64,000 nt of DNA from Arenimonas fontis (GCF_008386465.1 NZ_VUOD01000002.1:248001-312000), one strand, 5' to 3'; shown: positions 1-64,000, numbered from the stretch's first letter. Made by a program: numbers and translations. The notes: generated from the sequence alone by a model not told the origin.

Positions 1-2185
1 CAAGCTGGGCGACGGCCTGGCCGAGGTGCGCGACCTGGACGATCCGGATGCGGCGCCGCTGCTGTTTTCCTCCAAGTTCAGCTGCCCGGTCTGCGACTAC
101 GCCCTTCCCGAGCTCGAGCCCCGGCTGTTCTCCTTCAACGCGCCGATGGGCGCCTGCCCAAGCTGCGACGGCCTGGGCGTGACCCAGTTCTTCGACCCGG
201 CCCGGGTGGTGGTGCACCCCGAGCTGAGCCTGGCCGCCGGCGCGGTGCGCGGCTGGGACCGCCGCAACGCTTACTACTTCCAGCTGATCGTCTCGCTGGG
301 CAAACACTACGGCTTCGACCCCGACACCCCCTGGCAGGAGCTGGACGAGCGGGTGCGCCAAGCGGTGCTGTACGGCAGCGGCGAGGAGGTGATCACCTTC
401 ACCTACCTTACCGAGTCCGGCGGCCGCACCCAGCGCAAGCACCGTTTCGAGGGCATCCTGCCCAACCTGGAGCGGCGTTACCGCGAGACCGAATCGCAGG
501 TGGTCAAGGAGGAGCTTTCGAAGTTCATCTCCGACCGGCCCTGCCCCGACTGCGGCGGCGCCCGCCTGAACCGGGCCGCCCGCAACGTGTTCGTGGCCGA
601 GCGCACGCTCCCGCAACTGACGAAACTGCCGGTGGACGAGGCCCTGGCCTTCTTCTCCGGACTGAGCCTCGACGGCTGGCGTGGCGAAATCGCCGCCAAG
701 ATCGTCAAGGAGATCGCCGAACGCCTGCGCTTCCTGGTGGACGTCGGCCTGGATTACCTGACCCTGGAGCGCAAGGCCGATACCCTGTCCGGCGGCGAGG
801 CCCAGCGCATCCGCCTGGCGAGCCAGATCGGCGCCGGCCTGGTCGGCGTGATGTACGTGCTGGACGAACCCTCCATCGGCCTGCACCAGCGTGACAACGA
901 GCGCCTGCTCGGAACCCTGGTGCGGCTACGCGACCTCGGCAATACGGTGATCGTGGTCGAACACGACGAGGACGCCATCCGCACCGCCGACCACATCGTG
1001 GACATAGGGCCTGGAGCCGGCGTGCACGGCGGCGAGGTGGTCGCCCAGGGCCGGCTGGAGGACATCCTGGCTGCCCCGCGCTCGATCACCGGCGCCTACC
1101 TGTCGGGCAAGCGCCGCATCGAGGTGCCGAAGCAGCGACGCCGGCCCAACCCGAAGATGACCCTGCGCCTGCTGGGCGCCAGCGGCAACAACCTCAAGGA
1201 CGTGGATCTGGGCATTCCCGCCGGACTGTTCACCTGCATCACCGGCGTCTCCGGCTCGGGCAAGTCCACCCTGATCAACGACACCCTGTTCCGGCTGGCT
1301 TCGGCCGAGCTCAACGGCGCTTCACAGACGCCGGCGCCCTATCGCGAAGTACAGGGGCTGGAGCTGTTCGACAAGGTGGTGGACATAGACCAGAGCCCGA
1401 TCGGCCGCACCCCGCGTTCGAATCCGGCGACCTATACCGGCCTGTTCACCCCGCTGCGCGAACTGTTCGCCCAGGTGCCGGAGGCACGCGCCCGCGGCTA
1501 TTCGCCGGGACGGTTCAGCTTCAACGTGCGCGGCGGCCGCTGCGAGGCCTGCCAGGGCGACGGCCTGATCAAGGTCGAGATGCACTTCCTGCCCGACGTC
1601 TACGTGCCCTGCGACGTTTGTCACGGCAAGCGCTACAACCGCGAGACGCTCGACATCCTGTACAAGGGCCACAGCATCCATGACGTGCTGGAAATGACTG
1701 TCGAGGATGCGCTGAAACTGTTCGAGAACGTGCCAGCCATCGCCCGCAAGCTGGAGACCCTGGTGGACGTCGGCCTGAGCTACGTCAAGCTGGGCCAGCC
1801 GGCCACGACGCTGTCGGGTGGCGAGGCGCAGCGGGTCAAGCTCAGCAAGGAGCTGAGCCGGCGCGACACCGGCCGTACCCTGTACATCCTCGACGAGCCG
1901 ACCACCGGCCTGCACTTCCACGACATCGAACACCTGCTGGCCGTGCTGCACCGCCTGCGCGACGAGGGCAACACGGTGGTGGTGATCGAACACAACCTGG
2001 ACGTGATCAAGACCGCGGACTGGATCGTGGACCTGGGTCCCGAGGGCGGTCACCGCGGCGGCCGGATCATCGCCGAAGGCACGCCGGAAGAGGTTGCGGC
2101 CAATCCCGGCTCGCACACCGGCCGCTTCCTGGCCAGGGTGCTGGGCGAGGCAGCGCCGGTTCCGAAACGGAGGAAGCGGGCGTGA
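1..2185 (+). CDS. uvrA: UvrABC excinuclease subunit A, 5' end outside window
   Basis: Damage-recognition ATPase of nucleotide excision repair; a UvrA dimer finds lesions and loads UvrB. The reading frame is already open at base 2 and no start is visible: about 727 residues are present against roughly 940-1000 for the family, so the first Walker A motif lies left of the window. Visible in order are a zinc finger with two CxxC pairs (nt 80-175), the first ABC signature LSGGEAQR (near nt 790), a [10 protein letters not shown] Walker B region, the second Walker [10 protein letters not shown] (near 1250), the second zinc finger CEAC...CDVC (1540-1625) and the second LSGGEAQR (near 1820). The protein ends in a basic tail. 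The next gene is convergent, and no clear terminator was seen in the 37-base gap. Confidence 0.97.
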
Positions 2186-2222
2186 GCCGGCTGCGGTGTC
2201 GGCGCTGCCGCCCGCCCGACGC

Positions 2223-2669
2223 TCAGGGCACGGGCGCCTCGCGCCGGACCGGGTACTCCGCGTAAAGGCGCCGGCCGTCGGCCAGCACCAGACGGATCCG
2301 GACGACGTCGCCCTCGGACAGGGGCCGCAGCGGCTTCATCAGCATCAGGTGCAGGCCGCCGGGTTCGAACGCCAGCGACTCGCCGGGCGCCAGCACCAGC
2401 CTGCCGGCTTCGCGCATCCGGCTGATGCCGTCGATCTCCTCGGTGCGATGGATCATCGGCGCGCCGAAGTCCAGACTTTCGACGTCCACCACCTCGACCA
2501 CGGCATCGCAAGGATTGCGCAGCACCAGATAGCCGGCCAGGGCGGCGGCGCCGGGAGGCGCCGCGCGCACCCAGGGCCTCTCGACGAGCGGACGGCAGCC
2601 GGGCTCGGCAACGGCGACTGAAGAAAGGGCGATGAGGGCAAACCCCAGGCAAAGGTCTCGTGCGTTCAT
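2223..2669 (-). CDS. periplasmic copper chaperone PCu(A)C family protein
   Basis: Periplasmic copper-binding protein of the PCu(A)C (DUF461) family; members carry Cu(I), often to the CuA or CuB site of cytochrome oxidase. The 148-residue product begins with a signal peptide (about 1-21, ending in AVA). It contains the complete family ligand pattern H-x10-M-x21-H-x-M, beginning at the His of PMIH and ending at HLM. It stands alone: no SCO1 or oxidase gene is next to it. It diverges from the DUF4139 gene with only 38 bases between the start codons, and a TATAGT hexamer at 2674-2679 could serve as a -10 for the plus-strand gene. Family assignment is firm; the actual copper acceptor is unknown. 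Confidence 0.88.
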   Translation of the reverse strand: MNARDLCLGFALIALSSVAVAEPGCRPLVERPWVRAAPPGAAALAGYLVLRNPCDAVVEVVDVESLDFGAPMIHRTEEIDGISRMREAGRLVLAPGESLAFEPGGLHLMLMKPLRPLSEGDVVRIRLVLADGRRLYAEYPVRREAPVP

Positions 2670-2707
2670 GGGCCTATAGTAGCCCCGCAGCCACCCTGGA
2701 GCCTTGC

Positions 2708-4183
2708 ATGCGTCCGTACCTGCTTGCCTTCGCCACTTCCCTCGCGCTCGGCCTGCCCCTGGCCGCCGCCGCCGAATCCCCCCGCCTGACTGTCTACAGC
2801 GGCGATTACGAAGCCGTGGCCCAGTCCGGCGGCCCCCCGGGCCGTATCGGCCTGGCCCGCTACGAAGCCGAACTGAGGTTCGAACTGCCGGCCGGGCGCT
2901 CCGAGCAGCGTCTGGGCGGCTTGCCGGCGGCCCTGGACGCCGGCTCCGTCCTGCTGCGCCCGCGCGGGCAGGCGCGTGTCGCCGGCCAGCGCTTCGATTT
3001 CGCCATCGCCGGCCAGGAAGAGCTGCTGCGCCGGGCGATCGGCCGCCAGGTGACGGTGGAGCAGGACATCGGCGGCAGCCGGCAAACCCATACCGGCGTG
3101 CTGCTGGCGGCCGGCAACGGCCTGAGCCTGCGCCTGCCGGACGGCCGCGTGCGGGTGCTGTCGGAATACGCCAGTTTCGAGCTGCCCGCCCTGCCCGAGG
3201 GCGTGGTCAACGAACCCACCCTGGTCTGGACCCTGGACGCCACCCGCGCCGGCCACCAGGCCTTCGACCTGGCCTACGACACCGGAGGCCTGGGCTGGCG
3301 CGCCGAATACCAGGCGGAACTGGCCGGTCAGGGCCAGGCCTGCCGCATGCGCCTGGAAGGCGGGGCCATGGTGGTGAACCGCTCCGGCACCGATTTCCGG
3401 GAGGTCGCGCTCACCCTGGTGGCCGGCGAACCCAACCGGGCCTCGGCGCCCGTGGTGGCGGAGATGGCGGCGGTCGTCGTTTCCGGAACCCGGGCCAAGG
3501 CCACCTACGACGCCGCCCCGGATGCCCGCGTCGCCGGCGAATCGCACGCCTACCGCATCCCCGGCCTGAGCACCCTGGCCGATGGCAGCATCCAGCGCCT
3601 GCCCCTGCTCGACGCCGCCGAGGGCATCGTCTGCGAGCGTCGCTACGACATCGGCACGCCGGGCAACGACTGGTCGCCGCCGCAGCCCATACTGGACCGC
3701 AACTTCAACGGCGATGGCGGCGAACGGCCGGTAACGGCGAATCTCGCCTTCCGCAACCGCGGACAGGGCCTGGGCGTGCCGCTGCCGGCGGGTCGTGTCC
3801 GCGTCAGCGAGAACGGCGACCTGCTGGGCGAGGCCATGATCGGCCACACCGCCGCCGGCGCGGAGGTGCGCCTGTCCCTGGGCACCGCCTTCGACCTCGA
3901 TGCCGAGCGCACACGCGCCGGCTTCCAGCTCGACCGCGCCGGCCGGCAGATGACCGAGACCGTGCGCTACACAGTGCGCAACGCCAAGGCCGGCGCCGCC
4001 ACCGTGCGCATCCACGAGCCGATGCCGCGATGGAGCGAATGGGAGCTGGTATCCAGCAGCGTGCCGGCGGCGGCGCGCGATGCCCAGTCGGCCAGCTTCG
4101 ACCTGAAGGTGCCGGCCGGCGGCGAAGCGCAGCTCGAGTACACGGTGCGGTATCGTTGGGCCCCGGACGTACCCACCCGCTGA
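2708..4183 (+). CDS. exported DUF4139 domain protein, function unknown
   Basis: A 491-residue exported protein of unknown function. Residues 1-20 form a signal peptide ending in AAAA before ESP. The rest is rich in beta-strand-like segments. The central part, with an acidic/aromatic WRAEYQAEL segment and 'VVNRSGTDF', resembles the DUF4139 domain found in many gammaproteobacterial secreted proteins. An in-frame ATG 48 bases upstream exists, but the start at 2708 is preferred because it gives a clean signal peptide and is preceded by GGAG at a suitable distance. It ends 6 bases before the crotonase gene, so the two may be co-transcribed. No catalytic motif was recognised. Confidence 0.75.
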   Translation: MRPYLLAFATSLALGLPLAAAAESPRLTVYSGDYEAVAQSGGPPGRIGLARYEAELRFELPAGRSEQRLGGLPAALDAGSVLLRPRGQARVAGQRFDFAIAGQEELLRRAIGRQVTVEQDIGGSRQTHTGVLLAAGNGLSLRLPDGRVRVLSEYASFELPALPEGVVNEPTLVWTLDATRAGHQAFDLAYDTGGLGWRAEYQAELAGQGQACRMRLEGGAMVVNRSGTDFREVALTLVAGEPNRASAPVVAEMAAVVVSGTRAKATYDAAPDARVAGESHAYRIPGLSTLADGSIQRLPLLDAAEGIVCERRYDIGTPGNDWSPPQPILDRNFNGDGGERPVTANLAFRNRGQGLGVPLPAGRVRVSENGDLLGEAMIGHTAAGAEVRLSLGTAFDLDAERTRAGFQLDRAGRQMTETVRYTVRNAKAGAATVRIHEPMPRWSEWELVSSSVPAAARDAQSASFDLKVPAGGEAQLEYTVRYRWAPDVPTR

Positions 4184-4189
4184 ACCACC

Positions 4190-4939
4190 ATGATCGAACT
4201 GCACCGCCATGACGACATCCTCGAAATCCGGCTGGCCCGTCCGCCGGTCAACGCCCTCGACCCGGAGCTGCTGGCGGCGCTGCGCACCGCCGTCCGGGCC
4301 GCGCCCGGCGAGGGCGCCCGCGGCGTCGTCGTCGCCGGCGGTCCGAACGTGTTCTCCGGCGGCATGGACGTGCCACACCTGATGAAGCTGGATCGCGCTG
4401 CGCTGACGGCGGCCTGGTGGGGATTTTTCCAGACTGCCCGTGCCATCGCCGAATCGCCGGTGCCGGTGGTCGCCGCCATCGGCGGTCACAGCCCGGCCGG
4501 CGGCTGCGTGCTCGCGCTGTGCTGCGACTACCGGGTGATGGCGCGCGGGCCGTTCCGGATCGGCCTGAACGAAGTGCAGGTCGGGCTGGTGGCGCCGGAC
4601 GCGATCCAGCACCTGATGCGTCGGCTGATCGGGCCCTACCGGGCGGAACGCCTGCTGGTGGCCGGCGCCCTGGTGGATGCCGAACAGGCGCAGGCGCTCG
4701 GCCTGGTGGACGAGCTCACCGATGCCGAACACGTCACCGTGCGCGCCCGCGCCTGGCTCGAAGAACTGCTGAAACTGCCCGCCGAACCGATGCTGGCGAC
4801 GCGGCGCCTGGCCCGCGCCGACCTGGTGGCGGCACTCGCAGGCTTCAGCGAATCCGAGCTCGGCGGTTTCGTGGACGGCTGGTACCGGCCGGATTGCCAG
4901 GCGGCGCTCAAGGCACTGGTCGCCAGGCTGGGCAAGTGA
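4190..4939 (+). CDS. crotonase family, enoyl-CoA isomerase-like
   Basis: Crotonase-fold acyl-CoA enzyme of 249 residues. The oxyanion-hole segment SGGMDVPHL and the GGHSPAGGC...CDYR block are present. The first catalytic Glu of enoyl-CoA hydratases (in GGGLELA) is missing here, while the second is kept in LNEVQVGL. This pattern, together with PAGGC and GLNE, matches delta3,delta2-enoyl-CoA isomerases (ECI1/DCI type), which shift the double bond of unsaturated acyl-CoAs into beta-oxidation. It follows the DUF4139 gene by 6 bases and overlaps the next lipoprotein gene by one base (TGATG), suggesting one transcript. The isomerase activity is inferred from the residue pattern only. Confidence 0.85.
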   Translation: MIELHRHDDILEIRLARPPVNALDPELLAALRTAVRAAPGEGARGVVVAGGPNVFSGGMDVPHLMKLDRAALTAAWWGFFQTARAIAESPVPVVAAIGGHSPAGGCVLALCCDYRVMARGPFRIGLNEVQVGLVAPDAIQHLMRRLIGPYRAERLLVAGALVDAEQAQALGLVDELTDAEHVTVRARAWLEELLKLPAEPMLATRRLARADLVAALAGFSESELGGFVDGWYRPDCQAALKALVARLGK

Positions 4940-5325
4940 TGCGGGCGGCGATGCTGCGCGGTGTCTGGCTGCTGGCGCTGGCCAGCCTGCTCGCCGGCTG
5001 CGAGCGGCCGGTGCCGCAGGACTTCCGGGACTACGTCGGCCACTGGCGCGGCGAAGGCATGCTGGTGGTGATTTCGGCCTCGGGCCATGGCCATTACGAG
5101 CGCGTCCGGGGCCGCCAGCGCACCTCGATCGAAGGCCCGGTGCATTCCTTCAGCCGGAGCGGATTCCGTATCGGCATCGGCGCCCTGAGCGCGCGCTTCG
5201 AAGTGAACGAGCCGCCGCACCGGGACGAAGACGGTCGCTGGCGGATGACCGTGGACGGCGTCGAACTGACCCGGCTGGAGATCGCGCCGGCCGACGCGGA
5301 AGGCGGCGAGGGGCTCAGGATCTAG
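4939..5325 (+). CDS. small lipoprotein of unknown function
   Basis: A predicted 128-residue lipoprotein. After a basic start there is a hydrophobic stretch and a lipobox LLAGC, so the mature protein would begin at Cys near residue 21 and sit in a membrane facing the periplasm. No family was recognised. The rest is short and strand-rich, with several Arg and His residues. The ATG overlaps the stop of the crotonase gene (TGATG), which argues for translational coupling. Its 3' end overlaps the convergent sulfurtransferase gene by 11 bases. Confidence 0.7.
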   Translation: MRAAMLRGVWLLALASLLAGCERPVPQDFRDYVGHWRGEGMLVVISASGHGHYERVRGRQRTSIEGPVHSFSRSGFRIGIGALSARFEVNEPPHRDEDGRWRMTVDGVELTRLEIAPADAEGGEGLRI

Positions 5326-6178
5326 CCGGCTCGCCCGTTTCCACCGGGCGGGCGCGGTCGCTCACCCAGCCGCTCCAGGACGGCGCGTAGATGCGCGCGC
5401 CGGCCAGGCCGGCATGTTCCATTGCCAGCAGGCCATGGCAGGCGGTGACGCCGGAGCCGCAATACAGCAACACCTGGTCCGGCGGACGCCCGCGCAGCAG
5501 CGCCTCGTATTCGTGGCGCAGCACCTCGGCCGGCTTGAACCGGCCGTCGGCCTCGAGGTTCAGGGCGAAGGGCCGGTTCACGGCGCCGGGAATATGGCCC
5601 GCCACCGGGTCCAGCGGCTCCTGCTCGCCCCGGTAGCGCTCGGGCGCGCGCATGTCGAGCAGCCAGCCGGGCGCCTGGCCCAGACCGGCCAGCACCTCCT
5701 CGGTGCCGGCGACCTGCCCGTGGTCGAACCCGGCCAGGTAGCGGCCGCGCGCCGGCGGTCGGGGTTCGTCCCGCTCCAGCGGCCCGCCGATGGCGCGCCA
5801 GGCCGCCAGACCGCCGTCCAGCACCGACACCCTGGCATGCCCGAGCAGGCGCAACAGCCACCAGAACCGGGCCGCCGCCATGGCGCCGCCGGCATCGTCA
5901 TAAGCCACCACGTCGGAAGCGGGGCTGATGCCCAGCCGCTCGAGCAAGGCCAGGAAATCGCCGACACGCGGCAAGGGGTGCCGCCCCTCCGAGGCTGGCC
6001 GCGACAGGTCGCACAGGTCCCGGTCCAGGTGCGCATGTACCGCGCCGGGGATGCGGGCCTGCCGCCAGGCACGCTCGCCGGCGTCCGCATCGGCCAGGAC
6101 GTGCCGGCAATCCACCACCACCAGGCCGGGGCGGCCCAGGCGTTCGCGCAGGGCCTGCGCCGACAGCAGCGGACTCAT
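5315..6178 (-). CDS. sseA: 3-mercaptopyruvate/thiosulfate sulfurtransferase
   Basis: Two-domain rhodanese-fold sulfurtransferase of 287 residues that moves sulfur from 3-mercaptopyruvate or thiosulfate to an acceptor. The N-terminal rhodanese domain (about 1-130) is non-catalytic. The C-terminal domain holds the active-site loop CGSGVTA with the persulfide Cys, the loop type seen in mercaptopyruvate sulfurtransferases such as E. coli SseA, as opposed to the CRKGVT of classical rhodanese. It is the last of three minus-strand genes (DUF1289, Nudix, sulfurtransferase), each overlapping the next by 4 bases, so it is probably translated from one mRNA. Substrate preference is inferred from the loop. 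Confidence 0.9.
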   Translation of the reverse strand: MSPLLSAQALRERLGRPGLVVVDCRHVLADADAGERAWRQARIPGAVHAHLDRDLCDLSRPASEGRHPLPRVGDFLALLERLGISPASDVVAYDDAGGAMAAARFWWLLRLLGHARVSVLDGGLAAWRAIGGPLERDEPRPPARGRYLAGFDHGQVAGTEEVLAGLGQAPGWLLDMRAPERYRGEQEPLDPVAGHIPGAVNRPFALNLEADGRFKPAEVLRHEYEALLRGRPPDQVLLYCGSGVTACHGLLAMEHAGLAGARIYAPSWSGWVSDRARPVETGEPARS

Positions 6179-6795
6179 GACGCCGCCTCCAGGCGCTGCC
6201 GCAGGTTCAGCAGCATGGCCGCGGTGGCGCCCCAGATGCGATGGCCACCATGACGGAACTCGAGCACGCGCCGCCGCATGCCGCGGACCTCCATCTCCAC
6301 GGTGTGCAGGTTGCCGGGATCGAGCAGGAAGTCCAGGGGCACTTCGAAGGCTTCGGCCACCTCGCCCGGATCCGGCCGGACCCGGAAATCGCCGGCGACG
6401 CGCGCCACGACCGGATAGACGTGAAAGCCCGTGATCGTGGCGAAGGAGTCCAGATAGCCCTGGGGTCGGGACAGCCCCGGCCCCAGGCCGACCTCCTCCT
6501 CGGCCTCGCGCAGCGCCGCCGACACCGGGTCGCGATCACCGGGCTCGATGCGGCCGCCCGGGAAGGAAACCTGGCCGGCATGCAGACGCAGCGCCTCGGT
6601 GCGCCGGGTCAGCAACACCTGCGGCCCGGCAGGCCGCTCGATCAGCGGCACCAGCACGGCCGCCGGCCGCAGGCCGGCGCCGGCGGGCAGCAGGCCGTCA
6701 AGATCCCTGAGATTCCAGGGCTCGGTCGCGGGCGGCTCGGTCAGCGGGTGCAGCGCGGCCGGCAGGCGTGCCAAGGGGTCGGCGAGGCCGCTCAC
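6175..6795 (-). CDS. Nudix hydrolase, CoA pyrophosphatase-like
   Basis: Nudix hydrolase of 206 residues. The Nudix box runs from GGRIEPGD through REAEEEVGL, giving the Mg-binding Glu cluster. An upstream LLTRR segment and overall length resemble the CoA-diphosphatase group (NudL/YeaB type), which cleaves CoA to 4'-phosphopantetheine and 3',5'-ADP. It overlaps the DUF1289 gene upstream and the sulfurtransferase gene downstream by 4 bases each (ATGA). The CoA substrate is inferred from similarity; other nucleotide diphosphate substrates are possible. Confidence 0.85.
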   Translation of the reverse strand: MSGLADPLARLPAALHPLTEPPATEPWNLRDLDGLLPAGAGLRPAAVLVPLIERPAGPQVLLTRRTEALRLHAGQVSFPGGRIEPGDRDPVSAALREAEEEVGLGPGLSRPQGYLDSFATITGFHVYPVVARVAGDFRVRPDPGEVAEAFEVPLDFLLDPGNLHTVEMEVRGMRRRVLEFRHGGHRIWGATAAMLLNLRQRLEAAS

Positions 6796-6983
6796 GCCCG
6801 CAGGGCCTCGCGGGCCGGCAGCACCGTTTCCATCAGGTGCAGGCGCTCGTCATCGCTCATCTGCGACCATCGGGCGATCTCGGCCACCGTGCGGTGGCAG
6901 CCGTCGCAGATTCCGTCCGCGCCCAGCGAGCACACCCCGATGCAGGGGCTGAGCACGGCCCGGAATGCGGGAGGGAACGACAT
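6792..6983 (-). CDS. DUF1289 small cysteine-rich protein
   Basis: A 63-residue protein of the DUF1289 family (YbaN/YdhL-like short proteins). It has four closely placed Cys in a CxxxC...CxxC layout (residues about 14-29), which suggests binding of a metal or iron-sulfur cluster; the function is not established. It is the first gene of a three-gene minus-strand set overlapping by 4 bases (DUF1289, Nudix, sulfurtransferase). A GC-rich terminator hairpin lies just upstream at 6990-7024 and isolates the set from the FKBP gene. Confidence 0.8.
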   Translation of the reverse strand: MSFPPAFRAVLSPCIGVCSLGADGICDGCHRTVAEIARWSQMSDDERLHLMETVLPAREALRA

Positions 6984-6989
6984 CGGGCG

Positions 6990-7024
6990 AAAACGGGCCG
7001 CCGCGCCGGGTGCGGCGCGGCGGC
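6990..7024 (-). terminator. intrinsic terminator after the FKBP gene
   Basis: A perfect 11-base stem (6997-7007 with 7014-7024) with a 6-base loop is followed on the minus strand by a CGTTTTCG tract. It lies 7 bases beyond the stop of the FKBP gene and so ends that transcript. Confidence 0.75.
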
Positions 7025-7030
7025 GGCGAC

Positions 7031-7756
7031 TTACCTGACGCTGACCAGGGTGATGTCGAACACCAGCGCCTGGCCCGGACCGACCGGCGAACGCGGATCG
7101 TTGCCGAAGGCCTTCTCCGGCGGCAGGAACACCTCCCAGCGGGCGCCCTGCGGCATCATCAGCAGCGCCTCACGCACGCCGGCGATCGGGAACTCCGACA
7201 CCTTGAACGACACCGGCGCCGGATTCTGCTGGGCATAGGTGTTGGCGAACTCCTGGCCGGTGGAGACGGAGCCGCGGTAGTGGATCTGCACGGTGCTGTC
7301 GTTGGTCGGCTTGGCGCCGGAACCGGGGTCGATCACCCGGTACAGCACGCCGCTGGGCAGGGCCACCACGTTCGGCTTGGAACGGGTCGAGGCCAGGAAG
7401 GCGTCGGACTTGGCCTTGTTCTCGCGGGCCACGCGCTCGATCTCGGCGCGCGCCTCGGCGATCATGCGTTGCTGCAGGCCGGCCAGCTGCGCGTCCATCT
7501 GCGCCTTGGGATAGGCCGGATCCTTCTTGGCGAAACCGTCCTGCACCGCGCGGATGACGGCGTTGATGTCCACGTCGACGTTCTGCTCGGCCAGGTCGCG
7601 ACCGAGGTCGTAGCCGATCGCATAACTCAGGACCGGCTTGTTCACCGGCGGCGGCGCCGGCTGCTGCTGGGCGGGCGCCGGGGCGTTCTGCGCAAGGACC
7701 GGAGCGGCAACCAGACCGAGGGCCGCCAGGGTGGCAGCCAACACACGCAACTTCAT
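7031..7756 (-). CDS. FKBP-type peptidyl-prolyl cis-trans isomerase, exported
   Basis: Exported 241-residue FkpA/Mip-like protein. A signal peptide (about 1-22, ending VLAQ) is followed by a proline/glutamine linker. An N-terminal helical dimerisation domain (about 40-130) carries YAIGYDLGRDLAE, and an FKBP domain covers about 140-240. In the family, the FKBP domain isomerises prolyl bonds and the dimer acts as a periplasmic chaperone. The usual active-site pair FD is FA here (GQEFANTY), and the usual VIPGW is replaced by FPIAGV, so catalytic efficiency may be low. A good AGGAG site precedes the ATG. The gene is monocistronic, ended by a strong hairpin. Confidence 0.88.
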   Translation of the reverse strand: MKLRVLAATLAALGLVAAPVLAQNAPAPAQQQPAPPPVNKPVLSYAIGYDLGRDLAEQNVDVDINAVIRAVQDGFAKKDPAYPKAQMDAQLAGLQQRMIAEARAEIERVARENKAKSDAFLASTRSKPNVVALPSGVLYRVIDPGSGAKPTNDSTVQIHYRGSVSTGQEFANTYAQQNPAPVSFKVSEFPIAGVREALLMMPQGARWEVFLPPEKAFGNDPRSPVGPGQALVFDITLVSVR

Positions 7757-7926
7757 CAGGAACTCTCCTGTGGTGGATACACGGGGCGCACGGGCCCCGA
7801 AAGGCCGCGCTAGGATAGCCCCGGCAGGGCTTAACCGCCACTGACACCGGCCGGAGCGCCAGGCTCGGACCCGGAACGGTGGCCGAAGTTCCCATCATCC
7901 CGACCATCCGCATCCCGGAGAGATCC

Positions 7927-8709
7927 ATGGCTTTCACCCACCTCCTCGTCGAGGACCGCGACGCCGTCCGGCGCATCACCGTCAACCGCCCCGACAAACT
8001 GAACGCCCTGAACCGCGCCACGCTGTCGGAACTGCATCTGGCCTTCCACGCCGCCGGCGCCGACGAAGGGGTGCGGGCGGTGGTGTTGACCGGCGCCGGC
8101 GCCAAGGCTTTCGTCGCCGGCGCCGACATCGCCGAGATGAACGGCCTGAGCCCGGTGCAGGCTCGCGAATTCTCGCGCCTGGGACAGACGCTCATGCAGC
8201 GCATCGAAACCCTGGGCAAACCGGTGATCGCCCGGATCAACGGCTTCGCCCTGGGCGGCGGCCTGGAACTGGCCATGGCCTGCCATCTGCGCATCGCCGC
8301 CGACAGCGCCAAGCTGGGCCAACCGGAAGTGAACCTGGGCCTGATCCCCGGCTTTGGCGGCACCCAGCGCCTGCTGCGCCTGTGCGGCCGCGGCGCCGCC
8401 CTGGAACTGTGCCTGACCGGCAATCCGGTGGACGCCGCCCGCGCCGTCCAGCTGGGTCTGCTGACCCGGGCCGTGCCGGCGGAGCGACTGGATGCCGAAG
8501 TGGATGCGCTGGCCTCGGCGCTGGCCCAGGCCGCGCCCCAGGCGCTGCGCGGCATACTCGACGCCGTGACGATCGGTGGCGAAGCCGGCCTGGCAACCGG
8601 CCTGGACTATGAAACCCAGGCTTTTGCCCTGGCCTTCTCCACCGAGGACATGAAGGAAGGCACCCGCGCCTTCCTGGAACGGCGCAAGCCGCAGTTCACG
8701 GGGCGCTGA
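7927..8709 (+). CDS. enoyl-CoA hydratase
   Basis: Crotonase-family enoyl-CoA hydratase of 260 residues, hydrating trans-2-enoyl-CoA in fatty-acid or amino-acid degradation. Both catalytic Glu positions are present: one in GFALGGGLELAMAC, the other in LGQPEVNLGLIPGFGGTQR. The oxyanion-hole segment AFVAGADIAEM is typical. The start at 7927 is chosen over one 48 bases upstream because it has a GGAGAG ribosome site directly before it and matches the family N terminus. It ends 9 bases before rnfC and may be co-transcribed with the rnf genes; the metabolic link is unclear. Confidence 0.9.
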   Translation: MAFTHLLVEDRDAVRRITVNRPDKLNALNRATLSELHLAFHAAGADEGVRAVVLTGAGAKAFVAGADIAEMNGLSPVQAREFSRLGQTLMQRIETLGKPVIARINGFALGGGLELAMACHLRIAADSAKLGQPEVNLGLIPGFGGTQRLLRLCGRGAALELCLTGNPVDAARAVQLGLLTRAVPAERLDAEVDALASALAQAAPQALRGILDAVTIGGEAGLATGLDYETQAFALAFSTEDMKEGTRAFLERRKPQFTGR

Positions 8710-8718
8710 GCGCCGCGC

Positions 8719-10218
8719 ATGCGCCCGCACCGCTTCCACGGCGGCCTCAGGCTGGATGGCCACAAGGCCGAATCCACGGCCGGTGGACTGCATCGCGCGG
8801 CGATGCCGGCGCAGTTGCGGGTGTCCCTGCTGCAGCACGCCGGCTACCCGGCCGAACCCTGCGTGGCCGAGGGCCAGCACGTCCTGCGCGGCCAGCGGAT
8901 CGGCATCGCCGGGCAGGCGCCCGGGGTGGATGTGCATTCGCCCTGCGCCGGCCGGGTGCTGGCGCTGGCCGAGGAAGAGGCGCCGCAGTGGCCGGGCATG
9001 CGGGCGATGCACGTGGTGATCCGCCCCGAGCCACCACACGACACCGTGCGGCTGCCGGCGCTGGACTGGTCGCGGGCCAAACCGGAGGAGTTGCGCGCCC
9101 GCGTCCGGGAAGCCGGACTGGCCGGTCTCGGCGGCGCCGGATTCCCCACCGCTGACAAGCTGGCGGCCGGGCGCGACCTGCTGATTCTCAACGGTGCCGA
9201 ATGCGAACCCTGGATCGCCTGCGACGACGCCTTGCTGCGGGCGCATGCCGACGAAGTGGTGCTGGGCGGCCGCATGCTGGCCCGGGCCGTCGGCGCCGGA
9301 CGCATCCGGCTGGCGATCGAGGACAGCATGCCGGCGGCACTCGCCGCCTGCCGCGAGGCCATCGCCCGGCACGGAGAGGCGCAGGTCGAACTGGTCGTGG
9401 TGCCGACGATCTATCCGGAGGGCGGCGAGCGCCAGCTGATCCAGGCCCTGACCGGACTGGAAGTGCCACGCGGCGGCCTGCCGCGCGACCTCGGCGTGAT
9501 CGTGCTCAACGTCGGCACCGCCCGGGCTGCCTGGCGGGCGGTCGCGCAGGGCGAGCCGCTGGTCGAGCGCATCGTCACCGTCACCGGTGCCGGGGTGGTG
9601 CGCCCCGGCAACTACGTCGTGCCGCTGGGCATGACCGTGGCCCAGCTGGTGGCCCAGGCCGGCGGCTACACGGCGGACGCCGCCCGGCTGCTGCTGGGCG
9701 GACCGATGATGGGCATTGCCCTGCCCCACGACGATGTCCCGCTCGGCAAGACCCACAACTGCGTGTTGGTGCTGTCGACCGCACAGCTGCCGGACGCGGC
9801 GCCGGAGATGCCCTGCATCCGCTGTGGCGACTGTGCCGAGGTCTGCCCCTCGCGGCTGCTGCCGCAGATGCTGTTGCGGCAGGTGCGGGCGCAGCAGTTC
9901 GCCGCCGCCGAGGAGCAGGGCCTGCCCGATTGCATCGAGTGCGGCTGCTGCGATCTGGTCTGCCCCAGCCACATCCCCCTGACCGCGCATTTCCGCCACG
10001 GCAAGGCGGAACTGCGCCGACATGCCGACGAGGCGGTGGCGGCGCAGGCCGCCCGCGAACGATACGAGGCGCGCGGACGGCGGCTGGCCCGCGAGGCGGC
10101 CGAACGGGAGCGTCGCCTGGCCGCACGCAAGGCCGCCACCAGCGCCGATGCGGTGGCGGCAGCGATCGAACGGGCGCGTGTCCGCAAGGCCGAGAGAACC
10201 GGGGACGATCCGCCATGA
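8719..10218 (+). CDS. rnfC: electron transport complex subunit RnfC
   Basis: Peripheral NADH-oxidising subunit of the Rnf (RsxABCDGE) membrane complex, which couples NADH:ferredoxin electron transfer to an ion gradient or, in E. coli, resets SoxR. The 499-residue product has a biotin/lipoyl-like N-terminal region, a NADH/FMN-binding SLBB-type core with GLGGAGFPTADKL (near residue 135), and two 4Fe-4S motifs, CIRCGDCAEVCP and CIECGCCDLVCP (about residues 365-420). The C terminus is a charged Arg/Ala-rich tail, shorter than in enterobacteria. It begins the rnfC-D-G-E-nth run, in which each gene overlaps the next by 4 bases. The expected upstream rnfA and rnfB are absent here. Confidence 0.95.
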   Translation: MRPHRFHGGLRLDGHKAESTAGGLHRAAMPAQLRVSLLQHAGYPAEPCVAEGQHVLRGQRIGIAGQAPGVDVHSPCAGRVLALAEEEAPQWPGMRAMHVVIRPEPPHDTVRLPALDWSRAKPEELRARVREAGLAGLGGAGFPTADKLAAGRDLLILNGAECEPWIACDDALLRAHADEVVLGGRMLARAVGAGRIRLAIEDSMPAALAACREAIARHGEAQVELVVVPTIYPEGGERQLIQALTGLEVPRGGLPRDLGVIVLNVGTARAAWRAVAQGEPLVERIVTVTGAGVVRPGNYVVPLGMTVAQLVAQAGGYTADAARLLLGGPMMGIALPHDDVPLGKTHNCVLVLSTAQLPDAAPEMPCIRCGDCAEVCPSRLLPQMLLRQVRAQQFAAAEEQGLPDCIECGCCDLVCPSHIPLTAHFRHGKAELRRHADEAVAAQAARERYEARGRRLAREAAERERRLAARKAATSADAVAAAIERARVRKAERTGDDPP

Positions 10219-11255
10219 GGCGCTTCGACACCGCTCCGGCGCCGCACATGGCGCCGCGCCGCGACGTCCGTACCGTCATGGGTCTGGTCCTGCTGGCGCT
10301 GCTGCCGGGCGCGCTGGCGCACGGCTGGTTCTTCGGCCCGGGCATCGCCTTGCAGATCGTCCTGGCGACCGCCTTCGCGCTTGCCTTCGAGGCCTTGGCG
10401 CTGCGCTTGCGCGGGAAGCCGCTGCGACCCTTCCTCAGCGACCTGAGCGCGCCGCTGACCGCAGTACTGTTCGCCTTGTGCCTGCCGCCGCTGGCGCCGT
10501 GGTGGATCGCCGCCATCGGCATGGCGGCGGCGATCCTGCTGGCCAAGCACCTGTACGGCGGTCTGGGGCACAACCTGTTCAACCCGGCCATGGTCGGCCT
10601 GGCGGTGGCGATCCTGTGTTTTCCACGCGAGTTCACCCAGTGGCTGCCGCCGCGCGGACTGGAAGGCGCGGTGCCGCCCGGCCTCGGTGACAGCCTGCGC
10701 GCGGTGTTCACCGGCGAACTGCCGCCGCCCTGGCATTGGGACGGGCTGGCCCAGGCCACGCCGCTGGACACCGTGCGCAACCTGGCCCGACAGGGGGCCA
10801 CCTTGTCGGAGATCCGCGGGCAATCGCTGTTCGGCGATTTCGGCGGCCGCGGCTGGGAATGGATCGCCAATTTCTACGCCATCGGCGGCCTGTTCCTGCT
10901 CTGGAAGCGGGTCATTCCCTGGCAGGTACCAGCCGCTACCCTGGGCACGACGGTGCTGCTGAGCCTTCCCTTCTGGGCCCTGGATCCGGATTTGCATCCC
11001 TTTCCGCTACAGCATGTGTTCTCCGGCGGCCTGATGCTGGCGGCGTTTTTCATCGCCACCGACCCGGTCAGCGGCTGCACGACGCCCCGCGGCCGCCTGC
11101 TGTTCGGCGCCGGCGTGGCGGTGCTGACGCTCGCCATCCGGCGCTGGGGTGGCTACCCCGACGGAGTGGCCTTCGCCGTGCTGCTGATGAACTGCGCCGC
11201 GCCGTGGCTGGACCTGCACACCCGGCCGCGCATCCTGGGCGAGGGCCGGCGATGA
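10215..11255 (+). CDS. rnfD: electron transport complex subunit RnfD
   Basis: Integral membrane subunit of the Rnf complex, about 346 residues, carrying covalently bound FMN. It shows many hydrophobic segments, a conserved GGLGHNLFNPAM loop, and the FMN attachment region near DPVSGCTTPRG, where the Thr is the expected phosphoester-linked residue (SGATT in many homologues, SGCTT here). The ATG overlaps the rnfC stop by 4 bases (ATGA), and the 3' end overlaps rnfG the same way. It is homologous to NqrB of the Na+-translocating NADH:quinone reductase. Confidence 0.93.
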   Translation: MRRFDTAPAPHMAPRRDVRTVMGLVLLALLPGALAHGWFFGPGIALQIVLATAFALAFEALALRLRGKPLRPFLSDLSAPLTAVLFALCLPPLAPWWIAAIGMAAAILLAKHLYGGLGHNLFNPAMVGLAVAILCFPREFTQWLPPRGLEGAVPPGLGDSLRAVFTGELPPPWHWDGLAQATPLDTVRNLARQGATLSEIRGQSLFGDFGGRGWEWIANFYAIGGLFLLWKRVIPWQVPAATLGTTVLLSLPFWALDPDLHPFPLQHVFSGGLMLAAFFIATDPVSGCTTPRGRLLFGAGVAVLTLAIRRWGGYPDGVAFAVLLMNCAAPWLDLHTRPRILGEGRR

Positions 11256-11938
11256 GCGGCGGCGCCCGCCAGGCCGCGCTCTCGGCGCTGCGTCTGGGCG
11301 GCATCGCCGTGCTGGCGGTGGCGCTGCTGGCAGGCGTGCACCACCTGGCCCGCGGGCCGATCGCCGAGGCGGAGCGGCAAGCCGCCCTGCAGGCCCTGGC
11401 CCTGGTGATGCCGGCCGACCGGTACGACAACGACCTGCTGGCCGACCGCGTGCAGGTACGGGCGCCCGCCTGGCTGGGCCTCGACGCCGCCAGCGTCCAC
11501 CGTGCCCGCCTGGCCGGGCGGGCCAATGGCCTGGTGCTGGAGGCGAACGCGCCGGACGGGTACGCCGGCGACATCCGCCTGCTGGTTGGCGTCGATGCCG
11601 AAGGAAGGGTGCTGGGCGTGCGGGTGACCGAGCACCGCGAAACCCCCGGCCTGGGGGATGGCGTCGAGCCGCGCCGCAGCAACTGGATCGCCCGTTTCGC
11701 CGGCCGTTCGCTTGGCGACCCGCCGGCCGATCGCTGGGCTGTGCGCCGCGACGGTGGCGACTTCGATCAGTTCGCCGGCGCTACCGTGACCCCGCGCGCC
11801 GTGGTGAACGCAGTGCGCCGCACACTGCAGTTCGTCCGCAGGCACGGGCCGGCGCTAATGGCGGCGGAATCCGGCGCTACACTGCGCTTCGACGACGCCC
11901 CCGAACCGGGCACCGGCACCGAGCGCGATACACGATGA
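11252..11938 (+). CDS. rnfG: electron transport complex subunit RnfG
   Basis: Rnf subunit with one N-terminal membrane segment (about 10-32) and a periplasmic FMN-binding domain, 228 residues. The covalent flavin site corresponds to AGATVTPRAV near residue 175, where the Thr after GA is the expected attachment residue. TEHRETPGLGDGV is the conserved loop before it. It is related to NqrC. It overlaps rnfD and rnfE by 4 bases each. Confidence 0.93.
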   Translation: MSGGARQAALSALRLGGIAVLAVALLAGVHHLARGPIAEAERQAALQALALVMPADRYDNDLLADRVQVRAPAWLGLDAASVHRARLAGRANGLVLEANAPDGYAGDIRLLVGVDAEGRVLGVRVTEHRETPGLGDGVEPRRSNWIARFAGRSLGDPPADRWAVRRDGGDFDQFAGATVTPRAVVNAVRRTLQFVRRHGPALMAAESGATLRFDDAPEPGTGTERDTR

Positions 11939-12576
11939 ATGCCCCCAGCCCCCGCAGCATCCTCGAATACGGCCTGGCCAGCGGCAACGCCGGCCTGGTG
12001 CAGCTGCTGGGCCTCTGCCCGCTGCTGGCGGTCAGCAACAACGCCGTCAACGCCCTCGGCCTCGGCCTGGCCACCCTACTGGCGGTGACTGCCACCAACA
12101 CCGTGATCTCGCTGTTGCGGCACTGGACCGGGCGGGAAGTGCGCATCCCGACCTTCGTGATGGTGATCGCCGCCGTCGTCACTGCCATCGAATTGACCTT
12201 TCGCGCCTGGCTGCCGGGACTGTACGCGGTGCTTGGCCTGTTCATCCCGCTGATCGTCACCAACTGCGCGCTGATGGGCCGGGCCGAGGCCTTCGCATCC
12301 CGGCACGACCCGTTCCGGGCGGCCCTGGACGGATTCGCCATCGGCCTGGGCTTCCTGGGTGTGCTGTTGCTGATCGGCGCCATGCGCGAACTGCTGGGCG
12401 AAGGCAGCCTCTTCGCCGGCGCCGGCGACCTGCTGCACCTGCCCTGGCTGGAGGTACGCGGCGGCGACTATCCCGGCTTCCTGGTGGCGGTGCTGCCCAT
12501 GGGCGCCTTCCTCGCCCTGGCCGTGCTGATCGCCCTGCGCCAGGCCTGGCGCCTGCGCCACGGGGTGGCGGCATGA
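11935..12576 (+). CDS. rnfE: electron transport complex subunit RnfE
   Basis: Integral membrane subunit of Rnf, 213 residues with about six membrane helices. It is related to RnfA and NqrD/E, which bind an intramembrane iron-sulfur cluster through Cys residues; here Cys occurs in LLGLCPLLAVS and in IVTNCALMGRAEAF, matching the family positions. The NAVNALGLG and TNCALMGRAE blocks identify RnfE rather than RnfA. It overlaps rnfG and nth by 4 bases each, so all are read from one mRNA. Confidence 0.93.
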   Translation: MNAPSPRSILEYGLASGNAGLVQLLGLCPLLAVSNNAVNALGLGLATLLAVTATNTVISLLRHWTGREVRIPTFVMVIAAVVTAIELTFRAWLPGLYAVLGLFIPLIVTNCALMGRAEAFASRHDPFRAALDGFAIGLGFLGVLLLIGAMRELLGEGSLFAGAGDLLHLPWLEVRGGDYPGFLVAVLPMGAFLALAVLIALRQAWRLRHGVAA

Positions 12577-13247
12577 AGCCGGCGCAGCGGCGCGAGCTGT
12601 TCGCGCGCCTGGCCGAACTCAACCCCAAACCCACCACCGAACTGGAGTATTCCACCCCCTTCGAGCTGCTGGTGGCGGTGATCCTGTCGGCCCAGGCCAC
12701 CGACGTCGGCGTCAACAAGGCCACGCGCCGGCTGTTTCCGGTGGCCAACACGCCCGAGACCATGCTGGCGTTGGGCGAGGACGGGCTGAAGGAATACATC
12801 TCCAGCATCGGCCTGTTCAATGCCAAGGCCGCCAACATCATCGCCACCTGCCGCATCCTGCTGGAGAAACACCACGGTGAGGTACCACGCGACCGCGCCG
12901 CCCTGGAAGCCCTGCCCGGGGTCGGCCGCAAGACGGCCAATGTGGTACTCAACACGGCCTTCGGCGAGCCGACCATCGCGGTGGACACGCACATCTTCCG
13001 GGTCGCCAACCGCACCGGGCTGGCGCCGGGCAAGACCGTGCGCGCGGTCGAGGACAAGCTGATGAAGGTGGTGCCGCCGGAGTATCTGCAGGACGCGCAT
13101 CACTGGCTGATCCTGCACGGCCGTTACGTCTGCAAGGCGCGCAAGCCCGATTGCCCCAACTGCGTCATCCGCGATCTTTGCGCCTACCGCGCCAAGGTCG
13201 GGCGCACGCGGCAAAGAAAACCCCCGGGCCGTAAGACCCGGGGGTGA
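12573..13247 (+). CDS. nth: endonuclease III (DNA glycosylase/AP lyase)
   Basis: Base-excision repair enzyme that removes oxidised pyrimidines and nicks the abasic site. In the 224-residue product the helix-hairpin-helix LPGVGRKTANVV contains the catalytic Lys, VDTH contains the catalytic Asp, and the C-terminal 4Fe-4S loop has the exact C-x6-C-x2-C-x5-C spacing (CKARKPDC...). nth is the usual last gene of gammaproteobacterial rnf operons, as here. The final codons (13221-13244) double as the terminator hairpin of the convergent porin gene. Confidence 0.96.
   Translation: MKPAQRRELFARLAELNPKPTTELEYSTPFELLVAVILSAQATDVGVNKATRRLFPVANTPETMLALGEDGLKEYISSIGLFNAKAANIIATCRILLEKHHGEVPRDRAALEALPGVGRKTANVVLNTAFGEPTIAVDTHIFRVANRTGLAPGKTVRAVEDKLMKVVPPEYLQDAHHWLILHGRYVCKARKPDCPNCVIRDLCAYRAKVGRTRQRKPPGRKTRG
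13211..13244 (-). terminator. intrinsic terminator of the porin gene, inside nth
   Basis: A perfect 8-base stem, CCCCCGGG (13221-13228) with CCCGGGGG (13237-13244), and an 8-base loop are followed on the minus strand by TTTTCTTT. It lies 20 bases past the porin stop and wholly within the last codons of nth. On the plus strand the stem is followed by GC-rich sequence, so it should act mainly on the porin transcript. Confidence 0.85.
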
Positions 13248-13264
13248 TGGGGATCCGGGGCGGA

Positions 13265-14581
13265 TCAGAAGCTGAACTGCGTGCGGATCGCGTACTGGGC
13301 CGGCTCGTCGCCGGTCAGTTCGTTCTCGCCCTGGGTGTAGTTGAACATCACCCGCAGGTTCGGGTTGACGTAGTAGTTCATGCCGAGGATCCAAGCATTG
13401 GCGGCGACGTCGGCCAGGTCCTTGTTCTCGATGTAGTCGTAGCGTGCGGTCAGTTCCCACAGACCGGTGCCGGCGACCTTGGGCGAACCGAACACGCCGT
13501 TGCCGCCCTTGTAGACCTTGCGGCCGCCGTTGAGCATCAGGCTGCCCTGCACGTACCAGGCTTCGACGTCCTGGTCCGGGCCCAGCGGCTGGCCGAAGGT
13601 GGCGTTGGCGTACTCGGCCTGGGCGAAGAAAGGACCGGCCATGCCGGCCAGTTCCAGGCCGTAGGCATCCACCTGGTTGGCCGAGGCGCCGGTGGTGGTG
13701 GCGATGGTCAGGCTGGGGCCGCGGCGGCCGGCGTAGCTGGCCGACGCCCTCAGGTCGGCCGAGCCCTCGTTGGCATTCTCGTGGCTGTACCAGGCGCCCA
13801 GGTGCAGGACTTCGGTGCCGCTCATGATCGGCGCCCAGGTGGCGCGGCCGGCGAAACCCATGCCCTCGTTGCGCGGGCCGGTGGCGCCGCGCAGGTTGAA
13901 CACCGACAGGCCGGCGCTGCGGTTGCTGCCCGAGTACAGGTAGCCCACGCCCTGCTGGAACTGGCGGCCGCTGAACAGCCCGGTGGCGGAGGCGAACGGG
14001 CGCTCCATCATCAGGATCTCATTGGAGCTGGTCAGCTCCTCCATCGACCGGTAGGGCTTGAAGTGACCGATGAACAGCTTGCCCGGACCGAGGCCCCTGG
14101 CGATGTACAGGTCGCGCAGGCCGTCGAGGTTGGTGCCGGCGGCGAAGTCCTGCTCCATCTTGTATTCCCAGCCCAGAGCGGAGCCGGACAGGGTCAGGCG
14201 GGCACGGCGGAACTCGGTAGTGCCGGTGTGCGAGTTCAGGTCGTCGTCGAAGGCGTAACCGTCGAAATGCAGACGTCCACCGACCTGCATCGAGAACTGG
14301 CCGTCGGGCGAGGTCACCTTCAGGCCGCCCTTGGTCTCGACCTTGGGATTGTTGGCCTGCACGGCCTTCAAGGCCTCGGCGTTGTCGATATTGATGGCAG
14401 ACTGGGCCTCGTCGCGGGCTTCCAGTTCGTCGATGCGGTTCATCAGCGCGGCGACCTGGGCTTTGAGCTCGGCGATCTCGGCGTCGGTCGCCCGGGCATT
14501 GCCGTCCTGTGCGGCCGCGATGTCCGGGCCGAGGCCGGCGAGCAGGGCCGCCAGGGCGGCGGCCAGCGGGGTCAAACGCAT
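13265..14581 (-). CDS. phosphate-selective porin, OprP/OprO family
   Basis: Outer-membrane porin of 438 residues. A signal peptide (about 1-24, ending AAAQ) is followed by a short coiled-coil region (AEIAELKAQVAALMNRIDEL, about 33-52). The OprP/O-type beta-barrel begins GGLKVTSPDGQFSMQVGGRL and ends with an aromatic Phe after TQFSF. In the family the coiled coil helps trimerisation and the channel takes up phosphate or polyphosphate. The start at 14581 has AGGAG 8 bases upstream and gives the signal peptide. The gene diverges from pstS, and its promoter region carries a minus-strand Pho box at 14713-14730, which supports the phosphate role. Confidence 0.88.
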   Translation of the reverse strand: MRLTPLAAALAALLAGLGPDIAAAQDGNARATDAEIAELKAQVAALMNRIDELEARDEAQSAINIDNAEALKAVQANNPKVETKGGLKVTSPDGQFSMQVGGRLHFDGYAFDDDLNSHTGTTEFRRARLTLSGSALGWEYKMEQDFAAGTNLDGLRDLYIARGLGPGKLFIGHFKPYRSMEELTSSNEILMMERPFASATGLFSGRQFQQGVGYLYSGSNRSAGLSVFNLRGATGPRNEGMGFAGRATWAPIMSGTEVLHLGAWYSHENANEGSADLRASASYAGRRGPSLTIATTTGASANQVDAYGLELAGMAGPFFAQAEYANATFGQPLGPDQDVEAWYVQGSLMLNGGRKVYKGGNGVFGSPKVAGTGLWELTARYDYIENKDLADVAANAWILGMNYYVNPNLRVMFNYTQGENELTGDEPAQYAIRTQFSF

Positions 14582-14691
14582 GTCATGGACTCCTGTTGGT
14601 ATGAATGCGGCGAGACAGCAGGACCGGGGTCCGGCCCCTCCCCGGGCTCGCCGCGGGTGGTTCGGGCGGCCACAAGGCTGCCCCGTTTGCA

Positions 14692-14730
14692 TGACGGAAG
14701 CTTGAGCGTTACGTGACAACCGCGTGACAG
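14692..14730 (-). promoter_or_regulatory. Pho box of the porin gene
   Basis: Read on the minus strand, 14730-14713 is CTGTCAC-GCGG-TTGTCAC, two 7-base PhoB half sites with a 4-base spacer. A further half site CCGTCA lies 22 bases on (complement of 14692-14697), keeping the 11-base phase. It resembles the PhoB consensus CTGTCAT-n4-CTGTCAT. No good -10 was seen downstream, so the transcription start is uncertain. Confidence 0.75.
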
Positions 14731-14753
14731 CCGGCCGGAACGCCCGATGACCC

Positions 14754-14809
14754 CTGTCACACGGGTGTCATGTTCGGGAAACAAGCTTGTCACCGGGTCG
14801 GCCTGTAAT
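14754..14809 (+). promoter_or_regulatory. Pho box and promoter of pstS
   Basis: CTGTCAC-ACGG-GTGTCAT at 14754-14771 is a near-consensus PhoB binding site. Another half site, CTTGTCA, lies at 14786-14792, so the TGTCA cores are at 14755, 14766 and 14788, all in 11-base phase. A -10-like TGTAAT at 14804-14809 begins 11 bases after the last core, the arrangement known for PhoB-activated promoters that lack a -35. It predicts induction of pstSCAB-phoU under phosphate limitation. Confidence 0.8.
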
Positions 14810-14867
14810 GGCCCGGCGCCGGGGGTCCTCCCCCGGGGTCGCATCCATCCACCCGAGGAGTGTTCCC

Positions 14868-15884
14868 GTGCTCAAGTCCCTCAAGCGCAGCCTGGCCACC
14901 GTCGCCCTGGCCGCCGGCCTCACCACCACCGCCCAGGCGGCCGAGATCACCGGCGCCGGCGCGTCCTTCGTGTTCCCGGCCATGTCCCGCTGGTCGGCCG
15001 ACTACAACGCCGCCACCGGCCACCGCATCAACTACCAGTCGATCGGCTCGGGCGGCGGCATCGCCCAGATCAAGGCCAACACCGTGGATTTCGGTTCGTC
15101 CGACGCGCCGCTGAAGCCGGAGGACCTGGCTCAGAGCAGCCTGGTGCAGTTCCCGTCGGTGATGGGCGGCATCGTGCCGGCCTTCAACGTGCCGGGCATC
15201 GCCGCCAACCAGCTGCGCCTGGACGGCCCGACCCTGGCCGACATCTACCTGGGCAAGATCACCACCTGGAATGATCCGGCCATCGCCGCCCTCAACCCGG
15301 GCCTGGCCCTGCCGGCAATGCGCATCACCGTCGTGCACCGTTCGGACGGTTCCGGCACCACCTTCAACTTCGTCAACTACCTGTCCAAGGTCTCGCCGGA
15401 ATGGAAGGAGAAGGTCGGCGAAGGCACCTCGGTACGTTGGCCGACCGGCGTCGGCGGCAAGGGCAACGAGGGCGTGACCGCCTACGTCAAGCAGATCAAG
15501 GGCGCGATCGGCTACATCGAGCTGTCCTATGCCCTCACCAACAAGGTGCCCTACGCCCAGTTGCGCAATGCCGACGGCCAGTTCGTCCAGGCCAGCAACG
15601 CCTCGATCCAGGCCGCGGCCGCCAGCGCCCGCTGGACCGACAGCAAGGACTTCTACCTGGTGCTGACCAATGCCCCGGGCGCCGAGTCCTGGCCGATCGC
15701 CGCCACCAACTTCATCCTGATGTCCAAGAAGCCGAAGAACGCCGAGGGCAACCGCCAGGCCCGCGAGTTCTTCAACTGGGTCTACGAGAATGGCGACCAG
15801 GCCGCCGCCGACCTCGGCTACGTGCCGCTGCCGGACGAGCTGGTGGCCCAGATCAAGGCCTACTGGGCCGCCAACTTCAAGTAA
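14868..15884 (+). CDS. pstS: phosphate ABC transporter substrate-binding protein PstS
   Basis: Periplasmic phosphate-binding protein of the high-affinity Pst transporter, 338 residues. The GTG at 14868 is chosen because GAGGAG lies 7 bases upstream and it yields a signal peptide (about 1-24, ending AQAA); an upstream ATG in the same frame has neither. Phosphate-binding segments are visible: GAGASFVFP, GSGGGIAQI, FGSSDAPL and HRSDGSGTTFNF. It heads pstSCAB-phoU. A strong hairpin after its stop (15902-15928) probably sets higher PstS than PstC output. Confidence 0.96.
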   Translation: MLKSLKRSLATVALAAGLTTTAQAAEITGAGASFVFPAMSRWSADYNAATGHRINYQSIGSGGGIAQIKANTVDFGSSDAPLKPEDLAQSSLVQFPSVMGGIVPAFNVPGIAANQLRLDGPTLADIYLGKITTWNDPAIAALNPGLALPAMRITVVHRSDGSGTTFNFVNYLSKVSPEWKEKVGEGTSVRWPTGVGGKGNEGVTAYVKQIKGAIGYIELSYALTNKVPYAQLRNADGQFVQASNASIQAAAASARWTDSKDFYLVLTNAPGAESWPIAATNFILMSKKPKNAEGNRQAREFFNWVYENGDQAAADLGYVPLPDELVAQIKAYWAANFK

Positions 15885-15901
15885 TGCGTTGAACAAGGCG
15901 G

Positions 15902-15928
15902 GTCCGCGCGCCAGTATGGCGCGCGGAC
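15902..15928 (+). terminator. pstS-pstC intergenic hairpin (partial terminator or mRNA stabiliser)
   Basis: A perfect 11-base stem (15902-15912 with 15918-15928) with loop AGTAT, followed by TTCGCTTT. The weak U-tract suggests incomplete termination, or protection of the pstS mRNA end, leaving the binding protein in excess over the membrane subunits. Confidence 0.6.
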
Positions 15929-15959
15929 TTCGCTTTGAAGGAGCCAGCCGGAACCCGCC

Positions 15960-16925
15960 ATGTCCACGGAAATCGCCGCCCCCGCCGAACGCTCGCATCG
16001 CTTCGACGCCTTTGCCGACTGGCTGTTCCGCAACATCGTCACGATCGCCGGCTGGTTCGTGTTGATCGCCCTGGCCGCCGCCGCCTTCTCCATGTACTGG
16101 GGCGGGCGCGAGGCCTTCGAACAGTTCGGCCTGGGCTTCCTGTGGTCGCAGGACTGGGACCCGGTGCGCGAGCAATACGGCGCCCTGGTGCCGATCTACG
16201 GCACCGTCGTCTCGACCCTGATCGCGATGATCATCGCCGTGCCGGTCAGCTTCGGCATCGCCCTGTTCCTGACCGAGGTGGCGCCGACCTGGATCCGGCA
16301 GCCGCTCGGATCGGCCATCGAGCTGCTGGCCGGCATTCCCTCCATCATCTACGGCATGTGGGGCCTGTTCGTGCTGGCGCCGTTCCTGGCGGAGCACGTC
16401 TACCCGCGCATTGACGAAAACCTCGGCAGCTGGCCGATCATAGGCCCGCTGTTCTCCGGCCCGCCCCTGGGCATCGGCATGCTGACCGCCGGCATCGTGC
16501 TGGCGATCATGATCATTCCATTCATCTCCTCGGTCATGCGCGACGTGTTCATGACCGTACCCAACCGGCTGAAGGAATCCGCTTACGCTCTGGGCAGCAC
16601 CACCACGGAGGTGGTTTGGGACATCGTCCTGCCCTACACCCGCTCGGCGGTGATCGGCGGCATCTTCCTGGGCATGGGCCGGGCCCTGGGCGAGACCATG
16701 GCGGTCACCTTCGTGCTGGGCAACTCCCACCACATCAATGCCTCCTTGCTGATGCCCGGCAACTCCATCGCCGCCAGCATCGCCAACGAATTCGCCGAGG
16801 CCACGACGCCGATGTACCAGTCGGCCCTGCTGGCCCTTGGCTTCGTGCTGTTCATCGTCACCTTCATCGTGCTGGCCATCGCCAAATTGATGCTGATGCA
16901 GCTCAGGAAGCGGGAGGGCAACTGA
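15960..16925 (+). CDS. pstC: phosphate ABC transporter permease PstC
   Basis: Inner-membrane permease subunit of the Pst transporter, 321 residues with about six to seven membrane helices. The first helix is near residues 22-44. The binding-protein-dependent transport signature (EAA loop) appears around KESAYALGSTTTEVVWDIVLP, followed by GIFLGMGRALGET. The best ribosome site, AAGGAG, is about 16 bases before the ATG, which is rather far. The stop codon overlaps the pstA start by one base (TGATG). Confidence 0.95.
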   Translation: MSTEIAAPAERSHRFDAFADWLFRNIVTIAGWFVLIALAAAAFSMYWGGREAFEQFGLGFLWSQDWDPVREQYGALVPIYGTVVSTLIAMIIAVPVSFGIALFLTEVAPTWIRQPLGSAIELLAGIPSIIYGMWGLFVLAPFLAEHVYPRIDENLGSWPIIGPLFSGPPLGIGMLTAGIVLAIMIIPFISSVMRDVFMTVPNRLKESAYALGSTTTEVVWDIVLPYTRSAVIGGIFLGMGRALGETMAVTFVLGNSHHINASLLMPGNSIAASIANEFAEATTPMYQSALLALGFVLFIVTFIVLAIAKLMLMQLRKREGN

Positions 16926-17788
16926 TGAACAGCGTTTCCGAACGCCTGTATCTGCGCCGGCGCCTGGTCAACGCCGTCTCCCTGCTGCTGTCCGCTGCGG
17001 CAGCGGTGTTCGGGTTGTTCTGGCTGATCTGGATACTGTGGACGACGATCAGCAAGGGCGTGGACGCGATGAGCCTGCAGCTGTTCACCGAAATGACGCC
17101 GCCGCCAGGAACCGACACCGGCGGCCTGAAGAACGCCATCGTCGGCAGCGTCATGCTTAGCGGCCTGGCCATCCTGCTTGGCGCTCCGGTCGGCATCGCC
17201 GCTGGCACCTTCCTGGCCGAATTCGCCCGTGACAGCAAACTGGGCAACGCGATCCGGTTCGTCAACGACATCCTGCTGTCGGCGCCGTCCATCGTGCTGG
17301 GCCTGTTCGTCTACGCGGTGATCGTGCGGCCGTCCGGCAGCTTCTCCGGTTATGCCGGCGCCGTGGCCATGGCTTTCATCGTGCTGCCGGTAGTGGTGCG
17401 CACCACCGACGAAATGCTGAAGCTGGTGCCCAGCCAGATGCGTGAAGCGGCGCTATCCCTGGGCATACCGCAGTGGAAGGTCACCACCCAGGTGCTGTAC
17501 CGGGCGGCGCTGCCGGGCATCATCACCGGCGTCCTGCTTGCCCTGGCCCGCATCGCCGGCGAGACCGCGCCGCTGCTGTTCACCGCCTTCAACAACCAGT
17601 ACTGGAATACCGACATGTCCGGCGCCATGCCCAACCTGCCGGTGACCATCTTCCAGTTCGCGATGAGCCCCTTCGAATACTGGAACCAGCTGGCCTGGGC
17701 CGGCGCTTTCCTGATCACGGTGTTCGTGCTGATCGTCAGCCTGGGCGCCCGCTTCCTCCTGCTGCGCAAGAAGATGAACCATGACTGA
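16925..17788 (+). CDS. pstA: phosphate ABC transporter permease PstA
   Basis: Second permease subunit of the Pst transporter, 287 residues with about six helices. The EAA-type loop lies around [20 protein letters not shown], followed by [21 protein letters not shown], which is characteristic of PstA. Translation should couple to pstC (TGATG) and to pstB (8-base overlap). Confidence 0.95.
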
Positions 17789-18599
17789 CGTCTCCATCTC
17801 CATCGCCACGTCCGTACCCCAGGCCAGCCAGGCCGCAGTGCCCAGCCGGGTGAAGCTGGCGGCGCGCAACCTGGCCTTTCACTATGGCGACTTCGCCGCG
17901 CTCAGGGACATCAATCTGGAGGTGCCGGAGAAGCGGGTGACCGCCCTGATCGGCCCTTCGGGCTGCGGCAAGTCCACCCTGCTGCGCATCTTCAACCGGA
18001 TCTATTCGATCTACCCGGGCCAGCGTGCCAGCGGCGAGGTGCTGCTGGACGGCGAGAACGTGCTCGACCCGAAGTACCCGCTCAACAAGCTACGCAGCAA
18101 GATCGGCATGGTGTTCCAGAAGCCGGTGCCGTTCCCGATGTCCATCTACGACAACATCGCCTACGGCATCGGCCACTACGAGAAGCTGTCGCGCCAGCGC
18201 ATGGACGAGCGGGTCGAGGAGGCGCTGCGCCAGGCGGCGCTATGGGACGAGGTCAAGGACAAGCTCAGGCAGAGCGCGCTTGGCCTCTCCGGCGGCCAGC
18301 AGCAGCGCCTGTGCATCGCCCGTGCCGTGGCCCTGCGCCCGGAGGTGATCCTGTTCGACGAGCCTACTTCTGCCCTGGACCCGATCGCCACCGGCAAGAT
18401 CGAACAGCTGATCGCCGAGCTCAAGCAGCAGTTCACCATCCTGATCGTCACCCACAACATGCAGCAGGCGGCCCGCTGCTCCGATTTCACCGCCTTCATG
18501 TACCTGGGCGAGCTGGTCGAGCACGGCCCCACCGCCACCATCTTCACCAAGCCCTCGAAACAGCAGACCGAGGACTACATCACCGGCCGCTTCGGCTGA
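17781..18599 (+). CDS. pstB: phosphate ABC transporter ATP-binding protein PstB
   Basis: ATPase of the Pst transporter, 272 residues. Walker [10 protein letters not shown] is at residues 58-66, the signature is [14 protein letters not shown], Walker B is [13 protein letters not shown], and the switch His follows in [11 protein letters not shown] 25-residue N-terminal extension precedes the ABC domain, as in many proteobacterial PstB proteins. It overlaps pstA by 8 bases and is followed by phoU after 11 bases. Confidence 0.97.
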
Positions 18600-18610
18600 G
18601 GTTCCCCGCC

Positions 18611-19306
18611 ATGACCGAGCACATCGTCAAGAGTTTCGACACCGAACTGCAGCGCCTCGACGGCGAGATCCAGCGCATGGGCGAGATCGCCGTGGCCCAG
18701 CTGGAGGCGGCCATGGACGTGTTGCAGCGCCGCGACAGCCAGGCCGCGCAGCGGGTGGTCGCCAACGACGACGCCATCGACGCCCTGGAGCACGAGGTCG
18801 GCCACGACGTGCTGCAATTGCTGGCGCTGCGCCAGCCCATGGCACGCGACCTGCGCGAGGTTTACGCCGCCTTGCGCATCTCCTCGGACATCGAGCGGAT
18901 CGGCGATTACGCCGCCAACGTGGCCAAGCGCAGCATGGTGCTGAACCAGATGCCGGTGGTGCCGGCAGGGCGCGGCCTGCCGGCGCTGGCCAGGCTGGCC
19001 GGCAGCCTGGTCTCGGAGGCGCTGGAAGCCTACCGCCTGCGCGACGCCGACCGGGCCATGGCCGTGCGCGGCCGCGACGCCGAGCTGGACGCCGAATACA
19101 CCGGCCTGTTCCGCGAGCTGCTGACCTACATGGCCGAGGATCCGCGCCAGATCACCGCCTGCACCCACCTGTTGTTCATCGCCAAGAACATCGAGCGGAT
19201 CGGCGACCATGCCACCAACATCGCCGAGAACACCTGGTTCCTGGTGCACGGCGAGCCGCCGGCGACCGAGCGCGAGAAGCGCGACCGCACTTCCGAGCAG
19301 GCCTGA
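18611..19306 (+). CDS. phoU: phosphate signalling protein PhoU
   Basis: Negative regulator linking the Pst transporter to the PhoR/PhoB two-component system, 231 residues. It contains two three-helix PhoU repeats with the metal-binding E(x)xxDxxx-type helices: DIERIGDYAANVA (near residue 95) and NIERIGDHATNIAE (near residue 195). It is the last gene of pstSCAB-phoU. phoB and phoR are not in the window. The 153 bases after it show no clear terminator. Confidence 0.95.
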   Translation: MTEHIVKSFDTELQRLDGEIQRMGEIAVAQLEAAMDVLQRRDSQAAQRVVANDDAIDALEHEVGHDVLQLLALRQPMARDLREVYAALRISSDIERIGDYAANVAKRSMVLNQMPVVPAGRGLPALARLAGSLVSEALEAYRLRDADRAMAVRGRDAELDAEYTGLFRELLTYMAEDPRQITACTHLLFIAKNIERIGDHATNIAENTWFLVHGEPPATEREKRDRTSEQA

Positions 19307-19459
19307 ACCCGGCAGGCGGCCCGGCGCGGGCGCGCGTCGGGCGGCGTGCGCCTGAGCGGCCCGCGTGGCACCCGCGCCAGGCCGCCAGTGCGGCTCGCCC
19401 CGCGGGCAGACGATCCTCTATCCTTCCGTCCTGGTTCCAGCAATCACCAGGAGGCCGGC

Positions 19460-20080
19460 ATGAAGATCCGCAGCGACAGCTTCCGCGACGGCGATCCGAT
19501 TCCGCGCCGTTGCGCCATGGGAACGCCCGAGGGCTTTGGCGGCAACCGCAACCCGCATCTGGCCTGGTCGGAGGTCCCGGCCGGTACCCGCTCCTTCGCC
19601 CTGATCTGCGTGGACGAAGATGTGCCGACCGTGGCCGGGATGGTCGGCAAGCCGGGCGTGGAGATCCCGGCCGAGCAGCCGCGAACCGAGTTCATCCACT
19701 GGGTGATGGCCGATATCCCGGCCAGCGTCGGCGAGATCGCCGAGGGTGCCTGCAGCGATGGCGTCACCCTCCGCGGCAAGGCCGATCCGCCCGGCCCTGC
19801 CGGCGCCCGCCAGGGCAGCAACGACTACGTAGGCTGGTTCAGCGGCGATCCGGACATGTCCGGCGACTGGCCGGGCTACGACGGCCCCTACCCGCCCGGC
19901 AACGACCTGCGCCTGCACCGCTATTTCTTCCGGCTGTACGCCCTGGACGTCGAGCGCCTGAACCTGCCCGAGCGCTTCACCGCCGCCGACGTGCGCCGGG
20001 CCATGCAGGGGCATGTCCTGGCGGAGGCCGCCATCCACGGCACCTATTCCCTGCATCCCGGCCTGCACAAGGCCGTCTAG
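19460..20080 (+). CDS. YbhB/YbcL (PEBP) family protein
   Basis: Phosphatidylethanolamine-binding-protein family member of 206 residues, similar to bacterial YbhB/YbcL (Raf-kinase-inhibitor-like). Family landmarks are visible: NPHLAWSEVPAGTRSF with CVDEDVP, FIHWVMADIPA, the glycine-proline segment YDGPYPPGNDLRLHRY and a C-terminal ALDVERLNLP. No signal peptide is seen, so it is probably cytoplasmic. An AGGAGG ribosome site is at 19449-19454. The bacterial role is unknown. Confidence 0.85.
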   Translation: MKIRSDSFRDGDPIPRRCAMGTPEGFGGNRNPHLAWSEVPAGTRSFALICVDEDVPTVAGMVGKPGVEIPAEQPRTEFIHWVMADIPASVGEIAEGACSDGVTLRGKADPPGPAGARQGSNDYVGWFSGDPDMSGDWPGYDGPYPPGNDLRLHRYFFRLYALDVERLNLPERFTAADVRRAMQGHVLAEAAIHGTYSLHPGLHKAV

Positions 20081-20152
20081 GCCCGTTTCCGCGCCGGTCC
20101 GGGGCCGCCCCGGACCGGGACTTCGATCTCGGCCGTGCCCGGCCCCGGCGGG

Positions 20153-20158
20153 TATAAT
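20153..20158 (+). promoter_or_regulatory. -10 element for the glycine riboswitch/gcvP transcript
   Basis: An exact TATAAT lies about 15-20 bases before the first aptamer. No matching -35 is visible at 17-base spacing, so an activator or an unusual promoter may be involved. Confidence 0.5.
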
Positions 20159-20171
20159 CCCGCCTGCTGTA

Positions 20172-20336
20172 CTCCCCGGCGGGAGAAGCGGGCCAGGCCC
20201 GCTGCCGAAGGCGCAACGCCCGTAATCGCTCAGGCCCACGTACCGCCGGCCGAGAAAACTCTGGAGAGACCGGCACCGCCGGCGCCGAAGGGGCATGGGT
20301 CCAGGCCCAAAACTCTCAGGCAAAAGGACAGAGGGG
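20172..20336 (+). ncRNA. tandem glycine riboswitch
   Basis: The gcvP leader holds two glycine aptamers in a row. The first (about 20172-20250) contains GGCGGGAGA..GCTGCCGAAGG..ATCGCTCAGGC. The second (about 20256-20336) contains ACTCTGGAGAGACC, GCGCCGAAGGGGCA and AACTCTCAGGCAAAAGGACAGAG. These GCCGAAGG and CTCAGGC(A) blocks are the conserved glycine-binding cores. In known cases glycine turns expression of the cleavage system on; here the expression platform is the 45 bases before the gcvP start, with no obvious terminator, so control may be at translation. Confidence 0.9.
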
Positions 20337-20381
20337 CGCCCACGTGCGGCACGCACGCGCCCCGCCCTGCCCGGACCCGCC

Positions 20382-23233
<2,852 letters not shown>

Positions 23234-23258
<25 letters not shown>

Positions 23259-24220
23259 GAACGGCGGGCCGCGCGGCGCAGCCGCGCGGCCATGTCGCGG
23301 ACGGCAGTCGCCAACTCCGGCGGTTCGAGCACCTCGAAGTCCACGCCCAGCACCGCCAGGTGCGCGGCGAGATACTCCGGCCGGTTGGCGCCGGTCTCCA
23401 GCAGGCAACGGCCGCCGCCCCACTCCTGCAGGCGTCCGGCGAAGGCCGGCACCAGGTCAGCCAGCTCCGTCCTCGACGCGTGCAACAGCACCCGCGCCTT
23501 CAGCCGGTACATCTCCACCGCCACCGAGCGCGCCACGTAGTCGGCCGCCTTGCCGCCCGGAATGCGCCGCGGCAGGAAGCGGGGTCCCGGTTCCGGCCCG
23601 CTGACGATGCGGTCGACCCGGAATGTGCGCCAGTCGCGGCGACCGAGATCCCAGGCCAGCAGATACCAGCGCGCTTCCGTGCAGACCACGGCATGCGGCT
23701 CGACCTCACGCCGCTGCTGCCGACCGCTCCGGTCGCGGTAGTCGAAAGACAGCCTGTGCAGGTCGCGGCAGGCGGTGGCCAGCGCCATCAGGCGATCGTG
23801 CGGTACTTGCGGGCCTACCGGGGCGACCGGCTGCAAGGCATCGTGCAGGCCGCGCAATCGGCTGCGAAGCCGGGCCGGGATCACCTGCTCGAGCTTGGCC
23901 AGCGCCCGCAACGTCGCCTCGCCGGAACCGCCGACCGGCCCGGCCGCCGCCTGGCGCAGGCCGACCGCGACCGCCAGGAACTCGTCCTCGTCCAGCAACA
24001 GCGGTGGCAAGGCGCTGCCGGCCGCCAACTCGTAGCCGCCGCCCGGACCGCCGTCGGACCGCACCGGATACCCCAGCTGGCGCAGACGGTCCACGTCGCG
24101 TCGCACCGTGCGCGGCGTGACCTCCAGCCGCTCGGCCAGCTCGCCGCCGGGCCAGTGCCGGCGCGATTGCAACAGGGAAAGCAGACGCAGCAATCGGGAG
24201 GAAGCCGCCATGCCCGGCAT
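23234..24220 (-). CDS. WYL-domain HTH transcriptional regulator (YafY-like)
   Basis: Transcriptional regulator of about 328 residues. An N-terminal DeoR/HTH_11-type helix-turn-helix (about residues 6-60, with [20 protein letters not shown]) is followed by a WYL domain whose hallmark appears as [25 protein letters not shown] domains sense ligands, often nucleic-acid-derived or cyclic nucleotides. It diverges from a glutathione S-transferase gene 78 bases away, a common pairing in which the regulator controls the neighbour; that control is inferred. The start is uncertain: ATGs at 24220 and 24211 are both possible and neither has a clear ribosome site. Confidence 0.85.
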
Positions 24221-24298
24221 GATGCCGCAAATGGAGGACCAAATCCGTCCTCGGTTGTCGCTAGCCTGCGCTCCGGTCCCACCGCCCCGGAGCCCTGC

Positions 24299-24916
24299 AT
24301 GAACCTGACCCTCTACGCCTCGCCCATGTCCAGCGCCACGCCGGTGGTTCACGCCCTGACCGAGCTGGAGGTGGATTGCGAGATCGTCATCCTCGACCTC
24401 AAGGCCGGCGAGCAGAAGCGGCCGGACTACCTGGCCATCAATCCGCACGGCGTGGTACCCACCCTGGTGGTGGACGGCACGCCACTGTTCGAATCGGCCG
24501 CCATCCTGCAATGGCTGGGCGAGCACTACGGCGTGCAGCGCGGCCTGTGGCCGGCAGCGGGCACGCCGGCGCGGCTCGAAGCTCTGTCCTGGAGCACCTG
24601 GGCCTACGTCAGCTACGGCATGCTGGTCAATGCCCTGAATTTCGCCCAGAGCCCGAACGTGGACGCGCGCCTGCACCATGCACCGCTGGCGGAAGAGATC
24701 CGGCGCCGGCTGGCGCGGGCGCTGGATCCCCTGGAGGCCAGGCTGGCCGCGCAGGCCTGGCTGCTGGGCGAACGCTACTCCCTGCTGGACCTGATCGTCG
24801 GCAGCGTGCTGACCCACGGCACCTACTGCGGCGCTTCGGTGCAGCGCCATCCGCGCGTGGCCGACTGGCTGGGCCGGTTCGCGCAGCGGCCGGTCCTGGC
24901 CCGCACCTGGGCCTGA
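24299..24916 (+). CDS. glutathione S-transferase family protein
   Basis: Glutathione S-transferase of 205 residues. The N-terminal thioredoxin-like domain (1-78) has the glutathione-contact PHGVVPTLV with its cis-Pro and the LFESAAIL motif, in which Glu-Ser bind the gamma-glutamyl group. The C-terminal domain is helical with the LLGERYSLLDLIVG N-capping Asp. SSATPVV near residue 10 supplies the likely catalytic Ser. The class appears theta- or beta-like, and the substrate is unknown. It is divergent from a WYL regulator and ends in a hairpin. Confidence 0.85.
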   Translation: MNLTLYASPMSSATPVVHALTELEVDCEIVILDLKAGEQKRPDYLAINPHGVVPTLVVDGTPLFESAAILQWLGEHYGVQRGLWPAAGTPARLEALSWSTWAYVSYGMLVNALNFAQSPNVDARLHHAPLAEEIRRRLARALDPLEARLAAQAWLLGERYSLLDLIVGSVLTHGTYCGASVQRHPRVADWLGRFAQRPVLARTWA

Positions 24917-24936
24917 ACCGGCGGATTCGGCCGGTT
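24916..24936 (+). terminator. possible terminator after the GST gene
   Basis: A 7-base stem AACCGGC/GCCGGTT (24916-24922 with 24930-24936) runs into TTCCC. The short U-tract makes it a weak candidate; it sits exactly at the GST stop. Confidence 0.4.
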
Positions 24937-25035
24937 TCCCGGGGGAAAATGCCGGGAATTCGTGTCGGCCGAACTTGCACCCGCGGCGCATATTGCCGAG
25001 GATGGGTGTCCGCTCGCTGGTCTCGAGGAGCCAAG

Positions 25036-25806
25036 ATGCATGCCATCCACGGCGATCACGCCGGTCTTCCGCGTTGTTCCGATACGGTTGCCCGACGGGG
25101 AACGTCCGCCCTTCCGGTGCTGGCCGAGCTGCATTCCGGCCTGCAACACATCCGCATCGTCCGCCATCCCGCCTTCGGCGGGCAGCTCTACCTCGACGGG
25201 GACCTGCAGATCTCCGAGTCCGACACCGCCTATGGCGTGGCCATGACCAGCCCGTTGCTGGGCATGGAGCGGCTGGAGCGCGTGGCCATCCTCGGCGGCG
25301 GCGATGGCGGCGTGCTGCAGGAACTGCTGCGCAGCCTCGAGCCGCTGGGGAAACTGCCGCGCGAGCTGTACCTGATCGAGATGGACGCCCAGGTGATTCG
25401 GCTGAGCCGGGAACACCTGCCGGCGGTCTGCGGCGACGCCTTCGACAGTCCAAACGTGCGCGTGATCACCGGCGATGCCTTCGACTGGATCGCCCAGGCC
25501 CATGATCTGGACGCGGTGATCTACGACCTGACCATGGACCCCCTGCGCGAAGGCCAGAGCCGCTCGGCTTTCATCACCGGCATCATCGCCGGGATCGGCC
25601 AGGCCCTGCGCCCGGGTGGCCTGCTGAGCATGCAGTGCTGCGGCCACGGCCTGCACGATCCGCGCGACCGGTCGTTGCGACGGGAAGTGCTGCCCCTGAT
25701 ACACGTGGCCATCGACCGGCACTTCGCCGGCCGCTGCGAGCAGGACGTGCTGATTCCCTCCTACCGCGATCTCTGGACCTTCCTGAGCGCGCGCAAGGCC
25801 GGCTGA
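25036..25806 (+). CDS. spermidine synthase-like aminopropyltransferase/methyltransferase-fold protein
   Basis: Protein of 256 residues with the polyamine synthase fold. Visible are the N-terminal strand domain with SGLQHIRIVRH and LYLDGDLQISESD, the nucleoside-binding loop ILGGGDGGVLQELL, the acidic IEMDAQVI, and the YDLTMDP motif, whose first Asp is the catalytic one in spermidine synthases. It would transfer an aminopropyl group from decarboxylated SAM to putrescine. No SAM decarboxylase (speD) is near. The QEL in place of the usual REV/REL and a long N terminus leave the exact substrate open. A GAGGAG site lies just before the ATG. Confidence 0.78.
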   Translation: MHAIHGDHAGLPRCSDTVARRGTSALPVLAELHSGLQHIRIVRHPAFGGQLYLDGDLQISESDTAYGVAMTSPLLGMERLERVAILGGGDGGVLQELLRSLEPLGKLPRELYLIEMDAQVIRLSREHLPAVCGDAFDSPNVRVITGDAFDWIAQAHDLDAVIYDLTMDPLREGQSRSAFITGIIAGIGQALRPGGLLSMQCCGHGLHDPRDRSLRREVLPLIHVAIDRHFAGRCEQDVLIPSYRDLWTFLSARKAG

Positions 25807-25813
25807 ACCGCGC

Positions 25814-26977
25814 TCATACGGCCGCGATCGCCGCACCCACCGCCAGCATCCCGAACACGACCCAGAGCGGATTCAGCCGGGCCTGCAGCACGGCCAGGCC
25901 CGCCAGCACCAGCGCCGCGTCCGACCACCCGCGCACGCCCTCCGACAGCACCGGGTCGACGAAGGCAGCGGCCAGCAAGCCGACGACGGCGGCGTTGATA
26001 CCGGCCACCGCCGCCGCCACGCCAATGCAGCGGCCGGCGCGCGACCACCAGGGCAGCACCGCCGCCATCAACAGCAAGCCCGGCAGGAAGATCGCCGCCA
26101 GGGCGATGCCCGCGTTCGCCCAGGCCGGCGCGCCGGTAGGCACCAGTGCCCCGAGGTAGGCCGAGAGGGTGAACATCGGCCCCGGTACTGCCTGGGCGGC
26201 GCCGTACCCGGCCAGGAAACGCTCATGCGACAACCAGCCGGGCTCCACTACCGAGGCTTCCAGCAGCGGCAACACCACATGGCCGCCACCGAAGACCAGG
26301 CTGCCGGCACCGTAGAACGCCGCCGCCAGCCGGGCCGGGCTGGGCTCGCCGGCGTCCGGCCACTGCGAGGCCACCAGGCCCAGTACGAACAGCGACAGCA
26401 GGGGCCAGGCCAGGCCGCCCCGGTAACGCGGTTCCAGGGCCGCCAAGAGCGGCGCGGGGCCGTTCCGACAGCACAGCCAGCCAGCCGCGGCGCCACCCGC
26501 GATCACCGCGAGCTGCGCCCAGGCACTGCCGGTCAGCAACACGCCGGCCATGGCCAGCACCGCCAAGCACCGTCGTCGCCCGTCCGGCGCCAGGCTCCGG
26601 GCCATGCCGGCAAGGGCGTGGCCCACGACGACGACGGCCACCAGTTTCAGGCCATGCACCAGGGCCGGCTGCGCCATCAGGCCTGGCGCCCACGCCGCCA
26701 GGGCGAACATCAGCAAGGCCGAAGGCAGGGTGAAACCGGCGAAGGCCGCCAGGCCGCCCCGCCAGCCCGCCCGGACCAGGCCGATGGCGAAGCCCAGTTG
26801 GCTGCTGGCCGGCCCCGGCAGCATCTGCGCCGCCGCCAGCAACTGCGCGAATTCCTCCTCCCGCAGCCAGCGACGGCGCCGCACGAAGGCCTCGTGGAAA
26901 TAGCCCACGTGGGCCACCGGCCCGCCGAACGAACTCAGGCCCAGGCGGAGGAAAACCAGGAAGACCTCGGTGGCCAT
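25814..26977 (-). CDS. chrA: chromate transporter ChrA
   Basis: Long-chain CHR-family chromate efflux transporter, 387 residues with two homologous CHR domains. The first half carries LGLSSFGGPVAHVGYFHEAF and QMLPGPASSQLGF. The second carries GSLVFGGGHVVLPLLE and AAQAVPGPMFTLSAYLG. These paired FGGP/FGGG and PGP motifs define the family. Proteins of this group export chromate driven by the membrane potential. It is divergent from the arsR-gapdh-arsJ operon with 76 bases between starts, so ArsR might influence both directions (inference). The 3' end comes close to the convergent spermidine synthase-like gene. Confidence 0.93.
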   Translation of the reverse strand: MATEVFLVFLRLGLSSFGGPVAHVGYFHEAFVRRRRWLREEEFAQLLAAAQMLPGPASSQLGFAIGLVRAGWRGGLAAFAGFTLPSALLMFALAAWAPGLMAQPALVHGLKLVAVVVVGHALAGMARSLAPDGRRRCLAVLAMAGVLLTGSAWAQLAVIAGGAAAGWLCCRNGPAPLLAALEPRYRGGLAWPLLSLFVLGLVASQWPDAGEPSPARLAAAFYGAGSLVFGGGHVVLPLLEASVVEPGWLSHERFLAGYGAAQAVPGPMFTLSAYLGALVPTGAPAWANAGIALAAIFLPGLLLMAAVLPWWSRAGRCIGVAAAVAGINAAVVGLLAAAFVDPVLSEGVRGWSDAALVLAGLAVLQARLNPLWVVFGMLAVGAAIAAV

Positions 26978-27053
26978 GGCCGCGCAGTGTATCCGCAGGA
27001 CCCGCAGGCGCCGGTGTCACACTGCTGCCACATGATTCGATGATTCTGGAAAC

Positions 27054-27416
27054 ATGGATACGAATGCCGCCCTCGCCGTCCTGACCGCCCTTGCCCAGCC
27101 GCACCGGCTGGCCATCTTCCGCTGGCTGGTGCAGCGGGGGCCGGACGGCGCCTTCGCAGGGGAGATCGCCGGGGCGCTGGGGCTGGCGGCCACCACCCAG
27201 TCCTTCCATCTCAAGGCCCTGGCCGGTGCCGGCCTGCTGTCCGCCGAGCCGCAGGGCCGGCACATCCGCTATCGCGCCGACCTGGACGCCGTGCGCGGTC
27301 TGGTGGATTACCTGACGGAAAACTGTTGCGGCGGCGATCCTTCCCGCTGCGAACCGCCACTGCGGCCCGGCAGGGTCGCCGGCCGCCGATTCCCCCATCC
27401 CGGAACCACCCCATGA
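27054..27416 (+). CDS. arsR: ArsR/SmtB-family metalloregulator
   Basis: Winged-helix repressor of 120 residues. The N-terminal helices start with [15 protein letters not shown], the recognition helix region is [19 protein letters not shown], and the wing is [11 protein letters not shown]-terminal CC pair followed by a further Cys (ENCCGG...SRC) is a likely As(III) site, as in the ArsR type with C-terminal Cys ligands. It is the first gene of arsR-gapdh-arsJ and overlaps gapdh by 4 bases. It should derepress the operon on binding trivalent arsenic. GATTC repeats before the start (27033-27045) may be part of the operator. Confidence 0.88.
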
Positions 27417-28414
27417 CCCTGAAGATAGGCATCAACGGATTCGGCCGCATCGGCCGCCTGGCGCTGCGCGCCGCTTTCGACTGGCCCGACCTGCGCTTCG
27501 CGCACGTCAACGACCCGGCCGGCGACGCCGCCACCCTCGCCCACCTGCTCAACTTCGACTCCGTGCATGGCCGCTGGGCGCACCAGGCCGCGGCCGAGGG
27601 CGATGCCATCGTCGTCGCCGGACAGCGCATCCCGGTCACCCGCAACAAGGGCATCGCCGAGACCGACTGGTCCGGCTGCGATCTGGTCATCGAGGCCAGC
27701 GGCAAGATGAAAACCAGCGCCTTGCTGCAGGCCTACCTGGACCAGGGCGTCAGGCGCGTGGTGGTGACCGCGCCGGTGAAGGAGCCGGGCGTGCTGAACG
27801 TGGTGATGGGCGTGAACGACCACCTGTTCGACCCGGCCGGGCACCGCATCGTCACCGCCGCCAGCTGCACCACCAATTGCCTGGCGCCGATCGTCAAGGT
27901 CATTCACGAGGGCCTCGGCGTCCGCCACGGCAGCATCACCACCGTGCACGACCTGACCAACAGCCAGTCCATCCTCGACCAGCCGCACAAGGACCTGCGT
28001 CGCGCCCGCGCCTGCGGGATGAGCCTGATCCCCACCAGCACCGGCTCCGCCACCGCCATCACCGAGATATTCCCGGAGCTGAAGGGCCGGCTCAACGGCC
28101 ACGCCGTGCGCGTGCCGCTGGCCAATGCCTCGCTCACCGACGCCGTGTTCGAGGTGAGGCGCGAGACGACGGTCGAGGAGGTGAACGCCCTGTTCAAGGC
28201 CGCCGCCGAGGGCCCGCTCGCCGGCATCCTGGGTTTCGAGACCCGGCCGCTGGTGTCGATCGACTACCGCAGCGACCCGCGCAGCAGCATCGTGGACGGG
28301 TCCTTCACCATGGTGGTCGCCGGCACCCAGGTGAAGGTGTTCGCCTGGTACGACAACGAATGGGCCTACGCCAACCGCACCGTCGAACTGGCCAGGCGGG
28401 TGGGCCGGGCGTGA
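27413..28414 (+). CDS. gapdh: glyceraldehyde-3-phosphate dehydrogenase of the arsenate pathway
   Basis: GAPDH of 333 residues: NAD-binding [11 protein letters not shown] at the N terminus, active-site [10 protein letters not shown] (catalytic Cys), and [11 protein letters not shown] near the end. Its position between arsR and arsJ, with 4-base overlaps on both sides, marks it as the ars-linked enzyme. In the known pathway such a GAPDH uses arsenate in place of phosphate to make unstable 1-arseno-3-phosphoglycerate, which ArsJ then exports. It could also act in glycolysis; a separate housekeeping gap gene would be expected elsewhere. The function rests on context plus the conserved pairing. 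Confidence 0.92.
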
Positions 28415-29625
28415 GCGGCGGCCGCGCCAGCCTGGGCCAGTACCTGGTCATCACCGGCAATTACTGGGCCTTCACCCTCACCGACGGCGCTTTGCGCATG
28501 CTGGTGGTGCTGCATTTCCACCAGCTGGGCTACAGCCCGCTGCAGGTGGCCATGCTGTTCCTGTTCTACGAAGTGTTCGGCGTGGTCACCAACCTGGTCG
28601 GTGGCTGGCTGGGCGCGCGCCTGGGCCTGAACCGGACCATGAACCTGGGCCTGCTGCTGCAGGTCGGCGCCCTGGCCATGCTGGCCGTGCCGGCGGCGAT
28701 GCTGACCGTGCCCTGGGTAATGGCGGCCCAGGCCCTGAGCGGCATTGCCAAGGACCTGAACAAGATGAGCGCCAAGGCCGGCGTCAAGCTGCTGCTGCCG
28801 CCGGGCGAGCAGGGCCGGCTGTATCGCTGGGTGGCGGCGCTGACCGGCTCCAAGAACGCGCTCAAAGGCATCGGCTTTTTCCTGGGCGGCCTGCTGCTTT
28901 CCCTGCTCGGTTTCGACGGGGCCGTGCTGGCGATGGCCGCGGCCCTGGGCCTGGTCTGGCTGGCCAGCCTGGGCCTGCTGCGACGCGACCTCGGCCGCTC
29001 CAGCGCGAAGCCGAAGTTCACCGAACTGCTGAGCAAGAGCCCGGCCATCAATCGGCTGTCGGCGGCACGGCTGTTCCTGTTCGCCGCCCGCGACGTCTGG
29101 TTCGTGGTGGCCCTGCCGGTCTATTTTTCGGCCAGCCTGGGCTGGAGCCATGCCGAGGTGGGCAGCGTCCTGGCCCTGTGGATCATCGGTTACGGCGCCG
29201 TGCAGGCAATGGCGCCGACGTTTACCGGCCGGGGCCGGCAACCGCCCGGCGCCGGTGCCGCCTTCGGCTGGGCCCTGGGCCTGGCCACCCTGACCGCCGG
29301 CCTGGCCTGGGCACTGTCGGCCGCCTGGCCGCCGGAAGCCGTGCTGATCGGTGGCCTGCTGGCCTTCGGCGCGGCATTCGCGGTCAATTCCGCCCTGCAC
29401 AGCTACCTGATCGTCAGCCACGCCAGGGAGGACGGGGTTTCCCTGGATGTCGGCTTCTACTACATGGCCAACGCGGGCGGCCGCCTGCTGGGCACGGTGC
29501 TGTCGGGCTGGGTGTTCCAGGTCGCCGGCCTGGCCGCCTGCCTGTGGATCTCGGCAGGCTTGCTGGCCGTTTCGGCCCTCGTGGCCCTGAGCCTGCCGGG
29601 ATCCGCGGCCCGTCCCGCGGGCTAA
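28411..29625 (+). CDS. arsJ: organoarsenical efflux MFS transporter ArsJ
   Basis: Major-facilitator permease of 404 residues with about 12 membrane helices. Highly characteristic ArsJ segments are visible: [40 protein letters not shown] and [20 protein letters not shown]. ArsJ exports 1-arseno-3-phosphoglycerate, which breaks down outside to arsenate, giving net arsenate efflux without reduction. A GTG start overlaps the gapdh stop (GTGA), so the two are translationally coupled. No arsC or arsB is present in the window. Confidence 0.93.
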
Positions 29626-29691
29626 ACGAAACCTGAATGGCATGCCCGGGCCCGCGCATCCTTCGTCCCGGGGCGGGCCACTTTCCTGGGG

Positions 29692-30264
29692 ATGACAGAC
29701 GGGACGGACCGGTCCATGCTCGAAACCCTGGAATATTCGCCGCTGCCGATGAACACGCTCGCCTGGGCCAGCGACATCGAAGCCGCCCGCGCCGGCGATC
29801 GCCTGGCGCTGGAGCGGGTGCTGGCGCGCTCACGTCAGGATCTGCGCCGCTACGCCGAGTTCCATTGCGTGGTCAACGACATCGAGGACGCGGTGCAGGA
29901 ATCCCTGTTCACCGCTTCCCGGCACCTGATGGACCTGCGGCATGTCGAGTGTTTTGCCTCCTGGCTGTTCCGCATCGTCAAGCGCGAGTGCAACCGCATG
30001 AAGCGTGGCCTGCGCCGCCTGCGTCACGAGCCCATCACGGAGGACATCGCAGAGTGCCCGGCAAGCTCGAGGCCGGCGCTGGTCTGCGACCTGGCCATCG
30101 TGCTGGAGTCGCTGCCGCCGCATTACCGGGAAATCCTGCTGCTGCGCGACCTCGAGGGCCTGTCCCTGGCCGAACTCGGCGAGCGACTGGGCCTGAGCGA
30201 GCAGGCCACCAAGGCCCGCCTGCACCGGGCCCGGGCCCTGGCCCGCCAGCGGCTGCTGGCCTGA
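29692..30264 (+). CDS. ECF-type RNA polymerase sigma factor
   Basis: Extracytoplasmic-function sigma factor of up to 190 residues with only regions 2 and 4. Region 2 includes DIEDAVQESLFTASRHL and the -10 recognition helix around FASWLFRIVKRECNRMKR. Region 4 includes LPPHYREILLLRDLEGLSLAELG and the helix-turn-helix EQATKARLHRARALARQRL. It lies 46 bases before the EGKCG-repeat gene and 66 bases after arsJ. Its placement suggests it transcribes the copper-peptide cluster and perhaps itself. No anti-sigma gene is adjacent. The start is uncertain: ATGs at 29692, 29716 and 29749 are possible, and none has a strong ribosome site. Confidence 0.85.
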   Translation: MTDGTDRSMLETLEYSPLPMNTLAWASDIEAARAGDRLALERVLARSRQDLRRYAEFHCVVNDIEDAVQESLFTASRHLMDLRHVECFASWLFRIVKRECNRMKRGLRRLRHEPITEDIAECPASSRPALVCDLAIVLESLPPHYREILLLRDLEGLSLAELGERLGLSEQATKARLHRARALARQRLLA

Positions 30265-30310
30265 ACCATTCCGCGGGATGACCCGCAACCACCGGAGAAG
30301 GGAGCGAACC

Positions 30311-30712
30311 ATGTCCAAGAAGAACCTCAAGCCCGTTGTCCTGGCCGCCGGCGCCCTGATGCTGAGCGGCACGGTGCTGGCCGGCTCGGCCTTCGCCATG
30401 AGCCCGCTGGCCCAGGGCTACATGCTGTCCGCCAGCGATGCCAAGGCAGAGGAAGGCAAGTGCGGCGAAGGCAAGTGCGGCGCCGACAAGGCCGAGGAAG
30501 GCAAGTGTGGCGAAGGCAAATGCGGCGCCGACAAGGCCGGACACGAAGGCAAGTGTGGCGAAGGCAAGTGCGGCGCCGACAAGGCCGGGCACGAAGGCAA
30601 GTGCGGCGAAGGCAAGTGCGGCGCCGACAAGGCCGGGCACGAAGGCAAGTGTGGCGAAGGCAAGTGCGGCGCCGACAAGGCCGAGGAAGGCAAGTGCGGC
30701 GGGCTGGCCTGA
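30311..30712 (+). CDS. hvfA: HvfA-type precursor of a copper-binding modified peptide, EGKCG repeats
   Basis: Precursor peptide of 133 residues, a RiPP of the HvfA group. Residues 1-29 form a Sec signal peptide ending in SAFA. After a short linker, residues 47-133 are almost pure repeat: five units of 15-16 residues, each with two EGKCG motifs, and a final half unit, giving eleven EGKCG motifs and eleven Cys. In nontypeable Haemophilus influenzae the HvfB/HvfC enzyme converts Cys in EGKCG motifs to oxazolone/thioamide groups that bind copper. Here hvfB and hvfC follow directly. The peptide probably buffers copper in the periplasm or outside; that role is inferred. Confidence 0.92.
30449..30709 (+). 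repeat. coding tandem repeat of 45-48 bases in hvfA
   Basis: Two 45-base units (30449-30493, 30494-30538), three 48-base units (30539-30586, 30587-30634, 30635-30682) and a partial unit (30683-30709) encode the EGKCG pairs. The units differ at few, mainly silent, positions (such as tgc/tgt and aag/aaa), which suggests recent expansion and possible copy-number variation between strains. Confidence 0.9.
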
Positions 30713-30719
30713 GCGGGCG

Positions 30720-31580
30720 ATGAGCCGAGGATCCGCCTTGCCGGCGACCTCCGCCGGCCTCGGGCTGCGGCGCGCCCTGCTGGGCGCGCTGCGGTCCGCG
30801 GCGCCGGGTGACTTCGACTTCCTCGAATGCGCACCGGAAAACTGGATCGGCGTCGGCGGCCGTTTCGGCGAGGCCCTGGACGAGCTGTCCAGGCGCCACC
30901 CGCTGGTCTGCCACGGCCTGTCGCTGTCCCTTGGTGGGGTGGAGCCTTTCGACCAGACCTTCCTGTTCAAGTTGCGCCGCTTCCTTGAGCGGCACCGGGT
31001 GCCGGTCTACAGCGAACACCTGTCCTACTGCAGCGACGACGGCCAGCTGTACGACCTGATGCCTATTCCCTTCACCGATGAAGCCGTCCGCCACGTCGCC
31101 GGCCGCATCCGCGAGGTGCAGGACATGCTGGGCCGGCGGATCGCGGTGGAAAACGTCAGTTACTACGCGGCGCCCTACCAGGCCATGGCCGAGATCGACT
31201 TCGTCAATGCCGTCCTGGCCGAGGCCGATTGCGAGCTGCTGCTGGACGTCAACAACGTCTACGTCAACGCCATCAACCATCGCTACGACCCGCTGGACTT
31301 CCTGGCCCGGCTTCCGGGCGAGCGCATCGCCTACTATCACGTCGCCGGCCATTACGATGAAGCCGACGACCTGAAGGTGGACACCCACGGCGCGGCGGTG
31401 AAGGCCGACGTCTGGCAGTTGCTGGACCTGGCCTGCGAACGGTTCGGGCCGCGTCCGGCACTGTTGGAACGCGACTTCAATTTCCCTCCCTACGCGGAGC
31501 TGGTGGCCGAGGTGGCGAAAATGCGCGAGGTGCTGGCCAGGCATGCGGCGCCGGCGGGGCAGCGGCATGTCGGCGCCTGA
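30720..31580 (+). CDS. hvfB: MNIO (DUF692) multinuclear iron peptide-modifying enzyme, HvfB
   Basis: Multinuclear non-heme iron-dependent oxidative enzyme (MNIO, formerly DUF692, MbnB family), 286 residues with a TIM-barrel fold. Likely iron ligands are visible: Glu in ECAPENWI, His in [12 protein letters not shown], His in YSEHLSYC, Glu-Asn in AVENVSYY, the DVNNVYVNA block, His in [10 protein letters not shown], and Glu in LLERDFNFP. Next to an EGKCG precursor and an HvfC gene, it should oxidise the precursor Cys to thioamide/oxazolone. It begins 7 bases after hvfA and overlaps hvfC by 14 bases. Confidence 0.93.
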
Positions 31581-32334
31581 GCGCCTGCGCGAGCAGGAGT
31601 TCCGACTGGCGGCCCACATCCGCGACCCGGCGGGGCAACCGCCGCCACCCGGCATCGATGAGCGGCGTCTTGCCATCTATCGCGATCTGTTCTTCAACAG
31701 CCTGCTGGGCCTGCTGTCGGGCAATTTCCCGGTGCTCAAGCGCCTGCTGGGCGACCCCGCCTGGCCGGACCTGGTGCGCGACTTCTACCGCGAGTTCCGC
31801 TGCGCCACGCCGCTGTTCCCGGAATTGCCGCGGGAGTTCATCCAGTACCTGCAGCAGCGCGACGGCGGCAGCCGCGGCGATCCGCCCTGGCTGCCCGAAC
31901 TGGCGCATTACGAATGGGTGGAACTGGCCCTGGATCTGGACGAATCCGATCCGTCCGCCGTGCCGCACGATCCAAGCGGCGATCTACTCGCCGGCGTGCC
32001 CGTGCTTTCGCCGGTAGCCTGGCCGCTGGCTTACGCCTGGCCGGTGCATCGGCTGTCGCCGGACTTCCTGCCGGCCGGGCCGCCGGCCCGCCCCAGTTTC
32101 CTTCTGGTGCTGCGCGACGCCGGCCTCAGGGTCCGCTTCCACGAGATCACCGCCCTTACCTTCCGGCTGCTGCAACGCCTGGACGAATGTCCGGATCTCG
32201 ATGGCGCCACCCAGCTGCGCGCTCTGGCCGCCGAGGCCGGTGCGGCCGATACGGACGCTTTCGTGCGCGATGGCCTGGATATCCTCGAACGACTGCGGGA
32301 CCAGGGCGCGATCCTGGGCACCCGCCCCGACTGA
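31567..32334 (+). CDS. hvfC: DUF2063 partner protein of the MNIO enzyme, HvfC
   Basis: Protein of 255 residues of the DUF2063 family. The N-terminal helical domain contains [30 protein letters not shown] and FIQYL, followed by [15 protein letters not shown]-terminal domain has a strand-rich segment and LRDQGAIL. In characterised MNIO systems this protein forms a complex with HvfB (as MbnC does with MbnB) and recognises the precursor. The 14-base overlap with hvfB supports one-to-one production. Confidence 0.9.
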
Positions 32335-32349
32335 CGCGGAGGACGAACG

Positions 32350-33003
32350 ATGCCGAACAACTGGGCAGATCGCTGGCTGGCGCTGAGCTCCCGCCTGGAC
32401 GGCGTGGGCAACTGGCTGGCGCCGCTGGGCCTGCGCCTGATCCTGGCCTGGGAGTTCTGGGAAGCCGGGCGCGAGAAGCTGCGCGGCGAGAACTGGTTCG
32501 GCCAGATCCAGGACAAGTTCCCGTTCCCGTTCGACCAGGTGCCGCCCGGCCTGAGCTGGAGCCTGGCCACCTGGACCGAGCTGGTCGCCGCCGTGGCGCT
32601 GTTGCTGGGTCTGGGCACGCGCCTGGCCGCCTTCGCCCTGTTGGTGCTGACCGCCGTGGCCACTGCGTCGGTGCACTGGCCGGCCGACTGGTCCAGCCTG
32701 GCCGAGCTCTGGCAGGGCTATGCCATCACCGACCGCGGCCATGGCAACTTCAAGTTGCCGCTGCTGTTCGCGCTGATGCTGCTGCCGCTGCTGTTCAAGG
32801 GACCCGGGCGACTGAGCCTGGATGCGCTGCTGGCGCGCCACGCCGGTCTCGAGGTGCGAGCGCCGGTGTGCGACCTTTCCGCCTGGGCCCTGGGCCTGGC
32901 CGTGACCGGCCTGCCCCTGGCCCTGCTGATGCCTGCCTTCGGTCTGTCCCTGCTGGGCCTGGCACTGCTGCTTGGACTGCTGGATCGCCTGCTGTTGCGT
33001 TAG
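32350..33003 (+). CDS. DoxX-family membrane protein of the HvfA cluster
   Basis: Inner-membrane protein of 217 residues of the DoxX family, the type often found with MNIO/HvfA clusters (called HvfX by some annotators). The N-terminal [17 protein letters not shown] is the DoxX signature. Hydrophobic segments lie near residues 25-45, 75-95, 130-150 and 175-215. A large periplasmic loop holds [17 protein letters not shown]. It starts 15 bases after hvfC with GGAGG before the ATG, so it belongs to the operon. A role in copper handling or in redox during peptide maturation is possible but unproven. Confidence 0.85.
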
Positions 33004-33041
33004 CCGCTGCCGCGTCAGGCCGCTCTGATATCCTGCGCGGC

Positions 33042-33686
33042 ATGGAATCGCCAGCGCCGCCACGCATGGCCGACCGTTTCCGCGGCTTCCTGCCGGTGGT
33101 GGTGGATGTGGAAACGGGCGGCTTCGACTGCAATCGCCACGCCCTGCTGGAAATCGCCGCCGCACCGATCGAACTGGACGCGGCCGGCGACTTCGTGCCG
33201 GGTGAAGTCGTCAGCGCTCATGTGGAACCCTTCCCGGGTGCGGAAATCGATCCGCGCTCGCTGGAAATCACCGGCATCCGCCTCGACACCGCCCTGCGCG
33301 GCGCGCTGCCGGAACGCGCGGCCCTGGACCACATATTCGCGCCGGTGCGGGCGGCGGTACGCCGGCACGGATGCCAGCGCGCCATCCTGGTCGGACACAA
33401 CGCCCACTTCGACCTGGGCTTCCTGAACGCGGCGGTGGCGCGGGTGGGGCACAAGCGCAACCCCTTCCACCCCTTCAGCACCTTCGACACCGTCACCCTG
33501 GCCGGCATGGCCTACGGCCAGACGGTGCTCAGCCGGGCGGTGCAGGCCGCCGGCCTGGCCTGGGACGGCGGGCAGGCGCACTCGGCGGTATACGACGTGG
33601 AGCGCACCGCCGAGCTGTTCTGCGCCATTGTCAACCGCTGGCGACGCTGCGCCGGACAGGATCAGGGATCCAGGTTCCAGGTATAG
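33042..33686 (+). CDS. rnt: ribonuclease T
   Basis: DEDDh 3'-5' exonuclease of 214 residues that trims tRNA and other stable RNA 3' ends. Exo I motif [11 protein letters not shown], Exo [13 protein letters not shown] and Exo [17 protein letters not shown] supply the metal-binding D-E-D-D and the His. The [16 protein letters not shown] segment is RNase T-like. The start could also be the ATG at 33066. The 3' end overlaps the convergent DUF1036 gene by 25 bases. It follows the DoxX gene by 38 bases but is a housekeeping gene and need not be in the same operon. Confidence 0.93.
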
Positions 33687-34096
33687 GTGCCCGGTTCCTT
33701 GGCGGTCATCGGCACGAAGCCCTTCACGTCCTGGTCGGCTTCACAGTAATCGCTGCCGGTGGAATAGAACTCGTAGGGCCCGGGGTACTCGACGCACAGG
33801 TCGTGGCTGCCGCCCCAGTAGCGATCGGTGCCGTCCACGTCGGCATAGGCATAGAAGTTGGCGTTGTCGGTCTTGGCCAGGTTCTTGCACTCACCGGGCT
33901 CGACCCGGAACCAGCCTTCGTTCAGGAAGCGGTTCTCGCCCGGCGGTACGTAACTGAGCGCGACCAGCGCATCGTCGGCGCTGCGGTTGCAGACCCGGAT
34001 GGTCAGCAGCCCCTCCTTGGCCTGCACCGGCACGGAAAACGATGCACCCAGCAGGCCGAGCCCCACGGCCCAGCCGACGACAACGAATCGGTTCAT
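33662..34096 (-). CDS. exported DUF1036 family protein
   Basis: Exported protein of 144 residues. A signal peptide (about 1-26, ending VQA) precedes a DUF1036 domain with [33 protein letters not shown] and a Cys-containing [15 protein letters not shown] segment. The four Cys of the mature part are likely disulfide-bonded in the periplasm. Function is unknown. The start at 34096 is taken because the longer frame upstream lacks a signal sequence. Confidence 0.8.
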
Positions 34097-34181
34097 GTTG
34101 GAGTCCCCTGTAGACGCCGCCAAGCGGCCCGGCCAGCCTAGCGCGGGCCGGGAAGCCGGGCAATCTCGGCCCGGACGCGGC

Positions 34182-34478
34182 TCAATCCGGGCTTCGCGAC
34201 GGTCGTCGCAGTCGGGCTGCGCGGGCACGCAGGCCCCGCCACAGGCCGTACAGGCTGATGACGATCCAGGCCAGCTGCATCAGGGTGGCGGATATGACTT
34301 CGCGCACCGGCCGGGGCGAGGCCAGGATGGACACCAGGATGAAAACGGCGCCAAACAGGTTGGCCAGCTGATAGCCCAGGGAATCACCGGCCAGCCGACC
34401 GGCCTGCAGCAGGAAAAACGCCAGCAGGACGAAGGCCACGCCCGCCAGGCCGACGAAGTCGTACCAGTACAGGCTCAT
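34182..34478 (-). CDS. small membrane protein, CBU_0592-like
   Basis: A 98-residue membrane protein with two to three hydrophobic helices (YWYDFVGLAGVAFVLLAFFL, NLFGAVFILVSILA and LAWIVISLYGLW) and a basic C terminus, resembling the CBU_0592 family. Function is unknown. GGGAGG precedes the ATG. It overlaps rlmB by 4 bases and is the third gene of rnr-rlmB-this gene on the minus strand. Confidence 0.75.
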   Translation of the reverse strand: MSLYWYDFVGLAGVAFVLLAFFLLQAGRLAGDSLGYQLANLFGAVFILVSILASPRPVREVISATLMQLAWIVISLYGLWRGLRARAARLRRPSRSPD

Positions 34479-35224
34479 ACCGCCTCCCGCTGTCGTACGG
34501 CCTCGAACAGGGCCACGCCGGTGGCGACCGAGACGTTCAGGCTTTCCATCTCCCCTGGCATGGGAATACGCACCAGGCCGTCGCAGGTCTCGCGGGTAAG
34601 TCGGCGCAGGCCCTCGCCTTCGCCGCCCAGCACCAGGGCGACATTGCCGCGCAGGTCGGTGCCGTGCAGGCCGGCCGCCGCCCCGCCGTCCAGACCGTAG
34701 ATCCACACGCCCTGCTCCTTCAGGCCGCGCAGGCAACGGGCCAGGTTGGTGACGCTGACCACCGGGATGCGGTCGGCGGCGCCGGCAGAAACCTTGCGCA
34801 CAGTGGCATTGATCGGTGCCGCCTTGTCCTTGGGAATGACCACGGCGGTGACACCGGCGGCCGCAGCGGTGCGCAGGCAGGCGCCGAGATTGTGCGGGTC
34901 CTGCACGCCGTCCAGCACCAGCACCAGGGCCTTGCCTTCGGCCGCCTCGACCAGGCCGGCCAGGTCCTTCTCGTCATGGGTGCGCGGCGCCTCGTAGCGG
35001 GCGATGGCGCCCTGGTGACGCAGGCCGCCGGCGATGCCCTCCAGCGACTGCAGCGGCACGCGGCGGACCGGCACCTCCCGGCGACGCGCGGTTTCCTCGA
35101 TCCCGGCCAGGCGCGGATTCTTGGCGCCCGCCTCCAGCAGCACCTCGCGGACGTGTTCGACGTCGTGCTCCAGGGCCGAGGCCACCGCATTGATGCCGAC
35201 CACCCAGTTGTCGCGCCTGCTCAT
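34475..35224 (-). CDS. rlmB: 23S rRNA (guanosine-2'-O-)-methyltransferase RlmB
   Basis: SPOUT-class methyltransferase that modifies G2251 of 23S rRNA (E. coli numbering). The 249-residue product has an N-terminal substrate-binding domain (1-75) and a trefoil-knot domain with LDGVQDPHNLGACLRTAAA, LVLGGEGEGLRRLT and IPMPGEMESLNVSVATGVALFE. It overlaps rnr upstream (ATGA) and the small membrane protein downstream by 4 bases each. rnr-rlmB is a conserved gammaproteobacterial pair. Confidence 0.95.
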   Translation of the reverse strand: MSRRDNWVVGINAVASALEHDVEHVREVLLEAGAKNPRLAGIEETARRREVPVRRVPLQSLEGIAGGLRHQGAIARYEAPRTHDEKDLAGLVEAAEGKALVLVLDGVQDPHNLGACLRTAAAAGVTAVVIPKDKAAPINATVRKVSAGAADRIPVVSVTNLARCLRGLKEQGVWIYGLDGGAAAGLHGTDLRGNVALVLGGEGEGLRRLTRETCDGLVRIPMPGEMESLNVSVATGVALFEAVRQREAV

Positions 35225-37758
35225 CCGTATTTCCCCTTCCTCGACCCGGTGCCTTCGGGCAGCACCAGCCGGAAATCGATCCGGCGGTCCTCGACGCTGG
35301 CCTTGAGCACCAGCACCCGCACCGGATCACCCAGGCGGAAACGCAGGCCGCGCCGCTCACCGCTCAACTGCCGGCGCAGCGGGTCGAAATGATAGTAGTC
35401 GTGCGGCAACTGGGTCACGTGCACCAGGCCGTTGACCTTGGACTCGGCCAGCTCGACGAACAGGCCAAAGCTGGTGACGCCGCTGACCACGCCATCGAAT
35501 TCGCTGCCGACGTGCTGTTCCATCCATGCGCTGCGATATCTCTCGTCCACCTCGCGCTCGACCTCGTCCGCGCGCCGCTCCAACTCGGAGCAGCGCAGCG
35601 CCAGCGCCGCCATCTCCGCCTCGTCGTAGCGCACGCCGGCCGGCCGCTTGAGCGCATGCTTGATCACCCGGTGCAGCAGCAGGTCGGGATAACGGCGGAT
35701 CGGCGAGGTGAAATGGGCGTAGGCCTCCAGGGCCAGGCCGAAATGCCCCTGGTTCCGCGGGTCGTACACGGCCAGGCTCTGCGCCCGGAGCAAGACCGAC
35801 TCCAGCAGGGCCGCGTCCGGCCGCGAGCGCACCTTGTGGATCAGCCGGGTGAAGTCGCGCGGCTGCACCCGGCTCCAGGCCGGCAGGCTGAGCCCGAATT
35901 CGGCGAGGAACTCCAGCAGTTCGGCGTACTTGTTCTCCGGCGGCCGCGCATGCACGCGGAAGAGCGCCGGAAGGCCCTTGGCAGTGACGAAACGCGCGGC
36001 CTCGACGTTGGCGGCGATCATGCATTCCTCGATCAGCTTGTGCGCATCGTTGCGCTCCAGCATGCCGGCCTGCACGACCTCGCCGCGGTTGTCGAGGACG
36101 AAACGCACCTCGCCCGACTCGAACTCGATGGCGCCGCGCTTCTGGCGGGCCCGCGCCAGTACCTGGTAGAGCTGGTGCAGGTGCTTCACCTGCGGCATCA
36201 GCGAACCGATCCTGGCGATGGCTTCCTGTCCGGCCTCGGTATCGGCCTCGCCGACCGCGCGCCAGACCTGGGTGTAGGTCAGGCGCGCGTGCGAGCGCAT
36301 CACCGCCTCGTAGAACCTCGACTTCACCACGTTGCCGTCGAAATCCACCTGCATGTCGCAGGCGAAGCACAGCCGGTCCACCTTCGGGTTCAGCGAACAG
36401 ATGCCGTTGGACAGGACCTCCGGCAACATCGGCACCACGAAACCGGGGAAGTAGACCGAGGTGCCGCGCAGCAGCGCCTCGTCGTCCAGCGGCGTGCCCG
36501 GGCGCACGTAGTGCGAGACGTCGGCGATGGCGACGATCAGGCGAAAGCCCTTGGCGTTCGGCTCGCACCAGACCGCGTCGTCGAAGTCCTTGGCATCCTC
36601 GCCGTCGATGGTGACCAGCGGCAGCTTGCGCAGGTCCGTCCGCCCTTCCAGGTCGGACTCCGGCACCTCGACCGGCACTCGCGCCGCCTCGTCCAGCACC
36701 TCGCGCGGGAACTCGTGCGGCAAGTCGTGGCCGTGGATGGCCGCCTTCACCACCAGCGAGGGCGTAAGCCGGTCGCCCAGCACCAGCAGGATGCGGCCCA
36801 GCGGCGGCCGGGCCCGGCCGGCCGGCGGCCGCGCGTACTCCGGCGGCTGCGTCACCTCGCAGACCACCAGCTGGCCGTCGCGGGCGCCGTTGCGCTGCTC
36901 CGGCGGAATCAGTACCTCGGTCAGCACGCGCCGATCGTCCGGCACCACCATGCCAATGCCGCCACGCTCCTCGTAGCGGCCAGTCAGGCGGGTCAGGCGG
37001 TGCTCGAGGACTTCGACGATGGCGCCCTCGCGCCGGCCCTTGCGGTCCAAGCCTGTCACCGAGGCCAGCACACGGTCGCCGTGCAGGGCCTTGCGCAGTT
37101 CCGCCGGCGGCAGGAACAGGTCGTCGCCACCGTCCTCGCACTTCAGGAAGCCGAAGCCGTCCGGGTTGGCGATGACGGTGCCGGCAATCAGGTCGAGCTT
37201 GCGGGCGACGGCGAAGCCGCCACGACGGTTCCGCAGCAGCTGCCCGTCACGCAGCATGGCCGCCAGGCGGCGACCGAGGGCCTCGAAGCGGTCCGGCGCC
37301 TCCAGGTCGAGCTTACGGGCGATTTCCTCCGCGGTCAGCGGGCCGTCGGCATCGGCCAGCAGCTCCATGATGGCTTCGCGGCTGGCGATCGGATTCTCGT
37401 AGCGTTGCGCCTCGCGCACGGCCATGGGGTCGCGCCGGCGGCGATTGCCGATCGGTTCGTCCGTCTTCCGCCCCGGACGACGTTTGTGATCCGGGTCCGG
37501 CATTGTCCCTGCGGTTCGGGTTTTTGCCTTTCTTGCGCTCGCTTCGGCCCCGCCCCGGGCACCGCGCGCGGACACCGTACCCGTCGCCCGCTTCGCCGTG
37601 GACCTGGTCCCGGCCGCCCCGTCGCCCCGGCTGCCTTTGCGCCTTCCGGCGGCTGCATTCTCGCTGCCAGCGGAACCGGCCGGCCGCTCCCGGGCACTTT
37701 CCGGCATCCAGGGCGGCAGCTCGCCGGTCTTGCCTCGCTTCTTCGGGGGGTTGCTCAT
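35221..37758 (-). CDS. rnr: ribonuclease R
   Basis: 3'-5' exoribonuclease of 845 residues that degrades structured RNA. Domains in order: a long low-complexity N terminus rich in Lys, Arg, Gly and Ala (1-110), a helix-turn-helix RNase R N-terminal domain (about 118-190), cold-shock domains, the RNB catalytic domain beginning TIDGEDAKDFDDAV (the Asp cluster binds Mg), and a C-terminal S1 domain (FDGVVSGVTSFGLFVEL). The start at 37758 is preferred over an upstream one because MSNPPKKRG is a natural RNase R start. The N-terminal tail is longer than in E. coli, while the usual long basic C-terminal tail is absent (ends SRKGKYG). Confidence 0.95.
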   Translation of the reverse strand: MSNPPKKRGKTGELPPWMPESARERPAGSAGSENAAAGRRKGSRGDGAAGTRSTAKRATGTVSARGARGGAEASARKAKTRTAGTMPDPDHKRRPGRKTDEPIGNRRRRDPMAVREAQRYENPIASREAIMELLADADGPLTAEEIARKLDLEAPDRFEALGRRLAAMLRDGQLLRNRRGGFAVARKLDLIAGTVIANPDGFGFLKCEDGGDDLFLPPAELRKALHGDRVLASVTGLDRKGRREGAIVEVLEHRLTRLTGRYEERGGIGMVVPDDRRVLTEVLIPPEQRNGARDGQLVVCEVTQPPEYARPPAGRARPPLGRILLVLGDRLTPSLVVKAAIHGHDLPHEFPREVLDEAARVPVEVPESDLEGRTDLRKLPLVTIDGEDAKDFDDAVWCEPNAKGFRLIVAIADVSHYVRPGTPLDDEALLRGTSVYFPGFVVPMLPEVLSNGICSLNPKVDRLCFACDMQVDFDGNVVKSRFYEAVMRSHARLTYTQVWRAVGEADTEAGQEAIARIGSLMPQVKHLHQLYQVLARARQKRGAIEFESGEVRFVLDNRGEVVQAGMLERNDAHKLIEECMIAANVEAARFVTAKGLPALFRVHARPPENKYAELLEFLAEFGLSLPAWSRVQPRDFTRLIHKVRSRPDAALLESVLLRAQSLAVYDPRNQGHFGLALEAYAHFTSPIRRYPDLLLHRVIKHALKRPAGVRYDEAEMAALALRCSELERRADEVEREVDERYRSAWMEQHVGSEFDGVVSGVTSFGLFVELAESKVNGLVHVTQLPHDYYHFDPLRRQLSGERRGLRFRLGDPVRVLVLKASVEDRRIDFRLVLPEGTGSRKGKYG

Positions 37759-37834
37759 GCGGGCATGGTACACCTGCCTCTCCCCGGGGCCTTCCGGCAT
37801 GGTCGGCGACCGGGCCTGCCGCCGGGCGCGGCAA

Positions 37835-37863
37835 TTGACATCCCGAGGTGCCGCCACTAGAGT
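37835..37863 (+). promoter_or_regulatory. sigma70 promoter of tRNA-Leu
   Basis: A perfect -35 TTGACA (37835-37840), a 17-base spacer, and -10 TAGAGT (37858-37863) are followed by a GC-rich ACGCGGC discriminator of the kind linked with stringent control. The tRNA begins 33 bases after the -10. Confidence 0.8.
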
Positions 37864-37896
37864 ACGCGGCTCACCCGGCCAACCGGTCGGCCACCT

Positions 37897-37981
<85 letters not shown>

Positions 37982-37992
37982 CCTTGCTGACG

Positions 37993-38018
37993 AAGGCCCG
38001 CGGTGCGGGCCTTTTTCG
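37993..38018 (+). terminator. intrinsic terminator after tRNA-Leu
   Basis: A 9-base stem AAGGCCCGC/GCGGGCCTT (37993-38001 with 38005-38013) with a 3-base loop ends in a run of T, 11 bases past the tRNA CCA. It stops tRNA transcription before the sulfotransferase gene. Confidence 0.88.
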
Positions 38019-38065
38019 TTTGCGTCCACCGTCGCACCGGCGACGATGGCCGCATCGGGAGCCAC

Positions 38066-40165
38066 ATGGCAGACAGCGACCGTCCTCTCGAGCGTGCCCG
38101 CGCCCTGGCCGCCGCCGGCCGACGCGACGAAGCGCTGGCCATGGTCCTGCCCTTGTCGCAGGCCGGCGACCCCGACGCGGCGCTCGCCCTGTCCTCGCTG
38201 CGCCGTTCCGCAGGCGATGAAGCCGCCGCCTTCGACTCGCTACGTGAGTTCGTAGCCAACCCTGCCTGCCGACAGCGCATGGTCGAGATGCTGTTGGGGG
38301 AACGTCGCAATGCCGAAGCGCTGCGGGTACTCGATCATGGCGGCAGCATGACTGGCTGCGCCGGCCATGTCGCCGCAGCGATAAAGGCCCATCTCGCCGG
38401 CGATTTCCGCACCGCCCTCTCGGAGGCCCGGTTGGCATCGGAGCTCGAGCCAGGGAATGCCGTCGCCCACAACCACGCCGCCCGGGCCCTGCACAACCTT
38501 GGACGCTCAGTGGAGGCGCGTTCGGCGCTGGAGCGCGCCGTGGCGCTGGATCCGGACTACGCCGAGGCCTGGCATAACCTCGGACACGTGTTGCGTGCCA
38601 TGGGTCAGGCGCACGCGGCCATCGATGCATTCCGGCGGGCGCTGGAGATCGCTCCCGGCTATCGCTCCGCCCGGCTCAATCTCGCCATCACCCTGTTCGA
38701 GATCCAGCATGCCGACGAGGCGCTTGCCACCTTCGAGCAGCTACTCGCCGACGGTCGGGCCGACGCCGAAGCCCTGGTCGGATCCGGGCTCTGCCTGCAT
38801 CTGCTGGGACAGGCGACTCAGGCCCGGGATCGTTACCTGCAAGCCTTGCGACTGGTTCCTCAACACCCTGCCGCCTGGTACTACCTGGGCTCGGTTCTCA
38901 ACGAACTGGGCGACGTGGCCGGCGCCCACGATGCCCTTCAGCGCGCGCTGGCGATCAATCCCAGGGATGCCGATGCCTGGGCCGAGCTTGCCGAAGTACA
39001 CGAGCTGTCCAACCGGCTGGATGAAGCGCAGCAGGCGGTGGCTGCCGGCCTGGCGATCGCACCCGACCATCCCCAGCTGAACATCGAGGCGGCAAAACTT
39101 CTCCGCCGGCAACATGATCCACGAGGCGCGGAACTGCGCTTGCGTGCGCTGGATGCGCGGCGGATGCAACCACGGGTACGGCAGCAGTTCCTCTACGAAC
39201 TCGGCACGGTGCTGGACCGCCTGGGCCGGTTCGAGGATGCATGGCAGGCCTTCGTCCAGGCCAACACACTGGCTTCGCAGAGCGTCCGCGCCCGAGCCAT
39301 CGAGCCTGGCAGGTGGCTGCGCGGCGTCGAGGCGCTGTCGGCCTGGCTGGATCGCGGCGCGCCCGGGATCGAAGCGAGCGAAGACGGTGGGGCCGACCAG
39401 GGGCAGGATCTGTGCTTCCTGGTCGGCTTCCCCCGATCGGGAACCACCCTGCTGGACACCATCCTGGGAGCGCATCCGGCGATCACGCTGCTGGAGGAAA
39501 AACCGACCCTGGTGCCAGTCATCCAGGCCCTGCAGCGGCATCCCGACGGCTACCCCGATGCCCTTGCCTCGCTCGAGGAAAACCAGCGCGACGAGCTGCG
39601 CCGTTACTACCGCGAGGCGTTGGCGCGCCACGGCGCGACCGCCGGCACCCTGGTGGTCGACAAGCTGCCGCTGCGGATCATCCACCTCGGTCTGGTCCAG
39701 GCCCTGTTCCCGCGAGCCAGGGTGCTGCTGTCGCTACGCCACCCCTGCGATGTGGTGCTCAGCAATTTCATGCAGCAGTTCGCAGTCAACGAGGCCTTCG
39801 TCAACTTCTACAGCCTCGCCGATAGCGTGCGCATGTACGACGCGGTATTCGGGCTGTGGGAGCGACTGCGGCCGCGGCTTCGGCTGCCGATCATGGAGGT
39901 CCGCTACGAAGAGCTGGTGGACTCGCCGGAACGGGTCGCCGCGGCGGCCCTGGGGTTCCTCGGCCTGGATTGGGATCCTGGCCTGCTGGAAACGTCGCGC
40001 CGCACTTCCGGCCGGGAACGCATTACCACCAACAGCTACCACCAGGTCGCCGAGCCGATCTACCGCCATTCGGTCGGCCGCTGGCTGCACTACCGCAGTC
40101 ATTTCACCCTGCACCTTCCGGTGCTGCGGCCGCACGTCGAACGCCTCGGCTACGGGCAGGTCTGA
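38066..40165 (+). CDS. TPR-repeat sulfotransferase
   Basis: A 699-residue protein with two parts. Residues about 1-380 are tetratricopeptide repeats (for example NAVAHNHAARALHNLGRSVE and YAEAWHNLGHVLRAMGQ). Residues about 445-690 form a sulfotransferase domain whose PAPS 5'-phosphosulfate loop is GFPRSGTT (454-461); LSLRHPCDVVLSNF is the likely 3'-phosphate loop. No signal peptide is present. The acceptor is unknown; tyrosine residues of proteins or glycans are possible. The gene stands alone between tRNA-Leu and purA. The DNA looks somewhat less GC-rich than its neighbours, which hints at acquisition, but this was judged by eye. Confidence 0.88.
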   Translation: MADSDRPLERARALAAAGRRDEALAMVLPLSQAGDPDAALALSSLRRSAGDEAAAFDSLREFVANPACRQRMVEMLLGERRNAEALRVLDHGGSMTGCAGHVAAAIKAHLAGDFRTALSEARLASELEPGNAVAHNHAARALHNLGRSVEARSALERAVALDPDYAEAWHNLGHVLRAMGQAHAAIDAFRRALEIAPGYRSARLNLAITLFEIQHADEALATFEQLLADGRADAEALVGSGLCLHLLGQATQARDRYLQALRLVPQHPAAWYYLGSVLNELGDVAGAHDALQRALAINPRDADAWAELAEVHELSNRLDEAQQAVAAGLAIAPDHPQLNIEAAKLLRRQHDPRGAELRLRALDARRMQPRVRQQFLYELGTVLDRLGRFEDAWQAFVQANTLASQSVRARAIEPGRWLRGVEALSAWLDRGAPGIEASEDGGADQGQDLCFLVGFPRSGTTLLDTILGAHPAITLLEEKPTLVPVIQALQRHPDGYPDALASLEENQRDELRRYYREALARHGATAGTLVVDKLPLRIIHLGLVQALFPRARVLLSLRHPCDVVLSNFMQQFAVNEAFVNFYSLADSVRMYDAVFGLWERLRPRLRLPIMEVRYEELVDSPERVAAAALGFLGLDWDPGLLETSRRTSGRERITTNSYHQVAEPIYRHSVGRWLHYRSHFTLHLPVLRPHVERLGYGQV

Positions 40166-40179
40166 CCGCCCCTCGCCCC

Positions 40180-41565
<1,386 letters not shown>

Positions 41566-41604
41566 TTATCCCCGTTTCCCCCGCCCGGAGCCAGAGCCCG
41601 GAGC

Positions 41605-41793
41605 TCAGCCGGCCCTGACCAGGTAGAGGCAGCCCAGGCCCAGCACGATCATTACCGCGCCGATCCGGCGCAGCCGGCCGTCGGCCAGGGACTGGAGCAG
41701 GCTGGCCGCTTCCTTCCAGGCACGGGGTGCCACGAACAGCAGCAACCCCTCCAGCACCAGCACCAGACAGAGCGCCGCCAGCAGGTCGCTCAT
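41605..41793 (-). CDS. DUF2065 small membrane protein
   Basis: A 62-residue membrane protein with two hydrophobic helices (LAALCLVLVLEGLLLFVAP and IGAVMIVLGLGCLYLV) separated by a basic loop. It matches DUF2065 (YjeT), a family usually found between hflC and purA, exactly as here. It starts 7 bases after the hflC stop. Function is unknown. Confidence 0.85.
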   Translation of the reverse strand: MSDLLAALCLVLVLEGLLLFVAPRAWKEAASLLQSLADGRLRRIGAVMIVLGLGCLYLVRAG

Positions 41794-41799
41794 GGCCGC

Positions 41800-42675
41800 C
41801 TAGCGGGCGCGGTCGTTGTTGAAGTACTTCAGGAACTCCGCATCGGGGTCCAGCACCAGCGTGGTCTGGCCGTCGGCCAGGGCGGCGCGGTAGGCCTCCA
41901 GGCTGCGGTAGAAGGAATAGAACTCCGGGTCCCTGCCGTAGGCCTGGGCGAAGATCTCAGCAGCTTGGGCGTCGCCCTCGCCACGCAGTCTCTGCGCATC
42001 ACGTTCGGCCTCGGCCAGGGTCACCTGGCGCTGGCGTTCCGCCTCGGAGCGAATCGTCTCGGCCTGCTCGACGCCCTCTGCGCGCAGCTGGTTGGCGACC
42101 TGCGTACGCTCGGTGCGCATACGGTCGTAGACGGTGATCAGGATGTTGCTGTCTTCGGGCAGGTTGATGCGCTTGATACGCACATCCAGCACCTCGATGC
42201 CGAAGGCGCGGGCACCGTTGTTCACCGCCTGCAGGAAACTTCCCGACAGCTCGGCGCGGCCGGCCGACACCACTTCCTGCAAGGTGCGCTGGTTGATTTC
42301 GTTACGCAGGGCATTCTTGACGATCGGGGTCAGGCGCTGCCTGGCCGCCTCCTCATTACCGCCGCTGGCGGCACGGTAGTAGGTGGCGACGTCGGCGATG
42401 CGCCACTTCACGAAGAAGTCAACGCTGACGTCCTTCTTCTCCGCGGTCAGGTAGCGCTCCGGCTGGTCGTCCAGGGAAAGCACGCGTTCGTCGAACTTGC
42501 GCACCTCCTCCACCAGCGGCCACTTGAAGTGCAGGCCCGGCTCGAGGTCGGCGCGGGCGACGCGACCGAGGTTGAGCACGATGGCGGTCTGGCCTTCGTT
42601 GACCACGAAGACCGAGCCCATGGCGGCCAGGATGCCAGCCACCACCAGAAAGACGACAAGGGTGAATCCACGCAT
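41800..42675 (-). CDS. hflC: HflC, FtsH protease modulator
   Basis: SPFH-domain membrane protein of 291 residues. One N-terminal membrane helix (about 5-25) is followed by the SPFH/band-7 domain (VNEGQTAIVLNLGRV onward) and a C-terminal coiled coil rich in Glu, Arg and Ala. HflC and HflK form a large cage around FtsH in the inner membrane and limit its access to membrane substrates. It starts one base after the hflK stop, so the two are coupled. FtsH itself is encoded 8 kb away in this window. Confidence 0.95.
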   Translation of the reverse strand: MRGFTLVVFLVVAGILAAMGSVFVVNEGQTAIVLNLGRVARADLEPGLHFKWPLVEEVRKFDERVLSLDDQPERYLTAEKKDVSVDFFVKWRIADVATYYRAASGGNEEAARQRLTPIVKNALRNEINQRTLQEVVSAGRAELSGSFLQAVNNGARAFGIEVLDVRIKRINLPEDSNILITVYDRMRTERTQVANQLRAEGVEQAETIRSEAERQRQVTLAEAERDAQRLRGEGDAQAAEIFAQAYGRDPEFYSFYRSLEAYRAALADGQTTLVLDPDAEFLKYFNNDRAR

Positions 42676-42676
42676 G

Positions 42677-43789
42677 TCAGCGGCCTCCGCGGCGGTCGGC
42701 GCGATCGTCGCGCGGGTTGCGGGTGTCGGCGGGCGTTTCCGCCGGCGTGATCGGCATGCGGATCACCGGCGCCTCGGCTGGCACGCCGCCGCGCCCCGGC
42801 GACGGACTGCCACCCACCGGCAGGTAAAGAATGTTGCCATCGTCGGACGCCAACACCTTCGGGTTGTTGGCCAGCACTTCCTGGATGGTTTCCAGGTAGA
42901 GGCGGCGGCGGGTGACCTCGGGCGCCTTGCGGTACTCGGCCGCCAGCAGGGTAAAGCGCTCGGCGGCACCCTGGGCGCGGGCGATGGTGGCCTCGCGGTA
43001 ACCCTGGGCCTCGTTGCGCATGCGTGCGGCCACGCCTCGCGCCTCCGGCAGCACCTTGCTGGCGTAGGCACGGGCCTCGTTGACGATGCGGTTCTTGTCC
43101 TCGCGGGCGGCGATGGCATCGTCGAAGGCCTGCTTCACTTCCTCCGGCGGACGCGCGTCCTGCAGGTTGAAGTTCACCACCCGCAGACCGGTGCGGTAGA
43201 AGTCCAGCGACTCCTGCAGGCGCTCCTGGGCGGCAATGATCAGCTCGGCGCGGTCGAACAGCACCGTGTCCATGTCGCTGCGACCGACCACCTCGCGCAC
43301 GGCGCTCTCGGCGGCATCGCGCAGGGTCTGCTCGGGATCCACCGAGCCGAACAGGTACTGGCGCGGGTCCTCGCGCCGGTACTGGGCATTGAACTTGATG
43401 TCGATGAGGTTTTCGTCGCGGGTCAGCACCCGCACTTCGTCGGTGACCTCGACCACCTGGGTGGCGTCCACGATGCGCACCGTCTCGATCGGCCAGGGCC
43501 ACTTGAAGTTCGGGCCCGGGGTCATGATCCGGTTGAACTCGCCAAAGCGCAGCACCACGCCGCGCTGGCGTTCGTCCATCAGCTTGAAGCTGTTGAACAC
43601 CAGCCAGACCGCCACCAGCGCCAGGACCCAGGGAGCGGGATTGAAGCCACCGGCGGACTGGCCGCCGTTGCCCCGGCCGTCGCCGCCAAACATGCCCTTG
43701 AGCCGGTTCAGGAAGGCGTCCACGTCGTTGCCGGAATCCCTGCCCTTCCAGGGGTCCTTGTTGCCTTTGCCGGGGGTGTTCCAGGCCAT
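42677..43789 (-). CDS. hflK: HflK, FtsH protease modulator
   Basis: SPFH-domain partner of HflC, 370 residues. A cytoplasmic N-terminal region rich in Gly and Asn (MAWNTPGKGNKDPW, 1-50) precedes a single membrane helix (about 50-70), the SPFH domain starting at DERQRGVVLRFGEF, a helical coiled-coil part (EARAYASKVLPEARG) and a Pro-rich tail. The start at 43789 is chosen because MAWN begins the conserved HflK N terminus. Confidence 0.95.
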   Translation of the reverse strand: MAWNTPGKGNKDPWKGRDSGNDVDAFLNRLKGMFGGDGRGNGGQSAGGFNPAPWVLALVAVWLVFNSFKLMDERQRGVVLRFGEFNRIMTPGPNFKWPWPIETVRIVDATQVVEVTDEVRVLTRDENLIDIKFNAQYRREDPRQYLFGSVDPEQTLRDAAESAVREVVGRSDMDTVLFDRAELIIAAQERLQESLDFYRTGLRVVNFNLQDARPPEEVKQAFDDAIAAREDKNRIVNEARAYASKVLPEARGVAARMRNEAQGYREATIARAQGAAERFTLLAAEYRKAPEVTRRRLYLETIQEVLANNPKVLASDDGNILYLPVGGSPSPGRGGVPAEAPVIRMPITPAETPADTRNPRDDRADRRGGR

Positions 43790-43836
43790 GCTTGCTCCGT
43801 GTCGCGGGTCGGCCGGATCGCAGGCCGACGCGGGAT

Positions 43837-45156
43837 TCAGTGGGTTCGGGGATTGTAGGTAGGGGCTGCAGGGGCGACAAGCAAGAGCGGTCGCAGCGCC
43901 TGCCCGCCCGGCTCGGCCGCCAGACGCTCGGCCACTGCCCGCGGCAGGTCCACCCGCAGGCACCAGCCGCCCTGCTCACGACTGCGCTCCGCCTTCACGG
44001 CGCCGGCCTCGTGCAGGCGAGCCCGCAGCCGACCGTCTCCGGGCCCCAGCTCCAGCTCGCCGGCCAGGCGACGGTCCAGGAAGCGCTCGGCCAGGGCCTC
44101 GCGCAACAGGCCCAGACCCTCACCGCCCAGCGCTGACAGCCAGATCCGCTCGCGGCCGCCGATCTCCGGATCCCGACGCGCTGCCAGGCCGGCAAGCCGA
44201 TCGATCTTGTTGAAAACCAGCACCTGCGGGATGTCGCCGGCACCGATCTCGGCCAGCACCGCGTCCACCTGCAGGATGCGTTCGTCACGGTGTTCGTCGG
44301 CGGCATCCACCACGTGCAGAAGCAGGTCGGCGTCGCGGGCCTCCGACAGCGTCGAGCGGAACGCGGCCACCAGTTCATGCGGCAGGTCGCGGACGAAGCC
44401 GACCGTGTCCGACAGCACCAGCGGCGCCACGCCCTCGACCCGGCGCGTGGTCGGGTCCAGGGTCGCGAACAGCCGGTCGTCGGCATAGACGCCGGCGCCG
44501 GTGAGCCGGTTGAACAGGGTGGACTTGCCGGCATTGGTGTAGCCGACCAGGGCGACACGTGGCACGTCGTTGCGCAGGCGCGCCCTGCGCATCTGCCCGC
44601 GCTGCACCTGCACCTTGTCCAGGCGGCCCTGCAGCGACTCGATCTTGCGCTGCAGGATGCGTTTGTCCAGCTCCAGCTGCTTCTCGCCCGGGCCGCGCAG
44701 GCCGATGGCGCCGCCACGCTGGCGTTCCAGGTGGGTCCAACCGCGCACAAGGCGGGTGGCCCAGTGCTTCAGCTGCGCCAGCTCGACCTGCAACTTGCCC
44801 TCGTGGCTGGCGGCGCGCTGGGCGAATATGTCCAGGATCAGGCCGGTGCGGTCCACCACCCTGCGCTTGAGCGCCCGCTCGAGGTTGCGTTCCTGGCCGG
44901 GGCTGAGCTGCTCGTTGAACAGCACCAGATCGGCGGCACCGGCCTCGCAGGCCGCCAGCACCTCTTCCAGCTTGCCGGTGCCGACGTAGTAGGCCGGGTG
45001 CGGCTTCTCCACACGCGCGCTCACGCTGCCGACCACGGTGGCGCCGGCCGAGCGAGCCAGTTCGGCGAATTCCTCCATGCGGTCGGCATCCACCCGGCCG
45101 GGTGGATGCGGCTGGATCAGCAGGGCGCGTTCGCCCTTGCGGGCACGCTCAAACAT
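43837..45156 (-). CDS. hflX: ribosome-associated GTPase HflX
   Basis: GTPase of 439 residues that splits stalled 70S ribosomes under stress. The N-terminal nucleotide-binding domain (about 1-110, with YYVGTGKLEEV) and a coiled coil (LDKRILQRKIESLQGRLDKV) precede the G domain with G1 GYTNAGKST, G3 DTVGF and G4 NKID. It starts 18 bases after the hfq stop. The miaA-hfq-hflX order is the conserved gammaproteobacterial one. Confidence 0.96.
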   Translation of the reverse strand: MFERARKGERALLIQPHPPGRVDADRMEEFAELARSAGATVVGSVSARVEKPHPAYYVGTGKLEEVLAACEAGAADLVLFNEQLSPGQERNLERALKRRVVDRTGLILDIFAQRAASHEGKLQVELAQLKHWATRLVRGWTHLERQRGGAIGLRGPGEKQLELDKRILQRKIESLQGRLDKVQVQRGQMRRARLRNDVPRVALVGYTNAGKSTLFNRLTGAGVYADDRLFATLDPTTRRVEGVAPLVLSDTVGFVRDLPHELVAAFRSTLSEARDADLLLHVVDAADEHRDERILQVDAVLAEIGAGDIPQVLVFNKIDRLAGLAARRDPEIGGRERIWLSALGGEGLGLLREALAERFLDRRLAGELELGPGDGRLRARLHEAGAVKAERSREQGGWCLRVDLPRAVAERLAAEPGGQALRPLLLVAPAAPTYNPRTH

Positions 45157-45174
45157 TCATGTGCCGGGAGACGT

Positions 45175-45447
45175 TCAACTGTCCTGACCCGCTCCGTCTT
45201 CCTCGCCCTGGGCCGCCACCTGGCCACCGCCCGGCCCCACCCGCACGTTGCGTGCCGGCACGACGGTGGAAATGGCGTGCTTGTAGACCATCTGGCTGAC
45301 CGTGTTGCGCAGCAGGACCACGAACTGGTCGAAACTCTCGATGGTGCCCTGCAGCTTGATGCCGTTGACCAGGTAGATGGACACCGGAATGCGCTCGCGG
45401 CGGAGGGCGTTCAGGAAAGGATCCTGCAGGGACTGGCCTTTGGACAT
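45175..45447 (-). CDS. hfq: RNA chaperone Hfq
   Basis: Sm-fold hexameric RNA chaperone that pairs small RNAs with mRNAs, 90 residues. The Sm1 motif region [20 protein letters not shown] and the Sm2 motif [10 protein letters not shown] are intact, including Gln8, the Phe and Lys/His residues of the proximal U-binding site. The C-terminal tail is short and acidic (about 20 residues). CGGAG lies before the ATG. A likely promoter is at 45529-45537. Confidence 0.97.
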
Positions 45448-45528
45448 GGCGCGGACTCCGTATTGTTGTTGTGGCGCGCCAGCTGGCGCGGGTTGCGGCC
45501 AAATGGGTCCGTGGCCGCGAATGGGCCG

Positions 45529-45537
45529 ATTCTAGCA
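45529..45537 (-). promoter_or_regulatory. possible extended -10 promoter of hfq
   Basis: On the minus strand TGC-TAGAAT forms an extended -10, placing a start about 75 bases before hfq, just past the miaA stop. No convincing -35 is seen. A perfect palindrome (cgcgccagctggcgcg, near 45473) lies in the resulting leader. Confidence 0.4.
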
Positions 45538-45549
45538 GCCCGCAGGGGT

Positions 45550-46491
45550 TCAGGCCGGGTGAAGGAAGTCGGCGCGGGCCCGCTCCAGGCGGGCCCGGTC
45601 GCGTCCGGGATCGAACCAGATCGCGTCCGGCCGAGCGCGCAACCAGGTGTACTGGCGCTTGGCCAGCTGCCGGGTGGCAGCGATGGCGCGGGCGCGGAAC
45701 GTCGCCGCGTCGGTGCGCCCGTCCAGGTGCTCCCAGGCCTGCCGATACCCGACCGCGCGCATGGACGGCAGGTCCGGATGCAGGCGCGGGTCGGCGCGCA
45801 GCCGCCGCACCTCGTCCAGAAAGCCTTCCGCCAGCATCCGGTCGAAACGCTGGGTGATGCGGGCGTGCAGGGCGGACCGGTCGGCAGGCGCCAGCACCAG
45901 CTTGAGTAGCCGGAACGGGAACGGCTGCCGCCCCAGCCCCCCTTTCTGCCAGACCGAAATGGGCCGTCCGCTCAGACGCCAGACTTCCAGGGCGCGGGTG
46001 ATGCGCTGGCGGTCGCCGACACCGATCCGGGCAGCGGCCTCGGGATCGACCCGCGCCAGCTCCGCATGCAGGGCCGGCCAGCCGTGCCGTTCGGCTTCCG
46101 CGGCGATGGCCGCGCGCAGGTCCTGGTCGGCTTGCGGCATCTCGGACAGCCCATCGAGCAAGGCGCTGAAATAGAGGCCGGTGCCGCCCACCAGCAGCGG
46201 CACCCGGCCGCGTGCCGCCAGCGCCCGCATCGGCACCAGCGCCTCACGGGCGAAATCGGCCGCTGAGAACACTTCATGCGGATCGCGCACGTCCACCAGG
46301 TGGTGCTTCACCGCGGCGAGGGTGGCGTGATCGGGCTTGGCCGCCCCGATGTCCAGGCCCCGGTAGACCAGGGCCGAGTCCACGCTGACGATCTCGGTGT
46401 CCATGTCGCCGGCCCACTCCAGCGCCAGGGCGGTCTTGCCCGACGCCGTCGGCCCCATCAGGGCGATGGCCAGCGGCCGTTCGTCGCGCAT
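45550..46491 (-). CDS. miaA: tRNA dimethylallyltransferase MiaA
   Basis: Adds the isopentenyl group to A37 of tRNAs reading UNN codons. The 313-residue product carries the P-loop [15 protein letters not shown] (near residue 15), [24 protein letters not shown] and the tRNA-binding [13 protein letters not shown] near the C terminus. The start at 46491 is chosen since the upstream in-frame extension lies within putP. The putP stop is 4 bases upstream, so the two may share a transcript. Confidence 0.96.
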
Positions 46492-46495
46492 GGAC

Positions 46496-47989
46496 TCAGC
46501 CGCCGCGTTGCAGCTCGCCACGCACGTGCTCGAACAGGCCCTCCACCTCGGCGGAGGGCGGCTTGCCGAGCCGGCTGACCGCGACGATGGCCAGGCTGGC
46601 CAGAACCACGCCCGGCACCATCTCATACAGGCCGGTGGCAGCGGCGAACCATTGCTTCCAGACGATCACCGTGCCGGCGCCGACCAGCATGCCGGCCAGG
46701 GCGCCGTCGCGGGTCATGCGCCGCCAGAACAGCGAGAACACCACCACCGGACCGAAGGCGGCGCCGAAGCCCGCCCAGGCGTAGGACACCAGGCCCAGCA
46801 CCAGGCTGTCGGGGTCGGAAGCCAGCCAGATCGCCAGCGCCGCCACCGCCAGGACGGCCAGCCGGCCGACCCAGACCAGTTCCTTCTGGCCGGCGCCGGG
46901 ACGGAGGAAACCTTTGTAGAAATCCTCGGTGAGCGCGCTGGAGCAGACCAGCAACTGACAGCTCAAGGTGCTCATCACCGCCGCCAGGATGGCTGACAGC
47001 AGGATGCCGGCGATCCAGGGATTGAACAGGTGGGTGGCCAGCTCGATGAACACGCGTTCGTGGTTGGCGCCGACCGCGCCGGCCTGCTCAGGGTGGGCCT
47101 GAAACCAGGCGGCGCCGAAGAAACCGACCGCCACCGCACCCAGCAGGCAGAGGATCATCCAGGTCATGCCGATCCGGCGCGCGCGTGGAATGGCGCGCAC
47201 CGATTCGGCCGCCATGAAGCGGGCGAGGATGTGCGGCTGGCCCATGTAGCCAAGGCCCCAGGCCAACAACGAGACGATGCCCACCACCGTGCCGCCCTTC
47301 AGGAAATCCAGCCTGGACGGGTCGGCCTGTTCCACCAGCGCGATGGCCTCGCCGGGGCCGCCCAGACCTATCAGCACGAATACCGGCGTCAGCAGCAGGG
47401 CGAAGATCATCAGGGTAGCCTGCACGGTATCGGTCCAGCTCACGGCCAGGAAGCCGCCGACGAAGGTGTAGACGATGGTGGCCGCGGCGCCGTACCACAT
47501 CGCCTGGCCGTAGGGCAGGCCGAACACGGATTCGAACAGGCGGGCGCCGGCGACGATGCCCGAGGCGCAGTACACCGCGAAGAACACCAGGATCACCAGG
47601 GCCGAGAACACCCGCAGCAGCTTGGCCCTGTCCTCGAAGCGATGGGTGAAGTAGTCCGGCAGGGTCAGGGCGTTGCGGCTGCGTTCGGTATACAGGCGCA
47701 GCGGTGCCGCCACGTAGCGCCAGTTGAACCAGGCGCCGATGATCAGGCCGATGGCGATCCAGGCCTCGGACAGCCCGGTCAGGTAAACCGCGCCGGGCAA
47801 ACCCAGCAGCAGCCAGCCGCTCATGTCCGAGGCACCGGCGCTGAGCGCGGTGACGTAGGGACCCAGTGAGCGGCCGCCCAGGATGTAGTCGTCGAAGCTG
47901 CGGGTGTAGTACCAGGCGGCAAAGCCGATGCCGACCATGCCGAGGATGTAGACGGCGAAGGTGATGTGCAGCGGGGAGAGGTCGCTCAT
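46496..47989 (-). CDS. putP: sodium/proline symporter PutP
   Basis: Sodium:solute symporter family transporter of 497 residues with about 13 membrane helices. Family blocks: [32 protein letters not shown] near the N terminus, [19 protein letters not shown], and [28 protein letters not shown] with the Na+-site Ser/Thr residues. These fit PutP well, including the [12 protein letters not shown] stretch. The start is set at 47989 by this N terminus. It diverges from alkB, and no putA is present nearby. Confidence 0.92.
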
Positions 47990-48105
47990 GGGGGTCCGGG
48001 CGGGTCGGAGGCCGGGCAAGCTTAGCGCGAACCCGGCACGGCCCGGCCACCGGATGCGAGCCACGGTTCCCGGGCGTATGCTGGGCGCAGCCGGAGGAAG
48101 CCCCG

Positions 48106-49185
48106 ATGCCTTTACGAAAAGCACTCGCCTTCCTGCTCGTGTTCGTGGTGCCGGTCCTGATGCCGGCCAGCGCCTGGCTGGCCGGCGCCACCGGGCACGC
48201 CGACTTCGCGGCCTGGTTCCCGCTGTTTTTCCTGTTCGTGCTGCTGCCGGCGCTGGATTACGCCCTGGGCAGGGATCCCGACAACGTCCCGGTCGCCGAC
48301 GAGGCCCGCGTGGCCGGCGCCGCCTGGTTCAAGGCCCTGACCCTGGCCTGCCTGCCAGCGCAGTTGGCAGTGCTGGCCTGGTCGGCGCACTGGTTCGTCC
48401 ACGCCGACCTGGGCCCTGCCGGCATCGCCGGCTGGCTGCTGTCCCAGGGAGTGGTCGGCGGCATCATCGCCATCAACCCGGCGCACGAGCTTATCCACAA
48501 GAACGGCAGGCTGGAGCCGGCCGTCGGCGGCCTGCTGCTGGCCACGGTCGGCTATCACGGTTTCAAGGTCGAACACCTGCGCGGACATCACGTGCACGTC
48601 TCGACCCCGGAAGACCCTTCGAGCGCGCCGCTGGGCATGTCATCCTGGCGCTTCGTCCCGCGCGCCCTCCTGTTGAACTCCTGGAATGCCTGGCGGCTGG
48701 AAGCGGACCGGCTGCGCTGCCGCGGGTTGCCGGTCCTGCACTGGCGCAACGAGATGATCGGCTGGAGCCTGGCCTGGCTGGCCCTGGCTGGCGCCTTCGG
48801 CGCGTGGCTGGGCCAGCCGGGGCTGGCCTTCTTCCTGGCCCAGGGGCTGATTGCCGCCGGTTCGCTCGAAGTCATCAACTACGTCGAGCACTACGGGCTG
48901 GCGCGACGGCGCCTGCCCGACGGGCGTTACGAACGCACCACCCACCTGCACAGCTGGAATTCCGACTACGCCCTGTCGAACTGGCTGCTTTTCCAGTTGC
49001 AGCGGCACTCCGACCACCATGCCTTTCCGAAGCGCCGCTATCCGATCCTGCGCCACCACCCGGACAGCCCGCAGCTTTCGGGCGGCTATGCGGCGATGTT
49101 CGTGCTCGCCCTGCTGCCGCCGCTCTGGCGACGGGTGATGGATCCGCGTGCCCGAGCCTTCCTGCAATCGCCCCGGGCGGCCTGA
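48106..49185 (+). CDS. alkB: alkane 1-monooxygenase AlkB
   Basis: Integral-membrane non-heme diiron hydroxylase of 359 residues that oxidises n-alkanes at the terminal carbon. All family His boxes are present: HELIHK, EHLRGHHVHVSTPEDPSSA and LQRHSDHHA, plus the AlkB signature NYVEHYGL. About six membrane helices lie mostly in the N-terminal half. Rubredoxin and rubredoxin reductase, which supply electrons, are not encoded in the window. A GGAGGA site precedes the ATG. The gene is an accessory one between putP and folP. Confidence 0.95.
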   Translation: MPLRKALAFLLVFVVPVLMPASAWLAGATGHADFAAWFPLFFLFVLLPALDYALGRDPDNVPVADEARVAGAAWFKALTLACLPAQLAVLAWSAHWFVHADLGPAGIAGWLLSQGVVGGIIAINPAHELIHKNGRLEPAVGGLLLATVGYHGFKVEHLRGHHVHVSTPEDPSSAPLGMSSWRFVPRALLLNSWNAWRLEADRLRCRGLPVLHWRNEMIGWSLAWLALAGAFGAWLGQPGLAFFLAQGLIAAGSLEVINYVEHYGLARRRLPDGRYERTTHLHSWNSDYALSNWLLFQLQRHSDHHAFPKRRYPILRHHPDSPQLSGGYAAMFVLALLPPLWRRVMDPRARAFLQSPRAA

Positions 49186-49298
49186 GCGGAAATCCACAGG
49201 GCCTGTGGACAAGTCCGGGAGAAGTCCGTGGATGGATCGCCGGAGGCCGCCGGCGACGGGCCCGGCAGCGGTTCTGGTCAATTACTGACCAGCACCCT

Positions 49299-50198
49299 TC
49301 AGTCCTCGTCCGGCCAGCGGATCGCCGGCCTGGCCGGCGCGACCGGTCCGGGCGCCGGTTGCGCGGTCACCGCCGACCAGACCTTGAGCGCGTCCACCGT
49401 GGCGGCGACATCATGCACGCGCAGGATGCGCGCCCCGTACTCGGCCGCCAGCACTGCCGCTGCCACCGAGGCGTGCAGGCGCTCGCCGACCTCACGGCCG
49501 GTGATCTCGCCGAGGCTGCGCTTGCGCGAGAGCCCGGCCAGCAGGGGCAGGCCCAGGTCGAGCAGGCGCGATTGCTGGCGCAGCAGCAAGAGGTTGTGCC
49601 GCGTGGTCTTGCCGAAGCCGTAGCCGGGATCGAGCACGATGCGCTTCCGCTCGATGCCGGCCATCTCGCAGGCCAGCACCCGGTCGGCCAGGAAGCGGTG
49701 CACTTCGGCCAGCAGGTCGTCGTAATGCGGCGCCTCCTGCATGGTGCGCGGCTCGCCCTGCATGTGCACCAGCACCACCGGCACGCCTGCCTGCGCGGCA
49801 GCCTCCAGGGCGCCGTCGCGGCGCAGGGCGTAGACGTCGTTGATCATGCCGGCGCCGGCGGCCACCGCCGCCCGCATCACCTCCGGTTTCGAGGTGTCCA
49901 CCGAGATGGGCAAGGCCGTCTCCCTGGCCAGGCGTTCGATCACCGGCAGCACCCGCCGCAACTCCTCCTGCACCGGAACCTCGGCGGCGCCGGGCCGGGT
50001 GGATTCGCCGCCGACATCGAGGATATCGGCCCCCTCTTCCGCCAGACGCAGGCCATGCGCCACCGCGGCCTCCACGTCCTCGTGGGCGCCGCCGTCCGAG
50101 AAGGAGTCGGGGGTGACGTTGACGATGCCCATCACCCGGGGCGTGTCCAGTGCCAGGACGCGCCCGGCGCAGTCCAGCCTCGGCGACAGGTCGAACAT
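49299..50198 (-). CDS. folP: dihydropteroate synthase
   Basis: Folate-pathway enzyme joining p-aminobenzoate to the pterin pyrophosphate; the sulfonamide target. The 299-residue product carries the two signatures, MGIVNVTPDSFSDGG and GADILDVGGESTRPGA, and the RIVLDPGYGFGKT segment. It follows ftsH by 5 bases, the standard ftsH-folP pair. The 113 bases beyond the stop, toward alkB, contain a TCCACAG-GGC-CTGTGGA hairpin at about 49188-49204 with only a short T-run, a weak terminator at best. Confidence 0.96.
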   Translation of the reverse strand: MFDLSPRLDCAGRVLALDTPRVMGIVNVTPDSFSDGGAHEDVEAAVAHGLRLAEEGADILDVGGESTRPGAAEVPVQEELRRVLPVIERLARETALPISVDTSKPEVMRAAVAAGAGMINDVYALRRDGALEAAAQAGVPVVLVHMQGEPRTMQEAPHYDDLLAEVHRFLADRVLACEMAGIERKRIVLDPGYGFGKTTRHNLLLLRQQSRLLDLGLPLLAGLSRKRSLGEITGREVGERLHASVAAAVLAAEYGARILRVHDVAATVDALKVWSAVTAQPAPGPVAPARPAIRWPDED

Positions 50199-50203
50199 CC
50201 GCT

Positions 50204-52101
<1,898 letters not shown>

Positions 52102-52105
<4 letters not shown>

Positions 52106-52734
52106 TTCCCTTGTCCTCGGCGCTTGCCCGTGGCCAGCGCATAAACTTCGTTGGAGCGGCGCCGCGACGCCGCGGGCTTGCGTATCGCCACCTTCCCGTA
52201 CCGCTCCCGCAGGTCCTTGACGTACGCGTCGAAACCCTCGCCCTGGAACAGCTTGATCAGGAAGTTGCCGCCATCCCGCAGGTGCCGGTCGGCGAAGTCG
52301 CGGGCCAGCTCGGCCAGGTACATGGCCCGGGCCTGGTCCACGGCGTCCACACCGGACATATTGGGGGCCATGTCAGAAAGCACAAGGTCCACCGGGCAGC
52401 CATCCAGAAGGCGTTCCAGCTCGGACAATGGCCCGTCCTCTCTGAAATCGCCGTGAATGAACTCGACCCCGGCAATGGGCGGCATGTCCAGGATGTCCAG
52501 GGCCAGCACCCGGCCGCGGTCGCCCAAGGCCCGTCGCACCACCTGCGACCAGCCGCCGGGCGCGGCGCCCAGGTCCACCACCACCATGCCGGGCCGGAGC
52601 AGGCGATCGCGCTCGATCAGCTCCTCGAGCTTGTAAGCCGCCCGCGAACGCATGCCTTCCGACTGTGCCCGCTTCACGTAGGGGTCGTCGAAATGCTCCT
52701 TGAGCCAGCGGTGGCTGCTGCGGCTGCGGGCCAT
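52102..52734 (-). CDS. rlmE: 23S rRNA (uridine-2'-O-)-methyltransferase RlmE
   Basis: SAM-dependent Rossmann methyltransferase (RrmJ/FtsJ), 210 residues, which methylates U2552 of 23S rRNA. The SAM loop is [12 protein letters not shown]; the K-D-K-E tetrad corresponds to Lys in [11 protein letters not shown], Asp in VLSDMAPN, Lys in [10 protein letters not shown] and Glu in RRSNEVYAL. The start at 52734 gives the family N terminus. It overlaps ftsH (ATGA) and diverges from yhbY, the usual arrangement. Confidence 0.96.
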
Positions 52735-52811
52735 GGCGGCGACGGCGGGCCGTCGGGTATGTACGGACCGCCATGATACCCTAGCGCCCCCAGCACGACC
52801 GGCCACAACGC

Positions 52812-53117
52812 ATGCCCGCCGCCCTTTCCAACCCCCAGAAGCGCTACCTGCGTGGCCTGGCGCATGGCCTCAAGCCGGTACTGATGGTCGGCGCCAAGGG
52901 CATCACCGAGCCGCTGGCGGCCGAGGCCGACCTGGCCCTGGAGCACCACGAACTGGTGAAAGTGAAGGTGGCCGCCGGCGACCGCGAACTGCGCGACCGC
53001 TGGATCGCCGAGCTGTGCGAACGTAGCGGCGCCGCCCTGGTGGACCGCATCGGCAACGTCGCCGTGCTGTACCGGCGCAGTCGCGAGAAACCGCTGATCG
53101 CCCTGCCCCGGGGCTGA
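52812..53117 (+). CDS. yhbY: YhbY/CRS1 family RNA-binding protein
   Basis: Small RNA-binding protein of 101 residues of the CRM (CRS1-YhbY) fold, linked with 50S ribosomal subunit assembly. Visible landmarks are [22 protein letters not shown], with the GxxG-like loop VGAKGI, and [14 protein letters not shown]. It diverges from rlmE and runs into the Mth938 gene after 4 bases. Confidence 0.93.
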
Positions 53118-53121
53118 GACC

Positions 53122-53496
53122 ATGCAACTGTCACGGGAAACCCCGGATTTCCGCTACGTCCTGCGCGGCGTCGGTCCGTCCGGCGTGCTGGTCAACGAGG
53201 CGGTCGTCGCCGCCAGCTTCCTGGTGACGCCGGCACGACTGGTGCCGGACTGGCGGCCACGCAATGCGGCCGAGCTGGAACCGGCCGACCTCGAGGCCGT
53301 GCTGGCCCTGTCCCCGGCCCTGATGGTGCTGGGTACCGGCCCCCGCCAGGTCTTCCCCTCCCAGGCGGTGCTGGCCACCCTGCTCACCCGCGGCATCGGA
53401 ATCGAGGTGATGGACAGCGCCGCGGCTGCCCGCACCTTCAACGTGCTGGCCACCGAGGGGCGGGCCGTCGTCGCCGGCTTCCTGCTGCCGGGTTGA
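53122..53496 (+). CDS. Mth938-like domain protein (DUF498)
   Basis: Protein of 124 residues with a Mth938/NDUFAF3-like fold (DUF498). Recognisable parts are the central LALSPALMVLGTGPRQVFP and the following MDSAAAARTFNVLATEGRAVVAGFLL. The mitochondrial relative NDUFAF3 helps complex I assembly, but the bacterial role is not known. It follows yhbY by 4 bases and ends just before the convergent nlpD. Confidence 0.85.
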   Translation: MQLSRETPDFRYVLRGVGPSGVLVNEAVVAASFLVTPARLVPDWRPRNAAELEPADLEAVLALSPALMVLGTGPRQVFPSQAVLATLLTRGIGIEVMDSAAAARTFNVLATEGRAVVAGFLLPG

Positions 53497-53516
53497 ACCC
53501 GGGCACCCGTCCGGTT

Positions 53517-54383
53517 TCAGCGCGGCGGCAACAGGCCCAGCGGATCCACCGGCTTGCCGTTGCGGCGGATCTCGAAGTGCAGCATGTCCCGGCTGGTGCC
53601 GGTGCGGCCCAGCTCGGCAATCTGCTGGCCGGCCCGGACCTGCTCGCCCTCGGCCACCAGCCGGCGGCGGTTGTGCGCATAGGCCGACAGCCACTCGTCG
53701 CTGTGCTTGACGATGATCAGCTCGCCGTAGCCGACCAGGCCGGCGCCGGAATAGACCACCACCCCCGGTGCCGCCGCCAGCACCGGCTGGCCGGCCTGGC
53801 CGGCGATGTCCAGGCCCTGGCGCTTGGGATCGCCGGCGACGAAGCGGCCGACGATCTGGCCCTGGGTTGGCCATTGCCAGCCCGAGGGCGCGCCGGCGGG
53901 CACCGGGGCCGGGGTGGCGGGCGGTGTGGCCGGCGGCGCCGGCCTCGTGACCTGCGGCGCCGGACTCGTGGCAGGCGGCCGGCCCTGCTGGGCCGTGTCG
54001 CCGGGCGGCGTGCCGGCCATCGTCGGGCCGGTGACAGGCGCGCCGGGCGTGGTGGCCGGCGGCGCCGGCGTGACCGCGACCTCCCTGGCCTGCTCCCGCC
54101 CGCGCAGCAGCAGCCGCTGGCCCGGATAGATGGTGTAGGGCGCGCGGATGCCGTTCCAGGCCGCCACCTCGCGGTAGTCCAGGCCGTGCCGGAAGGCGAT
54201 GCCGTAGAGGGTATCGCCCTTGCGCACCGTGTATCGGCCGTCTTGCGGCACTTCCAGACTGCCGCGATCGGCGGCCGTCACCGGCCGCACCCCCTCGCGC
54301 TTGACCACGCGGGCATGTCCGCAGGCCACCAGCAGCGACACCAGCAGCGACACCAGCGCGGCGCGGGCAACGAAGGTGCTCAT
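53517..54383 (-). CDS. nlpD: murein hydrolase activator NlpD
   Basis: Outer-membrane lipoprotein of 288 residues that activates the amidase AmiC during septum splitting. A lipobox LLVAC near residues 17-21 anchors it. One LysM domain (RYTVRKGDTLYGIAFRHGLD...GQRLLL, about 50-95) binds peptidoglycan. A Pro/Ala/Thr-rich linker (about 100-175) leads to a LytM/M23 domain. The metal-binding His of active peptidases (HxGxD) is Gln here (QGLD), so it is an activator rather than an enzyme. It overlaps yqaA upstream by 4 bases. rpoS, its usual downstream neighbour, is not present. Confidence 0.93.
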   Translation of the reverse strand: MSTFVARAALVSLLVSLLVACGHARVVKREGVRPVTAADRGSLEVPQDGRYTVRKGDTLYGIAFRHGLDYREVAAWNGIRAPYTIYPGQRLLLRGREQAREVAVTPAPPATTPGAPVTGPTMAGTPPGDTAQQGRPPATSPAPQVTRPAPPATPPATPAPVPAGAPSGWQWPTQGQIVGRFVAGDPKRQGLDIAGQAGQPVLAAAPGVVVYSGAGLVGYGELIIVKHSDEWLSAYAHNRRRLVAEGEQVRAGQQIAELGRTGTSRDMLHFEIRRNGKPVDPLGLLPPR

Positions 54384-54964
54384 CCGCGCATATTCAACCA
54401 GATGAGGATGCCGATGATGAGCACCGCCACACCCCAGCCCACGATCTCGATGTAACGCCGCAGCACCGGTTCGATCCTCGGCCCGCCCCAAGCGGTCAGG
54501 CCGGCGACCAGGAAGAAGCGCAGGCCGCGCCCGATCAGCGAAGCCAGCACGAACGGCAGCAGCGGCATGGCGGCTGCGCCGCCGGCGACGGTGAACACCT
54601 TGAACGGGATCGGCGTGAAGGCGGCCACGAACATGATCCAGACGCCGTAACGGGCGAACTGGTCCTGTACCGCCGCGTAGGCATCGGCATGTCCGGCCCG
54701 CTCCAGCCAGGGCAGCACCGCCTCGATGGCGAAATAGCCAAGGGCATAGCCGACCAGGCCGCCCAGCACCGAGGTGAGCGTCGTCAACAGGGCGTACCGC
54801 CACCAGGCTGCGGGCCGCGCCAGGCTCATCGGCGCCAGCATCACGTCCGGAGGGACGGGAAAGAAGATCGCCTCGATGGCGCTGTTGGCGCCCAGGTACC
54901 AGGGCGCGTGCGGATGCGCCGCCCAGGCCCGGCAGCGGTCGTAGAGGGGACCGAACAGTCGCAT
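54380..54964 (-). CDS. yqaA: YqaA family membrane protein (DedA-like)
   Basis: Inner-membrane protein of 194 residues related to the DedA/SNARE-associated family. It shows several helices and the typical IEAIFFPVPPDVMLAPM and FVAAFTPIPFKVFTVAGGAAAMP segments with their paired prolines. It is embedded in surE-pcm-yqaA-nlpD, adjacent to pcm (one stop apart) and overlapping nlpD by 4 bases. The substrate is unknown. Confidence 0.88.
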   Translation of the reverse strand: MRLFGPLYDRCRAWAAHPHAPWYLGANSAIEAIFFPVPPDVMLAPMSLARPAAWWRYALLTTLTSVLGGLVGYALGYFAIEAVLPWLERAGHADAYAAVQDQFARYGVWIMFVAAFTPIPFKVFTVAGGAAAMPLLPFVLASLIGRGLRFFLVAGLTAWGGPRIEPVLRRYIEIVGWGVAVLIIGILIWLNMRG

Positions 54965-55642
54965 TCAGAGCGTTCCCGGCAGCAGGGGCACGAAGATCAC
55001 GGCGCCGAGGTCGTCCTGCAGCAGTTCGCCGGCGACCCGACGCCAGCGCAGCAGGCGTTGGCCGTTGCCGCCGCCGACCGGCGCCACCAGGGTGCCGCCC
55101 TCGGCCAACTGATCGAACAGCGCCGGCTCCAGGGCCGTGGCGCCGGCGGTGACGATGATGCCGTCGTACGGGGCGTACTCCGCCCAACCGGCGCGACCGT
55201 CGTCGTGGCGGGTGCGCACGTTGAGGCCGAGATGGCGGAAACGGCGCCGGGCCGCCCGCAGCAGTTCCTCGATGCGCTCGACGCTGTAGGTCTCGACGCC
55301 CAGGCTGGCCAACACCGCCGCCTGGTACCCGGAACCGGTGCCCACCTCCAGCACCCTGGCCGGCAGGCCGTGCTCGATCAGGGCCTCGGTCATGCGCGCC
55401 ACCACCCAGGGCTGGGAGATGGTCTGGCCACAGCCTATCGGCAGGGCGGTGTCCTCGTAGGCGCGGCTGGCCAGGGCCTCGTCCATGAACTGGTGGCGCG
55501 GCACGGTGCGCATGGCGGTCAGCACCCGTTCGTCGCGGATGCCGCCCTCGCTGCGCAAGCGCTCGATCATGCGGTCGCGGGCCCGTTGCGAGGTCATGCC
55601 CAGGCCCCTGGCCTCGGGTTTGGAGAGGTATCGCGGTGTCAT
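54965..55642 (-). CDS. pcm: protein-L-isoaspartate O-methyltransferase
   Basis: SAM-dependent repair enzyme that methylates L-isoaspartyl residues in aged proteins, 225 residues. The SAM loop is [16 protein letters not shown]; substrate motifs [13 protein letters not shown] and [10 protein letters not shown] are present. The start at 55642 fits the family length and overlaps surE by 4 bases. surE-pcm is a widely conserved pair. Confidence 0.96.
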
Positions 55643-56418
55643 GCCCTCTTCTTCAGGCTGTCGCCCAGGCCACCGACCCAACTGGCGACCTTGTCCAGGG
55701 CCTGGTAGCGGGTCAGGTCCACATGGATGGGCGTGATGGAGATGTGGCCGGTACGCACGGCGTGGAAATCGGTGCCCGGGCCGGCATCCTGCTCCGGGCC
55801 GGCCGGCCCGATCCACCACATGCGCCTGCCGCGCGGATCCACCTGCGCGATGCAGGGCTCGGCACGATGGCGGTGACCCAGGCGGGTCACTTCGAATCCA
55901 CGCAGCGACTCCCAGGGCAGGTCGGGCACGTTGACGTTCAGGATGGTGTCGGCCGGCAGCGGATCCACCAGCAGGCGGGCGGTGATCTCGATGGCGGCCC
56001 GGGCGGCGGTTTCGTAGTGACGACCGCTGCCTTCGCCGGTCACCAGCGACATGGCGACGGCAGGCAGGCCGAGGAAACGGCCTTCCATCGCCGCCGCCAC
56101 GGTGCCGGAGTAGATGACGTCGTCGCCGAGGTTGGCGGCACTGTTGATGCCGGAGACCACGATGTCCGGATCCGGCTCGAGCAGGCCGGTCAGGGCCAGG
56201 TGCACGCAGTCGGTAGGCGTACCGGCCACCCGCCAGACACCGCCGCCGAGTTCCTTCGCCCGGATCGGCGCATCGAGGGTCAGCGAATTGCTGGCGCCCG
56301 AGCGGTCCCGGTCCGGCGCCACCACGGTCACCTGGTGGCCGGCAGTGCGCAGCGCCTCGGCCAGGACGCGGATGCCGGGGGCATCCACGCCGTCGTCATT
56401 GCTCACCAGTACACGCAT
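55639..56418 (-). CDS. surE: 5'/3'-nucleotidase SurE
   Basis: Metal-dependent nucleotidase/phosphatase of 259 residues involved in stationary-phase survival. The N-terminal [12 protein letters not shown] holds the Asp-Asp metal ligands, [15 protein letters not shown] is the phosphate-binding region, and [27 protein letters not shown] is the family signature. It leads surE-pcm-yqaA-nlpD and diverges from the Smr gene. Confidence 0.97.
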
Positions 56419-56508
56419 CGGGGATCCTGCGGGAAGGCCCCCATGATAACGGAAGGCCCCGGATCGGGGCCCCGTTGCCCCCGTCGCCCGGCGCGCTAGG
56501 CTTGGATC

Positions 56509-57060
56509 ATGAGCAGACGTCCGGCACCCGAAGTCAGTCCCGAGGACGCGTCGCTGTTCCGCGCGGCGGTCGGCGAGGTGCGTCCGCTGGATCCGGCGCC
56601 GGAGGCCCCGGCCCCGCCACGCCCTGCGCCGCGGGCCCGCATGCGTGCCCGGGACGAGGCCGAGGCGCTAGCGCAGTCACGCGACCCCCTGCGTCATGCC
56701 GGCGCCATCGAAGCGGCCGAAGCCCTGGGCTGGCGTCGCGACGAAGTCCCGGAAAAGGTATTGAAGCAACTGCGCCGGGGCGGCTACAGCGTCGGCGCCG
56801 AATTCGACCTGCACCTGCTGCGCGCCGCCGAGGCGGAGCGGCACCTGCGCACCTTCCTGGCCGAGGCTCGGGCCGAGCGTATCGGCTGCGTCCGGATCAT
56901 CCACGGCAAGGGCCTGCGCTCCGCCGAAGGCGGCTCGGTGCTCAAGGCCCTGGTGGACCGGATGCTGCGCCAGCGTTCGGACGTACTCGCCTACGCCTCG
57001 GCACCCGAAGCGATGGGAGGAACCGGCGCCGTGCTGGTGCTGCTGGCACGGCGGGACTGA
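56509..57060 (+). CDS. Smr domain protein
   Basis: Protein of 183 residues with a C-terminal Smr (small MutS-related) domain: [31 protein letters not shown] and a final VLVLLARRD. In the family the conserved D-x-H and HGKG residues act in nicking or binding nucleic acid, and many bacterial stand-alone Smr proteins act on RNA or collided ribosomes. The N-terminal half is Pro/Ala/Arg-rich and probably disordered. It interrupts the otherwise common truD-surE neighbourhood. Confidence 0.88.
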
Positions 57061-57078
57061 GCTGCAGCCAGGCAGGCC

Positions 57079-57306
57079 TCAGTCGGCCGAGGCGACCTCC
57101 TCTTCCACGGGCTTGGTGGGCGGGTTGATCCAGACCACCCGCGAACCGACCTGGCGGTTGGCAGCCTCGACCTTGGCCATGTACTCGGTGTCGTACTGGA
57201 CCCGCGGTGCCGGCCCAAGGCGCTGCGCGTAGGTGCTGGACGTGGACACGCAGGCTGTGAGGGCGAGGATGCTGACGGCTGCAAGAGCAAGAATGACTGC
57301 TTTCAT
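57079..57306 (-). CDS. small lipoprotein of unknown function
   Basis: A 75-residue predicted lipoprotein: hydrophobic N terminus and lipobox ALTAC with Cys near residue 19, followed by VSTSSTYAQRLGP. The mature part has a conserved-looking RVVWINPP and an acidic end. No family was recognised. It lies on the minus strand after truD, separated by 97 bases, with a possible weak hairpin in that gap. Confidence 0.65.
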   Translation of the reverse strand: MKAVILALAAVSILALTACVSTSSTYAQRLGPAPRVQYDTEYMAKVEAANRQVGSRVVWINPPTKPVEEEVASAD

Positions 57307-57403
57307 GGCGACCTCCCGTTGACGCTGTCTAGGGAAACCACGCTCCCGAGGTTACTCCCGGGAGATTTCCTCGGAGTTCGCCGCCGACAGAGTCGTTCAG
57401 CTG

Positions 57404-58426
57404 TCAGTCGGAATCTCCGCCCGAGAAGCGTCCCAGCTCCCACAACAACACGGTGGCGTAGGCACCGGGCGGCAAGGCGAAATCCAGGCAGAGGGTGTCT
57501 CCCTCCCAGTTCCAGGCCAGGTCGGCCACCCGGATGCGCAGGGCGCGGCGCTCCTGGCGCAATCCGGCGGCCTCCAGGCCCGCGCACAGCGCCGGCTCGG
57601 CCGCCGCGACCGCCCGTTCGAGCTCCGCCAGCGCCGCCCCGCTGCGCAGCTGGCCGCGGCCCCAGAGCGGGCCGGTCGGATGGATGTCCAGCGCGGCAGC
57701 CCGGGCCGCCAGCGCCGGCGTCATCGGTTCGGGGCCGAACAGGCTGTGGCTGCCGTCCAGCATCCAGACCTCGCCCTCCAGTCCGCCGCGCCAGTTGCCC
57801 TGCTCCACCCGCCGGGCCAGCACCGCGTCGAACAGGGCCGAACGGGCCGCCGACAGATAAAGGGAGCGCTGCTCGCGCCGCACCCGCCGCCCGGCGAACA
57901 TGGCCCTGGCCGATTCCACGTTGTCGCCGGCCCGGCCATAGCGCTGCTCGCCGAAGTAGTTCGGCAGCCCGCCGGCCGCGATCGCGCGCAGCCTTTCCGC
58001 GGCCGCTTCGCGGTCGCCGCCGATCGCCGTCAGCCGCAGCCGGAACCGGTTGCCGGCCAGGGCGCCGCGCTGCAGTTTGCGGCCGTGCCACTGCGCCGAC
58101 AGTACGCGCAGGTCGCCGCCGAGGCCGGACAGGTCCGGCAGCTGCCGGCGCGGCAGGTGCAGGCTGAAACGCTGCCTGGTCAGGGCGTGCCGATCCTTCA
58201 GGCCGGCATGGCCGACCGCCGATTCCGGGATGCCGGCGGCACTCGCCAGCAGGCGGGCGGCGAACAGCGTGTTCATGCCCCGCTTTTCGACTTCCAGCAG
58301 CAGGTGCTCGCCTTCCCCAGAGGGGTCGAAGGCGGGCAGTTCCTCGACCTGGAAGTCCTCGGGACAGGCCCGGAAGCAGCCGGTCAACACCGGTCCGCCC
58401 CAGGCCCTCGGCAGCTCCCTGCTCAC
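57404..58426 (-). CDS. truD: tRNA pseudouridine(13) synthase TruD
   Basis: Makes pseudouridine at position 13 of tRNA-Glu and others, 340 residues. Family landmarks are the N-terminal FQVEELPAF, the catalytic-Asp motif [35 protein letters not shown] and the C-terminal [17 protein letters not shown]. It follows ispF by 10 bases; the ispD-ispF-truD order is typical of gammaproteobacteria. Confidence 0.96.
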
Positions 58427-58436
58427 GCCGGCAGGC

Positions 58437-58922
58437 TCAGGCCCGCGTCAACAGCACCACCGCCAGGGCGGCGATGCCCTCGCCGCGACCGGTGAAGCCC
58501 AGCTTCTCGGAGGTGGTGGCCTTCACGGAGACCGCGCCGATGTCCGCACCCAGATCGGCGGCGAGGTTGGCGCGCATGGCTTCGGCATGCGGGCCAACCT
58601 TTGGGCGTTCGCAGACGACGGTGAGGTCGGCATTGCCCAGGGTCCAGCCGCGCTCGCCGGCCAAGGCAGCGCAGTGGCGCAGGAACATGCGGCTGTCGGC
58701 GTCCTTCCAGCGCGGATCCGAGGGCGGGAAGTGCCTGCCGATGTCGCCCAGCGCCAGGGCGCCGAGGATGGCATCGCACAGGGCGTGGATCACCACGTCG
58801 CCGTCGGAATGCGCGAGAACTCCCCGGTCGTGCGGCACCCGCACCCCGCCCAGCATGACGTGGTCACCGTCCCCGAAAGCGTGCACGTCGAAGCCCTGCC
58901 CGATCCGGATCTGCCCGCTCAT
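58437..58922 (-). CDS. ispF: 2-C-methyl-D-erythritol 2,4-cyclodiphosphate synthase
   Basis: MEP-pathway enzyme of isoprenoid synthesis, 161 residues. Zinc ligands sit in the N-terminal [37 protein letters not shown] is the signature. Its start codon shares one base with the ispD stop, so translation is coupled. Confidence 0.97.
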
Positions 58923-59608
58923 CACCTGTCCTTCCCCAGAATGAACTCGGCCAGCGCCAGGTCGGCCGGCGTCGTCACCTTGATGTTGTCTTCGGCACCC
59001 TCGACCAGACAGGGACGCAGGCCCAGACGTTCCATCGCCATGGCTTCGTCGGTGACGGCGACGCCGGCGCGCAGGGCAGCATCGAGCGCGCGGGTCAGGC
59101 CCCCGCGCCGGAACAGCTGCGGGGTCAGGGCCCGCCACAGCCATTCCCTCGGCTCGGTGGCCTGACTCTTGCCCAAATGGTCCGCGCGCTTGAGCGTATC
59201 GCGCACCGGGGCCGCCAGCAGCGCCCCGACCGGATCGGCCCGACCCACGGCCAACAGGCGGGCCAGATCGGCCCGACGCAGACAGGGCCGGGCAGCGTCG
59301 TGCACCAGCACCCACTGATCCTCGCTGACGGTGGCCGGCAGCGCGCGCAGCCCGGCCAACACCGATTCGGCCCGTTCGGCGCCGCCAGTGCAGACGAGCA
59401 CGGGCTTGCCACCGATCTCGCGCCAGCCCGGCCAGTGCCGATCGCCGGCCGCCAGCACCACCATGGCGCCGTCCACGTCGTCGTGGTCGAGTACGGCGCG
59501 CAGGCTGTGCTCGATCAAGGGCCGGCCGGCGAGTTCGAGGTACTGCTTCGGCAGGCCGGCTCCGAAACGCAGGCCACGCCCGGCGGCGGGCAGCACCGCC
59601 CAGCTCAT
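58922..59608 (-). CDS. ispD: 2-C-methyl-D-erythritol 4-phosphate cytidylyltransferase
   Basis: Third enzyme of the MEP pathway, 228 residues, a nucleotidyltransferase with the CTP loop [19 protein letters not shown] at its N terminus, [11 protein letters not shown] and a C-terminal [20 protein letters not shown]. The start at 59608 overlaps ftsB by 4 bases (ATGA) and leaves ispF coupled downstream. Confidence 0.96.
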
Positions 59609-59934
59609 CGCCTCGGCTCCGTGTCGTCCGCGGTGTCCTCGCGGGGCGCGACCGGCGCCGGCTCGACCACCCTGTAGAAGGTCTCGCCCGGGCGGATCAT
59701 GCCCAGCTCGCTGCGCGCGCGCTCCTCGATCGCGGCCTCGCCGGACTTGAGATCCTCGACCTCGGCCGACAGCGCGTCGTTGCGCTGCTTCAGGCGGGCG
59801 TTCTCGCGCCGCTGTTCGTCCACGCGCTCCTGCAGGGCCTCGACCTCGGCCATGCCGCCCTCGCCCCACCAGAGCTTGGCCTGCAGGGCCACCAGGACCA
59901 GCAGCAGCAATGCGTAGGCCCACCAGCGGCGCAA
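59605..59934 (-). CDS. ftsB: cell division protein FtsB
   Basis: Divisome protein of 109 residues that forms a complex with FtsL and FtsQ. A short cytoplasmic start is followed by one membrane helix (about 5-22) and a long periplasmic coiled coil ([20 protein letters not shown], about 30-65), then the conserved [18 protein letters not shown]. The acidic C-terminal tail is longer than in E. coli. It begins 8 bases after eno and overlaps ispD. Confidence 0.94.
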
Positions 59935-59942
59935 GGCCTACC

Positions 59943-63798
<3,856 letters not shown>

Positions 63799-63937
63799 CT
63801 ACCGGCTCCGCCGGTGATCGGCGAGTTCTTCCCGGGCATCAAGCACTTGCCTGCCGTTCAGGCCCGTCCCTGCTTGACCGCTCCGGCCCCGGCGCCCATC
63901 CTGCCTGCCCCGCGCGCCTCCCGAGCACGTCACACGC

Positions 63938-64000
63938 ATGAGCTCCCGCTACAACGCCGCCGACATCGAAGTCCTCTCCGGCCTGGATCCGGTCAAGCGC
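63938..64000 (+). CDS. parE: DNA topoisomerase IV subunit B, 3' part outside window
   Basis: Only the first 21 codons are visible, reading MSSRYNAADIEVLSGLDPVK and one more Arg. The YNA-x-DIEVL-x-GL-x-PV-x-(K/R)R pattern is the conserved start of ParE, the ATPase subunit of topoisomerase IV. GyrB proteins start differently, with a longer leader. The 169 bases between pyrG and this start hold both promoters; no clear -35/-10 pair for parE was found. Confidence 0.78.
   Translation, partial: MSSRYNAADIEVLSGLDPVKR

Follow-up and report, generated by a model that had tools for sequence, protein, structure and literature searches.

The five genes at positions 29692-33003 of the window, the 64,000-nt stretch of DNA that was analysed, were read as an HvfABCX-type captophorin operon with a dedicated ECF sigma factor, in which HvfA would be a modified, copper-binding peptide and the sigma gene would lie under the box of a PhoP-like regulator. 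We put the probability of this reading at about 0.72. The cluster is a real and typical member of an operon kind that has already been described, and what is new is its regulatory anatomy. The features are as follows.

25814-26977, minus strand: gene for a chromate transporter (PF02417), near the ars operon
27054-29625, plus strand: arsR, ArsJ-associated GAPDH gene and arsJ, together a complete operon for arsenate efflux, immediately before the sigma gene
29623-29638, plus strand: direct repeat TAAAC-GAAACC-TGAAT (TRAAY-N6-TRAAY, 11-bp period), putative OmpR-family regulator box
29675-29690, plus strand: core element, [AC]CTCTTGG in relatives and CCACTTTCCTGGGG in the window, a probable component of the core promoter
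29692-30264, plus strand: ECF sigma factor gene (Pfam Sigma70_r2 and Sigma70_r4_2)
30311-30712, plus strand: hvfA, precursor with a Sec-type signal sequence and 11 EGKCG motifs (NF050137, 48-bp tandem repeat)
30720-31580, plus strand: hvfB, MNIO (DUF692) peptide maturase (NF003818, PF05114, 3BWW)
31567-32334, plus strand: hvfC, DUF2063 and RRE-type partner (NF050145, PF09836, PF22106 NGO1945_C, 3DEE match)
32350-33003, plus strand: hvfX, DoxX-type membrane protein (NF050144, PF07681)
33042-33683, plus strand: rnt, RNase T (TIGR01298, 324 bits), 38 bp downstream of the cluster

The five plus-strand genes are separated by 46, 7, -14 and 15 bp, and the sequence-only reading, which had placed a sigma factor, an EGKCG precursor, an MNIO, a DUF2063 and a DoxX protein head to tail with these gaps, agreed exactly with the coordinates. 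We infer that the genes are co-transcribed. The Pfam assignments of the operon's proteins were beyond chance (PF05114, 341 bits; PF09836, 81; PF22106, 94; PF07681, 76; Sigma70_r4_2, 55). Four of the five genes were named by NCBIfam above its curated cut-offs, namely the HvfA repeat domain (NF050137, 146 bits against 19.5, in six stretches of the precursor), HvfB (NF003818, 424 against 360), HvfC (NF050145, 293 against 142) and HvfX (NF050144, 147 against 80), so that the earlier assignment to HvfABC with a DoxX protein was right. By sequence, the four core genes fall within the definition of the HvfABCX (oxazolin/captophorin) group. The precursor scored 63.8 bits with the full-length HvfA equivalog NF050188, below the 95-bit cut-off, which fits its longer repeat region. 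All 11 of its Cys residues lie inside EGKCG motifs, the underlying DNA repeat has a 48-bp unit in 5.3 copies, and the Sec-type signal sequence was judged by eye. The hvfB gene is the sole MNIO gene in the 2.63-Mb genome; the nearest solved structure to its product is 3BWW (E 6e-73), and the His/Asp/Glu motifs were conserved in the alignment. The closest named relatives belong to Arenimonas (Lysobacteraceae), with identities of 66-75% for the sigma factor and 79-83% for hvfB. A search for structured RNA in the region gave none. It was also observed that the hvfA genes of six sigma-linked loci (L073, L077-L081) carry an EF-hand-like DTNKDGKIS segment within the EGKCG repeat region. The rnt gene directly follows the cluster in 20 of 20 sigma-hvf loci; it is possibly transcribed by read-through, and its function is presumed to be unrelated.

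For the product, an oxazolone/thioamide modification had been proposed at first. This matches the original assignment of oxazolin but is outdated, since two groups have reassigned that structure to 5-thiooxazole (PMC13097082, PMC13419390), which gonophorin and fontiphorin also carry (PMC13097082, PMC13419390). In closely related EGKCG pathways, 5-thiooxazole is made and Cu is bound (PMC13097082). By analogy, the Cys residues of the 11 EGKCG motifs of HvfA are probably oxidised to 5-thiooxazoles in the cytoplasm by HvfB with its partner HvfC, and the peptide then probably binds copper. It would leave through the Sec pathway, so that copper would be bound in the periplasm or outside. HvfX would be an accessory membrane protein that is dispensed with in part of the lineage; it was undetected in 6 of the 20 named-collection loci described below (L076-L081). 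The earlier statement that few such clusters have been characterised holds, although thousands have been catalogued (PMC13097082, PMC12452194): there are >24,000 MNIO-PME1 loci (PMC13097082), about 2,000 EGKCG precursors (PMC12452194), and MNIO-PME1 clusters in about half of the Pseudomonadota reference genomes (PMC13097082).

By aligning the regions before the sigma genes, the direct repeat TRAAY-N6-TRAAY was discovered; in the window it overlaps the stop codon of arsJ. Of 36 sigma-hvf loci, which are related and hence not independent, 24 had the exact repeat and 31 had it with at most one mismatch, in a tally made by hand once duplicate contigs had been removed. The remaining 5 of the 36 had no recognisable box. 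On the sigma side, every box lay on the sense strand, with the codon for residue 29 of the sigma factor about 141-187 bp downstream of it; 183 kb of downstream sequence taken as background held no exact box and seven with one mismatch. It was absent at three sigma relatives without hvfB nearby. In sigma-less clusters the box was rare before hvfA (exact in 2 of 14, one genus), and it was rejected as a feature of those upstream regions. The core element follows the box at 38-40 or 46-49 nt in most loci, two spacing classes that differ by about one helical turn. No clear -10 hexamer could be placed at the sigma promoter.

The exact box was found in seven copies in the window's genome, compared with none for the reversed control. 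One copy precedes a two-gene unit. One of its genes encodes a small secreted protein that had no NCBIfam match and that we take to be PepSY-like; the other encodes a response regulator with PhoP as its top NCBIfam match (224.6 bits, below the cut-off of 336). We found the gene of this PhoP-like regulator in 59 of 60 genomes of the family, and the box upstream of the unit was found at 28 of 30 loci with at most one mismatch (20 exact), on the strand opposite to that at the sigma gene and 465-629 bp from the regulator gene. When a half-site matrix was made from the phoP boxes alone, most sigma boxes outscored almost all of the 364,586 background positions. The sequence feature of a PhoP regulon, a direct repeat with an 11-bp period common to the phoP-like promoter region, was thus found at the sigma gene. 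Boxes of Salmonella PhoP are likewise direct repeats with an 11-bp period (PMC3335776). Given the box at the phoP-like operon, the matrix scores and this Salmonella precedent, the PhoP-like regulator is the leading candidate for binding the putative box. In Stenotrophomonas no PhoP box was defined, and its consensus was called not clear by one group (PMC7559202), so that the label "PhoP box" derives solely from the place of the repeat before the phoP-like operon. A PhoP site in Xanthomonas, taken from a motif of another source (PMC9108719), is unlike TRAAY-N6-TRAAY and was set aside. A further exact box of this genome (L109:1501-1516) immediately precedes a gene whose product is a small secreted protein (MKKKSLISILIAMAMTLACSLTAAAAGNK...), in the same orientation as at the sigma gene, which makes this gene a possible further target.

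Since 11-bp direct repeats are common to several OmpR-family regulators, the box might belong to another member of this family that also controls phoP, the operon itself being as described. The orientation of the box at the sigma gene, reversed relative to phoP, speaks for such a regulator and against PhoP. Reverse boxes in Salmonella are active only when 27, 37 or 48 nt separate them from the -10 hexamer (PMC3335776). The pstB-phoU genes seen by eye before the cluster in Lysobacter also make other two-component inputs plausible. Nevertheless, PhoP autoregulation usually explains a conserved box before phoP, and the near-universal regulator beside it matches PhoP best, albeit below cut-off. 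We regard binding by another regulator as rather unlikely.

Similarly unlikely, in our estimate, is a copper-inducible cluster, in which the sigma factor or an upstream regulator senses copper and the operon forms part of a copper response. The same genome has a copy of the box some 28 bp ahead of a copL-like gene, after which comes copA (L107:1501-1516); these names are presumed from Xanthomonas copLAB. Among 30 copA loci of the family, an exact copy of this box was limited to 4 that are 92-100% identical, so a family-wide copper regulon based on it was rejected. Apart from the family assignment, the copL box is the sole direct link to copper, a lead rather than support. Binding of Cu by close EGKCG products (PMC13097082) also favours copper induction, whereas related hvf operons under sigma control are hypochlorite-responsive (PMC7907618). 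The metal-resistance neighbourhood noted earlier does exist, but its genes handle the oxyanions arsenate and chromate and not copper, and their association with the cluster is not a conserved one. The window ORFs tested included no copper gene. Only Arenimonas and one further lineage (L081, with divergent orientation) have the ars operon beside the cluster, and the metal neighbours were consequently rejected as evidence for copper. The step from this neighbourhood to copper induction was weak, as the box suggests a PhoP-like regulator and no known copper regulator.

Other neighbours concern phosphate. The window has phoU and pst-type genes for permease and ATPase at 15960-19306 on the plus strand, and in four Lysobacter loci (L073, L074, L076, L085) pstB-phoU, identified by eye, lie just upstream of sig-hvf; porin-like genes occupy that place in L071 and L075. 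A phosphate-uptake neighbourhood may be ancestral to sig-hvf.

The union of the sigma factor with the cluster, which the sequence-only reading had also pointed out, was strongly supported by comparison within the family. An MNIO match was found in 77 of 99 Lysobacteraceae genomes and this sigma factor in 26. In 23 of these 26 the sigma gene lies directly upstream of the cluster of the HvfB gene (hvfA-hvfB) on the same strand, one of the 23 genes being broken by stop codons. Of the other three, one is oriented divergently to an MNIO gene of another class, the second is on a separate contig, and the third comes from a genome without an MNIO match. The order sig-hvfA-hvfB-hvfC-(hvfX)-rnt was kept at 20 of 20 loci of the named collection with a sigma identity of at least 54%. 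Strong sigma matches were few in the wider order; beyond members of the family there were two, both from other families and with no hvfB in their vicinity. No NCBIfam ECF equivalog reached its cut-off with this sigma factor. From these sequence comparisons, the sigma factor belongs to a Lysobacteraceae clade tied to the hvf cluster, a linkage that is new here. The sigma label required 10 changes on the hvfB tree, which implies repeated loss or gain. It is very improbable that the sigma factor is an independent passenger beside a constitutive or otherwise controlled hvfABCX, because this patchy distribution and the many sigma-less clusters of the same family are outweighed by the constant position and orientation in 23 of 26 genomes and by the Neisseria precedent of an ECF sigma factor with an hvf-type cluster (PMC2954202).

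The start of the sigma gene is more likely ATG 29749 (171 aa) than ATG 29692 (190 aa), since homologues align from residue 19-29 onward and the codon equivalent to 29692 is out of frame in two close relatives. A canonical-looking ECF-type promoter, GGAACTT-N16-GGTCGTA, was observed upstream of hvfA in only one subgroup of four related loci (L069-L072), between the two genes and some 42 bp beyond the stop codon of the sigma gene. A general sigma-dependent promoter before hvfA was rejected, as it was convincing in these four loci only. As a sigma promoter elsewhere, GAAYC-N15..19-ACTCTTGG was rejected as well: it gave six matches in 60 genomes, one of them at the sigma gene, and the reversed control was comparable.

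No recognisable anti-sigma gene accompanied the sigma factor. The interval between the sigma gene and hvfA is too short for one, and no ORF there or between the upstream gene and the sigma gene was anti-sigma-like. NrsF was absent from the genome in a search whose control recovered it in Caulobacter, the genome gave no zf-HC2 anti-sigma match, and the zinc anti-sigma motif HxxxCxxC was missing from the upstream ORFs listed for 10 of 12 loci. The genes upstream of the sigma gene vary by lineage (ars; by eye, PhoU/PstB, malate dehydrogenase and porins). The NrsF and zf-HC2 searches could have missed small peptide anti-sigmas such as HrsE and MseR. With no anti-sigma recognised, control is probably exerted at sigma synthesis and not by anti-sigma release.

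In the preferred reading, that of a PhoP-like regulator acting on a cluster-bound sigma factor, the sigma gene would have its own promoter beneath the conserved box. The simplest reading is that the response regulator would bind the box and raise the sigma level, and the hvf genes would then be raised by read-through or from a sigma-dependent promoter. A wiring from the PhoP-like regulator to the ECF sigma gene and on to a copper-binding RiPP is likely. The complete relay, in which a response-regulator box, an ECF sigma factor without anti-sigma and a thiooxazole copper peptide from hvfABCX follow one another, is proposed tentatively, at slightly less than even odds. The inducing signals of MNIO-PME1 clusters are known in few cases, and a cluster-fixed sigma factor whose box is common to a phoP-like operon offers a concrete handle on such a signal. 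If true, the relay would place captophorins in the envelope or divalent-cation stress physiology of Lysobacteraceae and not in a copper-sensor regulon, and it would supply a usable candidate PhoP box for this family, where the consensus was called not clear (PMC7559202).

Among known systems, the bufferin Buf1 (DUF2282) operons, for example in Caulobacter, likewise combine MNIO, DUF2063, DoxX and ECF sigma genes (PMC12452194). Buf1 operons are described there as metal-stress operons, and sigma-F has been connected with metals (PMC3511200). The precursor here has EGKCG motifs instead of DUF2282, with no Pfam match for the hvfA product, and the MNIO scored 267 bits with BufB, under the cut-off of 310, as against 424 bits with HvfB, over its cut-off. 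Membership in the Buf1/SigF-NrsF group was rejected on the missing DUF2282, the BufB score and a genome without NrsF. In the part of the landscape paper that is available, sigma factor and NrsF are reported for Buf1 clusters and are unmentioned for EGKCG clusters (PMC12452194).

HvfABCX of nontypeable Haemophilus influenzae consists of the same four protein families by NCBIfam, with six EGKCG Cys in HvfA compared with 11 here. There, RpoE2, which has the anti-sigma HrsE, controls the hvf-type operon after hypochlorite and is encoded near msrAB, away from the cluster (PMC7907618), whereas here the sigma gene heads the operon. The fontiphorin cluster (fon) of Fontimonas thermophila likewise has EGKCG repeats, MNIO and PME1; its 5-thiooxazoles and Cu binding were established by experiment (PMC13097082), while those here are predicted from genes. 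In Neisseria, the adjacent genes NGO1944-1948 (gonophorin) encode an ECF sigma factor, DUF2063 and DUF692 proteins, a periplasmic precursor and a DoxX protein (PMC2954202), and are possibly cotranscribed (PMC2954202). Meningococcal SigE is under the dedicated anti-sigma MseR (PMC2893595, PMC3240639), whereas none was recognised here. By gene content, NGO1944-1948 is a precedent for a sigma factor within a cluster of this kind (PMC2954202), a combination that was known already.
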